From: Rhodoligotrophos appendicifer
Lineage (GTDB): Bacteria > Pseudomonadota > Alphaproteobacteria > Rhizobiales > Im1
DNA: 64,000 bases
Direction: 5' to 3'
Assembly: GCF_007474605.1 (NCBI RefSeq)
Contig: NZ_VHKL01000006.1
Location: forward strand, 248,001 to 312,000
Below the pieces are notes generated by a model. It worked only from the letters and a program-made list of their open reading frames with translations. It did not search any database and was not told where the DNA came from. Below are positions 1 to 64,000 of this stretch, in pieces. How positions within the stretch are numbered: position 1 is the stretch's first letter; every line of letters begins with the position of its first letter. The translations under genes were made by a program, and so were the position numbers.

Positions 1-369
1 CCAGCTGCCGCCGCGTCGGCCTCATGCTTTGCCGCCCCAAGGCCTGAACCCCATGCGATCCAGCTGAGAGGATTGCCCCCGGATCCCATTGATTGGGCCG
101 CCCTCCTCCGCTGCCAAATTTGCTCTGCTGCGACGCGCAGGCGCGGTCGCCCCCCGCTGACCAGCGCGCTCTTGTCATTCTTCAGCCACAATCGCGCTGC
201 CGCGGGTTGCGCTTCCGACCTTATGTCTTTATATAGATGATCTCGCTGCAAAGAGCGGGGCCTGGATCCATCCCAGGCCTGAACCTCGAGATCGGATGAA
301 ATCCCCTCGTTAAATCAAATATAAAACGGAAGAAAAAATTGGAAATTCTTCTGATTAGTTTTGGACATT
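1..369. other. Intergenic region upstream of proV
   Basis: No convincing reading frame is seen. The last 80 bases are clearly AT-richer than the rest and probably hold the proVWX promoter. I could not assign a -35/-10 pair or an operator with confidence. Confidence 0.5.
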
Positions 370-1548
370 ATGGTTTCGAAGATATCAGCAAAAAACGTTT
401 ATAAAATATTCGGGAATGGTCCCGACGATGCCCTTCGAATGCTGCAAGAGGGGCGGGATAAAGACGCGGTCTTCGAAGCAACGGGACAATCCGTTGGGGT
501 CCAGGATGTCAGTTTCGAGGTCGAAGAGGGCCATATTTTTGTGGTCATGGGCCTGTCGGGCTCCGGAAAGTCGACCCTCATTCGGATGATCAACGGCCTG
601 ATCAGGCCCACGGCTGGCGTCATTGCCATCGACGGCGCCGATATCAGCCGTGCCACGGCGGAGGACCTTCGCGCCGTTCGTCGCGAGAAGGTGGCCATGG
701 TCTTCCAGCATTTCGCCCTGTTCCCGCACAAGACCGTGGTTGAAAACGTGGCCTTCGGGCTGAAGATCAAGGGCGTTTCTTCCGCGGAGCAACGGGCTCG
801 GGCACTGACGGTGCTCGAACAAGTGGGACTTGCCGAGCGCGCGGATCGATATCCCGACGAGCTCTCCGGCGGCATGCAGCAACGGGTGGGTCTGGCACGA
901 GGCTTGGCCTCGGATCCCCAGATCCTGCTGATGGATGAGCCCTTCGGCGCCCTCGACCCGCTCATCCGCAGCGACATGCAGGAGGAATTGCTCGAACTGC
1001 AGCGCCGGCTCAAGAAGACGATCGTCTTCATCACCCATGACCTGCATGAGGCCCTGACGCTGGGCGACCGCATCGCCATCATGCGCAACGGCCGCTTCGT
1101 CCAGGTGGGATCGGCGGAGGAAATCGTCGGATCGCCGGCCGACGGCTATGTGTCGGCCTTCACCAGCGACATCGACCGCTCGCGTGTCTTCACGGCCGCG
1201 AGCGTGGCGACGCCGGCCACGATGGTGGAACTCTCATCCACCGGTCCTCACGAGGCGATCAGCGTCATGGAGGAAAAGGCGCTGGATGCTCTGCACGTGA
1301 CCGATGCAGGTCGGGTTGTGGGCCTCGTCACCTACCGCGATGCGATCGCCGCCGCGCGCAGCGGACATGTATCCCTGGACGAACACGTGACGGCCAATTG
1401 GCCGACCAGCGCTCCTCACGCCCATCTGAACACGCTCTATTCCGTGGCCGGGCGGGGTTTGCCGATCCTGCTCAAAGACGATGACGGCCTGCCGGCCGGC
1501 GTCGTCGCCCCGAAGGCGGTGTTCGCGAAGCTTGCAGGAGAGGCGTGA
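370..1548 (+). CDS. proV: Glycine betaine/proline ABC transporter, ATP-binding subunit
   Basis: Cytoplasmic ATPase of the ProU/OpuA-type osmoprotectant importer. Walker A (GLSGSGKS) lies near residues 61-68, the signature LSGGMQQRVG near 164 and Walker B ILLMDEP near 186. A C-terminal CBS-like region runs from about residue 285 and senses ionic strength in characterised homologues. The length (392 aa) matches ProV, about 400 aa in Escherichia coli. The frame is open from a TTG at 361, but the ATG at 370 is the more likely start. The gene overlaps proW at a TGATG junction, so the two are translationally coupled. Osmotic induction is expected from the family, not shown by the sequence. Confidence 0.95.
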   Translation: MVSKISAKNVYKIFGNGPDDALRMLQEGRDKDAVFEATGQSVGVQDVSFEVEEGHIFVVMGLSGSGKSTLIRMINGLIRPTAGVIAIDGADISRATAEDLRAVRREKVAMVFQHFALFPHKTVVENVAFGLKIKGVSSAEQRARALTVLEQVGLAERADRYPDELSGGMQQRVGLARGLASDPQILLMDEPFGALDPLIRSDMQEELLELQRRLKKTIVFITHDLHEALTLGDRIAIMRNGRFVQVGSAEEIVGSPADGYVSAFTSDIDRSRVFTAASVATPATMVELSSTGPHEAISVMEEKALDALHVTDAGRVVGLVTYRDAIAAARSGHVSLDEHVTANWPTSAPHAHLNTLYSVAGRGLPILLKDDDGLPAGVVAPKAVFAKLAGEA

Positions 1549-2483
1549 TGGACCTGATCAGCCCGTCCGATTTCTTCTCGCTTCCCTTCGCCGACTGGGT
1601 GAACACCTTCGTCAAGGATTGGTTGGTACCGAACTTCCGCCCCTTCTTTCGGATGATTCAGTGGCCTGTGGTGCAGGTGTTGAACGGCCTGGCCGCAGGT
1701 CTCAACGCGACGCCCATGATCGTCTTCACCGCGATCCTGTCGCTGGTCGCTTGGCGCACTGCCGGACGCGGAGTGGCGGTGTTCACGCTGCTCGCCCTGT
1801 GCTTCATCGATCTCATCGGATTGTGGCCTGAGACCATGACAACGCTCGCCATGGTGGTCACCGCAGTCCTGTTCTGCGTCGTCATCGGCATACCGTTGGG
1901 CATCGCGTCCGCCCGCAGCGATCTCTACGAGGCGATCCAGCGGCCGGTTCTCGACATCATGCAGACGATTCCCTCATTCGTCTATTTGGTGCCGATCGTC
2001 ATGTTGTTCGGCGTCGGCGTGGTCCCGGGGATCATCGCTACCATCATTTTCGCCCTGCCCCCCATCGTGCGCCTGACCGATCTCGGCATCCGCAATGTCC
2101 GCGAGGACCTCACCGAAGCGGCGGACTCCTTTGGCGCCACCCCGTGGCAGACGCTGTGGGAAGTTCAGTTTCCCCTCGCGATGCGCACCATCATGGCGGG
2201 CCTGAACCAGACCCTGATGCTGGCCCTGTCGATGGTCGTGATCACCGCCCTCATCGGTGCTGGCGGCCTCGGCCTGACCGTTTTCACCGGCCTCGGCCGG
2301 CTCGACGTGGGCAAGGCGACGGCAGGCGGAGTGGGCATTGTATTGCTTGCCATCATCCTCGACCGCATCAGCCAGGCTCTGGGAAAGCGCAAATCGGTGC
2401 CCACGGTATCGCTGTTTGCAACCCTTCGCTCATTTTTCGTGCCGGCCAAACGCTCGGCCGGCGCGCCCGAACGGGCCGTCTGA
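1548..2483 (+). CDS. proW: Glycine betaine/proline ABC transporter, permease subunit
   Basis: Inner-membrane permease that forms the translocation path with ProV. The N-terminal part resembles the ProW extension (KDWLVPNFRP) before the first membrane helix. The BPD_transp_1 domain follows, with the EAA-type loop near EAADSFGATPWQTLWEVQFP. About six to seven hydrophobic helices are visible in 311 aa. The ATG at 1548 overlaps the proV stop and has GGAGAGG just upstream; a GTG at 1545 is the alternative. It is the second gene of proVWX, 88 bases before proX. Confidence 0.93.
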   Translation: MDLISPSDFFSLPFADWVNTFVKDWLVPNFRPFFRMIQWPVVQVLNGLAAGLNATPMIVFTAILSLVAWRTAGRGVAVFTLLALCFIDLIGLWPETMTTLAMVVTAVLFCVVIGIPLGIASARSDLYEAIQRPVLDIMQTIPSFVYLVPIVMLFGVGVVPGIIATIIFALPPIVRLTDLGIRNVREDLTEAADSFGATPWQTLWEVQFPLAMRTIMAGLNQTLMLALSMVVITALIGAGGLGLTVFTGLGRLDVGKATAGGVGIVLLAIILDRISQALGKRKSVPTVSLFATLRSFFVPAKRSAGAPERAV

Positions 2484-2571
2484 GGCCTGTCGTCAACGAC
2501 CTTGCATCGAGCAGGGTCTACCTCGCGCGATCCGCCGTCCCGCGAGTAACAAAAATCAAGGAGAGAGACTC

Positions 2572-3618
2572 ATGACGAAACCCAAATTTTCGCGGCGCCT
2601 GACCGCTGCCGCCATGGCCGCCGGAATGGCCCTGAGCCTGCCGCTGGGGACGGCGCAAGCGCAGGAAAAACCCGGAGAAGGCACGACTGTCAAGATGGGG
2701 CAGGCAACCTGGGATACCGGTTGGTTCCATGCCGCGATCTACAAGAAGCTGCTCGAAGACCTCGGCTACACGGTCGAAGGACCAACGACATTGGACAATC
2801 CGCCCTTCTACCAAGCCATGGCGCAAGGCGACCTCGATTTATGGGTGAATGGCTGGTTTCCGCTCCACAACACCTATGAGAGCACCTTCAGCAACGGCGC
2901 CGAGAAGATCGGCTATGTGGCAAAGGGTGGCGCGCTCGAGGGATATCTCGTCGACAAGGCATCGGTCGAGAAGTTCGACATCAAGACGCTCGATGATTTC
3001 AAGCGCGACGAGGTCAAGAAGGCCTTCGACCGTGACGGCGACGGCAAGGCGGATCTGGTGGCCTGCCCGCCCGGTTGGGGCTGCGAAGTCACCATCGAGC
3101 ACCATCTCGACGCCTACGGATTGCGGGATTCGGTCAACCCGATCAAGGCGAGCTACGCAGCCTCAATGGCCGACGCGGTGGCCGCTCACGGCGAAGGCAA
3201 GCCCATCCTTTTCTATACGTGGACACCAAACTGGACGGTCGACGTCCTGAAGCCGGGTAAGGATGTCGTGTGGATCGAGGTTCCCAAGGTCGATCTGCCC
3301 GAGGCTCAGAAGAGCCTGGAGGACGCCGCCACCATGGCAGGCGTTGCAGGCTGTGTCGAAGATCCATGCCGCTTGGGCTTTCCCGCCAACGATATTCGCC
3401 CGGTCGCCAACAGTGAGTTCGTGAAGGAGAACCCGGCAGCGAAGGTGCTGCTGGAGGAGGTCAGCATCCCCATCGCAGACATCTTTGCTCAGAACGCGAC
3501 GATGAATAAGGGCGAAGGCGATTCAGAGGATATCGCGCGCCATGCCGATGAATGGGTCGAGGCCCATGCCGATCTGGTGAAGGGCTGGCTTGATAAGGCC
3601 CGCACCGCTGCCGATTGA
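2572..3618 (+). CDS. proX: Glycine betaine/proline ABC transporter, substrate-binding protein
   Basis: Periplasmic binding protein (348 aa) of the OpuAC/ProX family. A signal peptide with an RR n-region ends at AQAQ near residue 28. The two family cysteine pairs are present (CPPGWGC and CVEDPC), as are several conserved Trp residues that may build the aromatic cage for the quaternary ammonium. The ATG at 2572 is preceded by AAGGAGAG at good spacing; the frame stays open far upstream, but that part is not protein-like. A strong stem-loop follows the stop. Last gene of proVWX. Confidence 0.95.
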   Translation: MTKPKFSRRLTAAAMAAGMALSLPLGTAQAQEKPGEGTTVKMGQATWDTGWFHAAIYKKLLEDLGYTVEGPTTLDNPPFYQAMAQGDLDLWVNGWFPLHNTYESTFSNGAEKIGYVAKGGALEGYLVDKASVEKFDIKTLDDFKRDEVKKAFDRDGDGKADLVACPPGWGCEVTIEHHLDAYGLRDSVNPIKASYAASMADAVAAHGEGKPILFYTWTPNWTVDVLKPGKDVVWIEVPKVDLPEAQKSLEDAATMAGVAGCVEDPCRLGFPANDIRPVANSEFVKENPAAKVLLEEVSIPIADIFAQNATMNKGEGDSEDIARHADEWVEAHADLVKGWLDKARTAAD

Positions 3619-3627
3619 GGGGAGCGT

Positions 3628-3652
3628 GGTGGGCGCCTGAGGGGCGCCCACC
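3628..3652 (+). terminator. Stem-loop after proX
   Basis: Perfect 10-bp inverted repeat GGTGGGCGCC / GGCGCCCACC with a 5-base loop, 9 bases after the proX stop. There is no U-rich tail, so it may end transcription weakly or protect the proX mRNA 3' end. Confidence 0.7.
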
Positions 3653-3688
3653 GCACACATTCATCTGTTGATTGAGGACGGCATCGTA

Positions 3689-4102
3689 ATGACAATTTCT
3701 GGCAGAGCGGATCAGGCCACGCCTGAGACTACCCTGGGCCTGCGCATCGCCATGGCGCGCGAAGCCCTGGGCCTGGCGCCGGTGGAGGCGGCCCATCGGC
3801 TGGGAGTGCAGGTGGAGACATGGAACGCCTGGGAGAGTGATTCAGACAAACCCCGGCCCAACCGTCTCGTGATGATGGCCGGACTGCTGGGTGTCGGACT
3901 GACCTGGCTTATGGCTGGCATGGGGCCGGCGCCAACCCCTCGGAACCAGGAGGACGATGCCAGCGACGTGCTGCGGGATCTGGAAGCCGCCTCCGCGGAG
4001 GCTTTCCAATCGCAACAACGCGTCCAGGCCCTGGTCAACCGTCTGCGCAATGAAGCCCCTCCGCCGCGCGGGAGTTCTGCCCAGGTTGTCATGGAGGGAT
4101 AG
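3689..4102 (+). CDS. XRE-family helix-turn-helix protein
   Basis: 137-aa putative DNA-binding protein. Residues about 15-75 carry a Cro/C1-type HTH (LGLRIAMAREALGL, then VEAAHRLGVQVETWNAWES). A short Ala/Gln-rich helical tail follows. The ATG at 3689 has GAGGACG upstream; the frame also opens at a TTG at 3668. It lies 70 bases after proX on the same strand beyond a stem-loop, so it may be co-transcribed by read-through and could regulate the osmoprotectant genes. That link is inference. The target is unknown. Confidence 0.8.
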   Translation: MTISGRADQATPETTLGLRIAMAREALGLAPVEAAHRLGVQVETWNAWESDSDKPRPNRLVMMAGLLGVGLTWLMAGMGPAPTPRNQEDDASDVLRDLEAASAEAFQSQQRVQALVNRLRNEAPPPRGSSAQVVMEG

Positions 4103-4117
4103 GTAAGACCTCGATGA

Positions 4118-4156
4118 TCTCCCTAAGGTTGGACGCAGTCCAGGTCCTTAGGGAGA
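4118..4156. repeat. Long perfect inverted repeat with nested hairpin
   Basis: Arms TCTCCCTAAGG (4118-4128) and CCTTAGGGAGA (4146-4156) are perfectly complementary over 11 bp. The 17-base loop itself holds TGGAC-GCA-GTCCA. It sits between the XRE gene and the convergent PRC-barrel gene and may be a bidirectional terminator, although no T tract is present. Confidence 0.6.
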
Positions 4157-4250
4157 CACTACGATGACGAGCGGCAGCGGCATTAACGGGCCGACCGACC
4201 GGTCTCGAATACCAGGAGCGTCGACCCTCCGGATGCTCCCGCCGAGACGC

Positions 4251-4649
4251 TTAGAGCCCAAGGCCGCGATAGGGAGGAGCACCGTAATACTCGTCGATGC
4301 TGCGGGTATAGTCTTCGTTCCATCGGGGATTTTCTCTCGCCGCGTAAGACGGCGCTCCCGTTAAGGTGTCTTTGTCCAGGTCGATCACATACCCGCCTTG
4401 TGCTGTGTCATAATCCAGCACACTCCATGGGAGGGGGTGGTAGCTTTCTCCCATGCCGAGGAATCCGCCAAAGGACATGACGGCATAGGCAACTTGTCCG
4501 GAGCGCTTGTCGATCATCACGTCATAGATCGAGCCGAGGCTTTCGCCCTGCCGGTTATAGACATTCGTGCCCTCCACCTTGCTTGCAGCGATGAGTGTTC
4601 CCGTCTCGTCGGCTGAAACATCGGTGGTCTGCGCGTTGTAACTTGTCAT
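4251..4649 (-). CDS. PRC-barrel domain protein
   Basis: 132-aa small soluble protein. Residues about 20-95 form a PRC-barrel (GTNVYNRQGESLGSIYDVMI, then AVMSFGGFLGMG and YHPLPW). Such proteins are common in alphaproteobacteria and often stress-linked; the biochemical role is not established. The ATG at 4649 has a near-perfect SD (AGGAGGCGG) directly upstream. A GGAAC-N17-GTT promoter starts transcription about 25 bases before the ATG, which places the gene in the general-stress (EcfG) regulon by inference. Confidence 0.88.
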   Translation of the reverse strand: MTSYNAQTTDVSADETGTLIAASKVEGTNVYNRQGESLGSIYDVMIDKRSGQVAYAVMSFGGFLGMGESYHPLPWSVLDYDTAQGGYVIDLDKDTLTGAPSYAARENPRWNEDYTRSIDEYYGAPPYRGLGL

Positions 4650-4679
4650 TATGCCGCCTCCTGATGGCTGAACTGATGA

Positions 4680-4704
4680 AACCGCCAGGTCCGGACAATG
4701 TTCC
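4680..4704 (-). promoter_or_regulatory. Candidate EcfG-type (general stress) promoter
   Basis: On the minus strand GGAAC (4704-4700) is followed after exactly 17 bases by GTT (4682-4680), matching the GGAAC-N16/17-(C)GTT consensus of alphaproteobacterial EcfG sigma factors. It is positioned 31 bases before the start codon of the PRC-barrel gene. A second site with the same spacing precedes the small gene at 52151-52390. Confidence 0.6.
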
Positions 4705-4801
4705 GGATCCGCGATCAGGCGCACCAATTGTGAGCCGCCGTAAACACTTCGAACCGGAACCTTGATCCAGTGGAGACATTCTCGACTCTGTTGAGGATCG
4801 A

Positions 4802-5815
4802 GTGACGAACAGGGAACCGTGCAGGATGCCGGATCACGGGGAGCGAGAATGTGCGGCGTGGTCACTCCCCCGAAGGCGAACGATCCGTCACGTCCTGGGG
4901 GCGTTTTTCATCTGCGCGGCCTCCTTCACCGCGGCCGCTCAGGAACCTGCCGACCAGGATAGGCATCGCGGCGTTGCCCTGGAGGCTCTCAATGCTGATC
5001 GAGAGCGCAATGGCTTGGGCCCCCTCGGTTTGGGAGAGGCTCTCAATCGGGCAGCAGCAACTCACGCCGAAGACATGCTGAAGCGCAACTTCTACGCGCA
5101 CACATCGCCTGAAGGAGAGACCGTCCAGGATCGCTATGTCGCGGCCGGCGGTAGCCGATGGGAGCTCGTGGCGGAGAACATTGCCCGCTGCGTCGGCTGT
5201 TCACTGTCGGCGGACATGGTGCGCAAACTACAGCAGGACTGGATGGAGAGCCCCGAGCATCGCCGCAACATCCTCGCCCGCGGCCTCGAGCGTTTCGGCT
5301 TCGGCATCGTCCTTGGTGACGACGGAACGCTCTATGCAGTACAGACCTTTGCCGGTCCTGGGGTTGCGCAAAACCTCGCCGAGGGCGAATCGGCTCAGCC
5401 TGTCAAGGGCAAGCAAGCCGCCGGGATCATGCTCGACAAGATTAATGCGGTGCGACGGCAATCTGGCGCTTCGCCCCTCCGGCTCAGCGAGACACTGTCG
5501 ACGGCCGCAAGCGCGCTCTTGCCCGAAAGCGACGACGAACCCTTTGCCGTGCGCGCCGAAGGCGGCCTCTACGACGCTTTACCGGACGATCGACCGCGGC
5601 AATGGCGTCGGCTCGCGACGGCATCGGGCGCCTGTGGCGGCTGTGGCCGTGAGCCCGCCCGCTCCGACGTGGCAGCCTTCGCAGACAACTGGCTCGAGGA
5701 CCCGGGCATCCGACGCTCTCTGCTGGATGAAAACCTCACTCATCTCGGCTTCGACATCACCGCGAACGGAGAGGGCAAGAAGCTGGCCGTCGCGGTTCTC
5801 GGCGAGTACCAGTGA
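4802..5815 (+). CDS. Exported protein with two CAP (SCP/PR1) domains, second degenerate
   Basis: 337-aa putatively exported protein. A signal-like hydrophobic segment (HVLGAFFICAASFTAAAQ) ends near residue 47. A CAP domain follows (ALNADRERNGLGPL, then HTSPEGETVQDRYVAAGG, then ENIARC and PEHRRNIL). From about residue 205 a second, weaker copy begins (MLDKINAVRRQSGASPLRL) but lacks the HTSP and HR-N-L blocks. Cysteine pairs (CVGC, CGGC) recur in both halves. The start is uncertain: GTG 4802 or ATG 4826. It is divergent from the PRC-barrel gene. The substrate is unknown. Confidence 0.82.
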   Translation: MTNREPCRMPDHGERECAAWSLPRRRTIRHVLGAFFICAASFTAAAQEPADQDRHRGVALEALNADRERNGLGPLGLGEALNRAAATHAEDMLKRNFYAHTSPEGETVQDRYVAAGGSRWELVAENIARCVGCSLSADMVRKLQQDWMESPEHRRNILARGLERFGFGIVLGDDGTLYAVQTFAGPGVAQNLAEGESAQPVKGKQAAGIMLDKINAVRRQSGASPLRLSETLSTAASALLPESDDEPFAVRAEGGLYDALPDDRPRQWRRLATASGACGGCGREPARSDVAAFADNWLEDPGIRRSLLDENLTHLGFDITANGEGKKLAVAVLGEYQ

Positions 5816-6012
5816 GGCCACACCGGCCGGTCAGGAATCCATGCAGCCGTTAAAGTCGAGGCACTCGCGCAGCAGCCGAGCCCTAAAAACGCCCTCCGTC
5901 AGGAGTGCGCCGCGGAGTACCCGAGCAAGACAGAAGGCATCACGGATAGGCTGAGATGTGTTCTTGGGACTCTCGAAAATTTCTCACACCTCCTCAAAGA
6001 ACGGCGGCGGCT

Positions 6013-6744
6013 TCAGAAGGACAGCGCATCCTCCAGCCCATCCTGCTTCTGCCCGCGCGCCACGATCTGCAGCATGCCATCGCGCAGCGGCCGTTGCAGC
6101 GCGGCCGCCTCCGACCAGTCCGCCCGCATCCAGACATCGCGCTCCTCAGCGGTGGTGAGGATCACCGGCATGGCTTTGGGGTGGATGGGCGCCACCTCTG
6201 CATTGGGCTCCGTGGTCAGGAAGCCATAGAGGTCGCAACTGACCTCCCCCTCCTTCACCTTGCGCACACAGGTCCAAGGCGTCCAAAGCCCGGCGAAGAA
6301 CGCCAGCGGCCGGCTCTCGTCGAAGGCAAACCAGATGTCACCGCCCGCTTCGGCATTGAACTCTGAGAAGCTCGTGAACGGCACCAGGCACCGATTCTCG
6401 CGCCCAAGCCAGCGCCGCCAATGCTGGCTGCCGACATTGCGGATGTTGGTCGTGCCCTTGTCGGGCTCCCTCCGCAGCAGCTCCTTGAAATCGACGGCCT
6501 GGCCCTTGGCCTCCAGCTTCTGCGCCCGCCTTTGCGTGGCCTCCATGAGCGCCCTTTGCGACGACGGCATGCCCCAGCGCGCCATGACCATCTCCAGGCC
6601 TTCCGGCGCGTTGCGGATGATGGGGGCCGAGTAATCCGGAAAGATCCCTGGCAGCGGCGGCAGGTTCCCCGTGCCGTCGCGCCAAGGGCGGATCAGCTCG
6701 TTGATCGCCTGCTGGCCCTTGGTCTGGCTGTAGAGGTTGCACAT
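6013..6744 (-). CDS. SRAP-family (YedK/HMCES-like) SOS response-associated protein
   Basis: 243 aa. Family members form a thiazolidine crosslink with abasic sites in single-stranded DNA through Cys2, which is present after Met removal (MCNLYS). Other family positions are visible: Asn in NIRNVGSQ, the glutamate region [12 protein letters not shown] and the histidine in [22 protein letters not shown] departs from the common RCLIPADGFYEW but keeps Glu. It ends convergently with the CAP gene; the gap at 5816-6012 holds nothing I recognise. Its start is 5 bases from the end of the next minus-strand gene, so the two may share a transcript. Confidence 0.92.
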
Positions 6745-6749
6745 GACGG

Positions 6750-7580
6750 TTACCGATCGTAGTCCGCCATATAGGACGTGGCCTCAGCTGCCGACAAGGC
6801 GTCGGCGGCATAGGTGAATGTCCCCTTTTCCTTCACTTCCCGAGCAGCGCGCATGAAGCCGCCAAGGGCAGCGCGGGCCAGCGATCCGCCGACACTGATG
6901 CGCTTCACGCCGGCATCCTCGAGCTGGGCGACGGAAAATGAGGGGCCCGACAGGCCCATGACCACATTGACCGGACAAGTCACGGCCGAACACACCGTCC
7001 TGATGGCCTCGAGGCCGGGGAGCCCGGGGGCGTAAACCACATGCGCGCCGGCCCGCTCGAAGGCCTGAAGACGGCGAATGGTATCCTCCAGATCCGGTCT
7101 TCCATGCAGGAAGTTTTCCGCCCGCGCCGTCAAAATGAACGGACGGTTTCGCGCCTGTTCCGCCGCAGCAGCCACTCTCTCCACGGCGAGGGCGAAGTCG
7201 AAGATGGGCCTGTCCGGATCGCCGGTCGCATCCTCGATGGAGCCGCCCACCAGCCCGATCTCGCTGGCCAGCGCGATGGTCTCCGCACAGGCTGCCGGCT
7301 CTGATCCGAGTCCGTCCTCGAGATCGGCGGAGACAGGCAAATGCGTCGCCTCAACGATGTCTTTGGCATTTCGCAGGACCTCGTCCCGCGACAGGGCTGC
7401 CGCTGAATCTCGTCGTCCGATGGAAAATGCAAAGCCGGCGCTGGTCGTGGCCAGGGCTTCGAAGCCCAAGGCCGTCAAGATCCGAGCCGACCCGGCGTCC
7501 CAGGGATTTGGGATGACGAAGGCACCCGACCGCGTATGCAGGCTCCGGAACCGCTCGAACTTCTCTTGCGACATTGTCAT
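6750..7580 (-). CDS. Isocitrate lyase/phosphoenolpyruvate mutase family enzyme
   Basis: 276-aa putative C-C or P-C bond lyase with a TIM-barrel fold. Motifs: [13 protein letters not shown] near the N-terminus, the metal-binding block [15 protein letters not shown], and [10 protein letters not shown] with the family Arg/Glu. Length fits the oxaloacetate-decarboxylase/PEP-mutase-like group. The canonical KKCGH catalytic loop of isocitrate lyase is absent, so isocitrate lyase activity is unlikely. Start is ambiguous between the ATG at 7580 and one two codons in, because the leader and SD are duplicated (see 7576-7611). It lies 5 bases upstream of the SRAP gene on the same strand. Confidence 0.85.
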
Positions 7581-7611
7581 GTCTCAGCTCCCGGTCATGT
7601 CTCAGCTCCCG
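7576..7611 (-). repeat. Tandem 18-bp duplication over the PEP-mutase-like gene start
   Basis: The 18-mer GTCATGTCTCAGCTCCCG (plus strand) occurs at 7576-7593 and again at 7594-7611. On the coding strand each copy carries a GGGAGC SD-like stretch and an ATG. The upstream copy therefore opens a four-codon frame (ATG ACC GGG AGC TGA) directly before the real start. Confidence 0.85.
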
Positions 7612-7649
7612 CTCCCGCTCCCGACCCCGGCCCCCGGCCCCCGGCCCCA
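7604..7649 (-). repeat. C-rich (G-rich on coding strand) low-complexity tract
   Basis: Runs of GGGG/GGGGG alternate with CC and single bases on the minus strand, in the predicted 5' leader of the PEP-mutase-like gene. Four or more G-runs of at least four bases lie within about 30 bases, so a G-quadruplex is possible on the coding strand. Confidence 0.6.
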
Positions 7650-7674
7650 AGAGTTCGGCCAGGAGCCGCCTCCC

Positions 7675-7703
7675 GGAACAGAATAAGAACATATTTGGGA
7701 ACA
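7675..7703. promoter_or_regulatory. Three phased GGAACA-like hexamers in a divergent promoter
   Basis: GGAACA (7675), AGAACA (7686) and GGAACA (7698) are spaced 11 and 12 bases apart, about one helical turn, between the divergent PEP-mutase-like and MFS genes. This is a possible operator. No regulator is encoded next to it. Confidence 0.35.
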
Positions 7704-7843
7704 ACGTCAACGGCCATGACGATTAAAGATGGTTTCGTCAACAAACAACGCCACTGCCGCCCCAGCGCGGAGCTCCGTGACACCCGTCTGGAGACCCCGC
7801 TCGACCCGTGATATGACGTGAGCGTGCCCTCCATGGAACCCGC

Positions 7844-9316
7844 ATGTCGCTCATCTCGAGTAGGCTTCTCACCGAACCCGCGCCCCTGTCTTGGATCGTC
7901 CATCAGCGCTGGCATCCCTGGCTCGTCCTTGGGCTGGTCTGCGTGGGCGCCTTTGTCGGCCAGCTCGATGCCACCATCGTCCAGCTTGCGCTTCCGTCCC
8001 TGGGTGCGACCTTCGATGCTCCCCTCCAGCATGTCAGCTGGGTCGCGCTGGCCTATCTCCTGGCCTTTGCCTCGTTCCTGCCGATCTTCGGTCGCCTCTG
8101 CGAGATGTTTGGCCGAAAAAGTCTCTATATCGTGGGCTACGCCCTCTTCATTGTCGCAAGTGCCCTTTGCGGTTTGGCCGCGACATTGGAGCAATTGCTG
8201 CTTTTCCGCGTCCTGCAGGGGATCGGCGGCTCTCTGCTGGGAGCGAACTCGATCGCCATTCTGGTTGCGACCGTACCGACGGAGGCGCGGGGCCGGGCGC
8301 TCGGATATTTCGCGGCGGCACAGGCAATCGGCATGAGCGCAGGGCCCGCCCTGGGCGGTTTCATCCTGGCGAATCTCGGCTGGCGCTGGATCTTCTGGGT
8401 CACCGTCCCCTTCGGCGCGCTCGCCATCATCATCGGTTGGCTGGCACTGCCGCGCTCGACGATCGGCGCCCGGAAATCCTTCGACTTTGGCGGTGCATTG
8501 CTGATCGGTCCGGCCTTGATCCTGATCGTGGCGACCTTGAACCACATGTCGCATTGGGGCCTGTTCTCCCCCGTCACACTGGGCAGCTTCAGCCTGGCGG
8601 CCTTGCTCCTGTGGCTTCTGGCGCGACAGGAGCGCGCCTCATCCTCGCCCCTCATCGATCCGCGACTGTTTCAAAGCCCGTCCTTTCGCTGCGGGACCCT
8701 GGCGGTGATCCTTGCCTATGCTCTGCTGTACGGAACGTTTTTCCTCATGTCCTTCGCTCTGGGCCACGGCTATGGCGAGCCACTTGCCGAAGTGGGCCTG
8801 CGCCTGGCCATCGTGCCCGTTGCCATTGGTCTCACCGCTCCTTTCAGTGCGCGCATCAAGGATCGCATGGGTGAGGGGCTGATAAGTGTCGTCGCCATGC
8901 TGCTTTGCGGCCTCGGCGTCACGATCATGATGCTCTCGGTGGGGGTCTCCCCCAACCACCGGCTGCTCGACACCATGGCCTTTACATTGATCGGCATCGG
9001 CCTCGGCTTGTTCATTGCCCCCACCAACAATTGGACCATCGCGTCCGTCCCTGCCGAGCTTGCGGGCGCGGCCGGCTCGACCCTCAATCTGATGCGGGTC
9101 CTGGGAACCAGTCTCGGCGTAGCCGTCGGCGCGACGACATTGGCGTGGCGCTTGAGTGAAGTCACGGGCAAGGATCGCGATTGGCTCACGGCCGACAGTG
9201 AAAGCCTGCTGACCGCGGTGCATGAAAGTCTTCCGGCATTGCTGGTGATCGCCGTGGCGGCCGCCCTGGTCGCCTGGCGAGGAGCACCCGCCGGCAAGGC
9301 GGCACAGCTCACTTGA
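7844..9316 (+). CDS. MFS drug exporter, DHA2 (EmrB/QacA) family
   Basis: 490 aa with about 14 hydrophobic helices, typical of 14-TM DHA2 proton antiporters. Motif A-like and motif C-like sequences are visible: GQLDATIVQLALPSLG in TM1, GRLCEMFGRKSLY in the TM2-3 loop and GPALGGFI in TM5. The ATG at 7844 is taken as the start. No adaptor (EmrA) or regulator lies beside it, so the substrate cannot be inferred. The gene is divergent from the PEP-mutase-like gene. Confidence 0.92.
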   Translation: MSLISSRLLTEPAPLSWIVHQRWHPWLVLGLVCVGAFVGQLDATIVQLALPSLGATFDAPLQHVSWVALAYLLAFASFLPIFGRLCEMFGRKSLYIVGYALFIVASALCGLAATLEQLLLFRVLQGIGGSLLGANSIAILVATVPTEARGRALGYFAAAQAIGMSAGPALGGFILANLGWRWIFWVTVPFGALAIIIGWLALPRSTIGARKSFDFGGALLIGPALILIVATLNHMSHWGLFSPVTLGSFSLAALLLWLLARQERASSSPLIDPRLFQSPSFRCGTLAVILAYALLYGTFFLMSFALGHGYGEPLAEVGLRLAIVPVAIGLTAPFSARIKDRMGEGLISVVAMLLCGLGVTIMMLSVGVSPNHRLLDTMAFTLIGIGLGLFIAPTNNWTIASVPAELAGAAGSTLNLMRVLGTSLGVAVGATTLAWRLSEVTGKDRDWLTADSESLLTAVHESLPALLVIAVAAALVAWRGAPAGKAAQLT

Positions 9317-9401
9317 TCGTCAGGCGCGCAAAACCACCCGGCCCTGCCAGCCCCCGCACTGCCGCCTCCTGGTTTCGCGCCTCCTCGGTTGTTCCGGATT
9401 C

Positions 9402-9427
9402 GGAACCGGCGTCATTCGCTGCAGCTT
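9402..9427 (+). promoter_or_regulatory. Weak EcfG-like promoter before a 43-codon frame
   Basis: GGAAC (9402-9406), N17, then GCTTTC instead of GTT. The distance to the ATG at 9452 equals that seen for the two better EcfG-like promoters in this window. GGAAC is also the right arm of a small hairpin, GTTCCG-GATT-CGGAAC (9391-9406). Confidence 0.3.
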
Positions 9428-9451
9428 TCTAGGGGCACAGGAGAATGCGTC

Positions 9452-9583
9452 ATGGTCCCGAGAGATCTGAAATCACAGCCCCAGGGCGAGAGGCCTCGAC
9501 TTCAGCCGCAGCGAGACGCGGACGCCCCGGATCCGCCGCGCCGCCGCGCCGGGTCGCCGGAGGCGGATTGCGAACAAGAATGA
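9452..9583 (+). CDS. Possible small hydrophilic protein (43 aa)
   Basis: The frame from ATG 9452 encodes a Pro/Arg/Asp/Glu-rich, probably disordered peptide with no recognised domain. CAGGAGAA lies 8 bases upstream as an SD, and a degenerate GGAAC promoter sits at a sensible distance. The bias may only reflect GC-rich intergenic DNA. It is the only candidate in the 380-base gap 9317-9697. Confidence 0.3.
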   Translation: MVPRDLKSQPQGERPRLQPQRDADAPDPPRRRAGSPEADCEQE

Positions 9584-9697
9584 ATCATGCAGAACCCCTA
9601 CCCCGCTTAGGCTGAGATCTCGTCTGAAGGGCCGCGGTGGCAGATCAACCGTGAGGGGTAAGACGACGCAAGAGAGTGACCCGAGGCATTCGAGGGT

Positions 9698-10465
9698 CTA
9701 GGGGCGGTGACCGGCGGTGGAAACATCCTCCACGTCGCCGCTTTTTTCGGGTCCCCACCCTTGACCCGTCCCCCCGCCCTGGCCTCCACCGCCCTGGCCT
9801 CCACCGCCCTGCCTTGATCCCTCTTTTCCCCGCTCTCTGCCCGCTCCACCAGGACCGGAGGGACGAGTGGGGCCCTGCAGCGGAATCTGGAGGTCGGCCG
9901 GTATGGGGTCGAGGTCGAGTGCTTTGCGAATGAAGTCCCGCAGCGAGATCACGAGATCATGCATATGCACCGGCTGGCCGGCGACCAGCGCGCGCGCCGC
10001 GTGTTCGGCAAGGCGGACATGCTCTTCGGTTCCCAGCAGGATCACGTCAGACAAGGCCGCTTCGACCGCATCGCGGATGCGCCGCCTGCGGTCCGATCCA
10101 GCCGCGCGCTCCCCAGCAACGTCGGAGGTTGTCTCAGCCTCGCCCTCAGCGCTCTCGCTGCGTCGGCGCAGCTCTCCAAGGTGAGCAGGATCGACACTGA
10201 GGTCTCCGGTGAAAGAGCCTCCGAGGACCTTGTAAGCTGCGATCAGCGTGCGCAACCGCTCGTTGATCTGACGGTTCATGCGCTCTCGCCGCTGCTGGAT
10301 TGTGAACATCATCAACAAGCGGATGCCGACGCCGATAAGCGTAAACAGCGCCAATCCGATCAGTGTCGCGAGCAGACCCTGCCATGAACTGAAATCAATG
10401 ATCCGCAGCGATGCCTCCCGACGATTCTCGGTTCTCTCGAACCTTGCTCCTGCCACCATCACCAA
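9698..10465 (-). CDS. Membrane-anchored protein of unknown function with Gly-rich tail
   Basis: 255 aa, not recognised. One or two hydrophobic stretches occur near residues 28-55 (GLLATLIGLALFTLIGVGIR). A charged helical cytosolic part follows (QQRRERMNRQINERLRTLIAAYKVLGG), then EAALSDVILLGTEEHVRLAEHAARAL. The C-terminus is disordered, with repeated QGGGG units that match tandem CCACCGCCCTGGCCT repeats in the DNA. The start may be internal (MVMVAG begins at 10465); I see no clear SD. It is divergent from the GST gene. Confidence 0.65.
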   Translation of the reverse strand: MVMVAGARFERTENRREASLRIIDFSSWQGLLATLIGLALFTLIGVGIRLLMMFTIQQRRERMNRQINERLRTLIAAYKVLGGSFTGDLSVDPAHLGELRRRSESAEGEAETTSDVAGERAAGSDRRRRIRDAVEAALSDVILLGTEEHVRLAEHAARALVAGQPVHMHDLVISLRDFIRKALDLDPIPADLQIPLQGPTRPSGPGGAGRERGKEGSRQGGGGQGGGGQGGGTGQGWGPEKSGDVEDVSTAGHRP

Positions 10466-10551
10466 CCAGCCGGCATCCCTCGCGGATCTCTGTTAGTGCT
10501 CGGTCGAAGACCATCATAGTCTGTGCGCCTCGCCAGCCTGAAGGAGCCAGC

Positions 10552-11292
10552 ATGTTGACGCTCTATTCCTATCCCCCATTGTTCGGTGTAGCCGACAACA
10601 ACGGCTATGGCCTGAAAATCTTCGCCTTCTTGCAGGTCTCCCGGATCCCTTTTCGTCATGAGCACGTGTTCGACGCGTCGGCAGCACCAAGAGGACAGCT
10701 TCCCTACATCACGCAGGACGACATGACGGTTGGGGACAGCGGGAAGATCATCGATTTTCTTCGGAAGCGTTACACGTCGAACGTCGAAGAAAACTTGGCC
10801 GACGGAAATCCAACAATGGATCATCTCGTCACGAGAATGCTCGATGATCTCTATTGGGTGATCTCCTACTCACGCTGGAAAGACGACCGCTACTGGCCAC
10901 TTTTCCGTGACGCTTTTCTAAATGAACACTCCGTTCTGACCGAAGCGGACCTGATAAGAGCCCGTGACTATAATTTTCAGCGCTATCACTTCCAAGGCAT
11001 AGGCCGCTACGAACCTGATGACGCCTATCAGCGCGGATTGGCCGATCTGAAGGTTCTCGCAGATCTTCTCCCTAAGCAAGGCTATATGCACGGCCAGAGG
11101 CCATCCACCGTCGACGCAGCCATTTACGGGTTTATTGCGAACATCTACTTCTACGCGATCGAAACGCCTTTGAAGAGATATGTTCTGGAGCATCAGAACA
11201 TCGTCGATCACTGCTGCAGAATGCATGCTGCTGTGGCGAGCGGTAACTCTCGCAATGCGTCCCCTCCCGGCAGCAGCACCACCAGCTTGTAG
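10552..11292 (+). CDS. Glutathione S-transferase family protein with abnormal C-terminus
   Basis: 246 aa. The N-terminal thioredoxin-like half resembles the metaxin/failed-axon-connection group (YSYPPLFGVADNNGYGLKIFAFL, then RGQLPYI and VGDSGKIIDFL). An all-alpha half follows (RPSTVDAAIYGFIANIYF). A GST normally ends just after the helix LEHQNIVDHCCRM. Here the frame continues for about 25 low-similarity residues (NSRNASPPGSSTTSL) that are antisense to the end of the neighbouring regulator. The ATG at 10552 has AAGGAG upstream; the frame is open further upstream without GST-like sequence. Confidence 0.82.
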   Translation: MLTLYSYPPLFGVADNNGYGLKIFAFLQVSRIPFRHEHVFDASAAPRGQLPYITQDDMTVGDSGKIIDFLRKRYTSNVEENLADGNPTMDHLVTRMLDDLYWVISYSRWKDDRYWPLFRDAFLNEHSVLTEADLIRARDYNFQRYHFQGIGRYEPDDAYQRGLADLKVLADLLPKQGYMHGQRPSTVDAAIYGFIANIYFYAIETPLKRYVLEHQNIVDHCCRMHAAVASGNSRNASPPGSSTTSL

Positions 11293-12032
11293 TCCGGCCG
11301 CTCGGCCGGAGAGAAGGTATGCTGCGCGAAGGTGAGCGGGCCGTCTGCCGGATGGAGGAAGCTCCGTGCTCCACCCTCGCGCGCCAGGACGGCCTGCCGG
11401 TCCCAGGCATCGGCAAAGAAATCGGAGGCGCTTTTCAAGTCGTCGACGAGGGCCATCATGGCCGGATCATTCAGGGCATGGCCATAATCGGCACGAAATT
11501 CCGCCAGCAATCGCAAGGCGCGATCCCTCCAGTCCGGCAGCAGGCTGCGCGCCGAGGGGTCGGTGAACGCGTAACGCAGCAGATTCTTCTGCTGCCCTGC
11601 TCCGAGCCAGCCATCGAAGAGATGTTCGGCCGCCCTGTTCCAGCAGCAGGCATTCCACAGCCTGTCCAGACCGTAAGCAGGAGGAGCGAGCGCCTCGACC
11701 AGGGCGCGCACAGAGTCCGGGGCGGCCGAGATCGGTTTGGACGGTACCGAATCAGGATCGCGGCGTCCGGCCAGCTCGAACAGATAGGCCCGCTCGGCGG
11801 GCGTCAAGGCGAGAGCGACGGCCAGCCGGGCGAGGGCCTCGGGCGACGCGCTGACATCGCGACCTTGCTCGATCCAGGCACACCAGGTGACGCCGATGCC
11901 GGCCCGCAGCGCCAGTTCCTCGCGTCGCAGTCCGGGGGTCCGCCGTCTGCGGACCAGTGCCTCGGGCGCCATGCGCTCGCGGTGGGAGCGCAGGAACTGC
12001 CCCAAGAGTCGCCGCTGTTCTTTGGTCTTCAT
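11208..12032 (-). CDS. XRE-family regulator with MmyB-like ligand-binding domain
   Basis: 274 aa. N-terminal Cro/C1 HTH (LGQFLRSHRERM, then RRTPGLRREELALRAGIGVTW) and the MmyB-like domain from about residue 105 (APPAYGLDRLWNACCWN, then LLRYAFTDPSAR, then FLHPADGPLTF). This family binds small ligands, reported to be fatty acids or similar, and usually controls an adjacent divergent gene; here that is a methyltransferase. The C-terminal 20 residues overlap the GST 3' end by 85 bases and may be non-native. Direct repeats at 12039-12073 are a likely operator. Confidence 0.9.
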   Translation of the reverse strand: MKTKEQRRLLGQFLRSHRERMAPEALVRRRRTPGLRREELALRAGIGVTWCAWIEQGRDVSASPEALARLAVALALTPAERAYLFELAGRRDPDSVPSKPISAAPDSVRALVEALAPPAYGLDRLWNACCWNRAAEHLFDGWLGAGQQKNLLRYAFTDPSARSLLPDWRDRALRLLAEFRADYGHALNDPAMMALVDDLKSASDFFADAWDRQAVLAREGGARSFLHPADGPLTFAQHTFSPAERPDYKLVVLLPGGDALRELPLATAACILQQ

Positions 12033-12038
12033 GGGAGT

Positions 12039-12073
12039 CAGTGTAATAGGATAAAGCCCCCCATTGTACTAGG
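12039..12073. promoter_or_regulatory. Direct-repeat operator candidate for the XRE/MmyB regulator
   Basis: CAGTGTAATAGG (12039-12050) and CATTGTACTAGG (12062-12073) match at 10 of 12 positions. Their starts are 23 bases apart, roughly two helical turns. They sit between the divergent regulator and methyltransferase genes. Confidence 0.5.
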
Positions 12074-12113
12074 CTGAAAAACGCGCTTTCTCAGGGCGAG
12101 GAGGATGAATTCC

Positions 12114-12878
12114 ATGACCCGCTCACATGATGCTGTCGTTCAAGATCAGTTTGGCCCGCGCGCCGAGGCCTATGTGCACAGCGCCGTCCACGCCGGCGGC
12201 GAGGATCTCGATGCGCTGGAGGCAATGGCGCGCCTGCGCGCTCCGCAAAAAGCGCTCGATCTGGGGGCGGGGGGCGGCCATGTCGCCTATCGGCTCGCGC
12301 CCCACTCCGTCTCGGTGACGGCCTGTGATCTGTCAGCCGACATGATGGCCGCCGTCGCGGCGACGGCGCGCCAACGACACCTGCCGAACATCGAGACATG
12401 CATCGCTCCGGCCGAGCACCTCCCCTTCGATGATGCCGCGTTCGACTTCCTCGCCTGCCGCTTCTCCGCCCACCACTGGCATGATTTCGAGGCTGGCCTG
12501 CGGCAGGCGCGGCGTGTGCTGAAGCCCGGCGCGACGGCCGTCTTCATCGACGTCGTCTCACCGGGTCCGGCGGCGTTCGACACGCATCTGCAGGCTGTCG
12601 AGCTGCTTCGCGATCCCTCCCACATCCGCAACTACACGGCTGCCGGCTGGTGCGCTGCCCTGGTCAGGGCCGGTTTCCATGTCCAGACCACCCAGGCGCG
12701 GCGCCTGCGGATGGATTATCCGGTCTGGGTCGACCGCATGCGCACCCCCGACACCCACCGAGCGGCCATCCGTTCGCTGCAGCAGAACGCCTCCCGCGAG
12801 ACGGCGGACTATTACGGCATCGAGCCCGATGGCTCCTTCACGCTCGACACGCTGCAGATAGAGGCCACCGCAGCCTGA
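12114..12878 (+). CDS. Class I SAM-dependent methyltransferase (UbiE-like)
   Basis: 254 aa, Methyltransf_11/25 type. Motif I ALDLGAGGGHVAYRLA, acidic loop after ACDLSADMM, and LPFDDAAFDFLACRFSAHHW before the motif III region. The ATG at 12114 lies 9 bases after GAGGAGG; the ATG at 12105 abuts the SD and is unlikely. It is divergent from the XRE/MmyB regulator, its probable controller. The substrate is unknown; quinone methylation is not implied by similarity alone. Confidence 0.88.
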   Translation: MTRSHDAVVQDQFGPRAEAYVHSAVHAGGEDLDALEAMARLRAPQKALDLGAGGGHVAYRLAPHSVSVTACDLSADMMAAVAATARQRHLPNIETCIAPAEHLPFDDAAFDFLACRFSAHHWHDFEAGLRQARRVLKPGATAVFIDVVSPGPAAFDTHLQAVELLRDPSHIRNYTAAGWCAALVRAGFHVQTTQARRLRMDYPVWVDRMRTPDTHRAAIRSLQQNASRETADYYGIEPDGSFTLDTLQIEATAA

Positions 12879-12952
12879 ACAAAACTCGGGACGGCTGAAC
12901 GAGCGGCGCAATTCGGCTCCGTAGGCCCTCCCGGTCTTCTTCGCGGGCATAA

Positions 12953-13849
12953 TTATCGTCCCGCGAAGAGGCCAGCCACCCAGTCGACGAAAATCCGCAG
13001 CCGATTGCTCAAATGGCGGTTCGGCGGATAGACAACATAAAGCGGCATGGTCTCGGCAGTCCAATCCTCCAGGATCGGAAGCAGCGCTCCTGTTGCGAAT
13101 TGTTCACTGACCATGAAGCGGGGCGTCTGTATGGCACCGAGCCCCGTCATGCCGGCGGCCAGATAGGCGCTGCTGTCGTTGACGGAGATGATGTAGCGCC
13201 CATTGACCTCCAGCATCTCCTCTCCGCGGGTGAAACTGAACGGCAAATGCCGCGCCAAGGCTTGGCTGAAGTAGCTCACGACAGGATGGTCTCGCTCGAA
13301 ATCTGTCGGATGGGCAGGCGTGCCGAAGCGCTCGAGATAGGCGGGAGTCGCGCAAGTGACGAAGGGCAGTTCACCGATCCGACGGGCAACGAGAGACGGA
13401 TTGCGAAGCTCTCCGCTGCGCAGCACGCAATCCACGTTCTCCCCGGTCAGATCGACCGCCCGATCACCAATTCCGATGTCGATCTGAATATCGGGGTAGA
13501 GATCGTGAAATCCTGGCAAGGCCGGCAGCACCACAAGCTGTGCCAGGGGCGAGACCATATCGACCCGCAGGCGACCCTGCGGTTTGGCCTGGGACTGGGA
13601 GACCATGCCGTCCAGCTCATCGAGGTCCGACAGGATGCGGACAACGCGCTCGTAATAGGCTGCACCATCCGAGGTGACCGTCACCCGTCGTGTCGTGCGG
13701 TTGAGCAGCTTCGTTCTCAAGTGAGCCTCTAGCTCTTGGATGAGCTTCGACGCTGTGGCCTTGGGGATCTGGGTGAGCTGAGAGGCGCGGGTGAGGGTTC
13801 CCGCCTCCACCACCTTCGTGAACACCCGCATCGCGGAAAGCTGATCCAT
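12953..13849 (-). CDS. LysR-family transcriptional regulator
   Basis: 298 aa. The N-terminal winged HTH begins MDQLSAMRVFTKVVEAGTL and includes ASQLTQIPKATASKLIQELE. The C-terminal periplasmic-binding-like effector domain ends NRLRIFVDWVAGLFAGR. The ATG at 13849 with AGGGA upstream is the natural LysR start; the open frame upstream is antisense to the esterase gene. The gene is divergent from an esterase/adaptor/RND gene set and likely controls it through the nested palindrome at 13898-13925. Confidence 0.93.
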   Translation of the reverse strand: MDQLSAMRVFTKVVEAGTLTRASQLTQIPKATASKLIQELEAHLRTKLLNRTTRRVTVTSDGAAYYERVVRILSDLDELDGMVSQSQAKPQGRLRVDMVSPLAQLVVLPALPGFHDLYPDIQIDIGIGDRAVDLTGENVDCVLRSGELRNPSLVARRIGELPFVTCATPAYLERFGTPAHPTDFERDHPVVSYFSQALARHLPFSFTRGEEMLEVNGRYIISVNDSSAYLAAGMTGLGAIQTPRFMVSEQFATGALLPILEDWTAETMPLYVVYPPNRHLSNRLRIFVDWVAGLFAGR

Positions 13850-13897
13850 TTTTTCCCTATTGTCCACTGGTAGAAACAATGAAGTCACAATACGGCT

Positions 13898-13925
13898 ATT
13901 TATTCCCGCCAAGAATAGAATAAAT
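13898..13925. promoter_or_regulatory. Nested palindrome in the lysR/esterase promoter
   Basis: ATTTATTC (13898-13905) and GAATAAAT (13918-13925) form a perfect 8-bp inverted repeat. Inside it, TATTC and GAATA form a second, 7-base-spaced repeat (13901-13917). LysR sites are usually interrupted dyads of the T-N11-A type, so this is a plausible operator. Confidence 0.5.
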
Positions 13926-13953
13926 CTACCGCACTGCAACAGAAGAAACCGAC

Positions 13954-14787
13954 ATGACCGCAGCCGATCACCTTCTCCATTGCGCCAAATCCGACATGGC
14001 GATCCGTGTCTACGGCGAGCGCGTGGGCTCCGCAGCGGCACCGGTTGTGCTGCATCTCCATGGCGGCGCCTTCGTCGAGGGCTCCCTGGACAGTGGTCAG
14101 TTGGTGGCAGGACTTCTCGCCGACTCTGGGGCCATCGTGATCTCGGCAGCCTATCCGCTTTCGCCCGAACAATGTTTTCCCACGCCCCTGGGCACGGCGT
14201 TTGAGGCCCTGAACTGGGTGTTCGAAAACCGTGCGCGCTTCGGCACGCGGAAATCTCAGATTGTCGTGGCCGGAGAGGAAGCGGGCGGCAATCTTGCCGC
14301 AGCCCTCGCCTTGATGGCGCGCGATCGGCGGATGCCCCCCCTGGCCGGTCAGATCCTGCTGTCGCCCATGCTGGATCCCGGGATGAGCACGGGCTCGATG
14401 CGCGACGCCTGTGCGGGTCCGGTCGGCTGCAAATGGGCGGATGGTTGGCACCAATATCTGGGCACCGCCGACAAGGCCTCTCATCCTTATGCTGCACCGC
14501 TCGGGTCGACCCGACTGGCCGGCTTGGCACCCGCATTGATCATCACCGCGGAAGACGATCTCTTTCATGACGAGAGCCTCGCCTATGCCGCCCGGCTGCG
14601 GCAGGCCGGGGTACCCGTCACCGAACACGTTCTTGCGGCACCGACCCATTGGCCCTGCGCCCTCTCTGACCCGGCCCTTACAGCACCGGCCTGGGCGGCA
14701 GAACTGCGCAGCCACATCGCGTCCTTCTTCGCCGAAATCGCGAAGACCAAGGGAGCGGCCGCCTCATTCAAATCAAGGGGAGCCTGA
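13954..14787 (+). CDS. HSL-type alpha/beta-hydrolase with Glu at the nucleophile position
   Basis: 277 aa. The oxyanion motif HGGAF is at residues 36-40. The normally catalytic GDSAGG is replaced by GEEAGG (residues 107-112), so Glu109 stands where Ser is expected. Later family positions look present: an Asp in ITAEDDLF (about 201-202) and His232 in APTHWP. It may be catalytically dead, act as a binding protein, or use Glu in an unusual way. It is the first gene of an apparent operon with the adaptor (19-base gap) and the RND pump, and is divergent from lysR. Confidence 0.82.
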   Translation: MTAADHLLHCAKSDMAIRVYGERVGSAAAPVVLHLHGGAFVEGSLDSGQLVAGLLADSGAIVISAAYPLSPEQCFPTPLGTAFEALNWVFENRARFGTRKSQIVVAGEEAGGNLAAALALMARDRRMPPLAGQILLSPMLDPGMSTGSMRDACAGPVGCKWADGWHQYLGTADKASHPYAAPLGSTRLAGLAPALIITAEDDLFHDESLAYAARLRQAGVPVTEHVLAAPTHWPCALSDPALTAPAWAAELRSHIASFFAEIAKTKGAAASFKSRGA

Positions 14788-14806
14788 ATTCAGGCTGAGG
14801 TTGAAC

Positions 14807-16024
14807 ATGCAAAATTCATCAAGAAGAGCTCTCTGGGGCGCGAGCACCGCAAGCGTCATGATTGTCGCCCTTTCGGCAGGGCTGATGCTTATGCCGTCCT
14901 CTCGAGCAGCATCCGAAGGCCCCGCCGCCCCGCCTCCGCCGACGCCGGTCTCCGTGGCGCTCGTGGAGATGCATGAATCCATGCGCTGGGATGAGTTCTC
15001 TGGCCGCCTTGAAGCGATCGAGCGCGTCGAGGTTCGCTCCCGCGTGGCTGGTGCGGTGCGATCGGTACATTTTTCCGAGGGCGAATTGGTGAAGCAGGGA
15101 GATCGTCTCGTCACCATCGATCCCGATCCTTACGCAGCCGAAGTGCAGCGCGCCGAGGCTCAGGTGACCGCGGCCAAAGCCCGGGTGGCTCTCACCCTGC
15201 GCGAGCGTGACCGCCGCCAGAAGCTGTGGGACTCGCGGACCGTCTCGCAGAGCGAGTTGGATGAGCGGATCAACGCCCATGCCGAGGCCGAAGCCAACCT
15301 TCAGGCGGCACAGGCCAGTCTGCGCTCCGCACAGCTCAATCTGAGCTACACGGAAATCAAGGCCCCTGTCGCCGGACGCGTCGGCCGGCTCGAGGTCACG
15401 GTCGGCAATTTGGTTGCAGCCGGTCCCGGCGCTCCGGTGCTGACCAGCCTCCTGTCCGTGAGCCCCATCTACGCAAGCTTCGATGCCGATGAGCCGGTGG
15501 TGATGGAGGCGTTGCGGGCGCTCGGCCCCCAGGGGCGCGACGAGATCGACCGCATCCCCGTCGAGATGGTCACTTCCACGAGCGGTGGCCCCGTGGTCCG
15601 TGGCAAGCTGGCGCTGATCGACAACCACGTCGATGCCGCCAGCGGCACGATCCGCGTCCGCGCCATCTTCGACAATCCCGACGGAGGACTGATGCCGGGC
15701 CAGTTTGCCAGGCTGCGAATGGGCCAGCCGAAGCCGGAACCGTCGCTGCTGGTGAGCGAGCGGGCCATCGGCACCGATCAGGACAAGAAATTTGTCATGC
15801 TGGTCGATCAGTCGAACAAGGCCGTTTACCGCGAGATCCACCTCGGCAGCATTCGCGACGGCTTGCGCGTGGTGAATACCGGTCTCGCGCCGGGGGATCG
15901 CATTGTCGTCAATGGCCTGCAACGCATCCGTCCGGGCTCGGTCGTCGCGCCGGAGGTGGTCCCCATGGGCCAGCCGGCGCACAGCGGGGCGCAAGCCAGT
16001 GCCGCCGATACCCTGACACGCTGA
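14807..16024 (+). CDS. RND efflux periplasmic adaptor (membrane fusion protein)
   Basis: 405 aa. N-terminal hydrophobic export segment (ASTASVMIVALSAGLMLMP). The biotinyl-lipoyl half-motif EVRSRVAGAVRSVHFSEGELV comes before a coiled-coil hairpin rich in Ala/Glu/Gln (VQRAEAQVTAAKARVAL ... NLQAAQASLRSAQLNLSYTEIKAP). The second lipoyl half and a beta-barrel follow. No lipobox cysteine is seen. The ATG at 14807 has GCTGAGG upstream; the longer frame overlaps the esterase and is not protein-like. It works with the following pump. No outer-membrane channel gene is nearby. Confidence 0.93.
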   Translation: MQNSSRRALWGASTASVMIVALSAGLMLMPSSRAASEGPAAPPPPTPVSVALVEMHESMRWDEFSGRLEAIERVEVRSRVAGAVRSVHFSEGELVKQGDRLVTIDPDPYAAEVQRAEAQVTAAKARVALTLRERDRRQKLWDSRTVSQSELDERINAHAEAEANLQAAQASLRSAQLNLSYTEIKAPVAGRVGRLEVTVGNLVAAGPGAPVLTSLLSVSPIYASFDADEPVVMEALRALGPQGRDEIDRIPVEMVTSTSGGPVVRGKLALIDNHVDAASGTIRVRAIFDNPDGGLMPGQFARLRMGQPKPEPSLLVSERAIGTDQDKKFVMLVDQSNKAVYREIHLGSIRDGLRVVNTGLAPGDRIVVNGLQRIRPGSVVAPEVVPMGQPAHSGAQASAADTLTR

Positions 16025-16035
16025 ACCAAGCGAGA

Positions 16036-16057
16036 ATATCGCGGGCCGCCGCGATAT
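16036..16057 (+). repeat. Hairpin between adaptor and RND genes
   Basis: ATATCGCGG and CCGCGATAT form a perfect 9-bp stem with a 4-base GCCG loop in the 88-base adaptor-pump gap. It could be an RNA processing or attenuation element. Confidence 0.5.
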
Positions 16058-16112
16058 CGGCCACGCGAACCACATCTCACACCCTGATCACGCACCTTCC
16101 GGGAGCCGCGCC

Positions 16113-19100
16113 ATGGGCTTTTCCAAATTCTTCATCGACCGGCCGATTTTCGCGGGCGTGTTGTCGATCCTGATCTTCCTCGCAGGCTTTCTCGCGCTGC
16201 AGGTGATGCCGATCTCGGAATATCCGGAGGTCGTCCCCCCCTCGGTTGTGGTGCGCGCCCAATATCCCGGGGCCAATCCCAAGGTCATCGCCGAGACGGT
16301 GTCGACCCCGATCGAGGAATCGATAAACGGCGTGGAGGGCATGCTCTACATGTCCAGCCAGGCGACCACCGACGGCGTCATGACGTTGACGGTGACCTTC
16401 AAGCTCGGCACGGATCCCGACAAGGCGCAGCAGCTCGTTCAGAACCGGGTCTCTCAAGCCGAGCCCAGGCTTCCGGAAGAGGTCCGCCGCCTTGGGATCA
16501 CCACCATAAAGAGCTCTCCTGATCTGATGATGGTCGTGCACCTGCGCTCGCCCGGCGGACGCTACGACATGACCTATCTGCGCAACTACGCGGTCATCAA
16601 CGTCAAGGACCGTCTGGCGCGCATCGACGGCGTCGGCCAAGTCCAGCTGTTCGGCTCCGGCGACTATTCCATGCGCGTCTGGCTCGATCCGCAAAAGGTC
16701 GCCGCGCGCGGCCTCGCCGCCTCCGACGTCGTCGACGCCATCCGCGCCCAGAACGTACAGGCTGCGGCGGGTGTGGTCGGTGCCTCACCGGCCGTGGATG
16801 GCATCGACATGCAGCTGTCGGTCAACGCCCAGGGGCGGTTGGAAAACGAGGAGCAGTTCGGCGACATCATCGTCAAGACGGGCTCGGACGGCCAGATCAC
16901 GCGCCTGCGCGACGTCGCTCGCATCGAGCTCGGCGCGGCGGATTACGCCCTGCGATCGCTTTTGGACAACGACTACGCCGTCGCGGTTCCCGTCTTCCAG
17001 TCGCCAGGATCCAATGCCCTGCAGATCTCCGACGAGGTCCGCCGGGTCATGGACGAAATCAAGGAGAACATGCCCGACGGGATCGACTACGAGATCGTCT
17101 ACGACACGACCCAGTTCGTCCGGGCATCCATCGACGCCGTCATTCATACCTTGCTGGAAGCCATTGTCCTTGTGGTTCTGGTGGTCATCCTGTTTCTGCA
17201 GACCTGGCGCGCCTCGATCATCCCCCTGCTGGCGGTCCCGGTTTCGATCGTCGGCACCTTTGCCGTCATGCATGTCTTCGGCTTCTCGATCAATGCCCTC
17301 ACCCTGTTCGGCTTGGTGCTCGCCATTGGTATCGTCGTGGATGACGCGATCGTCGTGGTGGAGAATGTGGAGCGCAGCATCGAGGATGGCCTGGAGCCCC
17401 GGGCTGCTGCCTATAAAGCCATGGCGGAAGTGTCGGGGCCCATTATCGCCATTGCCCTCGTGCTCGTGGCGGTCTTCGTTCCCCTCGCCTTCATCTCCGG
17501 CTTGACCGGACAGTTCTACCGGCAGTTTGCTCTGACGATTGCCATATCCACGGTGATCTCGGCGATCAACTCCCTCACCCTGTCGCCCGCCTTGGCCGCC
17601 CTTCTGTTGAAGGGTCACAACGCGCCCAAGGACCGCCTCACCCGGGTCATGGACTGGAGCCTGGGCTGGCTCTTCCGCGGCTTCAACACGGTCTTTCGCC
17701 GTGGCTCCGACGCCTATGCTCGGGGCGTCGGCGGCGTGATTGCGCGGAAGGCGCTGACGATGGGTCTCTATCTCGTCCTCGTCGCCATGACGGTCGTGAT
17801 GTTCCGCACCGTCCCCGGCGGCTTCGTGCCTGGGCAGGACAAGCAATATCTCGTCGGTTTCGCCCAATTGCCCGATGCCGCCACCCTGGATCGCAGCGAG
17901 GAAGTAATCCGCCGCATGAGCGAGATCGCCCTCGCCCAGCCCGGCGTGCAGAGCGCTGTGGCCTTTCCGGGCCTCTCGATCAACGGTTTCACCAATTCCT
18001 CCAATGCCGGCATTGTCTTTGTGACCTTGACGGACTTTGAGGAGCGCAAGTCACCCGACCTGAGCGGCATGGCCATCGCCGGGGCTCTCAACGCCAAGTT
18101 TGCCGGCATCAAAGAGGCCTTCATCGCGATCTTCCCTCCCCCACCGGTGCAGGGTCTGGGCACGATCGGCGGCTTCAAGCTACAGATCGAGGATCGGGCG
18201 GGCCTGGGCTACAGCGCACTGGATGAGGCGGTGAAAGCCTTCATGGCCGAAACGGCCAAAGCTCCTGAACTGGCTGGCTTGTTCTCCAGCTACCAGGTCA
18301 ACGTCCCCCAGCTCTACGCCGACATCGACCGCACCAAGGCTCGGCAGCTCAACGTACCGGTGACTGCCGTGTTCGACACGATGCAGACCTATCTCGGCTC
18401 CGTCTATGTGAATGACTTCAACAAGTTCGGCCGCACCTATTCGGTCCGGGTTCAGGCGGATGCACAATATCGGGCTCGGGAGGACGACATCGGACAGCTG
18501 AAGGTGCGCTCCGATTCTGGGGAGATGATCCCGCTCGCCGCGCTCTTGAACGTGCGCTCCGCTGCGGGTCCCGAGCGGGCCATGCGCTATAACGGCTTTC
18601 TCTCCGCCGACATCAATGGGGGTGCCGCCCCCGGTTATTCGTCCGGCCAGGCGCAGGCCGCTGTCGAGCGCATCGCCAAGGAGACCCTGCCCAAAGGATT
18701 TTCCTTTGAATGGACGGAGCTCACCTATCAGGAGATCCTGGCCGGCGATTCAGGCCTGTGGGTGTTCCCGATTGCTGTGTTGCTCGTCTTCCTGGTCCTG
18801 GCCGCCCAGTATGAAAGCCTGACGCTGCCGTTGTCGATCATCATGATCATTCCCATGGGCCTGCTCGCTGCCATGTTCGGCGTCTGGCTCACCGGAGGTG
18901 ATAACAATGTCTTCACGCAGATCGGTCTCGTGGTCCTGGTCGGCCTGTCAGCGAAGAATGCCATTCTGATCGTCGAATTCGCCCGCGAGCTGGAACTGTC
19001 CGGGAGTACGCCCGTCGCGGCCGCCATCGAGGCGAGCCGCCTGCGCCTGCGCCCCATCCTCATGACCTCATTCGCCTTCATCATGGGCGTGGTGCCCCTG

Positions 19101-19310
19101 GTGATGTCGACCGGCGCGGGCGCCGAGATGCGCCACGCCATGGGCGTAGCGGTGTTCGCCGGAATGCTGGGCGTAACGCTGTTCGGGATCTTCCTGACGC
19201 CGCTCTTCTACGTCCTTCTGCGCAAGCTCACCGGCAACCGTCCCCTGGTCCAGCATGGAGCCCCTCTCCGGCCGGCCGAGCCCATGCTGGACAGCGGCGT
19301 GAAGCCATAG
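16113..19310 (+). CDS. RND multidrug efflux pump, HAE1 (AcrB-like) family
   Basis: 1065-aa inner-membrane proton/drug antiporter. The N-terminus FFIDRPIFAGVLSILI is typical. The proton-relay Asp pair in TM4 is present (GIVVDDAIVVVEN, about residues 409-410), as is the TM10 Lys (GLSAKNAILIVEFA, about 947). Length and the two-fold repeat of TM plus porter domains match AcrB. It is the last gene of the esterase-adaptor-pump set and converges with modE. Confidence 0.95.
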   Translation: MGFSKFFIDRPIFAGVLSILIFLAGFLALQVMPISEYPEVVPPSVVVRAQYPGANPKVIAETVSTPIEESINGVEGMLYMSSQATTDGVMTLTVTFKLGTDPDKAQQLVQNRVSQAEPRLPEEVRRLGITTIKSSPDLMMVVHLRSPGGRYDMTYLRNYAVINVKDRLARIDGVGQVQLFGSGDYSMRVWLDPQKVAARGLAASDVVDAIRAQNVQAAAGVVGASPAVDGIDMQLSVNAQGRLENEEQFGDIIVKTGSDGQITRLRDVARIELGAADYALRSLLDNDYAVAVPVFQSPGSNALQISDEVRRVMDEIKENMPDGIDYEIVYDTTQFVRASIDAVIHTLLEAIVLVVLVVILFLQTWRASIIPLLAVPVSIVGTFAVMHVFGFSINALTLFGLVLAIGIVVDDAIVVVENVERSIEDGLEPRAAAYKAMAEVSGPIIAIALVLVAVFVPLAFISGLTGQFYRQFALTIAISTVISAINSLTLSPALAALLLKGHNAPKDRLTRVMDWSLGWLFRGFNTVFRRGSDAYARGVGGVIARKALTMGLYLVLVAMTVVMFRTVPGGFVPGQDKQYLVGFAQLPDAATLDRSEEVIRRMSEIALAQPGVQSAVAFPGLSINGFTNSSNAGIVFVTLTDFEERKSPDLSGMAIAGALNAKFAGIKEAFIAIFPPPPVQGLGTIGGFKLQIEDRAGLGYSALDEAVKAFMAETAKAPELAGLFSSYQVNVPQLYADIDRTKARQLNVPVTAVFDTMQTYLGSVYVNDFNKFGRTYSVRVQADAQYRAREDDIGQLKVRSDSGEMIPLAALLNVRSAAGPERAMRYNGFLSADINGGAAPGYSSGQAQAAVERIAKETLPKGFSFEWTELTYQEILAGDSGLWVFPIAVLLVFLVLAAQYESLTLPLSIIMIIPMGLLAAMFGVWLTGGDNNVFTQIGLVVLVGLSAKNAILIVEFARELELSGSTPVAAAIEASRLRLRPILMTSFAFIMGVVPLVMSTGAGAEMRHAMGVAVFAGMLGVTLFGIFLTPLFYVLLRKLTGNRPLVQHGAPLRPAEPMLDSGVKP

Positions 19311-19328
19311 CGCACCAGGGTTTGGGCT

Positions 19329-19670
19329 TTACGCGATCGCGATCTCCTTCTGCAGGGCCACGATATGCTGCTCGGCGGCCGCGGTCGCGGCCCGCTCGAT
19401 GGCGCGGAACCGGCTGACCACGGCGAGGCCTACCGGCGTCAGCTGGGCCCCTCCTCCGCGCTTGCCGCCGGTCTGGGCCGCAACCACCGGCTTGCCGAAG
19501 AGCCGGTTCATCTCCTCCACGAGGTCCCAGGCATGCTTGTAGGACATCTTCATGATGCGCGCTCCGGCCGAGATGGAACCGAAGGCCGCGATATGCTCCA
19601 GGAGCTCGATCTTCCCGGGTCCGATCTTTCCGTCCGGATCGAGATTGATCCTGAGGCTGAGAGACGCCAT
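19329..19670 (-). CDS. modE: ModE-type winged-helix regulator without molbindin domains
   Basis: 113 aa containing only the LysR-like DNA-binding domain of ModE: KIELLEHIAAFGSISAGAR, then MSYKHAWDLVEEMN and GGKRGGGAQLT. The C-terminal Mop/molbindin domains that bind molybdate in E. coli ModE are missing, so molybdate sensing by this protein is not evident. The ATG at 19670 has AAGGAG at good spacing; the frame extends to 19691. It lies downstream of modABC on the same strand with a Mo-box-like site in the gap, which suggests separate or autoregulated expression. Confidence 0.88.
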   Translation of the reverse strand: MASLSLRINLDPDGKIGPGKIELLEHIAAFGSISAGARIMKMSYKHAWDLVEEMNRLFGKPVVAAQTGGKRGGGAQLTPVGLAVVSRFRAIERAATAAAEQHIVALQKEIAIA

Positions 19671-19739
19671 GGCGATGCTCCTTGCTTCCACGTCATCTGA
19701 GTGTGCCTTGCCTGAGGGAACTGTGACAAGTCCTCGATG

Positions 19740-19765
19740 TCGCTATTCCGCAGCGAATATATCGA
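19740..19765. promoter_or_regulatory. Mo-box-like site before modE
   Basis: TCGCTATT-N8-AATATATCGA resembles the ModE dyad (CGNTATATA ... TATATANCG) with mismatches. It lies in the 101-base gap between modC and modE. Confidence 0.4.
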
Positions 19766-19771
19766 TGGAAT

Positions 19772-20887
19772 TCAGGCGGGACCACTCCTCAGGGGCGCGG
19801 CAGGAGCTGCGGTCCCGCGATCGAGCGTCACCGCCTTCACCACGGCGAAGACGGCCTTTCCCGGCAGAAGCTCGAGGGCATGGACGGAGCGCCGCGTCAC
19901 GCGCGCCAGCAGCTGGTCGGTGCCGCTCGCGAGGGTGAGCAGTGCATCCGGCCCTTCGCCAGGCGTCACGGAGACGATCTTCGCGTGGAGAATATTCAAG
20001 GCGCTTATGCCGACCGGCCCTTGGGTCATGATCATGACGTCGCGGGCGCGGATTCGGGCGCGGACCTTCGTGCCGATAGGCTGGTCGATGCGCGAGAATC
20101 GCCATTCGCCGGCCGACGATCGAAGAACCGTCAGCCCATAATCTTCGTCCTGAGAGGCAATTTCCAGCTCCACAAGCGCTCCGGCCTCGTCGCGCTGACT
20201 AGGCGGCAGGGCATCGGGCCGAGACAGGACCTCAGCTGCGGGGCCAGACGCCAGGATCTGTCCGCCCGACAGGATGACGGCGTCGGTCGCCAGCCGCGAG
20301 ACCTCAGCGATGGAGTGGCTGACATAGACGACGGGGATCTTTGTCTCGTCGCGAAGCCGCTCGATATAAGGGAGGATTTCGGCCTTGCGCGCATCATCGA
20401 GGGAGGCAAGCGGCTCATCCATGAGAATGAGCTTCGGGCTCGCGATCAAGGCCCGGCCGATGGCGACACGCTGTTTCTCGCCGCCTGAGAGACGCCCGGG
20501 ACGACGGTCCAGAAGCGTGCCGATCCCCAGCAGATCGATGACGGCCTCCAGATCGGCATAGCGCTGGCTTGGCGGTGTGAAGAAGCGGCCGTAGCGCAGG
20601 TTCTGACTGACTGTCAGGTGCGGAAACAGCCGCGCATCTTGAAAGACGTAGCCGATGCGGCGGCGATGGGCAGGGACGAAGATGCCTGCTTTCGTGTCGA
20701 CGAGCACCCGTCCATCGATGGCGATCCGCCCCACCTGGGGCCGGATGAGCCCGCCGATCATGTTGACCAGCGTCGTCTTTCCAGACCCCGAGGCGCCAAA
20801 CAACGCCGTCAGCCGACCGCTGCTCTCGAAAGCCATGTCGAGCGCGAAATCGCCCTGCCTGTGATGGACATCGACCGACAGCGTCAT
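19772..20887 (-). CDS. modC: Molybdate ABC transporter, ATP-binding subunit
   Basis: 371 aa. Walker A GASGSGKTTL near residue 30, signature LSGGEKQRVAIGRAL near 130 and Walker B LILMDEPLASLD. The C-terminal third (from about 290) contains a Mop/TOBE domain (SALNILHAKIVSVTPGEGPDALLTL) that may bind oxyanion. The start overlaps the modB stop by 4 bases (ATGA). Third gene of modABC. Confidence 0.95.
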   Translation of the reverse strand: MTLSVDVHHRQGDFALDMAFESSGRLTALFGASGSGKTTLVNMIGGLIRPQVGRIAIDGRVLVDTKAGIFVPAHRRRIGYVFQDARLFPHLTVSQNLRYGRFFTPPSQRYADLEAVIDLLGIGTLLDRRPGRLSGGEKQRVAIGRALIASPKLILMDEPLASLDDARKAEILPYIERLRDETKIPVVYVSHSIAEVSRLATDAVILSGGQILASGPAAEVLSRPDALPPSQRDEAGALVELEIASQDEDYGLTVLRSSAGEWRFSRIDQPIGTKVRARIRARDVMIMTQGPVGISALNILHAKIVSVTPGEGPDALLTLASGTDQLLARVTRRSVHALELLPGKAVFAVVKAVTLDRGTAAPAAPLRSGPA

Positions 20888-21585
20888 TCGATGTCCATGC
20901 GTCGGCTGACGCGGCGCGCCATGACCTCCGACGCCACCAGGGCGACCATGGCGATGGCGATCGACACCAGCGTGAGCTTGAGCGCGCCGACGTCGCCGCC
21001 GGGCACCTGCGTGAAGGTGTAGATGGCCGAAGGCAGTGTCTGTGTCTCACCGGGGATGTTGGAGACAAAGGTGATGGTGGCGCCGAACTCCCCCATGGCT
21101 TTGGCGAAGGCGAGGATCATGCCGGCGATGATGCCGGGCAGGATCAGCGGCAGGGTCACGGTGCCGAACACCCAGGCCGGATTGGCGCCGAGCGTGCCGG
21201 CGGCCGCCTCCAGCTTTCGGTCGACGCTCTCGATCGATAACCGGATGGCGCGCACCATCAGGGGAAATGCCATGACACCGCAGGCCAGCGCCGCCCCCGT
21301 CCAACGGAACGAGAAGACGATGCCGCAGCAGCTGTCCAGAAACGCACCGGCCGGGCCGCGCCGTCCGAAGGTCAGGAGCAGGAGATAGCCGGTGACGACC
21401 GGCGGCAGGATCAACGGCAAATGTACGATGCCGTTCAGGACTGACTTGCCCCAGAACGTCTTGCGCGCCAGCAGCCACGCCACGAGGACGCCCAAGGGGA
21501 GCGAGACGAGCGTGGCCCAGATCGAGACCTTGATGGAGAGGTGGACCGCATTCCACTCGTCAGGACTGAGGTCGAGCCATCCCAT
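20884..21585 (-). CDS. modB: Molybdate ABC transporter, permease subunit
   Basis: 233-aa inner-membrane permease with about five to six helices. The EAA loop region is visible near EAAAGTLGANPAWVFGTVTLPLI, followed by the GEFGATITFVSNIPGETQT block typical of ModB. It overlaps modC at an ATGA junction and follows modA after 17 bases. Confidence 0.95.
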   Translation of the reverse strand: MGWLDLSPDEWNAVHLSIKVSIWATLVSLPLGVLVAWLLARKTFWGKSVLNGIVHLPLILPPVVTGYLLLLTFGRRGPAGAFLDSCCGIVFSFRWTGAALACGVMAFPLMVRAIRLSIESVDRKLEAAAGTLGANPAWVFGTVTLPLILPGIIAGMILAFAKAMGEFGATITFVSNIPGETQTLPSAIYTFTQVPGGDVGALKLTLVSIAIAMVALVASEVMARRVSRRMDIE

Positions 21586-21602
21586 CTCTCAGGCGATCCG
21601 GA

Positions 21603-22406
21603 TCAATTGGTAGCGACCGGCGTCAGAACCGTAAATCCCTGCTTCTCGAACAGATCCCTGGCCTTCGATGACTGCAGGCACCTGAGGAAATCAGCCGTGT
21701 CATCATCCTTCGAGCGCGCGGTCTGCGCAACCGGATAGATGATGGGCGGATGTGTATCCTCCGGGAAGGTCGCCAGGATCCTCACCTTCGGCTCGGCGGC
21801 CGCATCCGTTTGGTAGACGATGCCCAGCGGTGCCTCGCCCGTCGCGACCAGGGCCAAGGCGGCACGAACATTATCGGCCTGCGCCACATCGCCTTCGACC
21901 GATGTCCAGACCCCCAGCTTCCCCAGCGCCGCCTTGCCGTATTTTCCGGCGGGAACCGACGCGACATTCGCCATGGCCAGCTTGCCGTCGCCGAGCAGAC
22001 CGGCGAGGTCGAAGTTCGGCGCGATGTCGATGGCGGCTCCGGAGTCCGCCGGCGCGATGAGCACGATGCGATTGCCGAGAAGTCTGACCTCGGTGTCCTT
22101 CTTGGTCAGGTTCTTGTCCGAGAGATAATCCATCCAGGCGAGGTCCGCCGAGATGAACACATCCGCCGGCGCGCCCTCCTCGATCTGTTTGGCGAGCGCG
22201 GAACTGGCGGCGTAGGAAATCGTCGCCCTCTCGCCCACCTCCGCTTCGCAGGCGGCGTTCACCGCATCCAGCGCGGTCTTCAGGCTCGCGGCGGCAAACA
22301 CCGTGACCCTCTCCTGCGCCAGACCAGCCACGGGCCCCGACGCCAGTGCGATCGTGACAGCCAGCGCCAAAGTGATCGCACGTCCCATCTGTCTCACTGT
22401 CGTCAT
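21603..22406 (-). CDS. modA: Molybdate ABC transporter, periplasmic binding protein
   Basis: 267 aa. A signal peptide ends near LAQE (about residue 31). ModA motifs: VFAAASLKTALDAV, YAASSALAKQIEEGAPADVFISAD and EAPLGIVYQTDA. First gene of modABC. A possible Mo-box sits about 55-80 bases upstream. Confidence 0.95.
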   Translation of the reverse strand: MTTVRQMGRAITLALAVTIALASGPVAGLAQERVTVFAAASLKTALDAVNAACEAEVGERATISYAASSALAKQIEEGAPADVFISADLAWMDYLSDKNLTKKDTEVRLLGNRIVLIAPADSGAAIDIAPNFDLAGLLGDGKLAMANVASVPAGKYGKAALGKLGVWTSVEGDVAQADNVRAALALVATGEAPLGIVYQTDAAAEPKVRILATFPEDTHPPIIYPVAQTARSKDDDTADFLRCLQSSKARDLFEKQGFTVLTPVATN

Positions 22407-22460
22407 TGCGCGTACCCCTCCTCCGGAATAGCGAGCTCGCAGAAACTGTGCCGAGTGCTC

Positions 22461-22486
22461 AGCGTAGATAGCCTACCGATATATCC
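22461..22486. promoter_or_regulatory. Possible Mo-box upstream of modA
   Basis: On the minus strand GGATATAT is followed by 8 bases and then TATCTACG. It shares GATATAT and the 8-base spacer with the site before modE. The match to the ModE consensus is partial. Confidence 0.3.
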
Positions 22487-22622
22487 AATCAAACATAACA
22501 AGAGCCGCGAGTCTATTGGGTTCGAGCAGGATTTTCCCGGATCGCAGCCGCAACCGCCAGGGAAGAGTCGGTCTGGAAATCTCCCGCACCGAAGGGGCAC
22601 GCTCGCGATGAACGAGGCGACG

Positions 22623-24437
22623 TCAGGTGTCTGACGTTTTGCGCCTCATCCAGGCGCGAACTGTCGCTTTGATCTCCTGAAAGTTTTGGAAGACGGGCAG
22701 CCTGGGTGCGTTAGATTGTGCAGGCTCCAGACCAAGCCCGATGGACAGGAGACCCGTGTCGGCATCCACGTCGCGAACAATGAGTTCGACCTGACCCAAG
22801 GCCACCCGCTCTCCGCGCCCCAGGAACCCATGCAGTCGCGACTTCATGAAGTCTCCCACCAGGACCTTGCCCTGCTCAGCGGAAATCTCGAAACCATAAG
22901 CATCGGCAAGGGCTTGCAGCGGAGTTTCCGGGTTGATGGTGAACTCGCCGAAATACTCCTGATCCCGATCCGTCAGTCGCACTTGGCTGGCGAAGATCCT
23001 GTCCAGCAGACTGCTCAGGCGGGAGGGCGCGAAGATATAGACGAAATCTCCAGCCCGTGAGCGGCCGGCCTCATGAATGCGCATGGAGCGCCCATCGCGC
23101 ACCACCAGGGACGGGCGCGCCCAGCGGGGGATCCGCTCGCCTCTCGCCACCGGGCTGTCACTCGCGATCCGGTAGACGAGCAGTTCGTGACTGGCATTGC
23201 CGGGCAGTTCCAGCTCCACTTTGTCGATGGCGCCAATGGGTGGCGGAACCACTTGGCTGAGCCATTTGGCCACCGGCCGGATCGTCCAGCCTTGGATGAG
23301 CAGCGAAGTCAGGACGATGATGAAGGCGGCGTTGAAGATGACCTGGCCAGACTCCATTCCGCCGATGATCGGCAGGATCCCAAGCAGGATGGAAACGGCC
23401 CCCCGCAGGCCGACCCAGGCGACAAAAGTGGTCTCATTGCGATGAAAGCCAAAGGGCAGGAGGCAAAGCCAGACGGCAATCGGACGGGCGACGAACATCA
23501 GCAGCAGCCCGACCAGCACCGCCTGCCAGGCGATGGCTGGAAATTGGGATGGTGTGGCAAGCAGCCCGAGCACGAGGAACATGGTGATTTGCGCAAGCCA
23601 GGTGAGACCATCTTGGAAACGCCGAAACCCCAATCCTCCACGCAATTCCATATTGCCCATGACGAGCCCTGCAACATAGACGGCGAGAAAGCCGCTGCCG
23701 CCGAGAAGTGCCGTCACGGAGAAGATGCATAATGCAAGGCCGAGGATCACAATGGGATAGAGACCGGCCTCCAGGCGAAGGCGGTTCAAGCCTGGGACGA
23801 TGAGAAAACCGAAGCCGAGCCCGAACAGCACCCCCAGGCCGAGCTGGCTGAACAATGCGGTGAGAAATTCCCACGACAGATCCTGGAGACCCGTCGCGCC
23901 GGCGGCGATGAGCTCCACCAGGGTCACGGTGAGGAAAATCGCCACTGGATCATTCGAGCCTGACTCGATTTCCAGTGTGGCCCGGATCCGTTCGCGGATC
24001 TGGATTCCGCCCACGCGCAACAAGAAGAAGACCGCTGCGGCATCCGTTGAGCCCACGATGGATCTCAGCAGGATGGAGGCAAGCCAGGGAAACCCGAGAA
24101 GAAAATGGATCGGGACGGAGATCAGCAAGGCCGTCAGGAACACCCCGATGGTGGCGAGGACGATCGCTGGCGTTGCGGCCACACGGAAGGACTGCAGCCG
24201 CGTGGTCATCCCGCTGTCGAACAGGATGACGGCAAGCGCCAGGCTCCCGACGAAATAGGCGGTCTCGACACTCTCGAACTCGATCCCGCCCAGGCCGTCT
24301 TCCCCGGCAACCAGGCCGACACAAAGGAAGACGAGCAGAAGGGGAGCTCCAACCCGGAAAGCGACCAGGCTGGTGAGCACGGAGACAACGACCAAGCCGG
24401 AACCGATAAGGGTGGCGAGTGCGATCGTTTCAGCCAT
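22623..24437 (-). CDS. nhaP2: K+/H+ antiporter, CPA1 family (NhaP2/CvrA-like)
   Basis: 604 aa. A Na_H_exchanger domain with about 12 helices (LLLVFLCVGLVAGEDGLGG, then GSTDAAAVFFLL, ESGSNDPVAIF and WVGLRGAVSILL) matches E. coli CvrA closely in motif order. It is followed by a TrkA_C-like regulatory part (ELPGNASHELLVYRI) and a CorC/HlyC-like C-terminal domain (LQALADAYGFEI). It probably exports K+ at high internal K+ or low osmolarity (family knowledge). It is a stand-alone gene. Confidence 0.92.
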   Translation of the reverse strand: MAETIALATLIGSGLVVVSVLTSLVAFRVGAPLLLVFLCVGLVAGEDGLGGIEFESVETAYFVGSLALAVILFDSGMTTRLQSFRVAATPAIVLATIGVFLTALLISVPIHFLLGFPWLASILLRSIVGSTDAAAVFFLLRVGGIQIRERIRATLEIESGSNDPVAIFLTVTLVELIAAGATGLQDLSWEFLTALFSQLGLGVLFGLGFGFLIVPGLNRLRLEAGLYPIVILGLALCIFSVTALLGGSGFLAVYVAGLVMGNMELRGGLGFRRFQDGLTWLAQITMFLVLGLLATPSQFPAIAWQAVLVGLLLMFVARPIAVWLCLLPFGFHRNETTFVAWVGLRGAVSILLGILPIIGGMESGQVIFNAAFIIVLTSLLIQGWTIRPVAKWLSQVVPPPIGAIDKVELELPGNASHELLVYRIASDSPVARGERIPRWARPSLVVRDGRSMRIHEAGRSRAGDFVYIFAPSRLSSLLDRIFASQVRLTDRDQEYFGEFTINPETPLQALADAYGFEISAEQGKVLVGDFMKSRLHGFLGRGERVALGQVELIVRDVDADTGLLSIGLGLEPAQSNAPRLPVFQNFQEIKATVRAWMRRKTSDT

Positions 24438-24805
24438 CCGAGCCCCTGCGAGACCTGTTAAATGAGAGCATGAGTGTAATCTGTTCCCCGAAGCAATTGC
24501 CGTAACGGTTTGAAAAAGGGTCGGTGCGACGTCTCCAGCGGCGAAGAGACGTCCTTCGAATGAGTCTCATCGCACGACTGATCACGCGAGTAGCTGAAAA
24601 ACGTCCCGCGGGTCAAATCCGGTCGAAGCGACTTTGATCACGCCAAGGAAGACACGGCACAACGAATTTGACCAGAGGATATGGGCAAAACCTCGCCGGC
24701 TCTCGAAGAGCCGCCGCAAGCAAATGCCCACTTCCTCTGGACGTTAAGCCAGCCGCGTCCGTCACGATATCGTCAGACAAAGCCTTGGTACCGCTGATGG
24801 CCCGA
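24438..24805. other. 368-base gap with only a small hairpin
   Basis: No supported gene. CGGCTCT-CGA-AGAGCCG (24697-24713) is a perfect 7-bp stem downstream of the minus-strand methyltransferase and may help end its transcript. Short frames here are GC-driven. Confidence 0.4.
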
Positions 24806-25867
24806 TTACGTGGCTTCGAGCACCATGTTGAGCGGGGTCGAGGCCGCACGCCGCACCTTCGTAAATCCGCCCGAGCGGATCACTTCCGCCAGCCGCGCTG
24901 GGCCAGCCTGGGCGCCGAGGGCGAGCCCGGTTTCTTGAGCCAGCGATGTGGGGACGCAAATCATGGTCGAGGCCGCATAATAGAGTCGCCCGACCGGATT
25001 GATGTTCTCCTCCAGACTATCCCCGGCCATCGGCTCCACCACCATCCATGTGCCGCCATCGGCCAAGGCCCGACGGATATGGGCCGCGGCAGTCTCCGGA
25101 TCCCCCATGTCGTGCAGGCAATCGAAACAGGTGATGAGATCAAAGCCGCGCTCTTGGAAATCTTGCGCCCGGCCAACCTTGAACTCGAGATTGGACACGC
25201 CCTGCGCCAGCGCATGCGCCGTTGCCGCTGCAATGGAAGGCGCATGGAAGTCGTAGCCGGTGAAGCGGGATTGGGGAAAGGCCTGCGCCATGAGCAGCGT
25301 CGACAATCCATGCCCGCAGCCGATATCGGCGACCCTCGCCCCGGCCTTCAACTTCTCGACCACGCCGTCCAGCGCCGGCAGCCACTCCTGGACAAGCGCG
25401 TTGACATAGCCTGGCCGGAACAGCCTGGCCACGGCGCAGAACATGCAGCCGGCCTGCTCGCCCCAGGCGACGCCTCTGCCTGTCTTGAACGCGGCTTGAA
25501 CCTTGTCCTGGTTCTCGACCATGGCTGCCGCCGTATCGAACGCGCCGATCAGATGCACGGGACTGTCCGGCTCGGCGAAGACATACGCCTGCTCGGGTGT
25601 CAGAAAGAAACGTCCACCCTGGTGGCTCACATAGCCGGATGCGGCCTGCGCTGCGAGCCATTCGCGAATGTAACGCGGGGCTGAGCCAGCCGCCTTGGCC
25701 AGCTCGTCGGCGGTCGCGGGGCCGATCGTCTTGAGGATTGCATAGAGGCCGAGCGCGTCGCCAATTCGCACCAGCGGTATGCTGACCGCTCCGCCGAGAT
25801 CTCCGAGCACGCGACCCACAAGGTCGTTGAGTTTGCCGTCATCCAATGTCTGCTTCATTGCACTCAT
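24806..25867 (-). CDS. SAM-dependent methyltransferase with N-terminal winged-helix domain
   Basis: 353 aa. The N-terminal winged helix resembles the Rv2258c/dimerisation type (IGPATADELAKAAGSAPRYIREWLAAQAASGYV). The Rossmann methyltransferase part follows, with motif I GARVADIGCGHGLSTL and the ITCFDCLHDMGDP block. Start uncertain: ATG 25867 or 25858, or 25936 if the weakly conserved N-terminal extension is real. A GAGGCGG-TTGTC-CCGCCTC hairpin (25937-25955) lies just before the longest start. It is downstream of the hydrolase-LuxR fusion gene on the same strand. Substrate unknown. Confidence 0.85.
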   Translation of the reverse strand: MSAMKQTLDDGKLNDLVGRVLGDLGGAVSIPLVRIGDALGLYAILKTIGPATADELAKAAGSAPRYIREWLAAQAASGYVSHQGGRFFLTPEQAYVFAEPDSPVHLIGAFDTAAAMVENQDKVQAAFKTGRGVAWGEQAGCMFCAVARLFRPGYVNALVQEWLPALDGVVEKLKAGARVADIGCGHGLSTLLMAQAFPQSRFTGYDFHAPSIAAATAHALAQGVSNLEFKVGRAQDFQERGFDLITCFDCLHDMGDPETAAAHIRRALADGGTWMVVEPMAGDSLEENINPVGRLYYAASTMICVPTSLAQETGLALGAQAGPARLAEVIRSGGFTKVRRAASTPLNMVLEAT

Positions 25868-26002
25868 CCATAGTTGCGCCCGACCGAATGTCGGGTCATC
25901 GCGGGTGAGCATGCGATCGACGCCGTCCAACAGCATGAGGCGGTTGTCCCGCCTCGGATAAAATAAGTTGAAAAGACAGGGGCATCTGTCCCGCGACGGC
26001 GC

Positions 26003-27061
26003 TTATCGCGACAGGGCCATGACAATCGCCTGCGCGCGGCTGTGGACTCCGAGCTTGTCGAAGATGACCGAAAGCTGGTTGCGCACCGTCTTCTCGCGCT
26101 TGCCGAGCCGCTCGGCGATCGTGCGGTTGTCGAGGCCCTCGGCAACGAGATCAAGGATCGCGAGCTCTGCAGCGGTCAATCTGGCATTGCGAATGGCGAT
26201 CGGCTCCGCCGGCCGGACCTGGCCAAGGAAGGCGGCCAGCTCGGAATGAAACACCGACCAGGCTGCCTCCCCCGGTAAAATCACGTGATTTTTGCTGTCA
26301 AGCGGGACGAAGCGGGCCCCGGGGATTGCCGTCGCCAGCTTGCAGCCTTCATTGAAGGGCACGCGCATGTCTCCGCGGCAATGCACAATCAAGGTGGGCA
26401 GGCGGAGCTGTGCCGCGAGATCCAGCACATCGATCCCTTGCATGTTTGACAACAGTTCCGCCGCCACCGCCGCCGATGCGGTCTCGCGCTCCAGGTCGCC
26501 CCACCAGCGATGCTGTTCGGGCGTCCCTTCCGGAATGAAGAGATTGGTGAAGAATCGGCAGAAGGCAGGGTTCTCGCGCCCCCAGCCGATGCGCACGAAA
26601 TTGACCAGCGTCTCTGCTTCTAGCCGCTCTGCGTCAGTCTTCGCCCTCGTTCGTGCACCCTGGCCGTAGCCGTTGAGGAGTATGAGATGCGAGACGCGCT
26701 CAGGATGGTTCAGAGCATAAACGATGGCGAGTGCGGCGCCTTGTGACACGCCGAGAAGGGCAAAGCGCCTCTCTTCGATCGAAGCGGCCACTGCCTCGAG
26801 ATCGGCATGCCAAGCCTCGATGGACAGGTCGGCGACATGGCGGTCCGAAAGTCCGCAGCCCCGCGGATCGTAGCGGACGAACCGGTTGCGGGATGACAGC
26901 GACTGCACCCAGGGCCGCCAGACCGGACTTTCGAGATCGTAATCGACATGGCTCAACCAGTGGGCAGCCCGAAGGATCACGGGGCCCTCGCCGCACGAGG
27001 CAACGGCGATGCGCGTTCCGTCCGCAGAGGTGCAGAACCTTATCGCCTGTCGCGTGGTCAT
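26003..27061 (-). CDS. Alpha/beta-hydrolase fused to a C-terminal LuxR-type HTH
   Basis: 352 aa. Residues about 1-275 are an alpha/beta-hydrolase (YDPRGCGLSD, nucleophile elbow GVSQGAAL, acid region RGDMRVPF, His in SKNHVILPGE). Residues about 290-350 form a LuxR/GerE HTH (LTAAELAILDLVAEGLDNRTIAERLGKREKTVRNQLSVIFDKLGV). The protein may be a regulator whose sensor is a hydrolase fold, binding or cleaving a signal ester or lactone. It sits upstream of the winged-helix methyltransferase and is a likely controller of it. The catalytic triad appears intact. Confidence 0.9.
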   Translation of the reverse strand: MTTRQAIRFCTSADGTRIAVASCGEGPVILRAAHWLSHVDYDLESPVWRPWVQSLSSRNRFVRYDPRGCGLSDRHVADLSIEAWHADLEAVAASIEERRFALLGVSQGAALAIVYALNHPERVSHLILLNGYGQGARTRAKTDAERLEAETLVNFVRIGWGRENPAFCRFFTNLFIPEGTPEQHRWWGDLERETASAAVAAELLSNMQGIDVLDLAAQLRLPTLIVHCRGDMRVPFNEGCKLATAIPGARFVPLDSKNHVILPGEAAWSVFHSELAAFLGQVRPAEPIAIRNARLTAAELAILDLVAEGLDNRTIAERLGKREKTVRNQLSVIFDKLGVHSRAQAIVMALSR

Positions 27062-27161
27062 GGCCCATTTTACCGCAGCTGCGTGCAGTGCAAAAGATGG
27101 AATGTTGGGGAGCTGACCTGTGCGGGATCAATGAAAGTGCTGCTTCGGCACAAGGAGGGGC

Positions 27162-28322
27162 CTAGGCCTTTGGGGATGTCATCGCGGCCATGGCTCCGTC
27201 AGCTTCACCCTGCGGGATGTGAGGCGGCATCGGCACGGTCACGTCAGGGCCGAGCCCTGCGGAAGCGGAGCTGCCGGTGCAATGTTCATTTTGCCACTTC
27301 TTCGGCGCAGAGCCGGACCACTGGCGAAAGGCGCGCGTGAAGGCGCTCCCCTCTGAAAAATGTAAGGAAAGACTGATATCGGTGACGGATGCGGAAGTAT
27401 TGAGCAGAAGCTGGCGGGCAATTTCAAATTTGATGCCGTTGGCCAGCTCGGAAAAACTCGTTCCCTCCCACTTCAGGCGTCGGGCAAGCGTTCTGCGGTT
27501 CATCTGCAGGGCTTCGCAGACATCGTCCACCGATGCCGCCCGAGTGAGAAGGACGACCCGCAGCAGTCGTTGAACTTTATCCGACAGGCTGCTGCTTGCC
27601 GCGCCCATGCTGAGATCCAGCAGTTCGATGTGCTTACGCAGAATATTTCGCAGCGCGACGTCTGGATCTCTTAACTTCGTCTCCAGCCATTTCTCTTCAA
27701 AGATCAACGCGCTCTGCTCAGCACCAAATCGGACCGGCGCATTGAAGAACCGCTCATACCGCGCGCGCGAAGAGGGCGCGGGTCGCGACAGCAGGACTTC
27801 CAGGGGCGACCATTCGGGTCCGCACAGGCTCCTCATGATGTTTCGGCCGATGGCGATCGCACCATCATAGATTTGATTGCACCCCTCCGCATTGGGCTCG
27901 TAAATCAGATATCCCAACCGGACATTCCCATCATCCACAGCAAGAAACGGCACCGCCCCCCTGTCATGGTGGTGGAGATAGCGCACAAGATCGTTGAGTG
28001 CGGTCCTGAGATCGGGCGCCTGTTGCAGATAAAAGCCTGTGATGCCGAGGGCGGAGGCGCTGGTTTTCTCGCAGATGAGCAGCCCCAAATCATCTCGGCC
28101 GGTGTGCCGTGCCGCCAGGGCGATCAGCTTTGCGAATGCGGCGAAGGGGATGGTGTTATCAGGATCGTCGAAAACCTCGACCGGAATTCCGACAGCTCCG
28201 AAAATTTCCTCCGGCTCGTGTCCGAAGTCTCGCAGCACGCCCGGGAGCGCTGCGGCAACCCCGACGCGGATAAATCTCTGTGGCACCGGCTGCCCCAGCC
28301 CTGCATGGACGACGGTAGCCAT
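27162..28322 (-). CDS. AraC-family regulator with N-terminal Arabinose_bd-like domain
   Basis: 386 aa. The N-terminal effector domain (about 20-210) is of the OruR/ArgR-like AraC type (TGRDDLGLLICEKTSASALGITGFYLQQAPDLRTALNDLVRYL shortened here to its key blocks GRDDLGLL, GITGFYLQQAPDLR). The C-terminal HTH_18 covers about 285-365 (ALQMNRRTLARRLKWEGTSF, then FSEGSAFTRAFRQWSG). The ATG at 28322 is preferred; the frame extends to 28466 without family-like sequence. It is divergent from the DUF2092-like gene and may regulate the export cluster. The effector is unknown. Confidence 0.9.
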   Translation of the reverse strand: MATVVHAGLGQPVPQRFIRVGVAAALPGVLRDFGHEPEEIFGAVGIPVEVFDDPDNTIPFAAFAKLIALAARHTGRDDLGLLICEKTSASALGITGFYLQQAPDLRTALNDLVRYLHHHDRGAVPFLAVDDGNVRLGYLIYEPNAEGCNQIYDGAIAIGRNIMRSLCGPEWSPLEVLLSRPAPSSRARYERFFNAPVRFGAEQSALIFEEKWLETKLRDPDVALRNILRKHIELLDLSMGAASSSLSDKVQRLLRVVLLTRAASVDDVCEALQMNRRTLARRLKWEGTSFSELANGIKFEIARQLLLNTSASVTDISLSLHFSEGSAFTRAFRQWSGSAPKKWQNEHCTGSSASAGLGPDVTVPMPPHIPQGEADGAMAAMTSPKA

Positions 28323-28622
28323 TCTTTTCGTCTGATCGATGCTCTCCACTGACTGCACGGCCCCGATCCCTCCCGCTACTTTTTTCTTCTCATTACGGAG
28401 CCGTGCGATTCCAGAGTGAATTCGCGCACCCGATCCCTGTCTTTTACGGTCAGATTGTTGCCCCAAACTGTCAAGCGTTGATTGTTTTAAGATGTATGTC
28501 TGGTGCGAAGACTGATAAGAGAGAACCTCATCTGCTAAGATGTGCGGAATACAGAACGCCCGCCCACAAAATTGTATCCGGGATGAATGTCCCGCTGACT
28601 CGCAGCCCCGGTTAGCGCCACC

Positions 28623-29483
28623 ATGCTGCGATGCATGGGCATATGGCCAATTGCGTTTAACAAGAAAGAAATCAAAGTGCAGATTTGCATATCAAAACAA
28701 CCGCGAAAACTTGTGAAGACCTCTCTCAAGGCCTCGCTCGCGGCGAGTGTCTTCATGCTCGCCACCGGCTCATTCGCGCAGGCACAGGACGCGACGGCCA
28801 TCCTGAAATCCATGTCGGATTACGTCTCCGCTCAACCGTCCTTCACCTTCACCTTCGACACGTCGATCGAGGTGGTGACGCCGGAAATGGAGAAGATCCA
28901 GTTTGACAGCACCGGCGATGTCGCCGTGAGCCGACCCGACAAGGTCAGGGCGCGGCGCATGGGGGGCTATGCCGATGTGGAGCTCCTCTCGGACGGCAAG
29001 AGCGTGACCCTCGTGGGCAAGCACATGAATGCCTATGCTCAGATCGACAGGGGCGGCAGCATCGAGGAAGTGGTCGAGCATATGCGCGGCAATACCTCGG
29101 CGGAACTCCCGGCGGCCGATCTGCTGTCGACCAACCCCGCCGAAATCCTCATGGATGGCGTGATCGAGGCCAAGCACATCGGCCGCGGCGTCATCAACGG
29201 CGTCGAATGTGAGCATCTCGCCTTCCGCACCATCGAAATTGACTGGCAGATTTGGGTGCAGGCGGGCGACAAGCCCATCCCCTGCAAATATGTCATTACC
29301 AGCAAGACAGTTGGGGCCGCTCCGCAATACACGATGGTGATCAAGGATTGGAAATCGGATCCGCAGCTTGCGGCCGATGCCTTTACCTTCACGCCGCCTG
29401 CCGGCGCGAAAAAGATTGAGATCTCGGAGATGCAAAACATCGACGATGTACCGCACAGCAAGCCGATGGGAGAGCAACAATGA
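28623..29483 (+). CDS. Exported DUF2092-like protein
   Basis: 286 aa in the longest frame. A signal peptide (TSLKASLAASVFMLATGSFAQAQ) precedes a beta-rich domain resembling DUF2092 (ILKSMSDYVSAQPSFTFTFD, then GDVAVSRPDKVRARR, DGKSVTLVGKHMNAYAQ, CEHLAFRTIEIDWQIWVQ). The fold is believed to be LolA/LolB-like, so lipid or lipoprotein handling is possible (inference). Start is uncertain: ATG 28623, GTG 28677 or GTG 28713; the last two give a normal signal peptide. The stop overlaps the next gene at ATGA. The 300-base gap upstream holds a divergent promoter region with no clear site. Confidence 0.82.
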   Translation: MLRCMGIWPIAFNKKEIKVQICISKQPRKLVKTSLKASLAASVFMLATGSFAQAQDATAILKSMSDYVSAQPSFTFTFDTSIEVVTPEMEKIQFDSTGDVAVSRPDKVRARRMGGYADVELLSDGKSVTLVGKHMNAYAQIDRGGSIEEVVEHMRGNTSAELPAADLLSTNPAEILMDGVIEAKHIGRGVINGVECEHLAFRTIEIDWQIWVQAGDKPIPCKYVITSKTVGAAPQYTMVIKDWKSDPQLAADAFTFTPPAGAKKIEISEMQNIDDVPHSKPMGEQQ

Positions 29484-29782
29484 GAACCACCCCAATGAAA
29501 CGCCTCGGCCTCGTCCTTGGCCTCGTGGTCGGCGCTGCCGTGATGATGCTCAGCGACAGGATCATACTCGATCAGCCCGATGGGTTGGTCTCGAAGGCGC
29601 AGGCGATCATCGGCCGTCCGGCCACCCCGCTCAGCTATGCCGGCGTCGCCCGACGCACCACGCGTCGAGGGGTCTATGGCGCTCCCGTCGTTGTCGCCCC
29701 GGCACCCGTGGTGGTGGTCCCTCGCGCGGGCTGCGTCCAGGCGGTGAACAGCTACGGACAGGTTTTCTGGCGTTGCCCATAA
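29480..29782 (+). CDS. Small exported or anchored Val/Pro-rich protein
   Basis: 100 aa. N-terminal hydrophobic segment (LGLVLGLVVGAAVMML), a Val/Pro stretch (APVVVAPAPVVVV) and a conserved-looking end CVQAVNSYGQVFWRC with two cysteines. Similar small proteins recur in rhizobial genomes without known function. It is coupled to the DUF2092-like gene through an ATGA overlap, so it is almost certainly real and acts with it in the envelope. Confidence 0.78.
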   Translation: MRTTPMKRLGLVLGLVVGAAVMMLSDRIILDQPDGLVSKAQAIIGRPATPLSYAGVARRTTRRGVYGAPVVVAPAPVVVVPRAGCVQAVNSYGQVFWRCP

Positions 29783-29915
29783 CCGGCTCCCGGAGGCCGA
29801 GTTGAATATGGCTGGCGCGGATGACGGCATCTGTGCCAGCCGAGACTGCCGGAACGGGTGAACTACGCATTAAGTCGGGATGCTGTCGGTCAATGTTGCC
29901 AAAGGAAATCGCGCC

Positions 29916-30881
29916 ATGACGTGCGGGATGCGGCCTTGTCTTGCGGCCGGTAAAATGATGTTGGGCGCTTTGGCGCTCGCTCTGACCCTTCTGCACCTTC
30001 CATCCGCGTATGCGGAGGAGCATCAGCTCTACACGTCCTCGGGCGAGATCGACTTCGAGGAGGTCTATTATTTCGCCCAGCGTGCGAGCAATGCCTATAA
30101 GGCGGATGCGGCGATTAACACCCTCGATCCCGGCGTCTCATGGATCGCCACGCCGGGCACGACCGACGTGCTCTATTTCATCGAGCACGATCACGACAGC
30201 CGCATCCACACGATTTCGGTGCGCGGCACGGCCAGCAAGGCGAACTGGTCCCTCGATGAGGATACGGCAGGCATTGTGGACGCCAAGGCGCACATCCTGG
30301 TGCATCGTGGTTTCCAATCGGCGGCGAAGATGCTCTATGCGGATCTCAAGCAGCATTTGAACCGGGACTATTCAGTCTATCTCACCGGCCACTCTCTGGG
30401 TGGCGCGGTCGCCGGCCTGCTGGCTCTCTATCTCCACGAAGATGGTTATAAGATTGCCGGCGTGGTGACCTTCGGTCAGCCCAAATTCACGAATGAGGCC
30501 GGGATCGCGGAATATGGTCACCTGCCCTATCTGCGCGTGGTCGATCAGAACGACATTGTGCCGATGCTTCCCGACACGACCAAGGGCGGGCAGGTCAAAT
30601 TTGCCCATCTGGGAACTGAGGTGACCATTCTCTCAGGCCCCTATTATGCGTTCCTCGCGCCTTCGGAAGCGACGAAGCTTTCCCTCGAGTCTTTCGAGCA
30701 TGATGCGGTGCTCTCGAGTGTCCCCGATCACAAGATCGACTGGTATCTCGCCAACATCAAGGACAAGCTGCAACGAGCCCAGCGCGTCGACTACGCCGAC
30801 CGCGAGACCTATGTGGTGCGCCACACACGGGGGCCCGAGCAACAGCTCCAGCAAAAGACGAACTTCAACTCTCAGCAGTAG
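29916..30881 (+). CDS. Exported class 3 lipase-family protein
   Basis: 321 aa. A signal peptide ends near SAYAEE. The class 3 lipase core shows a pre-motif region (FIEHDHDSRIHTISVRGTAS), the nucleophile elbow LTGHSLGGAVAG, GQPKFTNEAG, and an Asp/His region (VDQNDIVPMLPD). The ATG at 29916 has AAAGGAA at good spacing; ATG 29880 gives an extended n-region. It follows the small exported protein by about 130 bases. The likely substrate is a glyceride or phospholipid ester in the periplasm or outside. Confidence 0.85.
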   Translation: MTCGMRPCLAAGKMMLGALALALTLLHLPSAYAEEHQLYTSSGEIDFEEVYYFAQRASNAYKADAAINTLDPGVSWIATPGTTDVLYFIEHDHDSRIHTISVRGTASKANWSLDEDTAGIVDAKAHILVHRGFQSAAKMLYADLKQHLNRDYSVYLTGHSLGGAVAGLLALYLHEDGYKIAGVVTFGQPKFTNEAGIAEYGHLPYLRVVDQNDIVPMLPDTTKGGQVKFAHLGTEVTILSGPYYAFLAPSEATKLSLESFEHDAVLSSVPDHKIDWYLANIKDKLQRAQRVDYADRETYVVRHTRGPEQQLQQKTNFNSQQ

Positions 30882-31171
30882 CGGCACGCCAAGTCTTGGG
30901 ACCGAAGCGGGGCTGGCCTTTGGCATCCAAAGTGACAGCGTCGCCGGATGACCAAATCGCTGGCACAAAATGTCAAGCCTTTGTCCCCAGAGGCCAATTC
31001 AATTCTTCACGGCTTCAATAGAGTTTTGATACGGGGTCACAAGCAACCGGCAACAGCGACATGTCCATGCGGCTGGCGAGCAGAGACTGTGATGGATGTG
31101 CTCCGGGGAGCAGACCGGGACGGCCGGAGGGTGTGACATTGAGAAGAGCGCTTGAGGGGAAGACTGACCAA

Positions 31172-31957
31172 ATGAGATTGACAGCAATCGCCGCGTCACT
31201 GGTGTTGATGACGGGATCGGTGGCCCTGGCGGCCGATATGTCGCCGCCTGAACCCGTGGCACCTCCTCCGCCTCCGGCCTCCGACTGGACCATCACCGTG
31301 GCCCCCTATGTCTGGGCCGCGGGCATCAAGGGCAAGGTCGGCGCGGGCGGGTTTCCTCCGGCCCATATCGATGCCAGCATCGGTGAGGTCCTGAGCGACT
31401 TCGACATCGGTTTCATGGGGGCGGCTGAAGTCCGCAATGACCGTTTCAGCATCTATTCGGACATCGTCTATGTGAAGCTCAGCGACAGCGCCAAGACCCC
31501 CAACCAGGTGCTCGCCGACAAGGTCAAGCTCACGACCCAGGAACTCATGTGGACCGGTGCGCTTGGTTATACCATCACCGACAGCCCGACTTACGCTCTG
31601 GATATGGTCGCCGGCTTTCGCCTGTGGTCTCTCGACAACAAGCTGAAGGTGAAGGGCGGATTGATCGGCAGTGACAGCTTCTCCTCGACCGAGACCTGGG
31701 TCGATCCCATCGTCGGCCTCAAGTTCAAGGCCGATCTCACACCCAGCATTTATTGGACGAGTTGGGCCTTGATCGGAGGCTTCGGAGCGGGATCTGACTT
31801 CATGTGGGATGTGCTGGGCGGGTTTGGCTATCGCTTCACCGACAACATCTCGGCGATTGCGGGCTATCGCGCCGTCAGCGTCGATTATACCAATGACGGC
31901 TTCAAATTTGACGTGGTGCAGCAGGGCCCGATCATGGGGGCAGCCATCCGCTTTTGA
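31172..31957 (+). CDS. Outer-membrane beta-barrel protein
   Basis: 261 aa. Signal peptide (MRLTAIAASLVLMTGSVALAA), a Pro-rich linker (PPEPVAPPPPPA), then alternating amphipathic strands (WTITVAPYVWAAGIKGKVG ... FRLWSLDNKLKV) ending in Phe (GAAIRF), the usual barrel C-terminus. The ATG at 31172 follows GACTGACCAA with no strong SD. It is part of the export gene run. Porin-like, enzyme or anchor roles cannot be separated from sequence. Confidence 0.85.
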   Translation: MRLTAIAASLVLMTGSVALAADMSPPEPVAPPPPPASDWTITVAPYVWAAGIKGKVGAGGFPPAHIDASIGEVLSDFDIGFMGAAEVRNDRFSIYSDIVYVKLSDSAKTPNQVLADKVKLTTQELMWTGALGYTITDSPTYALDMVAGFRLWSLDNKLKVKGGLIGSDSFSSTETWVDPIVGLKFKADLTPSIYWTSWALIGGFGAGSDFMWDVLGGFGYRFTDNISAIAGYRAVSVDYTNDGFKFDVVQQGPIMGAAIRF

Positions 31958-32051
31958 TCGGCCGGCAGCGCGGCCGGCTTCAGCGCTGCAGCCATGGCAA
32001 GACACGAATTGGGGAATGATCGCTGCGGCGATAGGAGACTGGGGATTGGAA

Positions 32052-33269
32052 ATGCGGATGAAGTCAATTGCGGTGGCGTTTGCTCTGACGGCGCTGGCCT
32101 CGACGGCAGTGCTTGCGGAAGCGCCGCCTTCGACCGACACGGCCCGGCTGCTGGGGCCCCTGGCGCGCGGGGTGAATTACCAGGTGGAGAACCCCATCAC
32201 CTCCGACGGCGTCTTGTATGTCTTCAAGCTGGCGACACCTTATGGCAATTTCCGTGTCGACGGCGAGCAGCTGTTGAAGCTGCGGCTGCACGAGCTCGCC
32301 GCCCTCGAGAAGCTTGAGGCGCTGTCGCAGAGCGGTGAGTTCACCAAGTCTCTCGCAGCGGCCGTGCAACAGCCCATCGCCACTGTGGGCAAGGCGCTCG
32401 TGAACCCCTTTTCGCTCGTCACCGGAACCGTCTCGGGTGTCGGCTCGATGTTCGACAAGGTCAGTGCCGGACTGAACGACCCCTATGACAAGAGCGACAA
32501 CGCGGTCGACGGGCTACTGGGGACATCCGCCGCGCTGCGGCAGCTGGCCTACCAATATGATGTCGATCCTTACACGAAGTTTCCCCCGCTCGCGAAGCGG
32601 CTGCAGACCCTGGCCCAGGCTCACGCCATGGGCGGCCTCGCGGTGAAGGGGGCGGTCATGGCCATTCCCGGCGGTGCCGGCCTTGCGGTGAGCGGATTGC
32701 AGTCGGCGGGGACACTCGGCTCGCTGGTCCGCGACAAGACCGTTGCCCAGCTTGATGAGATCAACCAGGCCGCACTTCTTGCCATGGGCGTCAATCCCAC
32801 TGTCATGGCCGCCTTCATGTCAAACCAGCACTATACGCCGGCCGACAAGACCCTTGTGGTCGCCGCGCTGAAGTCCATGCCGCGCGCGGCCAACAAGACC
32901 CTGTACGTGGCCAAGATTGCCGGTGCGGCTGACGTCGACGCGGCCTTCTTCCACCGGGTTCAGACCCAGTGGATGGCCGCATACAATGCGAAGGTGGAGC
33001 CCATCACGGGTTTTGCGAATGTGCTGGGATTTCCGCTGCTGGTGCGCGCCGACGGCAAGCTGGTCGGATTGTTTCCGATGGACATTCTGGCCTGGACCGA
33101 TCCCGTCCGGAAGACCGTTTTGGCCATGAGCCAGAAGATCAGCGCTGAGAGCGGTGCACCGGTGGAGATCCGCCTCAGCGGCACCGTCACCGATGAAGCC
33201 CGTCGCGAGATCGCGAAAGTCGGCTGGACCGTGAAGGATCACGATACGGCCCTGCTCAACGGGAACTGA
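32052..33269 (+). CDS. Exported protein of unknown function (405 aa)
   Basis: Not recognised. Signal peptide MRMKSIAVAFALTALASTAVLAEA. The mature part has an early beta-like segment (VENPITSDGVLYVFKLATPYGNFRVDG), a predicted helical region with Gly/Val-rich stretches (PFSLVTGTVSGVGSMFDKVSAGL, GAVMAIPGGAGLAVSGL) and a mixed C-terminus (VEIRLSGTVTDEARREI). The start at ATG 32052 or 32058 follows the barrel gene by 94 bases, on the same strand. The Gly-rich amphipathic helices could contact a membrane. Confidence 0.72.
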   Translation: MRMKSIAVAFALTALASTAVLAEAPPSTDTARLLGPLARGVNYQVENPITSDGVLYVFKLATPYGNFRVDGEQLLKLRLHELAALEKLEALSQSGEFTKSLAAAVQQPIATVGKALVNPFSLVTGTVSGVGSMFDKVSAGLNDPYDKSDNAVDGLLGTSAALRQLAYQYDVDPYTKFPPLAKRLQTLAQAHAMGGLAVKGAVMAIPGGAGLAVSGLQSAGTLGSLVRDKTVAQLDEINQAALLAMGVNPTVMAAFMSNQHYTPADKTLVVAALKSMPRAANKTLYVAKIAGAADVDAAFFHRVQTQWMAAYNAKVEPITGFANVLGFPLLVRADGKLVGLFPMDILAWTDPVRKTVLAMSQKISAESGAPVEIRLSGTVTDEARREIAKVGWTVKDHDTALLNGN

Positions 33270-33424
33270 GACCGCGAGAATTTGGCCCGCCCCCAGGGTG
33301 CTGCGGAATTCAAGGTTTCAATCCCCGTGTGTCGGCGGAAAAATGGGATACTCTGCTCCCGCCGTTCGCCCTCGCAGTGACGAGTTCGGCGGCGGTATCC
33401 TTCACGGCCTACGGGGAAGCTAAC

Positions 33425-34579
33425 ATGCCGAAAATTTCGCAACTCGATTTCATCGAGATCAAGTCCACGAGCATTAAGGAAAGCTGGGACGAGAACTCCG
33501 TCTGGGCCCCCACTCTCCCCTGTTTCATCGTCCGAGTGACCGCCGAAGACGGCACCGAAGGCTTCGGTGAAGTCGCCAGTCAGACTTGGTATCTCGGCGA
33601 GACATCTGAGCAGATCCGGTCCTGCCTGACGCTTTATGCCTCGCGCCTGAAGGGAGCCGAGGCCACCAATCTCGCCGCCGCCAACCATGTGATGGACAAA
33701 GCCTATTCGGGTGCCATGCCGGGCGGGCGGTCGGCACGATCAGGCGTTGATGTCGCCTTGCATGATCTGCTGGGCAAGCTCTGGGGCGTCCCGGTGACGA
33801 CCTTGCTTGGTGGCGCACGCCGGCAGAGAATGGATCTTCTCACCAATCTCTACCACAAGACCCCGGAAGAGATGGCGGCCGCGTCCAAGACATTCGTCGA
33901 GCGCGGATTCAAAGGATTGAAGATCAAGATTGGCGACGTCATTTGGAAGGACGGCTTCCGCGCAGACTCGCTTGCCACCGAAGCAGGGTTTCTGGAGGCG
34001 GCGCTGGATGTCGTTCCCCGGGATGTCTTCATCGATGCGGACGCAAATCAGGCTTGGACCAATCCCGGCATCGTGGTGCGCCGGCTCGAGCGCTTTGCAT
34101 CGGCCAGTAATTTGGCCATCGAGCAGCCTTTGCACTACGCCAACATCGAGGGCCATTGCGACATCCGCCGGCGCTCCACCATTCCCGTCATCCTGGACGA
34201 ATCCGTCTGGTCACCCGAGGCCGCGATGGAGGTCGTTCGGCGCGGCGCCTGCGACCGGATCGTCCTGAAGGTGAACCGGGTGGGCGGACTGAGCCAGGCC
34301 CGCGACGTCATCACCATCTGCGAGAGTGCGGGCATCGGCATCAGTGTCGACACCAGCCCCTATTCCCTGCTCGGCGATACCGCGATCGCCCATGTGGCCA
34401 TGACCACGCGGGGGCATTACCCCCTCAGTTGCGACGGCCATGAAACCTTTATCAAGCTGGCCGACCCGAGCATCTACAAGGGGGGTGTCGATATCAGCCA
34501 GGGCTATGCGGAACTGCCCGACGCACCCGGACTCGGGATCGAGGTCGACTGGCAGAAACTGGAAAAGATCGCCATTTGA
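33425..34579 (+). CDS. Enolase-superfamily enzyme, MLE-like subgroup
   Basis: 384 aa. The N-terminal capping domain is followed by a barrel with a KxK motif (KGLKIKIGD), metal ligands Asp (FIDADANQAW), Glu (AIEQPL) and an Asp/Glu in ILDESVW, and a Lys on the far side (RIVLKVNRVGG). The second Lys instead of a His/Asp dyad places it in the muconate-lactonising/dipeptide-epimerase subgroup. The substrate is unknown; a racemase or cycloisomerase of an acid is likely. The ATG at 33425 is the likely start. Confidence 0.85.
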   Translation: MPKISQLDFIEIKSTSIKESWDENSVWAPTLPCFIVRVTAEDGTEGFGEVASQTWYLGETSEQIRSCLTLYASRLKGAEATNLAAANHVMDKAYSGAMPGGRSARSGVDVALHDLLGKLWGVPVTTLLGGARRQRMDLLTNLYHKTPEEMAAASKTFVERGFKGLKIKIGDVIWKDGFRADSLATEAGFLEAALDVVPRDVFIDADANQAWTNPGIVVRRLERFASASNLAIEQPLHYANIEGHCDIRRRSTIPVILDESVWSPEAAMEVVRRGACDRIVLKVNRVGGLSQARDVITICESAGIGISVDTSPYSLLGDTAIAHVAMTTRGHYPLSCDGHETFIKLADPSIYKGGVDISQGYAELPDAPGLGIEVDWQKLEKIAI

Positions 34580-34624
34580 ACCGAGTGGCCGGCATCGATC
34601 GGCCGCCAGCTTTCGGGAGGATTG

Positions 34625-35458
34625 ATGACCAGGACTTGGCTTGTCACCGGCAGCTCGCGTGGCTTCGGCCGAGCCCTTTCGGAAGCCATCCTCGAGTCCG
34701 GCGACAATCTCGTCGCGACGGCGCGTGATCCCGGAACCCTCATGCGGTTGGGTGAAAGTCAGGAGGGGCACCTCCTCACCGCCTCTCTCGACGTGACCGA
34801 CGAGGACCAGGCCCGTGCCGCCGTCGCCGCGGCCATCCGGCAGTTTGGCAGCCTTGACGTTCTGGTCAACAATGCCGGCTATGGCGATATCGGCTCAGTG
34901 GAGGACACTTCGCTCGCGGCCTTCCGCCGCCAGATCGAGACGAACCTGTTCGGCACGATCATCATGACCAAGGCGGTCCTCCCCCATATGCGCGAGCGGC
35001 GATCCGGCCACATCATCCAGTTTTCCTCTGTGGGCGGACGTCTCGGTGCGCCGGGTCGCGCAGCCTATTCGGCAGCGAAATGGGGCGTGGAAGGCTTCTC
35101 CGAGGCGCTCGCCAAGGAGATGGCGCTGATCGGGGTTCGGGTGACCATCATAGAGCCCGGCGGCTTTCGCACCGATTTTGCGGGCGCCTCCACGACGATC
35201 GAGGAGGGCCACAGCGACTATGACGCCGTGGTCGGCGCTGCCGCGCGGATGCAGCGCACCTATGACGGCAGACAACCGGGAGATCCTCAAAAGGGTGCGG
35301 CCGCGATCCTGAAGATTGCCCGAATGGACGAACCTCCTCTCCGTCTGCCCCTGGGGTCAGACGCGGTTGCAGCCATCGAGAGAGTTGACCGTGATCGGCT
35401 GAATGAGCTCGCGCGCTGGCGGCAGCTGAGTGAATCGACCGACTTCTCCGAAAACTGA
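34625..35458 (+). CDS. Short-chain dehydrogenase/reductase
   Basis: 277 aa. Glycine motif TGSSRGFGRA at the N-terminus, NNAGYG, catalytic Ser in QFSSVGGR, YxxxK in YSAAKWGVE, and PGGFRTDF typical of the classical SDR group with a GGFRTDF tail. NADP or NAD use is not clear from the sequence. The ATG at 34625 lies 4 bases after GGGAGG. It follows the MLE-subgroup enolase and may act on its product. Confidence 0.9.
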   Translation: MTRTWLVTGSSRGFGRALSEAILESGDNLVATARDPGTLMRLGESQEGHLLTASLDVTDEDQARAAVAAAIRQFGSLDVLVNNAGYGDIGSVEDTSLAAFRRQIETNLFGTIIMTKAVLPHMRERRSGHIIQFSSVGGRLGAPGRAAYSAAKWGVEGFSEALAKEMALIGVRVTIIEPGGFRTDFAGASTTIEEGHSDYDAVVGAAARMQRTYDGRQPGDPQKGAAAILKIARMDEPPLRLPLGSDAVAAIERVDRDRLNELARWRQLSESTDFSEN

Positions 35459-35594
35459 GCGGATCGACCCCCGGCAGGTGAGCGCGCCGAACTCCAGCTT
35501 GGCACTTCGACAGGGAACCGAATCACGGCAGCCGGATTGAGTCCGCGAAAGTGATTCGTTTTTCTTGTCAAGTCTCAACCGCGGCAGCCGCATC

Positions 35595-35885
35595 ATGCAA
35601 TCCGACCAGTATGACCTTGGCCCATCCTTCGTCTCCACGGAGGTCCTCTATCCGATTTATCTGTTCGACGAGCTCGTCGACTACTTGGATGTCGAGGTCA
35701 CGCTGACCCCAGGCCGGGAGCCCGATTCATGGGAAATTGATGAGGTCGTCTGTCATCCGCAGCATATCCCCACTCCGGTGACGGCGACCGGCGAATTGCT
35801 CGCGGACATAAAGAGCTTTCTGGCCTTCGACCCCACCGCGAAGGTCAAGGTCGCGAAGGCGGGCGAAAGGCTGTGGCCGCATTGA
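35595..35885 (+). CDS. Small protein of unknown function (96 aa)
   Basis: Not recognised. Acidic, no signal peptide or membrane helix. Begins MQSDQYDLGPSFVSTEVLYPIY and ends VKVAKAGERLWPH. The ATG at 35595 is preferred over TTG 35565. It lies between the SDR and GMC genes on the same strand with gaps of about 100 bases. Confidence 0.6.
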   Translation: MQSDQYDLGPSFVSTEVLYPIYLFDELVDYLDVEVTLTPGREPDSWEIDEVVCHPQHIPTPVTATGELLADIKSFLAFDPTAKVKVAKAGERLWPH

Positions 35886-35983
35886 GATTCGCCGTCTCTG
35901 AAGAAAAGCCTCCGACATCATCCTTGCCCCGGCACTCTGCGTGAGTGGTATGCACCGTAAACCGAAGTGGTCATTGGCCCAGA

Positions 35984-37648
35984 ATGCGGATGCGCTATGT
36001 CACGCTGGCTGGGACAGAAGAGGCTCTGGGTGTGGATGCCGACTACATCATAATCGGAGGTGGCTCGGCTGGCTGCGTCCTGGCCAACAGGCTGAGCGCT
36101 GATGGCCGCCATCGTGTGGTCCTTTTGGAGGCTGGGGGCAGCGATCTCCATCCCTGGACGCAGATCCCCATCGCCTATGGCAAATGCTTCTATCACCCCC
36201 GGCTGAACTGGCGCTACGAGTCCGCACCCGTTCCAGGCCTCGACGACAGGACCATATATTGTCCGCGCGGCAAGGTCCTGGGCGGCTCCAGTGCCATCAA
36301 CGCCATGGTCTTCATCCGCGGCCAGCGGGAGGATTATGACGGTTGGCGGGATCTGGGCAATGCCGGGTGGGGCTATGACGACGTTCTGCCATATTTCCAG
36401 CGCCTCGAGCGGGATGAGGCAGGGCCCGTATCTTCGCACGCCGAGGGCGGACCGCTGACGATCACTGAGATTTCCGGATCAGCGCATCCGCTCTGCACCG
36501 ATTTTCTGGCGGCCGCAGCTTCGGCGGGGTTGTCCTTCAACCCCGACTTCAATGATGCGACGCAGGAGGGCGCCGGCTTCTATCGGATCACCACCCGTCG
36601 CGGGCTTCGCGTTTCATCGGCAACCGCCTATTTGCGACCTGTCCTTTCACGGCCCAATCTGCAGGTCATCCGGCAGGCGCTTGCCACGCGCATCGTGTTT
36701 GAGGGCAATCGCGCGGTCGCGGTGGACTATTCACGTGGAGGAGACCGCTCCCTGAGGGTCCACGCCCGGCGCGAGGTCGTGGTGGCGGCAGGTGCCGTCA
36801 ATTCCCCCCAGCTCCTGCAGCTGTCCGGCATCGGCGATCCTGCCCTCTTGCAGCGTCACGGGATCGCCGTCCTGCACGCAGCACCGGCTGTCGGCGAGAA
36901 CCTCCAGGACCATCTCTGCATCGACTACCTCTACAAGTCGCGCAAGGCGTCGCTCAACGAGACCCTGAGGCCGCTATGGCGGCGGCCCTTGCTTGCTGCG
37001 CAATATCTCCTGACCCGGAGCGGTCCGCTGAGCTTGAGCGTGAACCAGGCCGGAGGGTTCTTCCGGACGCGCCAGGATCTGCAACGCCCCGACATGCAGC
37101 TCTATTTTTCCGCTCTCAGCTATACGCGGGCCAGTCCCGGCAAGCGTCAGCTCATGCGCCCCGATCCCTTTCCCGGGTTCCTGCTGAGCGTCTCCAACTG
37201 CCATCCGCTCAGCCGCGGCCATATCCGCATCCAGGCCGCCGATCCGTTCAAGCCGCCGATCATCCAGCCGAACTATCTTGCCGACGACCGCGACCTTTCT
37301 GAGCTGGTTCTGGGCGCCCGCTTCATTCGCAGACTGGCCGCGCAACCGGCGCTGGCGGAGATCATCGCGGAGGAATTCCGTCCCGGCATCGAGGTCATGT
37401 CCGAGGCAGAGATGCGGGCCGACATCCGCAAACGCGCCACCTCGGTGTTTCACCTCAGCGGAACATGTGCCATGGGCCCGGATCCGCGCAACGCAGTGGT
37501 CGACCCCAGATTGCGGGTCCATGGCGTGCAGGGTCTGCGCATCGTCGATGCCTCAATCTTTCCACGGCTTGTCTCCGGCAACACCAACGCCCCGACCATG
37601 ATGATCGGCGAAAAGGGCGCCGATCTCATCCTGTCCGACCTGCGCTAG
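35984..37648 (+). CDS. GMC-family FAD oxidoreductase (choline/alcohol dehydrogenase-like)
   Basis: About 554 aa. FAD-binding DYIIIGGGSAGCVLANRL, GMC signature 1 GKVLGGSSAINAMVFIRGQ, signature 2 in GAVNSPQLLQLSGIGDP, and C-terminal active-site region SGTCAMGPDPRNAVVDPRLRVHG with the NTNAPTMMIGEK end. Oxidises an alcohol to an aldehyde with a quinone or other acceptor (family). Start uncertain: ATG 35984 or GTG 36032, the latter giving the usual short N-terminus. Its 3' end overlaps the convergent mocR gene by 23 bases. Confidence 0.9.
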   Translation: MRMRYVTLAGTEEALGVDADYIIIGGGSAGCVLANRLSADGRHRVVLLEAGGSDLHPWTQIPIAYGKCFYHPRLNWRYESAPVPGLDDRTIYCPRGKVLGGSSAINAMVFIRGQREDYDGWRDLGNAGWGYDDVLPYFQRLERDEAGPVSSHAEGGPLTITEISGSAHPLCTDFLAAAASAGLSFNPDFNDATQEGAGFYRITTRRGLRVSSATAYLRPVLSRPNLQVIRQALATRIVFEGNRAVAVDYSRGGDRSLRVHARREVVVAAGAVNSPQLLQLSGIGDPALLQRHGIAVLHAAPAVGENLQDHLCIDYLYKSRKASLNETLRPLWRRPLLAAQYLLTRSGPLSLSVNQAGGFFRTRQDLQRPDMQLYFSALSYTRASPGKRQLMRPDPFPGFLLSVSNCHPLSRGHIRIQAADPFKPPIIQPNYLADDRDLSELVLGARFIRRLAAQPALAEIIAEEFRPGIEVMSEAEMRADIRKRATSVFHLSGTCAMGPDPRNAVVDPRLRVHGVQGLRIVDASIFPRLVSGNTNAPTMMIGEKGADLILSDLR

Positions 37649-39167
37649 GAACACAAACGCGCAACGTCGGATGGGCCTGTCTTTGTGCGGGGGAGAGGAT
37701 CTGGGCCAGAACGCCCACCCCGGCCTTGATCTCGCGCGGGCTGCAGGCGCTGAAGCCGAGGACCAGTCCGCTGTTCTCGACGGGCTCCAGGCAGAAGCGC
37801 GAGATCGGCGCCGCAACGATGCCGCGTCGTGCGGCGGCCTCGGCCACGGCCACCTCATCGATCCCGGCGGCAAACCGGCCGATGGTCTGGATGCCGCTCT
37901 CGGCACGCACGACGTCCAGGACGCCCGAAAGATGGTCTCGGGCCTCATCCATGAGAACTTCCTGGCGCTCGGCATAGAGCTTTCCCATGCGCCGGATATG
38001 GGTCGCGAAATGGCCTTCGCCGATGAAGCTGGCGACCACGCATTGCTGGTTTGTGGAGGCCCCTTGCTGGGTCGCGCGCGCCACCCGGTCAAAGGCCTCG
38101 ACCAAGGCCGGGGGCGCCACCATGAATCCCAGGCGCAAGGCGGGGAACAGCGATTTGCTGAAAGTGCCGACATAAATGACCCGTCCCGCCTTGTCGATGC
38201 TCTTCAGCGTCGGCGGCGGCCGTCCTGAATAGAAGAACTCCCCGTCATAATCATCCTCGATGATCCAGGCATCGGCCTGTTCGGCAGCCTGCAGCAACTC
38301 GAAGCGGCGCGACAGGCTCATGGTCACGCCAGTGGGATGCTGGTGCGATGGGGTCACGAAGGCCAGGCGGAAATCGGGAGATGTCCGCAGGCCCTCGGCG
38401 ACGCTGATGCCCTCGTCATCCACTGGGACCGGAACCAAACGCGCCCCCGCGGCGAACAGGCTGTTGCGGGCGCCGATCGCACCAGGGTTCTCGAACCAGA
38501 CCGGGTCTCCCGGATCAAGCAGCATGCTGCCGATCCTGTTGAAGGCCTCCTGCGCGCCGTTGACGATGAACACGCTCTCGGGTTCGCAGAGTATGCCGCG
38601 GTTCAGCCGCAGATGCGCGGCCACGGCGTGGCGCAGCGCCTTGAGGCCCGCGGGGTCCGGATAGCCGAGCATCTGGCCTCGGGAGCCGCGCCAGCAGCGT
38701 GCCGTCAGCCGCGCCCACAGGGCCACGGGGAACGCCTCCAGCGCGGGCATTCCGGTGATGAAGGCGCGATGCTCCGGCAGATGCGCGAGCCGGGGCAGGA
38801 ACTGCTGCGAAGCCCCCAGGGCGATCCGTGCGAGCCGCGCCGGCTGGCGGCCGAGCTCCCCGCCCTGAGGTTCGATCGCGGTGGGCACGTTGACATTCAC
38901 CTCGACGCTCACGAATGCGCCTGCACCCACACGGGAGTCGATGAGGCCTTCGGATGTGAGCTGGTCATAGACGGCAACCACAGTGGTGCGCGACAGGCCG
39001 AGATCCCGCGCCAAAGTCCGGCTGGACGGCAGCCTGGCCCCGGCCGCGATGGCGCCCGACAGAATGGCCTCCCTTAAGGCATAGCTCAGCTGGACGACCA
39101 AGGGCGTGGCTGCGCCCTTGTCCACGGACAGGGCCGGTAGCAGCGCGCCCCCACTATACTTGACCAC
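37626..39167 (-). CDS. MocR/PdxR-type regulator (GntR HTH plus aminotransferase-like domain)
   Basis: 513 aa. The GntR winged helix comes first ([41 protein letters not shown]). A PLP-dependent fold-type I domain follows with [23 protein letters not shown] and the Schiff-base Lys in [12 protein letters not shown]. MocR proteins sense an amino compound or PLP through this domain. It is divergent from the MR-subgroup enolase and near a DAO-type oxidase and polyamine-type transporter. A 49-bp motif shared by its own promoter and the potD-like promoter is its likely operator. Confidence 0.92.
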
Positions 39168-39178
39168 AACCCCTCCCC

Positions 39179-39227
39179 GATTGGCATCGTCTTTTCACGA
39201 GAACGGACCTTAACGCGCAGGCCAATC
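39179..39227 (+). promoter_or_regulatory. Tripartite MocR operator candidate, site 1
   Basis: GATTGGCATC (39179-39188), N16, GGACCT (39205-39210), N11, CCAATC (39222-39227), between the divergent mocR and MR-subgroup enolase genes. The same three blocks with identical spacing recur at 41756-41804. Confidence 0.7.
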
Positions 39228-39286
39228 CGGTCGCAAGAAGAGAGCATCCGCCAGCACAATCTTCGGCCGCGGCCCGAGGACATCCC

Positions 39287-40390
39287 ATGAAACTTCGCTG
39301 CATAGAGACCTTTTCCGACCGGTATGTCGGGTTCGTTCGCATCACTGACGAAACCGGGGCACAGGGCTGGGGTCAGGTTTCGCCATACAATGCGGACATC
39401 ACATCGCAGATCCTGCACCGGCAGATCGCGCCTTGGTCACTGGGCGTCGACACGACAGATCTCGATGACCTCGTGGATCGGATCGAGGAGCGTGAGCTCA
39501 AATTTCCTGGCTCCTATGTCCGCCGCGCCATCACCGGGCTCGACACCGCCATCTGGGATCTCAGGGGCAAGCATGCCGGCAAGCCGGTGGTCGAGCTTCT
39601 CGGCGGCCGTCCCGGCCAATTGCGCTGCTATGCGTCGTCGATGAAGCGGGACATTACACCGGAAGACGAGGCCGAACGGTTCCTCCGCCTCAGGGATCGC
39701 CATGGCTTCGATGCCTTCAAGTTCCGCGTCGGAGCCGAAGCCGGCCGTGATATCGACGAATGGCCGGGCCGAAGCGAAGCGATTGTGCCGACGATCCGCC
39801 GAGCGCTCGGCGACGAGGCCACGCTGCTCGTGGATGCAAATAGTGGTTTCTCGCCGGCACGCGCCATCGAGATCGGCCGGCTGCTCGAGGCGCATGGCGT
39901 GGTTCATTACGAAGAGCCCTGCCCCTATTGGGAACTCGAACAGACCAAGCAGGTCACCGATGCGCTCGACTTGGACGTGACCGGCGGCGAACAGGATTCC
40001 GACTTGCGCATTTGGCGGCGGATGATCGAGATGCGCGCGGTCGATATCGTGCAGCCCGACATCTGCTACGTCGGAGGGGTCGGCCGTATGCTGAGAGTGG
40101 CGCGCATGGCCGAGGCCGCGGGCCTGCCGGTGACGCCGCATGCTGCCAATCTGTCCTTGGTGACGCTGTTCACCATGCATGTTCTGGCTGCGATTCCGAA
40201 TGCCGGGGCTTATCTCGAGCTGTCGATCGAGGGGGCGGATTACTACCCCTGGCAGCAAGGCCTCTTCCGCAACGATCCCTACAAGGTATCCAATGGCACA
40301 GTTTCGATTGACGACACCCCGGGATGGGGTGCCGATATCAATCCGGAATGGCTGGCGCGATCGCGCTACCAGATGAGCAAGCTGGATTAG
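39287..40390 (+). CDS. Enolase-superfamily enzyme, mandelate racemase subgroup
   Basis: 367 aa. Barrel residues: KxR motif FKFRVG, metal ligands Asp (LVDANSG), Glu (HYEEPC) and Glu (TGGEQDS), then Asp in [10 protein letters not shown] and catalytic His in TPHAANLS. The His places it in the mandelate racemase subgroup, unlike the MLE-like enzyme at 33425. It may dehydrate or epimerise a hydroxy or amino acid; substrate unknown. It starts with ATG 39287 60 bases after operator site 1 and is divergent from mocR. Confidence 0.88.
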
Positions 40391-40402
40391 GCGTTGCCTG
40401 AG

Positions 40403-40425
40403 GCCGGAGAGCGATTGTCTCCGGC
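40403..40425 (+). repeat. Hairpin overlapping the oxidase translation start region
   Basis: GCCGGAGA and TCTCCGGC form a perfect 8-bp stem with a 7-base loop. The right arm ends where the GGGGGGAG SD of the next gene begins, so folding could affect ribosome access. Confidence 0.5.
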
Positions 40426-40445
40426 GGGGGGAGTTGAAGACGGTC

Positions 40446-41747
40446 ATGAGCACAGGCTCGCTGTTCACGGATGATTTCAAGCTTTCGCCCTATTGGTGGG
40501 ATGCGACGCCAAGGCCCGAGATATCCCCCGGCGACCTGCCCGAGCGCGTGGATGTTGCGGTCATCGGGTCTGGCTATACGGGGCTTTCCGCGGCCTTGCA
40601 GACCGCCCGGGGCGGGCGGTCGACCCTCGTGTTCGACGCCGAGGACGCAGGCTGGGGCTGCAGCACGCGCAATGGCGGCCAGATCAGCACCAGTGTCAAA
40701 CCCAACCTCGCAGAGCTGACGAAACGCCACGGTCCGCAGACGGCGCGCGCGATTCTATCGGACGGAAGGAAGTCCCTGAAGTGGATCGGCGAATTCGTGG
40801 CGGAGGAGAACATCGAGTGCTCCTTCGGCGTGGTGGGGCGCTTCCATGCCGCCCATAATACGGCAGCCTTCCGCAACCTGACGGAGTCCTTTGCAACGGA
40901 GCCGGAAGAGTTTGAGACGGGCGGCTGGGTTGTGCCGCGATCGGAGCAGAGAGAGGAACTCGGGACGGACGCCTATCATGGCGGCGTGGTCTATCCGCGC
41001 CATGCTGTGCTCGACCCCGGAAAGTTTCACCATGGCCTCCTGGAAAGGGTTCTGCAGGCCGGGGCCGCCATCGCGACCCACTGTCCGGTCACCGGCATCG
41101 AGCGGATGAAGCAAGGCTTTCGGCTGACCACGCCTCGCGGGATCCTCGAGGCTCGCGACGTCGTGGTCGCTACGAATGGCTACACGGGCAAGATCACGCC
41201 ATGGCAGCGTCGCCGCGTCATCCCCATCGGCAGCTATGTCATTGCGACCGAGGAGTTGCCGCCAGGAATGGCCGACCGCCTGTTCCCCAAGAACCGCATC
41301 GTCTCCGATACCCGAAAGGTGGTCTATTATTATCGGCTCTGCTCCGATCGGCGTCGCATTATCTTCGGTGGCAGGGTCAGCCACGGCGAAACCGACCCCA
41401 TCAAGAGCGCAGCCAAGCTCAGGGACGAAATTGTCCGACTGTTTCCGGAGCTCGCAAACATTCGGGTCAGCCATTCTTGGATGGGCCTCGTCGCCTACAC
41501 ATTCGACACGCTCGCCCATGCCGGCAAGCATGACGGGCTCCATTACGCAATGGGCTATTGCGGCTCCGGCGTCGCGATGGCGGGATATCTTGGCATGCGG
41601 GTTGGCCAGCAGGTCCTCGGCCTGCCGGAGGGCCGCTTGGGCGTCGAGGCAGCACCGTTCCAAACCCGCCCGCTCTACTACGGCTGGCCTTGGTTCCTGG
41701 CACCCTCCGTCTCCTATTATCGCTGGCGCGACAGCCGCAACAGATGA
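40446..41747 (+). CDS. FAD-dependent DAO-type oxidoreductase (gamma-glutamylputrescine oxidase-like)
   Basis: 433 aa. The N-terminal Rossmann motif VAVIGSGYTGLSAALQ and the block WGCSTRNGGQIS are typical of OrdL/PuuB-type amine oxidases. The C-terminus YCGSGVAMAGYLGMRVG binds FAD. It probably oxidises an amine or N-substituted amino acid with H2O2 or electron release. The start is uncertain between TTG 40434, close to GGGGGGAG, and ATG 40446. It lies between the MR-subgroup enolase and the PotD-like gene, in the same MocR locus. Confidence 0.88.
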   Translation: MSTGSLFTDDFKLSPYWWDATPRPEISPGDLPERVDVAVIGSGYTGLSAALQTARGGRSTLVFDAEDAGWGCSTRNGGQISTSVKPNLAELTKRHGPQTARAILSDGRKSLKWIGEFVAEENIECSFGVVGRFHAAHNTAAFRNLTESFATEPEEFETGGWVVPRSEQREELGTDAYHGGVVYPRHAVLDPGKFHHGLLERVLQAGAAIATHCPVTGIERMKQGFRLTTPRGILEARDVVVATNGYTGKITPWQRRRVIPIGSYVIATEELPPGMADRLFPKNRIVSDTRKVVYYYRLCSDRRRIIFGGRVSHGETDPIKSAAKLRDEIVRLFPELANIRVSHSWMGLVAYTFDTLAHAGKHDGLHYAMGYCGSGVAMAGYLGMRVGQQVLGLPEGRLGVEAAPFQTRPLYYGWPWFLAPSVSYYRWRDSRNR

Positions 41748-41755
41748 CACAGCCG

Positions 41756-41804
41756 GATTGGCATCCAACACCAGATAAAATGGACCTATAGGTGGATGCC
41801 AATC
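41756..41804 (+). promoter_or_regulatory. Tripartite MocR operator candidate, site 2
   Basis: GATTGGCATC (41756-41765), N16, GGACCT (41782-41787), N11, CCAATC (41799-41804), with outer arms GATTGGCATCCA and TGGATGCCAATC fully complementary over 12 bp. It lies 84 bases before the PotD-like gene. The spacing is identical to site 1. Confidence 0.72.
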
Positions 41805-41888
41805 GCCCTTAGCTTTGAGATCGGGGCCGACGCTCACGCCATGGACGTATGAAACTACGCCGGTCGGCCGAGATGGAGGGATGCTGCA

Positions 41889-42968
41889 ATGAGATCTCCA
41901 CGAAGAGGCTTTGTCGTTCTCGGGGCGCTGCTGAGCGTTCTCATGGCGAGCACGGCACAAGCCGAGACGCTTCGGCTGTTGACCTGGGGCAATTATGCAC
42001 CCGACAAGGTCATCGAAATGTTCGAGAAGAAATATCCGGACATCAAGGTCGAGGTCACCTTCTCGAACAACGAGGAAATGGTGGCCAAGCTACGGGCGAC
42101 GGGAGGCGCCGGTTTCGATCTCGCCCAGCCGAGCCATGACCGGATTTTCTCGGCTCAGAAGGAATTCAACATCTATAAGCCGATGGATCTGACCAAGATC
42201 GATCTTTCGGTCCTGGACGAGAAGCTGCTGGCCGGGGTCAAGGCGAACACCACGATCGACGGCGAGGTCTACGCCGTTCCCCATGAATGGGGCACCTCCG
42301 GCATCATGGTCGACAAGACCAAGGCGCCGGAAATCAAGAGCTGGGCCGATCTCTGCGATGAGAAGTACAAGGGCAAGACCTCCATGAGGTTGCGCCGAAC
42401 CATCCTGCTCGGCACCGCCTTTGCCATGGGCAAGGATCCCTTCGCGGCCTACGGCAATCTGGACGATTACAAGAAGCTCATGGACGAGGTTGCCGAGAAG
42501 CTGATCGCCTGCAAGGCGATCGTGAAGACCTATTGGAAGGCCGGGGACGACCTGTCGGCGCTCATGCTCTCGGGCGAAGTCATCGCCTCCGAAACCTGGG
42601 ATTCGACGGCCTACAAGCTTTATTCCCAAAACCCCAACATCGTCTTCGTGCCGCCGGAGACGGGCGCATTGGCCTGGATCGACACATTCGCCCTGCCGCG
42701 CAAGGGCGAAGCGGATGAAGCGGCCTACAAATGGATCAACTTCGTCATGCAGCCCGACATTGTCCCGCTGATGTCGGACAAGAGCGGTGCGGTCGTTGCG
42801 GTCAAGGATGGCATCGCGAAGATGCCGGAGGACAAGCGCAAGGCGGTGCAGGCAGCGTTCAAGCCTGAGGACATCGCCAATCTGAAGTTCTTCGCCAACA
42901 TCCCGCCAGGCCTCGAAGACATCGAGGGCAAGACGCTGGAGAGGATCCAGGCCGCCACGGCCAACTGA
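41889..42968 (+). CDS. Polyamine-type ABC transporter, periplasmic binding protein (PotD/PotF-like)
   Basis: 359 aa. Signal peptide ends near TAQAE. PotD-like blocks include LRLLTWGNYAPDKVIEMFEKKYP, VPHEWGTSGIMVD and the C-terminal Ala/Lys-rich end. It binds a cationic or amine substrate in the periplasm (family); the aromatic and acidic contact residues cannot be aligned by eye. It is preceded by operator site 2 and followed by a large stem-loop. Confidence 0.92.
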   Translation: MRSPRRGFVVLGALLSVLMASTAQAETLRLLTWGNYAPDKVIEMFEKKYPDIKVEVTFSNNEEMVAKLRATGGAGFDLAQPSHDRIFSAQKEFNIYKPMDLTKIDLSVLDEKLLAGVKANTTIDGEVYAVPHEWGTSGIMVDKTKAPEIKSWADLCDEKYKGKTSMRLRRTILLGTAFAMGKDPFAAYGNLDDYKKLMDEVAEKLIACKAIVKTYWKAGDDLSALMLSGEVIASETWDSTAYKLYSQNPNIVFVPPETGALAWIDTFALPRKGEADEAAYKWINFVMQPDIVPLMSDKSGAVVAVKDGIAKMPEDKRKAVQAAFKPEDIANLKFFANIPPGLEDIEGKTLERIQAATAN

Positions 42969-42987
42969 TCCGGAAGATCCGCGACCT

Positions 42988-43022
42988 CTCCGCTTGGACG
43001 GTGCCGTCCCGCCCAAGCGGAG
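42988..43022 (+). repeat. Large stem-loop after the PotD-like gene
   Basis: CTCCGCTTGG (42988-42997) pairs perfectly with CCAAGCGGAG (43013-43022), and GGACGG-TG-CCGTCC is nested inside. It sits in the 128-base gap before the ATPase gene. It probably stabilises or partly terminates the binding-protein mRNA. Confidence 0.65.
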
Positions 43023-43096
43023 TTCAACGCCGGTTCCTTGTTCAGGGTATAACCGAGCCCGGCGTGTCGCGGAATACAAGGGGGCCTGGGGGCAGC

Positions 43097-44179
43097 ATGT
43101 TCGACCTCGAATGTATCGACGTGACGAAGCGCTTCGGGCCTGTGACCGCTGTCTCCGGCGTTTCTCTGGACGTGCCGAGCGGCACCTTTTTCTCCATTCT
43201 CGGCCCCTCGGGCTGCGGCAAGACGACCTTGATGCGCATGATCGCCGGCTTTGAGACCCCGAGCGCCGGCGACATTCGCATCAAGGGCAAATCGGTGGTC
43301 GAGACCCCGCCGAACAAGCGCAACGTGAAGATGGTGTTTCAGCACCTGGCCCTGTTTCCGATGATGGATGTCGGGGAGAACATCGCCTATGGCCTTCGCT
43401 GTCGTGGCGACGGCAAGGCCGATATCGCGCGCAAGGTGAAGTCGGTGCTCGAGCGGGTCGGCCTGCCCGATGCGGCGGAGAGACAGGTCAATCAGCTCTC
43501 CGGCGGCCAGCGCCAGCGTGTCGCGATTGCCCGTTGCATGGTGCTCGAGCCGGACGTCCTGCTGCTCGACGAGCCCCTGGGCGCTCTCGACCTGAAGCTC
43601 CGCGAACACATGAAGATCGAGCTCAAACTACTTCAGAGCCAGTTCGACACCACCTTCCTCTATATCACCCACGACCAGTCCGAAGCCCTCGTGATGTCGG
43701 ATCGTGTCGCCGTGATGAATGCCGGCATCTTCGAGCAGGTGGGCACTCCCCAGGAGCTCTACCATCATCCCCGCAGCAGCTTTGTTGCCGGCTTCGTCGG
43801 TGACAGCAATCGCTGGAGCGGTCGCGTCGTGCGGATCGACAAAGCGGTCTGTCAGATAGAACTCGAGGACAAGACCCGGGTCCTGGCGACGGGCCATGAT
43901 GCGCTGTCCGTCGGTGACCGCGTCGATGTCTTTGTTCGCCCCGAGGCCCTTCGTCTTTCCAGCGAGGAGGCCCAGGACGGTTGCAACCACTTCGTGGGGA
44001 CGCTGGACAGCCTGCTCTTCAACGGTGCCAATAGCCGGCTGCTTGTCCGCACCGCCAGCGGAATGGTTGAGGTTGACAGTCGTGCCCCATCGGACTCGAT
44101 CCCTGCCGCCGGATCCCCTATCGCGATCGCCAGTGCGGTGGACAAGACCCTGTGCTTTCCGCAGCGGGACCTCGCATGA
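43097..44179 (+). CDS. Polyamine-type ABC transporter, ATP-binding subunit (PotA-like)
   Basis: 360 aa. Walker A GPSGCGKTTL near residue 38, signature LSGGQRQRVAIARC, Walker B VLLLDEPLGALD, and a C-terminal TOBE domain (CNHFVGTLDSLLFNGANSR). ATG 43097 is chosen because the upstream frame is not ATPase-like. Its stop overlaps the next permease start at ATGA. Confidence 0.93.
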   Translation: MFDLECIDVTKRFGPVTAVSGVSLDVPSGTFFSILGPSGCGKTTLMRMIAGFETPSAGDIRIKGKSVVETPPNKRNVKMVFQHLALFPMMDVGENIAYGLRCRGDGKADIARKVKSVLERVGLPDAAERQVNQLSGGQRQRVAIARCMVLEPDVLLLDEPLGALDLKLREHMKIELKLLQSQFDTTFLYITHDQSEALVMSDRVAVMNAGIFEQVGTPQELYHHPRSSFVAGFVGDSNRWSGRVVRIDKAVCQIELEDKTRVLATGHDALSVGDRVDVFVRPEALRLSSEEAQDGCNHFVGTLDSLLFNGANSRLLVRTASGMVEVDSRAPSDSIPAAGSPIAIASAVDKTLCFPQRDLA

Positions 44180-45045
44180 ACACGGCAGAGACCCGCCGGC
44201 TGTCTCTGTTCCTGCTCTTTGCCCCCTTTCTGATGTGGATCGGGCTCCTGATTGTCTTGCCGCAGCTTGGCATTCTTGGCGTGTCCTTGCGCGAAAAGCT
44301 GGGGCCGCAGAACTATGCGATCGGCTTTGGCAATTATGCTGACTTTCTGCAGGAGCCCATCTACTGGAACACGCTTCTCAGAACGGCCGTGATGTCGATC
44401 ATCGTGACCGCGCTCGCCCTCCTCATGGGCTTTCCGATCGCCTACTACATTGCCAAGGTGGCCAGCCGGCGCAGCCGTGCCGGCTTGTTCCTGCTGTGTC
44501 TGGTTCCACTCTGGGTCAGTGACCTCGTTCGCGCCTTCGGCTGGATCATCCTCCTGCGCGAGACCGGAATCGTCTCGGTGGCGTTGCAGGCGGCGGGCAT
44601 GACGGACGGTCCTGTGGAGCTACTCTACAACGACGTCACCATCGTCATGGGTCTTGTCTACACCGTCGTTCTGTTCATGATCGTGCCTCTGGTCTCGACC
44701 CTTGACGGCATGGACGACAGCCTGATTGAGGCGGGGCTCAACCTCGGCGGCAATCGGTTCACGGTGTTCCGCCGCATCGTCGTGCCCTATGCCATGCCGG
44801 GGATCGTCGCCGGCTGCATCATCGTCTTCATGCTCGCGGCCGGCAGCTATCTCACTCCGGTTCTGCTGGGCGGCAAGAACAGCATGTGGTTCACCGAGCA
44901 GATCTACAACCAGTTCATCACGCGCTACAATTGGGAGGCTGGCGCCACCTTCGGAATGCTGCTGCTCGCCTTCACGTCCGTGGTTGTCTGGATCGGGCTG
45001 AAGGCGACCGGACAGAGCCTCGGCTCCACGGTCGCGAGGCACTGA
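44176..45045 (+). CDS. Polyamine-type ABC transporter, permease (PotB-like)
   Basis: 289-aa inner-membrane protein with about six helices. The EAA loop is visible as LIEAGLNLGGNRFTVFRRIVVPYAMPG. It starts at the ATGA overlap with the ATPase gene and pairs with the next permease, 2 bases downstream. Confidence 0.93.
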   Translation: MNTAETRRLSLFLLFAPFLMWIGLLIVLPQLGILGVSLREKLGPQNYAIGFGNYADFLQEPIYWNTLLRTAVMSIIVTALALLMGFPIAYYIAKVASRRSRAGLFLLCLVPLWVSDLVRAFGWIILLRETGIVSVALQAAGMTDGPVELLYNDVTIVMGLVYTVVLFMIVPLVSTLDGMDDSLIEAGLNLGGNRFTVFRRIVVPYAMPGIVAGCIIVFMLAAGSYLTPVLLGGKNSMWFTEQIYNQFITRYNWEAGATFGMLLLAFTSVVVWIGLKATGQSLGSTVARH

Positions 45046-45047
45046 CC

Positions 45048-45905
45048 ATGAACGTCGCAGCGCCCCAATCGGCAGTGGCCCGTCGTCTTTACCAGGCCTA
45101 TATGGTGGCCTTCTTCGTCTATCTCGCAGCACCCCTGATCGTCGCGGGCCTGTTTGCCTTCAACGACTCCCTGTTTCCCTCGATGCCCTGGCGCGGCTGG
45201 ACCCTGGACTGGTTCTTCAACGACACAGAGCCCATGCTCGGCCTCTTTCACGACCGCAGACTGCTGGCGTCCATATGGACCTCGGTCAAAGTGGGCGTGG
45301 TCGTTTCGCTGCTCTCCGCGCTGGTTGGCACCTGCAACGCGTTCCTGTTCGAACGTCATGATTTTCCCGGAAAACGATACCTCTATATCCTGATGATCGT
45401 GCCGCTCGTCATCCCCGGGGTGATCATGGGCATCGCCATCCTCGTCTTTGCGAGCCTGATCGCCAATGGCGTCGAGGACGGGCTGGGCTTCGACCTCGGC
45501 ATGCTGCGCCCCGGACTTCCCTTGGTGATCCTGGGTCAGTTCTCTTTTCTCACAACCATCACCTCCCTCATCATCGCCGCGCGGCTGAAGAAATTCGATA
45601 TCGCCCTGGAAGAGGCAGCTCTCAATCTGGGTGCCAGCCGTCCGCGCGTGCTGCGGACGATCACATTGCCCTATTTGGCACCGGCGATCGTCTCGGCATT
45701 CATCGTCGCCTTTCTCGTCTCCTTTGAAAACTTCAACACGACCCTGATGCTCGTTGGCTCGGAAGCGCCTTTGACGATCACCATGTATGACCGCATGGCC
45801 AAAGTCGGCTCGACGCCGGTCCTCAATGCCGTGTCCTTCGTCTTGATGGTGGGGTCGGCTCTTCTCGCGCTGCTGAGCGTCTTCGTGCAGCGTCGCGGCG
45901 ATTGA
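45048..45905 (+). CDS. Polyamine-type ABC transporter, permease (PotC-like)
   Basis: 285 aa with about six helices and an EAA loop LEEAALNLGASRPRVLRTITLPYL. ATG 45048 is chosen; the longer frame runs antisense-like through the PotB gene. It ends the four-gene transporter. A small GGGCG-AGG-CGCCC hairpin (45911-45923) follows and may end transcription. Confidence 0.93.
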   Translation: MNVAAPQSAVARRLYQAYMVAFFVYLAAPLIVAGLFAFNDSLFPSMPWRGWTLDWFFNDTEPMLGLFHDRRLLASIWTSVKVGVVVSLLSALVGTCNAFLFERHDFPGKRYLYILMIVPLVIPGVIMGIAILVFASLIANGVEDGLGFDLGMLRPGLPLVILGQFSFLTTITSLIIAARLKKFDIALEEAALNLGASRPRVLRTITLPYLAPAIVSAFIVAFLVSFENFNTTLMLVGSEAPLTITMYDRMAKVGSTPVLNAVSFVLMVGSALLALLSVFVQRRGD

Positions 45906-46067
45906 GCGCTGGGCGAGGCGCCCTCTGAAATGTGCCAGCTTCGCTTTTTTTCCCGCGTCACCTTCGGAGTCCCTGGACCGGCCCGCCAGCTGTGATACGA
46001 CCTATCAGTTCGCGGAAGTTGCACGATGCACGGTCGTTCTCTCGGCTGCATATGTTCAGGGGTTAAC

Positions 46068-49000
46068 ATGCTCGGATGTTTGGACGCTGCCGGCCGATCC
46101 GGATCGCATCGCGGCCGGAACTCTCTGGTCGCAGCCCTGTTGGGGATTGTGGTCGTCCTTGTCCTTAGCTCTCCTGCAAGTCAGGCTCAGGGTGCCGGCA
46201 GCCCCACCGGGACCATGCGGTCCGAGTTCCGCGAGCCGGTCACCCTGATCAGCAGGGACGGCGTGCTGGAGGTCCGACTGACGGCGCGTCAGGGCGAAGC
46301 CGCCCTGGACACGGTCGCCGGTCCCGTGAAGAATTTCCTGCTCTTCAGCTATGAACTCATCCGCGGCACCGCCTCGAATGGCCAGACGTCGGGCGAGAAC
46401 CTTTACCCGGCGCCGACGCTCCAGGTCTTTCCCGGTGAAAAGCTCATCGTCCATTTGGAGAACGGCCTCAGCGATCTGGCTATCCGGGATTTCTACAGCC
46501 CTCAATACACGGCAACCGGCCAGGACGTTCCGCTCTATCCCATTCAGCTGACATCTGCGCCGCTGAACCTCCATGTTCATGGCCTCCATGTCAGCCCCAA
46601 GGGCAACTCCGACAATGTCATGATCCACATGCCCGCCGGCACGGCGAATACATACACCTATGACGTGCCCAAGAGCATGCCCCAGGGCGTTTACTGGTAT
46701 CACAGCCATCTCCACGGCCTCACGGCGGCGCAGGTCTATCTTGGTCTCGTCGGCATGCTTGCCATCGGTCGCACCGATGGCGGCCTGCCCATTGTGACCG
46801 AAAACAAGATCCCCATCCGCAACATGCTGCTGCAATACAACTACGTCTTCGACCGCGAGGGCGGACAGGAGGATCTCAACAATCCCTATTGGCCGCAATA
46901 TGTCAGCACTCTCGTCCCGCCCGAGAAGGACGAGCTTGCAAGCGGCACCTATCGGCCTTTGATGACGCCGATCAACTTCGACAATGCCAAGCCCGGGGCG
47001 AAATTCATCACGAACTGGTATGCCGGGCCGCTGTCGATCCGCAATTTCCGGGGCCGGATGCAGTTCATCCCCAGCAACCTCGTCCGCTTCACGTCGTTCA
47101 GCGACGACCGGAGCGAGGATGTCCCCGACCGGCCTTCGCTCCCGGACGAGCAGCGCGATGTCCAATTCACCGTGAACGGGCAGTTCCAGCCGGCGATCAA
47201 GAGCAAGGCCGGCCAGACCGAGATCTGGGTGCTCGCGAATGTGAGCGACATCGCCTATATGAACGTCCAGCTCACGGAGACCGCCACGGGCAACCACCCC
47301 AAGATCGCCATCGTGGGCCAGGACGGCAATCCCTATGGCGCCGTTCACACTCCCCCGACCGATAACGGCACCCGCCTCGTCATCCCACCGGCCAGCCGCT
47401 TCGCCATCGCGGTGACGATTCCCGCCGAAGGCGATCTCGTCCTCGAAATTCCCTCCCGCGGCGACGGCGCCAAGACGATCGCCTTGCCGGGTATCGCCTA
47501 CACCAATAACGGCACCGAGAACCCACCCGCCGTCCTCGGCAGTGTCAGCACGCTGCCTGATGTCATCAGCTATGATGACGGCTTCTTCCTGTTCCCGACC
47601 CAGGTCTTGGCGCGTGCCACATCCACCGGAGAGAAGGGCGTGACCACGCCTTTCGTGGAGGGCCAGCCGCTGAACGCCTATACCTCCTTCGTCGAGCTGT
47701 CCGGCGCGGCGCCGGACGTCAAGCGCGAGATCAAGATCGGTGGCGGCTTTCTCAATAACATGGCGAGCCAGGCCGATCCGAAATCCTTCGTCTATGCCTT
47801 TGACGGCGGCGCTTTTCCCAACGTGCCCCTGGTTCAGCCGCGCCTGAACTCGGTGGAGGAATGGACCTTCGTCAACTTCAACAATGACGAGCATCCGATC
47901 CACGTCCATGTGAATGATTTCCAGGTGACCGAATATTTCGATCCCACCACCGGTCTGAGAACCGGCCCGGACAAGTTTGGCGTCGACAATGCGAACGTCC
48001 CCGCACCGACCATGCATTCCGACGAATTCGTGGTTCAGCCCGGCCGTCTCAGCATGCGCACCCGCTTCGATGACTATGACGGCCTCTATGTCATGCACTG
48101 TCATCGCCTGAACCACGAAGACAACGGCCTCATGGCCCTGATCAACGTGATCCCGGAAATCTCCGCCTATGCGGTGGCGGTCCCCGGCGCGGCCGGCAAG
48201 CCTGCCGAAGTGCGAGTCTATGATGGCAATGGCGACAGGCTGCTCGCCACAATCGTGCCCTTCCCCGGCTTCGAAGGCAGTGTGAGCGTCGCCATGGGTG
48301 ACGCGGATGACGACAGTGTCCTCGACTTGGTCGTTGGCACGGGCGCCGGCCGCACCTCCGAGGTCGTCGCCTTTTCCGGCAAGTCGGCGTTCACGGACGA
48401 GATCCTGCGCTTCCAACCCTTCGCCGCCGACGCCCGGGGCGGCATCAGTGTCGCAGTGAGCTCGATCGATGGCGGGACCGGCGACAACATCATCGTGGGC
48501 TCGGGGCCGGGCATGGCCAGCGAGGTCCGCGTCTATGGCGGCAAGCAGGCCTCCGGCGCGGCACCGGACCTCTTCTCGTCATTTGCGCCCTATGAAGGGG
48601 ACACGTCAGGCGTGACCCTGGCGACCGGATTTGTGGATTTCTCCACCGGCCGCAACAGCATCGTCACCGCGCCCGGTGCCGGCACCGAGACCGAGGTGAA
48701 GGTTTTCGCCTTCCCGCTGCTGACGCCGCTCGCAAAGAGTGGCCATGGCATGGCCCATGGCGGCAGGGTGAATGAGCCGATCGAGACCTCGAGTTTCAAG
48801 CCTTATGGTCAGGAATACAAGGACGGCGTCTCCCTGGCCACCGGTTGGCTCGCCGGGGTCTTCGGCGGGGCGAAGCGGATCATCGTCGGGCAGCTTGGGG
48901 GCCGAGGAACGGTCAAGATCTTCTCCAGCGGATCGGCGCTTGACGGGGGACCGTCGATGTATCTGCACAATCCCAATGAGCACGGCCATGGTGCTGGCTT

Positions 49001-49238
49001 CCGCGAGATCGCCAGCTTCGAGCCCTTCGGCGGCGCGCCCGGCAGTCATGTGGCGGCCACGAGCACCGTCTATGGTGCCAACCTGCTGGTGAGCGGCGGA
49101 GCCGCGTCTGGCGCCGGCACCATCGTGAAGTATGACTTTGCAAGGCCCGCTCCCGAGGCGACCACGCTGGAACCTGTTCGCATCGGCGAGGTGGCTGCGA
49201 CTAAACTCACGCAGCCGGCGGTTCTGGCCGGCAACTGA
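46068..49238 (+). CDS. Multicopper oxidase fused to C-terminal FG-GAP-like repeats
   Basis: 1056 aa, putatively exported (signal segment ending SSPASQAQ). Copper motifs are complete: HVHG (169-172), HSHLHG (212-217), HPIHVHV (609-615) and HCHRLNHE (677-684), giving type 1, 2 and 3 sites. From about 720 to 1035 five related blocks follow (for example SVSVAMGDADDDSVLDLVVGTGAG, SFEPFGGAPGSHVAA), resembling FG-GAP/integrin-type beta-propeller repeats. The start is uncertain: ATG 46068 with AGGGG upstream, or ATG 46026. Substrate unknown; metal, phenol or bilirubin-type oxidation are options. Confidence 0.9.
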   Translation: MLGCLDAAGRSGSHRGRNSLVAALLGIVVVLVLSSPASQAQGAGSPTGTMRSEFREPVTLISRDGVLEVRLTARQGEAALDTVAGPVKNFLLFSYELIRGTASNGQTSGENLYPAPTLQVFPGEKLIVHLENGLSDLAIRDFYSPQYTATGQDVPLYPIQLTSAPLNLHVHGLHVSPKGNSDNVMIHMPAGTANTYTYDVPKSMPQGVYWYHSHLHGLTAAQVYLGLVGMLAIGRTDGGLPIVTENKIPIRNMLLQYNYVFDREGGQEDLNNPYWPQYVSTLVPPEKDELASGTYRPLMTPINFDNAKPGAKFITNWYAGPLSIRNFRGRMQFIPSNLVRFTSFSDDRSEDVPDRPSLPDEQRDVQFTVNGQFQPAIKSKAGQTEIWVLANVSDIAYMNVQLTETATGNHPKIAIVGQDGNPYGAVHTPPTDNGTRLVIPPASRFAIAVTIPAEGDLVLEIPSRGDGAKTIALPGIAYTNNGTENPPAVLGSVSTLPDVISYDDGFFLFPTQVLARATSTGEKGVTTPFVEGQPLNAYTSFVELSGAAPDVKREIKIGGGFLNNMASQADPKSFVYAFDGGAFPNVPLVQPRLNSVEEWTFVNFNNDEHPIHVHVNDFQVTEYFDPTTGLRTGPDKFGVDNANVPAPTMHSDEFVVQPGRLSMRTRFDDYDGLYVMHCHRLNHEDNGLMALINVIPEISAYAVAVPGAAGKPAEVRVYDGNGDRLLATIVPFPGFEGSVSVAMGDADDDSVLDLVVGTGAGRTSEVVAFSGKSAFTDEILRFQPFAADARGGISVAVSSIDGGTGDNIIVGSGPGMASEVRVYGGKQASGAAPDLFSSFAPYEGDTSGVTLATGFVDFSTGRNSIVTAPGAGTETEVKVFAFPLLTPLAKSGHGMAHGGRVNEPIETSSFKPYGQEYKDGVSLATGWLAGVFGGAKRIIVGQLGGRGTVKIFSSGSALDGGPSMYLHNPNEHGHGAGFREIASFEPFGGAPGSHVAATSTVYGANLLVSGGAASGAGTIVKYDFARPAPEATTLEPVRIGEVAATKLTQPAVLAGN

Positions 49239-50446
49239 GAACTCCCCTGACCGACCGCACGCCCATAGCGCGATTCCTGCTGGCGGTTGCCTTCATTCTC
49301 GGCGCCTTCAGCCTGAGGACGCATTTCACGAGCATTTCGGTGCTCCTGCCAGAGATCAACCGCGACACGGGCCTCTCCAGTACCGCCGCCGCCTATCTCA
49401 CGACGCTGCCGGTCCTCTGCCTCGGCCTTTTCGCACCTCTTGCGGCACGATCCTCCGACCGTTTTGGCATGGACCGGACCCTGCTTGCCAGCCTGGTGCT
49501 GTTGACCATTGCCCTTGCCGCGCGAGGCACCGGCGAGGCGGCCATCCTCTTTGCCGCATCGATTCTCGCCGGCGCCTGCATCGCCATCGGCAATGTCCTG
49601 CTGCCGGCGCTGGTAAAGCGCGACTTCTCCGACCACGTCGCCCTCATGACCAGCCTCTATACCATGGCGATCACCGGCGGGGCCGCGGTGGCCGCCGGTG
49701 TCACCGTCCCCCTCGCGGCCGGTCTCGGCGGGAATTGGCATCTGGCTCTGGCGCTGTGGTTCATCCCTGCCCTTCTCGCCGTCATCGTCGCTTCGCCCCT
49801 GGCGCGCGGCCGCGATCGCGTCACCACACGCCGGCCCGCTCTCGGTCACTTGTGGAAGAGCGCCCTGGCCTGGCAGGTCACCACCTTCATGGGCCTCCAA
49901 TCGGGTTTGGCATTCGCGGTCCTCGGCTGGCTTTCCCCCATTCTGCGCGAACGGGGGCTGGACGGCGTCCGCTCGGGCTATGTCCTGAGCGCTCTTGTCG
50001 TCGCCCAGGTCGTAAGCTGCCTTCTCGTCCCGCAAATTGCGGTGCGCGGCCGCGACCAGAGAGCCCTCAATGTTGCCCTCGCCGTCACCGCGGTCATCGC
50101 CCTTCTGGGCCTGCTCTTCGCCCCCCTGGCGTGGATCTGGCCCCTTGCCATCATTCAGGGTCTCGCCCAGGGGGGCCTTCTCTCGGTTTCCCTGACCATG
50201 ATCGTGCTGCGCTCGCGCACGCCGCAAGTTGCCGCCCATCTCTCCGGCATGGCTCAGTTCGTGGGCTACATGATCGCGGCACTCGCGCCTTGGCTGATCG
50301 GCCTGCTGCATGACTGGACCGGCAACTTTGAAGCCTCAGGCGCGCTGTTCGTGGCCATTTGTACCGGACTGGTGATCAGCGGACTGGGCGCGGGCCGAAG
50401 ACTTCAGCTCGGAGATGCCGCAAGACCTGCGAGTGCGTTGAACTAA
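49235..50446 (+). CDS. MFS transporter, CynX/NimT-like, with non-canonical start
   Basis: About 403 aa if translation begins at CTG 49235. The first helix (ARFLLAVAFILGAFSLRTHF) is coded by codons upstream of the first canonical start (GTG 49340), yet between the in-frame stop at 49202 and 49340 there is no ATG, GTG or TTG. CTG 49235 overlaps the multicopper oxidase stop as CTGA, in the position of a usual ATGA junction. CTG 49247 is the alternative. A start at 49340 would delete TM1. Family members export or import cyanate, nitroimidazole or small acids; substrate unknown. Confidence 0.8.
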   Translation: MRTPLTDRTPIARFLLAVAFILGAFSLRTHFTSISVLLPEINRDTGLSSTAAAYLTTLPVLCLGLFAPLAARSSDRFGMDRTLLASLVLLTIALAARGTGEAAILFAASILAGACIAIGNVLLPALVKRDFSDHVALMTSLYTMAITGGAAVAAGVTVPLAAGLGGNWHLALALWFIPALLAVIVASPLARGRDRVTTRRPALGHLWKSALAWQVTTFMGLQSGLAFAVLGWLSPILRERGLDGVRSGYVLSALVVAQVVSCLLVPQIAVRGRDQRALNVALAVTAVIALLGLLFAPLAWIWPLAIIQGLAQGGLLSVSLTMIVLRSRTPQVAAHLSGMAQFVGYMIAALAPWLIGLLHDWTGNFEASGALFVAICTGLVISGLGAGRRLQLGDAARPASALN

Positions 50447-50494
50447 GCCGGCAAGCGTGCTGGAGGAACTCAGGCTCCTCCAATCAGACCCAGA

Positions 50495-51934
50495 TCAGGC
50501 TCGATCATGTCCGATGATTGCCTTCACCTCGTGAAACTCCTCGAAGCCGAAGACACCGGCCTCGCGACCATTGCCGGATCGCTTGTAGCCCCCGAAGGGC
50601 GCAGTGACGTCCTGGGGCGCCGTCAGGATGGAGTTGAGGTAGATCCGTCCCGCCCGCAGCCTGTGCGCCACCGCCCGCTCCTCTTCTACGCTGCCGCCCC
50701 AGACATAGCCCGACAGCCCGTAGATGGTGTCGTTGGCGATCTCGACAGCCTCGTCGACATCGCTGTAGCTGGTCATCACCAGGACCGGTCCGAAAATCTC
50801 CTCGCGGGCAATGGTCATCTCCGGCGTGACATCGGCAAAGATCGTCGGGCGGACATAATAGCCACTGTCCAGTCCCTCCGGCCGGTCGGGTCCGCCGGTG
50901 ACGAGGGTTGCGCCCTCCTGAATTCCGATTCGGATGTAGTTCTGCACCCGGATGAACTGGTTTTCGCTGACGACCGGCCCGATCCGGGACTCGTCCGAAC
51001 GGGGGTCGCCCACGGTGACGCTCTCGGCGGCCCGTTTGGCGATCGCGACGGCTTCGTCACGCTTGTCCTTGTGGACGAGCATGCGGGTGGGCGCCTGACA
51101 CGATTGCCCTGAATTCATGAAGGCGCGGATCACGCCGGCCGGCACAGCTTGCGCCAGGTCGGCTCCGGGAAGCAGGATATTCGCCCCCTTGCCCCCCAGT
51201 TCCTGACAGACCCGCTTCACGGTGTTCGCCGCCGATTGCGCGACTTTGATGCCCGCAACAGTCGATCCGGTGAAGGACACCATGTCGATGCCCGGATGTG
51301 CGGAAATGGCCTCGCCGACGCCGGGTCCATCGCCATTGATCAGGTTGAAGACGCCTTTCGGAAGGCCGGCATCCCGCAGCACCTCAGCGAACAGGACAGC
51401 GCTCAGCGGCGCCATTTCGCTGGGTTTGCACACGCTGGTGCAGCCGGCGGCGATGGCCGGCGCCAATTTGGCCGCGATCTGGTTGATCGGCCAGTTCCAG
51501 GGGGTGATGAAGCCGCACACGCCGATGGGTTCGCGCACGATCTTCGTGGTCCCCATCATGGACTCGAACTTGAAGTCCGACAGCACCTTAATCTGTTCGC
51601 GGAAGTGGTTCATCGAGGTCTCGACCTGGACCACTTTGGCGAACCAGAGCGGTGAGCCCATCTCGATCATGATGGCATGCGCCAGTTCGTCGTAGCGCCG
51701 GCCCATTTCGTCCACGATGCGCTGCAGCAGAGCGAGCCTGTCCTCGCGACTGGCCGCCGAAAAGGCCGGAAACGCGCGCCGTGCTGCGGCGACAGCCTTG
51801 TCCACATCGGCAGCGCTCCCGAGGCTGATCTGCTCGGCGACCTGTTCGTTGGCCGGGTTCACGACATCGAAGAGTCGGGGCTCGACGGGGGCCACCCACT
51901 CGCCGTCAATGAAGAACTTGGTGAAATCGGTCAT
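50495..51934 (-). CDS. NAD(P)-dependent aldehyde dehydrogenase
   Basis: 479 aa. Family motifs: FITPWNWPINQIAAKLAPAI, cofactor loop FTGSTVAGI, catalytic Glu in CQELGGKGANILLPG, and catalytic Cys in SGQSCQAPTRM. Oxidises an aldehyde to an acid. No gene partner on the same strand identifies the substrate; it could finish oxidation of the aldehyde made by the GMC or DAO-type enzymes of the MocR locus (weak inference). Confidence 0.93.
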   Translation of the reverse strand: MTDFTKFFIDGEWVAPVEPRLFDVVNPANEQVAEQISLGSAADVDKAVAAARRAFPAFSAASREDRLALLQRIVDEMGRRYDELAHAIMIEMGSPLWFAKVVQVETSMNHFREQIKVLSDFKFESMMGTTKIVREPIGVCGFITPWNWPINQIAAKLAPAIAAGCTSVCKPSEMAPLSAVLFAEVLRDAGLPKGVFNLINGDGPGVGEAISAHPGIDMVSFTGSTVAGIKVAQSAANTVKRVCQELGGKGANILLPGADLAQAVPAGVIRAFMNSGQSCQAPTRMLVHKDKRDEAVAIAKRAAESVTVGDPRSDESRIGPVVSENQFIRVQNYIRIGIQEGATLVTGGPDRPEGLDSGYYVRPTIFADVTPEMTIAREEIFGPVLVMTSYSDVDEAVEIANDTIYGLSGYVWGGSVEEERAVAHRLRAGRIYLNSILTAPQDVTAPFGGYKRSGNGREAGVFGFEEFHEVKAIIGHDRA

Positions 51935-52150
51935 CGGTACCCCAACTTGGCTGCCTGAGCTCGGACTGTCATTTTGTCTGACAATATAGGAATATCAAGT
52001 TTCCCTTGTCGACTCCAATGCGCAGTTAAGTGCAGAGCCCTTCCCGCCCCGCCAACCTCATGGCCGAACAACAGAATGCCTTCACTTGAAGGCGGCACAT
52101 GTCCGATCCGACATCACTTCACACCGAAATCTGTGCTCGCCAGCCGGCCG

Positions 52151-52390
52151 TTACGATTGTGAGTCGGAGCGATTTCCCTTGCCCAGATCGGTCTTTGCCC
52201 GGTGATCCTTGTCAAGCTTCTCCAGGCTTTCGATCACGCCGTCGGTGTCCAACTTCACGTCCGGCACGGCCTGCCGTTGATTATGGACGTTGCTTTGGTC
52301 GTTTCCTTGCAGGCTGTTCCGGCCCATCCGCTCGTTTGCAATGTCGGTCTCGCCGAGTTGTCCCGGCTTCTTGTCGTGAGGGTTAGCCAT
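52151..52390 (-). CDS. Small hydrophilic stress-type protein
   Basis: 79 aa, no known domain. Highly hydrophilic and probably disordered, beginning MANPHDKKPGQLGETDIAN and rich in Asp, Lys, Gln and Asn. An SD (AAGGAGAG) lies 6 bases before ATG 52390 (52393 is an alternative). A good GGAAC-N17-GTT promoter precedes it, so general-stress control is likely by inference. Confidence 0.72.
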   Translation of the reverse strand: MANPHDKKPGQLGETDIANERMGRNSLQGNDQSNVHNQRQAVPDVKLDTDGVIESLEKLDKDHRAKTDLGKGNRSDSQS

Positions 52391-52418
52391 CATTCTCTCC
52401 TTCATCCGTTGAAAACCC

Positions 52419-52443
52419 AACGAAGGGCTGCGGCGTCGGTTCC
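52419..52443 (-). promoter_or_regulatory. Candidate EcfG-type (general stress) promoter
   Basis: Minus strand GGAAC (52443-52439), N17, GTT (52421-52419). The -10 element is 29 bases before the start codon, nearly the same as for the PRC-barrel gene (31 bases). Confidence 0.6.
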
Positions 52444-52669
52444 AACGGTAAACAGGAGGAAAGCCAGCTCAGATGATGCGAATGCCTTCCGCCGCGAGAC
52501 CAGCTCCGATCCTGCGGGTCGAGATTTCGAATGGCGAAAAACAGGGGGAGTACGCCTCCGCGACCCGCGTGCCGGCCCTCGTTTCATTGGGCAGGCCCCG
52601 TGGATCCCTCGACGACCCTGACATGAGAAAAGTTCCAGCAGTCGGCAACGACGGGCATATCGGGCACCG

Positions 52670-53165
52670 ATGACCAAGGTCAAAGGCTCGAACACCATGC
52701 CTGATCCGGCTTTCGCCATTACCACCGAGGAGCAGCTCCGAGCGCTCTATTCAGAGCCGAGCCCCCGCGTGCGCAAATAAGCTCATCGATCACGTTGATC
52801 ATTATTGCCGGCTGCTGATCGAACGATCGCCCTTTCTGGTGATGGCGACTCGCGGCTCCTGAGGGCCTCGATTGCTCACCTAAGGGGGATGAGCCGGGTT
52901 TTGTTCGCGTTGTCGACGACAAGACCCTGATGATAGCCGACCGTCCGCGGAACAACCGCGTCGACGGCTTGCGCAATCTCCTGCACGATCCGAACGTGGG
53001 GCTGATCTTCCTTATTCCAGGCATGCGCGAGACCCTGCGCATCAACGGTTATGCCTCGATCACGGCCGATCCGGCCCTTCTTGCCGACATGGCGAAGGAT
53101 GGGGCTCCGGCGAAGGCGATTAGGGTGGTGCATGTCGAAGGACGATACCCGCTAGCCGATCTGCG
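52670..53165 (+). pseudogene. Frameshifted PPOX (pyridoxamine-phosphate-oxidase-fold) gene remnant
   Basis: Three reading frames join into one flavin-binding family sequence. Segment 1 is TTEEQLRALYSEPSPRV, ended by TAA at 52778. Segment 2 (frame +1, from 52779) is LIDHVDHYCRLLIERSPFLVMATRG, ended by TGA at 52860. Segment 3 (again +1, from 52864) is GLDCSPKGDEPGFVRVVDDKTLM and ...LRNLLHDPNVGLIFLIPGM. The order and motifs match the MSMEG_1061-type PPOX group. Two frameshifts make it inactive unless they are assembly errors. The 3' end runs without a stop into fhuF-like sequence. Confidence 0.8.
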
Positions 53166-53712
53166 CAGCGTCGCATCTTTGTGGTCTCAGTGGTACTTCC
53201 TGGCCTTGCTTGTTCCGACCGCCCTGTCGGCCATGCTTCTCGGACGCTCGCCTGACCCCGGCTTGAAGCGGCTCAGGCTCTTCCTGGATCCTCAGAACGA
53301 TCATCCTGCGGCAATCGGCTTTGATGGCGCCATACTGGGCGCGGAATGCATGGAGGACTGGCTGACGACCGTGATCGGGTCTCATCTCCAACCCTTCATT
53401 TGATCTCTGGTGGAGCAGACGGGCCTGGCCCCCCGCCTCCTCTGGCACAATGCCGGCACCTATCTCGATTGGGCCGCTAAGGCCGCGGAACGACGCTCGC
53501 CGGGAAGCGGGGATTCGCTGCTGCGGCTCCTGGCGTCTGAATCGCCTCCGGGCCAGCGCTGCAACCCCTTTTTTCGCGCCGTCTCTAGACAGCGGCACGG
53601 AGATGAGACCGTCCGCATCCGATCAGTCTGCTGCCTGCGTTATCTCGTAACCGGCGTCGAAGATTGCGGAAGTCTCTGCCCTGTCCCGCTCACCGCCAGG
53701 CGCCCCCGCTGA
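53150..53712 (+). pseudogene. fhuF: Truncated fhuF (siderophore ferric reductase) remnant with in-frame stop
   Basis: From LWSQWYFLALLVP on, the sequence matches the FhuF family: the stretch LDPQNDHPAAIGF, GLAPRLLWHNAGTYLDW, and the [2Fe-2S] cluster end CCLRYLVTGVEDCGSLC (CC-x10-C-x3-C). The N-terminal ~70 residues of FhuF are missing. TGA at 53401-53403 interrupts the same frame between LQPFI and LVEQTGLAP, most simply a CGA-to-TGA change. It is fused upstream to the broken PPOX gene. Confidence 0.82.
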
Positions 53713-53748
53713 CCTCCACCGGCGAAGCCGCGCCCTGTGGCAAGCACA

Positions 53749-54594
53749 TCACCAAAATGAGACGAGAAAGCGGGCTGAAACTAAGAGCAGGAAGAGCCCG
53801 AACGCGAGTTCGAGCCGACGTTTGGCCAATCGATGGGCAAGTCTCGCTCCGATCGGCGCGGTCACGATGCTTGCGGGAACGAGCAGCGCCACGCCGATCA
53901 GTGAAATGTAGCCTAAAGCAAAGGGAGGCTGGATCATGGCGAGCTCGGGATACTGGGCCGCCCTCGGCCACCCAGCATAGATATATCCAAGGGCACCCGG
54001 GATCGAGATAAGGATACCGAGGCCCGATGACGTCGCCACCGCCTGATGGATGGAGCGTCCATACACGGTCATGAACATGCTGGACAGCTGTCCGCCGCCG
54101 ATGCCCATCAATGCCGAGAGAATGCCGATCACGAATCCGTAAAGGCGCATCACGGCCCGGCCGGGCATTTCGCTGGCAAGTCTCCAGCTTTCCTTGCCGA
54201 ATAGAAGCCGAAAGGCCGACAGCGCGGCGACGACGGTGAAGACGCCTTTGAACACTTCTTGAGGGGCGTACCGCGCGATGATCCCGCCTGCGATGACTCC
54301 CAAGACCGCGGGAACCGCCCAAATTCTCAAGATGGAGCTGTCTACCGCCTTATGCGCGAAATGGGTGCGGAAGGATTGAATCGAGGTCGGGATGATCACC
54401 GCAAGCGAAGTTCCCACGCAGAACGGCATCCTGATGTCCTCCGGCATGCCCAGCATGCGGAAGAACTCGTAGAGAATGGGCACGACCACTGCCCCTCCTC
54501 CCACGCCGAAGACGCCAGCGAGGAGGCCGGTCAAGGCACCTGCCGCCGATAGGCAGGCGATGATCACGGCCAGCTCGATCCATGTGAAATCCAT
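53749..54594 (-). CDS. TSUP (TauE/SafE) family anion exporter
   Basis: 281 aa with about eight helices. N-terminal GLLAGVFGVGGGAVVVPIL and internal repeat GILSALMGIGGGQLSSMFM are the two family glycine motifs. Transport of sulfite, sulfoacetate or another organic anion is known for the family; the substrate here is unknown. It lies 72 bases downstream of the flavin reductase on the same strand and may be the last gene of the second ABC operon. Confidence 0.88.
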   Translation of the reverse strand: MDFTWIELAVIIACLSAAGALTGLLAGVFGVGGGAVVVPILYEFFRMLGMPEDIRMPFCVGTSLAVIIPTSIQSFRTHFAHKAVDSSILRIWAVPAVLGVIAGGIIARYAPQEVFKGVFTVVAALSAFRLLFGKESWRLASEMPGRAVMRLYGFVIGILSALMGIGGGQLSSMFMTVYGRSIHQAVATSSGLGILISIPGALGYIYAGWPRAAQYPELAMIQPPFALGYISLIGVALLVPASIVTAPIGARLAHRLAKRRLELAFGLFLLLVSARFLVSFW

Positions 54595-54665
54595 ACTTTT
54601 GTCCGGCTACGAGAGAAGCACCACGCCAGGAGCCAAGGGCCGGGTGCTCATTATGCTTCCGGAGC

Positions 54666-55250
54666 TCAAACGCAGATGAGTTCGGAAACCTTGGTATAGT
54701 CATGATATCCGCAACGTCCGACCGGCTGCGCCGACGCGACGTCGAAAATTCCGTCCTGCAGATGTCGGTCGTCCAGATGGACCCCCACGACCTGACCGAT
54801 CGTCAGGTAGCGGTCAAGCTCCCTGCCCTCGACATCCTTGAGCTGCATGACGTTCACGACTCTGCACTCCAAGGCCACCGGTGAATCCGCAACACGAGGA
54901 GGTGAAACGATCTTGGACGGCAGCATGGCGATGCCCGCGCACTCGAATTCGTTGATCTCGACATCAACGTCTTCCGATGTCTGCAGCATCAGATCCATGA
55001 GGTGCGCGCTGACCATGTTGTAGACGAACTCTCCCGTGGCTTGGGCGTTTGCGGCACTATGCTTCAGTTCGTGGCTGGCAAAGGCGATCAGATGGGGCCG
55101 CACGGAGATGATGTTGAAGAAGCTGTAGGGGGCGAGATTGGGACGACCGTCTTCATTGATGGTGGAGATCCACCCGATAGGGCGCGGCACGATCATCGCT
55201 TTGAAGGGGTCATGCTTCAACCCGGAGTCCTCGAAGGAGTGATAGAACAT
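54666..55250 (-). CDS. Flavin reductase-like (FMN-binding split barrel) protein
   Basis: 194 aa. Split-barrel motifs: MIVPRPIGWISTINEDGRPNLAPYSFFN, ALECRVVNVMQL, and DRYLTIGQVVGVHLDD. Family members reduce FMN or FAD with NAD(P)H for monooxygenases or bind FMN. ATG 55250 is chosen because the upstream residues to 55313 do not resemble the family. It lies 117 bases downstream of the M20 gene. No monooxygenase partner is seen nearby. Confidence 0.87.
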   Translation of the reverse strand: MFYHSFEDSGLKHDPFKAMIVPRPIGWISTINEDGRPNLAPYSFFNIISVRPHLIAFASHELKHSAANAQATGEFVYNMVSAHLMDLMLQTSEDVDVEINEFECAGIAMLPSKIVSPPRVADSPVALECRVVNVMQLKDVEGRELDRYLTIGQVVGVHLDDRHLQDGIFDVASAQPVGRCGYHDYTKVSELICV

Positions 55251-55367
55251 GCTTTGTGATCCGGGCCAATCAAAGGTCAAGGAAGAAAGGGGTGCCACCG
55301 CGCAGTGTGGCACGCCGATGGGGCTTCACCGCGGCCCGCCGGGGCCGCGGCATGATGCGTGTGCGGA

Positions 55368-56498
55368 TTATGCCAGCTCTGCCAATAATCCTGCAAACAG
55401 CTTGCCGCGGGTGATCAGGGACTCGATCCGGATGTGCTCGCCAAGCGTATGCGCGCCGGCTCCGAGCCCGCCCAGTCCGTCGAGTGTCGGGATGCCCATC
55501 GCGCCGGTGAAGTTGCCGTCGGATCCTCCTCCCACGCTCTGATGTGCTAACTCGAAGCCGATGGTCTTGCCGATGCGGCGCGCCATTTCGTACAGTTCCA
55601 TGGTTTGCCCGCTCGGCTCCCAGACCGGGCGCGTAACACCCCGGGTGACCTCGAAGGTCATGTCCGGATTTGAGTGGGAAAGCTTGAGGATCTTGTCGAC
55701 GCCGGCATCGAGATCAGCTTGGCGCTTTGCCATGCTGAGAGCCTGCGCCGTGCAGAGCGACGGAACGCAGTTGACCCAGTCGCCGCCGCGCACGACGCTC
55801 ACGCTGTAGGTACAGTCGTCCGTGGTCATGGCTTCGATTTCAAGCAGCCGGGTCGCCATCTCCCGAACGGCTGACCGACCGGCCTTCAGATGCGCACCGG
55901 CGTGACTGGGCTTGCCCTTGGCCGCCAGGTTGAATCGTGCGATCGCATAGCGGCCCGTGACGACATCGCCATTGCCGGGACCCGGCTCGGGGACGAGCAC
56001 ATATTTCGCCCGCGCCGCCTCTTGCTCGATCAGCGTGCGGTTCGCCGGGGTTCCGACCTCTTCGTCGCCGGTGAGCAGGTAAGTGACCGGCAGTGGCGTG
56101 ACGAACCCAGCAGCCGTCAGCTGGGCGATCGCCTCCATGGCCAGGTAGTTGCCTGACTTCATGTCCAGGATGGCGGGTCCGTAGCATGTGTCGTTCTCGC
56201 GGCGCCATGGAAGCGCCTCCAGGGTTCCGATCGGATGCACGCTGTCCAGATGGCCGAGAATGAGGATGCCCGGCTCCCCCGCTTTTGGATGCGGGAAACG
56301 GGCGCGCACGCTGTCCGAGAATCCCATGTGACCGGCGATGGTTTCCACGCTGGCGCCCAGACCGGCCAGCCGGCGTCCCGCCAGTCCCATCATGCGGTTC
56401 ACCGCTCCCACATCGAATGTCGGGCTTTCGCATTCGACCCAGGGTCGAAGTCCGGCCAGCATCGAGTCCACGTCAAAGGGAAGACGAGTTACGTCCAT
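55368..56498 (-). CDS. M20-family metallopeptidase (carboxypeptidase G2-like)
   Basis: 376 aa. Two-zinc-site motifs are intact: GHLDSVHP, AILDMKSGN, TGDEEVGTP, VPEPGP and the late His in GAHTLGEHIR. The dimerisation domain follows GKPSHAGAHLKAG. It cleaves the amide of an N-acyl or small peptide amino acid, as in CPDG2 and similar enzymes. It lies 42 bases after the M24 gene on the same strand and is part of the second ABC locus. Confidence 0.9.
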   Translation of the reverse strand: MDVTRLPFDVDSMLAGLRPWVECESPTFDVGAVNRMMGLAGRRLAGLGASVETIAGHMGFSDSVRARFPHPKAGEPGILILGHLDSVHPIGTLEALPWRRENDTCYGPAILDMKSGNYLAMEAIAQLTAAGFVTPLPVTYLLTGDEEVGTPANRTLIEQEAARAKYVLVPEPGPGNGDVVTGRYAIARFNLAAKGKPSHAGAHLKAGRSAVREMATRLLEIEAMTTDDCTYSVSVVRGGDWVNCVPSLCTAQALSMAKRQADLDAGVDKILKLSHSNPDMTFEVTRGVTRPVWEPSGQTMELYEMARRIGKTIGFELAHQSVGGGSDGNFTGAMGIPTLDGLGGLGAGAHTLGEHIRIESLITRGKLFAGLLAELA

Positions 56499-56540
56499 AT
56501 CGAATGAATTCCTGGTTTGATCGGAGTGAGAGGTGACGGT

Positions 56541-57791
56541 TTAAGCGGGAAGCGTCAGCAGCCTGCAGGGTGTGGTCGTTGGGTTCTCGATGCCATCCAC
56601 GCCCCAGAACAGGGTGTCGATCAGTGCGGTGCCATAGAGGATCTCGAGATTGGTCACCATGCCGGGCTCGAACGAGCGATCGAGATACTCGACATCCAGC
56701 ATGTTGAAGAAGAAATCGCCGACCCAGTCTGGGGGAAGGCTGAGGCCCAACTCGTAGCCGAGGATCCATCCTTCTTCCTTCGCCAGCCCGCTCTCCTCGC
56801 AATACTGCTTGAGGGCGGTGTTGACCTCGCGCACCGTCATGTTCGCCTTGAAGGACCTCTGCGCCATGGCGATCGCTCCGGCCGCACGGTCATAAATGTC
56901 GACAAGATGTTTGGGCGGCTCTCCGATGTAGAATCCGCGCAGGACGTTGCCATGGTAACGATGCTTGACGCCACACAGGTCGGCGGCAAGCAGCATGCCG
57001 GGCTCCAGCTTGCGCGTCGTCGGCATGGAGTGGCCTGTCGCAGCGACCCGTCCGTCGACCAGGTGCGCGCCGTTGAACACATGGATCAGCGCTGGGAGTT
57101 CGCCCCCTGCCTTCATCATCTCGTGGTTCACGGCACCCATGACGTCGAGTTCGGTCCTGCCGACGCGGGCATGCTCCAGAATGGCCTGATGGCCGATGTC
57201 GCAGATCCGGATGGCTTCGCGGATGACGTCGAGCTCGGCTGCGGATTTGACCCGCCTCGCCTCGCGGGCGATGACGCTGGCGTCCTTCACTTCGCAGCCG
57301 TTCTCTCGGAACGCATCCTCGATCATGTGGCTGATGGCGCGGTTCGGGACATAGCTCCAGAACTCCATCCCCACCGTGCCCTTGAGCAGCCCTTCGCGCT
57401 CCAGCTCCCCCATGATGAACCGCAGGTTCGTCTTGCCGTCGCGCGTTGTGTAGTAGCGGTTGTCCTTGCAGACCGACATCGTCTTCAGCAGCGCCGCTTC
57501 CGTCGGGTTGTCGAAGTGGATCATCGCGTCGCTATGGGCGTGGATTGCGGTACCGTAGATCTGTGGATACCGCATCGGGCCGTTCGCCTTGTACCAGCCG
57601 CAATAGAAGCCGTGCAGCCAGGCGACGGCATCCGGCGTGGTGACATAGAGCAGATCGATGCCTTCTCGTCGCATCAACGCCCTCAACGTGTCCTGGCGGC
57701 GCTTGTATTCGGCCTCCGAGAAGGCAAGCTCGGGAACTGCGTTTGGATCGGTGACGCCCGGGGTCATCCCGAATTGGCTGTAGCCGTTCAT
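56541..57791 (-). CDS. M24-fold (creatinase/aminopeptidase P-like) hydrolase, metal ligands altered
   Basis: 416 aa with an N-terminal creatinase-N domain and a C-terminal pita-bread domain. The Asp-Asp pair is reduced: AADLCGVKHRYHGNVLRG keeps the first Asp but has Asn for the second. The usual His is Tyr in LGYELG, and the IEDT glutamate is Ile (LIDTLFWG). NLEILYG keeps one Glu. Canonical two-metal aminopeptidase activity is therefore unlikely; creatinase, which needs no metal, is the closest known precedent. The start at 57791 has GGAGGAG. Paralogue at 62611. Confidence 0.87.
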   Translation of the reverse strand: MNGYSQFGMTPGVTDPNAVPELAFSEAEYKRRQDTLRALMRREGIDLLYVTTPDAVAWLHGFYCGWYKANGPMRYPQIYGTAIHAHSDAMIHFDNPTEAALLKTMSVCKDNRYYTTRDGKTNLRFIMGELEREGLLKGTVGMEFWSYVPNRAISHMIEDAFRENGCEVKDASVIAREARRVKSAAELDVIREAIRICDIGHQAILEHARVGRTELDVMGAVNHEMMKAGGELPALIHVFNGAHLVDGRVAATGHSMPTTRKLEPGMLLAADLCGVKHRYHGNVLRGFYIGEPPKHLVDIYDRAAGAIAMAQRSFKANMTVREVNTALKQYCEESGLAKEEGWILGYELGLSLPPDWVGDFFFNMLDVEYLDRSFEPGMVTNLEILYGTALIDTLFWGVDGIENPTTTPCRLLTLPA

Positions 57792-57823
57792 GTCTCCTCC
57801 AGGATTCTAGATTCTTTGAAACG

Positions 57824-58621
57824 TCAGCGCTTGGCTGACCGTGTGAAGAGCGATGCGGTAAGCAGTGAAAGCGAGACCGCGATGAAGAGTGTCGAGATGG
57901 CCGCGACGGTCGGATCGACCGCGTCGCGCAGGGCAACGAACATCTTTCGCGTAATGACGGTGTTGGAGCCGCCGGCCACGAAAAGCCCTATGACGACTTC
58001 GTCCAGTGAGATGATGAAGGCGAAGAGCCCCCCGGAGATGGCGGATGAGCGGACCTGCGGCAGCGTCACGCGCATGAAGGCGCTGAAACGTGAGGCACCG
58101 AGGCTCATCGCGGCCTGTTCCTGCCGGAAATCGAATGTCGCGAACGCCGCCTGCATGGTCAGCACCACGAAAGGCAGGGCGAGCAGCGTATGCGCCGCGA
58201 CGATGCCGAACATGGAATTCACCAGTTTAAGCTGGATGTAGAGATAGAACACGCCGATGCCGATCAGGATGCTGGGCACGACCATCGGAAGCAGCATGAG
58301 CAGCTGCACGAAACCCGCCACCCGCGGCGGCAGGCTGCGCATCGAATAGGCCGTGGCGATCCCGATGGGCGTGGCGACCAGCGTGGTCAGGGATGCCGCC
58401 ACCAGCGACGCACGGGTCGCCGACAGCCATTCGCTGGAGTTCCAGTAGTTCCTGTACCAGCGCAACGAGTACGCCTCGGGTGGGAAGCCTAGATACTTGG
58501 AATCGGAGAATGACACCGGGATCACGATGAAGACCGGGATGATGAGGAAGGCCAGCACCGCGGCGGTGATGAGGACCAGCCACCAGCGCTTGAAGGCGGG
58601 AATGTAGGACGCCGTCATCAT
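57824..58621 (-). CDS. Polyamine-type ABC transporter, permease (PotC-like)
   Basis: 265 aa with six helices (WWLVLITAAVLAFLIIPVFIV, LMLLPMVVPSILIGIGVF and others) and EAA loop EQAAMSLGASRFSAFMRVTLPQV. The ATG at 58621 overlaps the preceding permease stop at ATGA. A longer frame to 59371 is antisense-like and rejected. It lies 32 bases before the M24 gene. Confidence 0.92.
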   Translation of the reverse strand: MMTASYIPAFKRWWLVLITAAVLAFLIIPVFIVIPVSFSDSKYLGFPPEAYSLRWYRNYWNSSEWLSATRASLVAASLTTLVATPIGIATAYSMRSLPPRVAGFVQLLMLLPMVVPSILIGIGVFYLYIQLKLVNSMFGIVAAHTLLALPFVVLTMQAAFATFDFRQEQAAMSLGASRFSAFMRVTLPQVRSSAISGGLFAFIISLDEVVIGLFVAGGSNTVITRKMFVALRDAVDPTVAAISTLFIAVSLSLLTASLFTRSAKR

Positions 58622-59493
58622 CGCGCTGTCATCACCTTGTTGAGATCGAGCAGCCGGTGCGCGGTATAGAGGATGGCGAGGGTGCAGATGAGCAGGACCA
58701 TTCCATAGGAGCTTGCCGCGCCCCAGTCGAAATACTGCTCGATGTTGGACGCGATTTTCATCGAGACCATTGTCACATTGCCGCCGCCGAGGACGGCCGG
58801 TGTCACGTAGAAGCCGAGGCATTGGACGAAGACGAGGACGGCTCCCGCGAAGGTCGCAGGAAGCGAGAGCGGCAGGAATACGCGCAGGAAAGTGGAAGTC
58901 GGCGGGGCGCCCAGGCTGGTGGCCGCGTGAGCCAGGCTCCAATCGAATGATCGGATGCCGGCATAGAGGGGCAGCACGAAAAACGGCAGCATGATGTGCG
59001 TCATCCCGATCACCGCCGCAGACTCGGTAAAGAGCACATTGAGCGGACCGGACATGATGCCGGTCCAGACCAGCGCTTCGTTGACGGGACCCTGGTCGCG
59101 CAGCAGGACGAGCCAGGCATAGGAGCGGACCAGCGTCGAGGTCCAGAATGGGATGAGGATGAGCGCGAGCAATAGCCCCGCCAGCTTGGCCGGCAATTGG
59201 GCGATCATATACGCCACGGGATATCCGAGGATGATGGACAGCGCCGTCACCATCACGCTCACGCGGAAGGTCTGCAACAGGATCGCGCGATAGGATGGCA
59301 GGTCGATCAGGCGCTGATAGTGAACGAGGCTGAAGGCCCCCTTCTGGGTGAACGAGAGGCCGAACAGCCAAAGGATCGGCAGCAGCAGCAAAACGGTAAC
59401 GATCAGGACGGCCGCCGCGGAGAGGAGGCCGATCCTTAGTCGGTTTCTTCTTTCGACGCGCGAAAGCAGCGCAGCGTTCTCAGCCATGATCAA
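58618..59493 (-). CDS. Polyamine-type ABC transporter, permease (PotB-like)
   Basis: 291 aa with six helices and EAA loop HAATSLGAPPTSTFLRVFLPLS. Start M1 at 59493 or internal ATG at 59487. It overlaps the next permease by 4 bases. The gap to the binding-protein gene holds a stem-loop. Confidence 0.92.
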   Translation of the reverse strand: MIMAENAALLSRVERRNRLRIGLLSAAAVLIVTVLLLLPILWLFGLSFTQKGAFSLVHYQRLIDLPSYRAILLQTFRVSVMVTALSIILGYPVAYMIAQLPAKLAGLLLALILIPFWTSTLVRSYAWLVLLRDQGPVNEALVWTGIMSGPLNVLFTESAAVIGMTHIMLPFFVLPLYAGIRSFDWSLAHAATSLGAPPTSTFLRVFLPLSLPATFAGAVLVFVQCLGFYVTPAVLGGGNVTMVSMKIASNIEQYFDWGAASSYGMVLLICTLAILYTAHRLLDLNKVMTAR

Positions 59494-59522
59494 CTTCTTC
59501 GACGATGTCCGCTGGCGGATGA

Positions 59523-59546
59523 CCGGAGCGACAGTCGCCGCTCCGG
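59523..59546 (-). repeat. Stem-loop between binding protein and permease genes
   Basis: CCGGAGCG and CGCTCCGG form a perfect 8-bp stem with an 8-base loop in the 64-base gap after the binding-protein gene. Same arrangement as at 42988 and 3628. Confidence 0.55.
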
Positions 59547-59557
59547 AGCGACACGGA

Positions 59558-60583
59558 TTACTGCGTCAGGAGCTGATCGAACCGTTCCTTGGCTTCAGCA
59601 CCGTGTTCGGCCCACCAGTCGGGCGCCAGAAACGCCTGGTTGGCGATGTTTTCCGGAGAGGTCGGGATCTTGCTCAGCGTTTCGGCGGGGATCTTGCCGG
59701 TATCCGCGGCCTTCGTGTTTGCCGAGCCGTAATTGGAGAGCACCGTCATCTCGGCCTGGTACTCCGGCTTTGCGAACTCCGCCAGGATCTTCATCGAGAG
59801 ATCGACTTGGTCCGACCCCTTGACGATCGCCCAGCAGCCGAAATCCATCAGGCCCTCGTTGAAGGTGTAGTCGACGGAACCCCCGTCGCTTTTGACGGAC
59901 TCAGCGCGCGCATTGTACATGGCGATCATGTCGATGCCGCCGTCGCGCAGCATCTGCTGGGACTCGGCGCCCGAGTTCCACCAGGCCGTGATATGCGGCT
60001 TGATTTCGCTCAGCTTCTTGAAGGCGCGGTCGAGATCAAGAGGGTAGAGCTCCTTCAGCGGCACGCCGTCTGCGAGCAGCGCTGCTTCGATGGTCGCGCG
60101 CGGGTCCTTGCGCATCGCCCGTTTTCCTGGGAACTTTTCCACGTCCCAGAAATCGGCCCAGGTCTTGGGGGCTTCCTTCACCGTCTTCGGATTCCACGCC
60201 ATGACGATGGAATAGACGGTGCTGCCCAGATAATAGTCCGAGAATGATCCAGGAGCGAAGTCCTTGGTGTCGATGATCGACAAGTCGAGCTTCTCATACA
60301 TCCCTTCAGCGGCACCCTGTGCACAAACGGATGCACCGAACTCGGCAATGTCGGTGGTCACGGCCCCCGATTGGAACTGAATGCGAACCGGCGTATCCAC
60401 ATCACTGGTTTCGACGTTCCAGGTGACATTCAGCTCCTTGCCGATGGGGTCAAGAAAAGCCTTCCGGATATTTTCGAGATATACACCACCAGCCGTGATG
60501 TAATTTATGGTCTCTTGCGCCTGCACCACAGACAGCGGCGCGGTCGCGAGCAAAAGCCCGACAAGCAAAGCCGATCGTTTCAT
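59558..60583 (-). CDS. ABC transporter periplasmic binding protein (PotD/SBP_bac_8-like)
   Basis: 341 aa. Signal peptide ends near VVQAQE. Family blocks: YITAGGVYLENIRKAFLDPIGKEL, MAWNPKTVKEAPKTWADFWD and QAEMTVLSNYGSANTKAADTG. It is the first gene of the second ABC operon and is divergent from the IclR regulator. The substrate is unknown; the partner hydrolases suggest an amide or amidine compound. Confidence 0.9.
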   Translation of the reverse strand: MKRSALLVGLLLATAPLSVVQAQETINYITAGGVYLENIRKAFLDPIGKELNVTWNVETSDVDTPVRIQFQSGAVTTDIAEFGASVCAQGAAEGMYEKLDLSIIDTKDFAPGSFSDYYLGSTVYSIVMAWNPKTVKEAPKTWADFWDVEKFPGKRAMRKDPRATIEAALLADGVPLKELYPLDLDRAFKKLSEIKPHITAWWNSGAESQQMLRDGGIDMIAMYNARAESVKSDGGSVDYTFNEGLMDFGCWAIVKGSDQVDLSMKILAEFAKPEYQAEMTVLSNYGSANTKAADTGKIPAETLSKIPTSPENIANQAFLAPDWWAEHGAEAKERFDQLLTQ

Positions 60584-60623
60584 TTCGAACCCACCTCCAT
60601 TAAACCCTCAGGATTTCGTTTTT

Positions 60624-60655
60624 TTCGTATTGCGAAATTTAATTCGTAATGCGAA
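60624..60655. promoter_or_regulatory. Tandem palindromic IclR operator candidate
   Basis: TTCGTATTGCGAA (60624-60636) and TTCGTAATGCGAA (60643-60655) are near-perfect palindromes of the same sequence with centres 19 bases apart. They lie between the divergent binding-protein and IclR genes, so one regulator can control both. Confidence 0.7.
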
Positions 60656-60675
60656 TGCTAGCATGGAGGTAATGG

Positions 60676-61446
60676 ATGTCCAGAGAGAATCCGCGGGAGG
60701 AACGCGTAAATTCGCTGAAGCGTGGACTGGCCGTGCTGAAGTCGTTCGCGCGGCACTATGAGCCGATGACGATCACCGAAGTTGCCGCCGAAACCGATAT
60801 GGCCCCCGCTTCGGCGCGCCGGATGTTGCTCACCCTCGTCGACCTCGGCTATGTCGAGCAGAACGGCAAGCGTTTCCGGGTCGCCCCCAAGGTTCTCGAC
60901 CTCGGCTACTCCTATCTCTCCTCGATGCCGTTATGGGAGATCGCCCAACCGGTCCTCGACCGGCTCAGCGAGCTTTTCCAGATTTCAAGCAGTGCGTCGG
61001 TTCTCGACGGATGCGACATTCTCTATGCCTTCAGAGCCACCCATAACGAACGCAGCAGCGTCCTTGTCAGCACCGGCACGCGTCAACCGGCTCATGTGAC
61101 AGCTATGGGACGGGTCCTGCTGGCAAGCCTGCCGCCGGACAAGCTGGACGAGGTCATTGCGCAGATCGACTTCAATCCGCTCACGGTGAATTCGGTCTCC
61201 GATCCAGCCGAGCTCCGGATGATCCTCGACAAGGTGAGGGAGCAGGACTTCTCGATTGTCGACGAGGAGCTGGAGATCGGCCTTCGTGCGATCGCGGTTC
61301 CGATCCGCAACCGGCGCGGTACGGTCGTTGCGGCCATCAATGCCGCCGGACGTTCGCAATCGCTTACGCGCGAGACCCTCGCCAACGATATCCTCCCCGT
61401 CATGCGGGAGTCGGCGGACGAGATCCGCGCGCGTCTTCCCGCGTAA
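60676..61446 (+). CDS. IclR-family transcriptional regulator
   Basis: 256 aa. N-terminal winged HTH (SLKRGLAVLKSFARHYEPMTITEVAAETDMAPASARRMLLTLVDLGYVEQ shortened to its key blocks GLAVLKSF, TITEVA, SARRMLLTL). The C-terminal effector domain covers about 90-250 (GRVLLASLPPDKLDEVI, then IVDEELEIGLRAIAVPI). The start at ATG 60676 is used. Divergent from the binding-protein gene and next to the tandem palindromes. It converges with the ATPase gene. Confidence 0.93.
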   Translation: MSRENPREERVNSLKRGLAVLKSFARHYEPMTITEVAAETDMAPASARRMLLTLVDLGYVEQNGKRFRVAPKVLDLGYSYLSSMPLWEIAQPVLDRLSELFQISSSASVLDGCDILYAFRATHNERSSVLVSTGTRQPAHVTAMGRVLLASLPPDKLDEVIAQIDFNPLTVNSVSDPAELRMILDKVREQDFSIVDEELEIGLRAIAVPIRNRRGTVVAAINAAGRSQSLTRETLANDILPVMRESADEIRARLPA

Positions 61447-61486
61447 ACGCTGGCCCGCCTCCGTCCCTGCGCATGCACTGCCACGG

Positions 61487-62554
61487 CTACAGAGCGACGA
61501 CGATCGTATCGGCCGGATGAACCCCCAGCCAGATCTCGTCGCCGCTACTCGGCATGGCCCGCCGCGTCGACTCGTTGGTCGGCAGCCGAACCAGGACGTC
61601 GTCACCCGTAGCGAGCCGGGCCTGGATGAGCACGCTGTCACCTTGATAGATGATGTCCCTCACCTTCGCGGGCAGGACATTCATGTCGGACGGGCCTCCA
61701 TCTTTCAACAATTCGAGCTTTTCGGGGCGCCACAGCAGGGCTCCTTGGCCACCCCTCAGGTCGGGCGCCTGTCGCAGTCGGATGTGTCGATCACCGATCT
61801 TCGCGGACATGCCTTCCACGCGGTCGACGGCGATGAACTGCGAATCCCCCATGAAGCCGGCCACGAACCGGTTGCACGGACTTTCATAGATCTCCCGTGG
61901 TGTCCCCATCTGCTGGATGGACCCCTCGTTCATGATGGCCACCCGATCGGAAATCGTCATCGCTTCATGCTGATCATGCGTGACATAGATCGTTGTGGTG
62001 CCGAGATGCTTCTGGAGGCTGCGCAACTCTATCTGCATGCTCTCGCGCAGGTTTTTGTCCAGCGCGGAGAGCGGCTCGTCCATCAGGAGGATCTTGGGGT
62101 TGAACACCAGGGCTCGCGCCAGTGCGACACGCTGCTTCTGGCCGCCTGACAGCGCATCGATCCGGCGATCGTCATACCCGGCGAGCTGCACCATTTCGAG
62201 CGCAGCGGCGACCTTTTTCCGGTACTCTCCCTTTGGGATCGGCCGATACTTCAGTGAAAAAGCGACATTTTCGGCGACCGTCATATGCGGGAAAAGAGCG
62301 TAGTTCTGGAAAACGAGACCGATGTCGCGCTTGTGCGGCGGCATGACGATGATCTCTTCATCATCGAACCGGATGCTGCCGTGATCGGGTTGGGTGAAGC
62401 CGGCGATGATCATCAGCAAGGTCGTCTTGCCGGAGCCCGAAGGCCCCAGCAAGGACATGAACTCGCCCGCAGCGACCTCGATATTGGCGGAGTTGAGCGC
62501 GGTCACCGCACCGTAAGTCTTGCGGACATCACGAATGCTTATCCGTTGAGCCAT
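61487..62554 (-). CDS. Polyamine-type ABC transporter, ATP-binding subunit (PotA-like)
   Basis: 355 aa. Walker A GPSGSGKTTL near residue 36, signature LSGGQKQRVALARAL, Walker B ILLMDEPLSALD, and a TOBE domain at the C-terminus (LPAKVRDIIYQGDSVLIQ). ATG 62554 is chosen; the frame extends to 62614 without family sequence. It is separated from the permeases by the IclR gene, but is the only ATPase of this locus. It lies 56 bases after the second M24 gene, so those two form one operon. Confidence 0.92.
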   Translation of the reverse strand: MAQRISIRDVRKTYGAVTALNSANIEVAAGEFMSLLGPSGSGKTTLLMIIAGFTQPDHGSIRFDDEEIIVMPPHKRDIGLVFQNYALFPHMTVAENVAFSLKYRPIPKGEYRKKVAAALEMVQLAGYDDRRIDALSGGQKQRVALARALVFNPKILLMDEPLSALDKNLRESMQIELRSLQKHLGTTTIYVTHDQHEAMTISDRVAIMNEGSIQQMGTPREIYESPCNRFVAGFMGDSQFIAVDRVEGMSAKIGDRHIRLRQAPDLRGGQGALLWRPEKLELLKDGGPSDMNVLPAKVRDIIYQGDSVLIQARLATGDDVLVRLPTNESTRRAMPSSGDEIWLGVHPADTIVVAL

Positions 62555-62610
62555 GCTGGCGCTTCTCCGTAAAAGGGCTGCGGCATTGTGGGAATTGAAG
62601 ATTGTAGGCG

Positions 62611-63867
62611 TCAAGCGCCGACGATCTGGATGCTGCGGCTGAGTTTGGAGAGGATGCGGATACCATCCTCCTCCATCAGCAGCGTGTCGACATTCTGTGT
62701 GCCGTATCCGCCGGGCCAGCCCTCTTCGACATCGAGGACGTTCTCATAATTGACCGTGGTGCCCGGCACGAAATCTGCGCGCTCGAAGCAGCGGCCGTTC
62801 AGATATGTATGGCCCACCCAGTCCGGTGGCACCGCGATGCCGACGTCGTAGCCGCCGAGGAACCAGCCCCGGTGGGCGATGCCGACCGAGTCGAGATACG
62901 CCATGCCGACCTCCACGACTTTCTCCATCGGGTCGCCCGGCTTCACCTCCTCGATGATGCGATCGAAGCTGATGCGGGATGTCTCGACCAGTTCCGTCCA
63001 GCGCTTGTCGGGCTCGCCCACGGCGAACGTCCGCGCGATGTTGGCGTGATAGCGGTAGACCGATCCGCAGAGATCCATGACGAACACGTCGCCCTTCAGG
63101 AGCTTGCGGCGGGAAGGCAACGGGTGGTGCGCCCTGAGGTTCGGCCCCGACGTCGTCGACGTCCGGATGGCCGGCTCCTCGCCGCCCAGCTTGCTCATCG
63201 CATAATGCGCGATGCCCTGGACTTCGATCTCCATCATCCCTGGTTGAAAGTCACGAACGACAGCTTCGATGGCCGCATCGGCAACGACGGCGGCCCGGTC
63301 CATCATCTCGATCTCCGCCGGCGATTTCACCAGTTTCACCCGGTCGACGAGCCATGACCCGTCGACGGTGCGCGCACCGGCGTCCTTGAAGCCCTCCTCG
63401 ATGAAGCGCAGCGATACGCCCCCCGGTGCCAGTGCCCAATGTTCGACCGCTGCGACACCCTTGAGCCACCCCTCTTGTTTGATCGTGTCCACCAGGTCCC
63501 GTGCGGTGGTCTTGTAGATCCAGCCCTCTTCCGAGAGATCGCGAAAGCGGGCGAAGAAGGCCGCCCGCGAAATCTGCCCGTTGTGAAACGACACCAGTCC
63601 GCGATGGCTGACGTCATCGAAGAACAGCAGGTCGTCGGAGTTGACGTGAATCGCCAGGCCGGTCGGCGTGGACCGACGATACCAGCGGCTGTCATATCCA
63701 GTCAGATAGGTCAGGTTTGCGGGCGAGGAGACGAACAGGGTGTCGATCCCCACGTGCGCCATCTCCTTGCGCACCTTCTGGCGGCGTTCGGCATATTCCG
63801 CGGGAGGAAACGCCAGCGGCCAGTCGCGGGGATTGCCCGAGGTGTCTTCGATTGTGATTGCGGTCAA
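62611..63867 (-). CDS. Second M24-fold creatinase-like hydrolase, TTG start
   Basis: 418 aa. Same two-domain build as the gene at 56541. Ligand changes match it: FVMDLCGSVYRYHANIARTF has Asn for the second Asp, the usual His is Tyr (LGGYDVG), and the IEDT position is Val (NVDTLLM); one Glu (NYENV) remains. The TTG at 63867 lies 7 bases after a full SD (AGGAGGGA), while the upstream frame to 63960 has no SD. It precedes the ATPase gene. The substrate is probably the compound imported by the ABC system. Confidence 0.87.
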   Translation of the reverse strand: MTAITIEDTSGNPRDWPLAFPPAEYAERRQKVRKEMAHVGIDTLFVSSPANLTYLTGYDSRWYRRSTPTGLAIHVNSDDLLFFDDVSHRGLVSFHNGQISRAAFFARFRDLSEEGWIYKTTARDLVDTIKQEGWLKGVAAVEHWALAPGGVSLRFIEEGFKDAGARTVDGSWLVDRVKLVKSPAEIEMMDRAAVVADAAIEAVVRDFQPGMMEIEVQGIAHYAMSKLGGEEPAIRTSTTSGPNLRAHHPLPSRRKLLKGDVFVMDLCGSVYRYHANIARTFAVGEPDKRWTELVETSRISFDRIIEEVKPGDPMEKVVEVGMAYLDSVGIAHRGWFLGGYDVGIAVPPDWVGHTYLNGRCFERADFVPGTTVNYENVLDVEEGWPGGYGTQNVDTLLMEEDGIRILSKLSRSIQIVGA

Positions 63868-64000
63868 GATGAAATCCCTCCTGGTTTCCGTGCATGCTGC
63901 TAGAGAAAACGATCGCGCAAAGCGCCGACGATGCGCCGGCCCGTGACAACCGGCTTCCACATTGAATGGAACGTGAAGGGCTTGATGTCCGTGATCGGAA

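Follow-up and report, generated by a model that had tools for sequence, protein, structure and literature searches.

Two 49-bp elements in the window, which is the whole 64-kb stretch of DNA that was analysed, most probably serve as operators of the adjacent MocR-type regulator and would place a set of breakdown genes and an importer under joint control. This reading, which draws on sequence comparison, is given a probability of about 0.92. Each element is made up of three boxes (A, B and C) and reads towards the genes that it would control, an enolase-oxidase operon in the case of site 1 and a potDABC transporter operon in the case of site 2. The features concerned are listed below.

35945-37648, + strand: GMC (choline-dehydrogenase-like) oxidoreductase, conserved neighbour (family match)
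37626-39167, - strand: MocR-type regulator, 513 aa (PF00392 at residues 29-86, PF00155 at 155-460)
39179-39227, + strand: putative operator site 1, boxes A-B-C, reading towards the enolase gene (exact match, second-best matrix score in the window, orthologous position at 33/34 loci)
39179-39188, + strand: site 1 box A, GATTGGCATC (orthologue consensus AATTGGT.TG)
39205-39210, + strand: site 1 box B core, GGACCT, within AGAACGGACCTTA (most conserved block)
39222-39227, - strand: site 1 box C, CCAATC, inverted copy of A (arm complementarity test)
39287-40390, + strand: enolase-superfamily enzyme (MR_MLE), putative first gene of target operon 1 (PF13378, PF02746)
40434-41747, + strand: FAD-dependent oxidase of the DAO family, putative target operon 1 (PF01266; 43-bp gap downstream of the enolase gene)
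41756-41804, + strand: putative operator site 2, boxes A-B-C, reading towards potD (exact match, top matrix score in the window)
41756-41765, + strand: site 2 box A, GATTGGCATC (9/9 complementary to the C arm)
41782-41787, + strand: site 2 box B core, GGACCT, within AAAATGGACCTAT (alignment and conservation across loci)
41794-41804, - strand: site 2 box C, GGATGCCAATC, inverted copy of A (11-bp perfect dyad, from the sequence)
41889-42968, + strand: PotD-like solute-binding protein, putative first gene of target operon 2 (PF13416; PotD/PotF-like matches)
43001-45905, + strand: PotA-, PotB- and PotC-like ABC transporter genes, putative target operon 2 (family matches; syntenic in orthologous loci)

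Downstream of the transporter, positions 46026-49238 hold an open reading frame of 1070 aa that appears by eye to encode a secreted protein of multicopper-oxidase type.

Two sites in the window

The initial annotation had described two sites with the same boxes and spacers in the same orientation, one in the divergent mocR/enolase promoter and the other ahead of the PotD-like gene. The boxes and spacers are exactly as described, both sites are on the + strand, and the coordinates agree with the placing. Site 1 (39179-39227; GATTGGCATCGTCTTTTCACGAGAACGGACCTTAACGCGCAGGCCAATC) lies within the 119-bp gap between mocR and the enolase gene, and site 2 (41756-41804; GATTGGCATCCAACACCAGATAAAATGGACCTATAGGTGGATGCCAATC) between the stop of the oxidase gene (41747) and the start of potD (41889). 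The spacers between the boxes of the two sites are unrelated, which indicates that the pair is not a plainly duplicated segment.

The pattern GATTGGCATC-N16-GGACCT-N11-CCAATC has these two matches in the 64-kb window, both on the + strand, and none elsewhere in it. In the entire genome of 5,593,515 bp, no exact match exists besides these two, and a reversed control gave 0. The number of matches expected in the window from 100 dinucleotide shuffles is 0, a post hoc figure because the pattern itself was taken from the two sites. When up to two mismatches were allowed in the 15 core bases, with a B-C spacer of 11 or 10, zero mismatches were found genome-wide only in the two sites; every other match had two, and the number of these was not far from that of a control pattern. 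The mismatch scans and a sequence model thus yielded only weak or chance-level extras as further sites in this genome.

A promoter scan of both regions recognised no sigma-70-like promoter near site 1 or site 2, and activation and repression are therefore not separable by position. The scan also returned a terminator-like match that overlaps box C of site 2.

Box layout and outer dyad

Each of the three boxes has a TGG-type core. Boxes A (GATTGGCATC) and B (AAAATGGACCT) form a direct repeat with 22 bp from TGG to TGG, a period that would place both on the same face of the helix, and box C (CCAATC) is an inverted copy of A. The layout is that of a '-> -> <-' operator, with two direct boxes, one inverted box and a conserved TGG or TGT core. 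Its repeats stand at whole helical turns that are constant within the orthologous group: in 18 aligned sites the A-B period is 22 bp, and B and C are 17 or 18 bp apart. At both window sites the B-C spacing is one base longer than in most relatives, and site 1 has CGGACCT where TGGACCT is expected.

An outer GATTGG/CCAATC dyad, also claimed at the outset, is borne out by arms that are complementary and co-vary. In site 2, the dyad is longer than had been stated, extending perfectly over 11 bp (GATTGGCATCC...GGATGCCAATC). Across 59 sites, the complementarity of the A and C arms is 5.85/9 in register, compared with about 1.4-3.3 when the register is shifted. Arms taken from the same site match better (6.25/9, with one base of slack) than arms re-paired between sites (5.71 +/- 0.11; 0/2000 shuffles reach 6.25), indicating that the A and C arms co-vary, a figure that is not a strict probability since sites of one clade are kin.

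For a subgroup of loci whose box A is of CCGG/ACCGG type (L011, L012, L014, L121 and L122), no match was seen at the standard register. In these loci a downstream CCGG-type arm seems to be displaced, which would make this an altered version of the operator within the same regulator group.

Conservation at orthologous loci

The initial annotation had proposed a search of related genomes. This was carried out, and the blocks are present, not absent, in orthologous promoters. Orthologous mocR loci (L003-L015, 52-61% identity) were obtained by scanning a single genome for each species. The divergent enolase gene recurs in nearly all of them, and many also have the oxidase, GMC oxidoreductase, aldehyde dehydrogenase and transporter. 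The mocR/enolase gaps of these orthologues carry a AAARTGGACCTTA block between arms of TTGG/CCAA type.

In the window's own genome, a sequence-only Infernal model found site 1 only, weakly (E 0.01), and neither site at E <= 0.001. The model is too weak on the window sites because of their one-base longer spacer and the CGGACC of site 1. For this reason, a weight matrix that allows both spacings was used, trained on 16 sites from other genomes and on none from the window. On the window, this matrix placed site 2 first (32.3) and site 1 second (29.6), with the third match at 12.0. Applied to 0.99 Mb surrounding mocR genes that are more distantly related, it reached at most 21.4, and this match lies roughly 100 bp from where the mocR gene of a Serratia paralogue starts. 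As a hold-out, 22 further mocR orthologues outside the matrix training were drawn from 398 genomes of the order, and here too the matrix locates sites ahead of the enolase gene. Weaker matches with A-B-C geometry occur near the mocR starts of paralogous regulators (L046:7901, L025:7955 and L030:7962), and these suggest that the layout extends beyond this orthologous group.

Altogether, 35 other orthologous mocR loci were compared (about 49-62% identity; 36 loci with the window). The A-B-C element stands ahead of the enolase gene at 33 of the 34 other loci that have this gene (34/35 including the window), 45-161 bp from the inferred start, and ahead of potD at 20 of the 22 with a close potD (21/23 including the window). 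The exceptions are L010, which lacks a good enolase site, and L012 and L160, which lack an above-threshold potD site. Most sites scoring at least 19 (62/71) precede a cluster gene on the same strand and in the same reading direction, namely enolase (34), potD (22), GMC (3), DAO (2) or potA (1). The remaining nine stand before another transporter, before a non-query gene or next to imprecisely aligned GMC starts. Where gene order changes, sites travel with their genes, for example in L162 and L163, where potDABC-GMC-DAO lies behind mocR. No operator was seen ahead of the GMC gene of the window; one is present for some relatives only, being ahead of GMC in L150 and L164 and adjoining it in L007 and L008.

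Box B is the most conserved block, with a mean pairwise identity of 78% over 34 loci. By the same measure, box A reaches 0.63, B 0.78 and C 0.54, against 0.35-0.39 for the spacers and 0.27-0.29 for the flanks. This contrast is partly built in because the matrix selects boxes, unlike the location of the sites ahead of the same genes.

Some loci depart from the common gene set. In a Pararhizobium assembly, a second operator (L003:12707) lies ahead of a transporter of another type, SBP_bac_5, which points to an importer that was exchanged while the operator was kept. Locus L150 has extra operator copies (L150:5839 and L150:8876) before a TauD-family dioxygenase gene (5886-6758, + strand) and a methyltransferase-like gene (7999-8862, - strand), and the regulon is probably larger there.

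Distribution across the order

The 398 genomes of the order were searched at a threshold of E <= 0.001 with a sequence model derived from the 16 sites. Strong matches were found in 14 genomes, all of which (14/14) are among the 23/398 that have a mocR orthologue; the hypergeometric value for 14 in 23 of 398 is 4e-20, with kinship ignored. Three of the model matches lie outside the mocR cluster. Two of them (G070:C12 and G106:C1) are ahead of an orthologue of the DAO oxidase (59-60% identity), and the third (G120:C13) is ahead of potDABC orthologues (67-75% identity). As these sites in three genomes were found without a positional assumption, they support the oxidase and the transporter as members of the regulon. 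Two genomes of the same genus (G001 and G002) gave no site match and have only mocR paralogues, at about 40% identity or less; without orthologue or site in these, the cluster is patchy in its distribution.

The orthologous loci, the hold-out matrix, the co-occurrence with mocR and the off-cluster sites together support the initial proposal of one regulon for enolase, oxidase and transporter. The sites might instead belong to another regulator common to these genomes, with MocR as an incidental neighbour, given that the pairing of MocR with this DNA is a deduction and that the genome also codes for other MocR and GntR proteins. Nevertheless, such a regulator is improbable, as the element sits in the mocR divergent promoter at nearly all orthologous loci, every site-bearing genome is among those with a mocR orthologue, and both the box layout and the TGG cores are as published for MocR proteins. 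A recent duplication of a promoter segment, or chance, without any regulatory role would fit the two lone copies in one orientation, but it was rejected on the conservation data and is scarcely credible: the spacers are unrelated, the boxes and not the flanks are alike across relatives, shuffling predicts zero matches, and other genomes keep the element ahead of the same genes.

Comparison with known MocR systems

The regulator is a protein of MocR/GabR type, in which a GntR winged helix-turn-helix is fused to a fold-I aminotransferase domain. According to the main text of Suvorova and Rodionov (2016, PMC5320631), the number of boxes in known MocR motifs ranges from two to four, and two direct boxes with one inverted box are the commonest arrangement (32% of regulons). 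The cores of these operators are mainly TGT or TGG, and direct repeats lie two or three helical turns apart (main text of PMC5320631). With its 22-bp direct repeat and inverted box, the window element fits the '-> -> <-' operators described there. It differs from the regulons of that main text in its target genes, an enolase/mandelate-racemase target being unmentioned in it.

For the rhizopine MocR, the moc-box AAAGYGGYTCT occurs as direct repeats with a 13-bp spacer (PMC10107442). As in that system, a direct repeat with a GG core is present here both in the divergent promoter of mocR and in that of a second target. Among relatives, box B (AAAGTGGACCT) agrees with the moc-box at 9/11 positions and box A (AAAGCGGTCTC, in L014) at 8/11, at best. 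The window boxes agree at 5-8/11 and do not form two moc-boxes with a 13-bp spacer, their period being 22 bp compared with 24 bp for rhizopine MocR. In addition, a third, inverted box is conserved here, the targets differ, and the protein falls under the family cut-off: rhizopine_MocR (NF052281) is its best NCBIfam model, at 480.9 bits with a cut-off of 650.

A likeness to the TauR repeat, CTGGACYTAA, which is found as two direct copies, had also been noted at the outset. It stands for box B alone, as judged by eye, and not for box A, the inverted box C or the targets. The boxes resemble the moc-box at least as well, and the moc-box is the better-documented parallel. That the sites are TauR operators, and hence mark a taurine regulon, might be argued from box B (orthologue GTGGACCTTA 8/10 and window site 1 ACGGACCTTA 7/10, by eye) and from the TauD-family gene with an operator in one relative (L150). 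This identity was rejected on the targets and is very hard to sustain: box A fits CTGGACYTAA poorly, the third box is inverted, and the conserved targets are enolase, DAO, ALDH, GMC and Pot-type transporter genes, not those of taurine degradation.

Bacillus PdxR and GabR share the protein architecture (PDB relatives 4n0b and 7pq9), the divergent promoter, and direct or mixed repeats, and differ in target genes and box sequences. Although the protein passes the NCBIfam PdxR model (NF052282; 392 bits against a cut-off of 320), its identity as a PdxR with sites serving vitamin B6 synthesis was rejected on targets and has next to no likelihood, since rhizopine_MocR scores higher, if below that model's cut-off, and no pdx gene of B6 synthesis or salvage was seen among the conserved targets of the orthologous loci, which are enolase, oxidases, ALDH and transporter.

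Proposed mechanism

Published work on MocR proteins describes a divergent promoter, frequent autorepression and a head-to-tail dimer. It also shows that GabR activates its target operon with PLP and ligand, and that PLP binding shifts the preference of PdxR from direct towards inverted repeats. By analogy with these characterised regulators, a head-to-tail MocR dimer may occupy the boxes, using A and B and perhaps A and C. At the divergent promoter, MocR would probably repress its own gene and, with PLP and a pathway compound, probably turn on the enolase-oxidase operon; at the second site it would control potDABC. With MocR operators at both operons, uptake and breakdown of one substrate, probably nitrogen-containing, would be switched together.

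Enolase-superfamily enzymes act on carboxylates. Together, the GMC alcohol oxidoreductase, the amine-type oxidase, the enolase, the Pot-type importer and, in many relatives, an aldehyde dehydrogenase suggest that the substrate is a nitrogen-containing alcohol or acid. Very close relatives of the enolase in the PDB (3u4f, 3tcs, 3t8q and 3t9p) are named merely as members of the mandelate racemase/muconate lactonizing family or as a putative racemase, and literature searches on the enolase cluster and on these four codes returned nothing relevant.

A more speculative and rather unlikely extension is a two-state switch, in which the MocR dimer would read the direct pair A+B in one form and the inverted pair A+C in another. 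The forms would differ by the presence or absence of a PLP-bound inducer, and the choice of box pair would set repression or activation. If true, such a switch would account for the joint retention of both geometries in several dozen sites.

Significance

In summary, the type of operator is already known, and the interest lies in the target set and in the collection of operators. The regulon is conserved in genomes of alphaproteobacteria and in some assemblies that carry a Burkholderiales label. It marks an uncharacterised set of enzymes, an orphan pathway, whose enolase has four close structural relatives named by family alone. Automatic naming of this regulator as PdxR, by way of the NCBI PdxR model, would probably mislead. 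The several dozen natural variants of the operator, in which direct and inverted boxes occur together, provide good material for learning which of the boxes are read by a MocR dimer in each of its two states.

Follow-up and report, generated by a model that had tools for sequence, protein, structure and literature searches.

A multicopper oxidase fused to an FG-GAP-type propeller is conserved in at least five bacterial phyla and recurs beside molybdenum hydroxylase genes

The window analysed here, a stretch of 64,000 nucleotides from Rhodoligotrophos appendicifer, carries a gene for a 1056-residue protein in which a putative signal peptide is followed by a multicopper oxidase (MCO) core and a C-terminal FG-GAP beta-propeller (Table 1). 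A further in-frame ATG at 46026 would lengthen the protein by 14 residues. A 786-aa reverse-strand frame (46056-48416) was taken to be a shadow frame; relatives show a similar long reverse frame opposite the MCO.

The MCO gene stands alone between transport and dehydrogenase genes, with no molybdenum (Mo) hydroxylase or ABM gene beside it. The plus-strand run at 39287-45905 encodes an enolase-superfamily enzyme, a DAO-type FAD oxidoreductase and a polyamine-type solute-binding-protein ABC transporter; it is probably a catabolic uptake operon. Directly behind the MCO, also on the plus strand, lies an MFS transporter gene (49238-50446); because its first ATG/GTG/TTG, at 49340, removes the N-terminus expected from the MFS_1 profile, this gene may use a rarer start codon or contain a sequence error. 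A functional link of the MCO to its neighbours in the window (polyamine-type ABC transporter, DAO, MFS, aldehyde dehydrogenase, TauE and flavin reductase genes) is not supported, since close relatives of those genes do not recur beside the family; the homologues found there were weak transporter ones, mostly in the Ancylobacter group, and one aldehyde dehydrogenase.

Table 1. Features of the MCO-propeller gene in the window, and the type A Mo hydroxylase found at other loci of the family
Feature	Location	Strand	Basis
MCO-propeller CDS, 1056 aa	46068..49238	+	uninterrupted frame; relatives share layout
Putative Sec signal peptide, residues 1-40	46068..46187	+	hydrophobic core 19-33, then SPASQA
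Multicopper oxidase core, residues 52-697	46221..48158	+	Pfam; Foldseek
Copper motif 1, HVHG (H169, H171)	46572..46583	+	ligands invariant
Copper motif 2, WYHSHLH (H212, H214)	46695..46715	+	ligands invariant
Copper motif 3, HPIHVHVNDF (H609, H612, H614)	47892..47921	+	ligands invariant
Copper motif 4, HCHRLNHEDNGLM (H677, C678, H679, H683)	48096..48134	+	ligands invariant
C-terminal FG-GAP beta-propeller, residues 697-1050, about six blades	48156..49217	+	predicted structure, profile matches
Blade 1, partial, three strands (697-736), first strand missing	48156..48275	+	DSSP strands of models; sequence
Blade 2 (737-790)	48276..48437	+	predicted strands, sequence
Ca2+-loop-like DADDDSVLD in blade 2 (D745, D747, D749, D753)	48300..48326	+	conservation
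Blade 3 (791-846)	48438..48605	+	predicted strands, sequence
Blade 4 (847-917), low-confidence loop near 892-898	48606..48818	+	predicted strands, sequence
Blade 5 (918-990), invariant G926-W927	48819..49037	+	predicted strands, sequence, conservation
Blade 6 (991-1050)	49038..49217	+	predicted strands, sequence
Type A Mo hydroxylase beside MCO	L030:13132-16391; also L034, L042, L043, L066, L079, L101, L111

A preliminary description of the sequence had called the protein a multicopper oxidase with four intact copper motifs and spoken of an extracellular oxidase; the copper motifs and export were supported. Pfam finds Cu-oxidase_3 (PF07732; residues 163-234, E = 5e-11, 43.1 bits against a cut-off of 21) and Cu-oxidase_2 (PF07731; residues 568-694, E = 9e-15, 55.0 bits against 20.4), and the ten histidine and one cysteine copper ligands are invariant in 69 of 69 aligned family members. 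N-termini in the family, assigned by regular expression and inspection by eye, show three kinds of export signal: a lipobox in most Actinomycetota, a Tat-like signal in the Reyranella group, and SPase I-like signals. Leu688 occupies the type-1 axial position (C+10), where leucine is found in 98.6% of the 69 sequences. In laccases, leucine at this position gives a higher-potential site than methionine does, and by analogy Leu688 fits a higher-potential type-1 site in this family.

The best structural match of the MCO part in Foldseek is the Thermus thermophilus laccase 2xu9 (E = 9.5e-34, TMt 0.81), a cupredoxin-domain fold. Three-domain bacterial laccases (2xu9, CotA and bilirubin oxidase) are its best PDB matches both by sequence and by fold, and share with it the cupredoxin fold and all four copper motifs. 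They are about 20% identical to the family, however, which differs from them in its larger core (about 645 residues vs 440-510), in the leucine at the type-1 axial position and in the added propeller of about 350 residues. The protein fits none of the named MCO subfamilies, since its scores with the NCBIfam equivalog models for CueO, CopA, ascorbate oxidase, laccase and PhsA lie far under the cut-offs (39.4 bits against 525 for the CueO model, 15.3 against 479 for copper_res_A).

For the C-terminal part, five FG-GAP-like repeats had been proposed. The FG-GAP assignment stood: FG-GAP_3 matches this domain in all 69 members at E <= 0.1 (best 5.4e-10), the match in the window protein alone (residues 713-756, E = 1.8e-4, 22.5 bits) being under the curated cut-off of 26.9, and a PDB profile search returned CRTAC1, integrin alpha-V/alpha-IIb and, weakly, ITFG2. 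Structure prediction likewise gave confident models, whose strands fit a propeller with a different blade count. The AlphaFold2 models, made from the family alignment for the full-length protein (pLDDT 89.3, pTM 0.89) and for the C-terminal domain alone (pLDDT 90.7, pTM 0.92), have 23 core strands, three of them within residues 700-729 and the others in five complete four-strand repeats that span 737-1050; the sequence repeat GGVSVA..D....IIVG.G.G...EVRVY.G....F.PF begins in its second strand, at residue 697. Because this pattern of strands and repeats looks like a propeller closed by a split blade, six predicted blades, five full and one partial, are the better reading. Low complexity was ruled out as the identity of the domain by the high-confidence fold and the FG-GAP matches.

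Like the propellers of integrin alpha-V, CRTAC1 and ITFG2, this domain combines FG-GAP_3 matches and a predicted propeller fold with a calcium-loop-like motif in one repeat. It differs from integrin alpha in being fused to an oxidase, in having a single well conserved calcium-type loop and in its blade number, the 23 modelled strands falling short of the seven blades of an integrin alpha head. In the loop, which by analogy with the FG-GAP/integrin motif may bind calcium, D745 and D753 are conserved in 100% and D749 in 99% of the 69 sequences. Foldseek returns many propellers that differ in blade number; integrin alpha heads (TMq about 0.5) are among them, and propeller-bearing rhamnogalacturonan lyases are also among its top matches. 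With so many other propellers returned, the predicted fold class is secure but not the identity of the nearest structural relative. In a plasmid search at E <= 1e-3, the propeller occurs only in these MCO fusions.

A survey of genomes found the domain pair conserved across at least five phyla. The 68 aligned relatives (45-69% identity) all have the same full-length layout, and the MCO-propeller is one protein with a fixed two-domain layout throughout the family. A scan of 84,980 species genomes gave at least 80 best loci, nearly all of them full-length matches, in Alphaproteobacteria, Actinomycetota (environmental Mycobacterium and Rhodococcus species are among the carriers), Eremiobacterota, Melainabacteria/Obscuribacterales and Acidobacteriota, and in single MAGs of other groups; the family is larger than the loci listed. 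By tblastn, the whole architecture is also encoded on plasmids of Methylocella tundrae (68%), Ancylobacter polymorphus (62%) and Mycobacterium gallinarum (57%), where NCBI labels it only 'multicopper oxidase domain-containing protein', and in one more genome of the window's class (67%). The same full-length frame in many independent genomes and plasmids rules out a fusion created by a frameshift or mis-assembly. At two loci (L112, 5968-8001; L041, 608-3205) the MCO frame stops early though the tblastn match runs on, probably through sequencing or assembly frameshifts.

A quick tree separates a mainly actinobacterial group from a mixed group that includes the window protein. Since several phyla interleave in the mixed group and copies are found on plasmids, the distribution suggests horizontal transfer, with MAG binning errors as an alternative cause of the interleaving. 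A viral origin was rejected; IMG/VR yielded a single distant MCO match.

The association of the family with Mo hydroxylases is recurrent across loci: at 47-49 of 84, a Mo-hydroxylase large subunit is encoded within about 6 kb of the MCO (40 of type B, 9 of type A). In type B, which has no signal peptide (cytoplasmic), the FeS and Mo parts are fused and a FAD subunit is encoded alongside; often a two-ABM-domain membrane protein is encoded next to it as well. Type B accompanies the MCO in Actinomycetota, Eremiobacterota, one Methyloceanibacter MAG and one Acidobacteriaceae MAG, and the linked Mo proteins are about 54-74% identical to the copy in the window's genome. Type A, in which Mo and FeS genes are separate, occurs in Methylocella, Microvirga, Ancylobacter and one Acidobacteriaceae MAG; eight members of the set are 68-100% identical and one (L050) only 34%. 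Every intact type A N-terminus examined has a twin-arginine-like motif (SRREF/TRREL). A search limited to the FAD kind of type B detected no such gene beside type A.

In the window's genome, contig 9 (79810-85416; L124:3811-9417) encodes in one cluster a 369-aa exported protein, a FAD subunit, a FeS-Mo fusion and a two-ABM-domain membrane protein. The FAD, FeS-Mo and ABM genes of this cluster are the orthologous, unlinked partner set of the MCO family. The 369-aa protein heading the cluster matches no Pfam or NCBIfam family and was not found beside the MCO at other loci. In several other genomes where the MCO is unlinked, type B Mo and ABM genes still lie side by side, and 22 of the 36 MCO-positive genomes without type B linkage hold type B elsewhere. 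Many of these 36 belong to classes outside a sample of 385 genomes from the window's class, in which type B (presence threshold E <= 1e-180) was found in five genomes, including both MCO-positive ones; the other three are without MCO. The co-occurrence in this sample gives a Fisher p of 1.4e-4 (0.01 without the window's genome); this value and the counts ignore relatedness among genomes that are not independent. Two congeners of the window's organism (G001 and G002) and one genome of the same family have neither the MCO-propeller gene nor type B. MCO-bearing genomes of Obscuribacterales/Melainabacteria and some MCO-bearing MAGs contain neither Mo hydroxylase at the thresholds used.

We consider it somewhat probable that the protein acts outside the cytoplasm as a laccase-type oxidase, in one pathway with the Mo hydroxylase, and that its propeller is a docking module. 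The fold and the full ligand set argue for oxidase activity: the type-1 copper site of the exported enzyme would oxidise a reduced substrate one electron at a time, and O2 would be reduced to water at the trinuclear cluster. The predicted six-bladed, integrin-alpha-like propeller may serve less as a cell anchor than to keep a bulky substrate or a partner protein close to the oxidase, as its conservation and the analogy with other FG-GAP propellers suggest. The conserved partners point to a metabolic role, and we infer that the Mo hydroxylase and the oxidase serve one pathway, which in many genomes would include the two-ABM-domain membrane protein; in the window's genome these partners would be supplied from the other contig. 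From the class of the Mo hydroxylase, our guess at the substrate is an aromatic, N-heterocyclic or aldehyde compound.

The propeller might instead serve chiefly for attachment, holding a free-standing extracellular oxidase to the cell wall, to exopolysaccharide, or to plant or humic polymers. Integrin FG-GAP propellers bind ligands, the lyases among the Foldseek matches bear propellers and the protein is exported; yet most actinobacterial members keep the propeller despite a lipobox of their own, as do members with Sec or Tat signals, and its conserved partners are redox enzymes of the cell interior or the periplasm and do not belong to polysaccharide systems. Because members that are separately lipidated retain the propeller, surface anchoring is weakened as its core role, and we think it unlikely. 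A purely structural propeller, serving oligomerisation or as a lid over the type-1 site and having no partner of its own, seems to us equally doubtful, though it would agree with a domain that no member lacks and that is well conserved (mean majority identity in the 69-sequence alignment 0.67, vs 0.74 in the MCO part) and with the pTM of the full-length model, which suggests a defined orientation to the MCO.

An oxidase of Mn(II), Fe(II) or Cu(I), akin to other large bacterial MCOs or to the CueO-like enzymes of copper tolerance, is quite improbable. Mn(II) is oxidised by several bacterial MCOs (for example PMC4454072, PMC3618234), and heavy-metal P-type ATPase genes lie near the M. gallinarum plasmid copy. 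CueO and CopA, moreover, are exported MCOs with the same ligand set. The family nevertheless falls under their equivalog cut-offs, shows no methionine-rich loop or insert in its sequence and carries the extra propeller, and its recurrent neighbours are Mo hydroxylases rather than copper-tolerance genes. The docking reading also has a more specific form, which we regard as very improbable: the MCO-propeller and a Mo hydroxylase would make up an oxidation system of their own across the cytoplasmic membrane; at type A loci both enzymes would be periplasmic, and the Mo hydroxylase would hand its electrons to the MCO directly or through a carrier, with the propeller as docking platform.

The MCO and FG-GAP domains are each known, but their conserved fusion and its partnership with Mo hydroxylases appear undescribed: the open-access literature searched, limited in scope, held nothing relevant on MCOs with FG-GAP domains or with Mo hydroxylases. 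Bacterial laccases have mostly been used and studied as small stand-alone enzymes, whereas the laccase core described here always comes with an integrin-like propeller, is conserved across at least five phyla and is mobile on plasmids. Its recurrent Mo-hydroxylase company offers a testable route to the substrate and, if confirmed, to a new oxidative pathway.

A distant, three-part version of the architecture is encoded on a plasmid of Gloeothece verrucosa PCC 7822 (L033:4662-8399; WP_013334609.1, again 'multicopper oxidase domain-containing protein' at NCBI). Here too an MCO is followed by FG-GAP repeats, but the protein is only about 23% identical to the family, and with 1245 residues it has an added RTX-like C-terminus. 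Since its BLAST match is collinear across the domain junction, the pairing of MCO and FG-GAP domains is older or wider than the main family.
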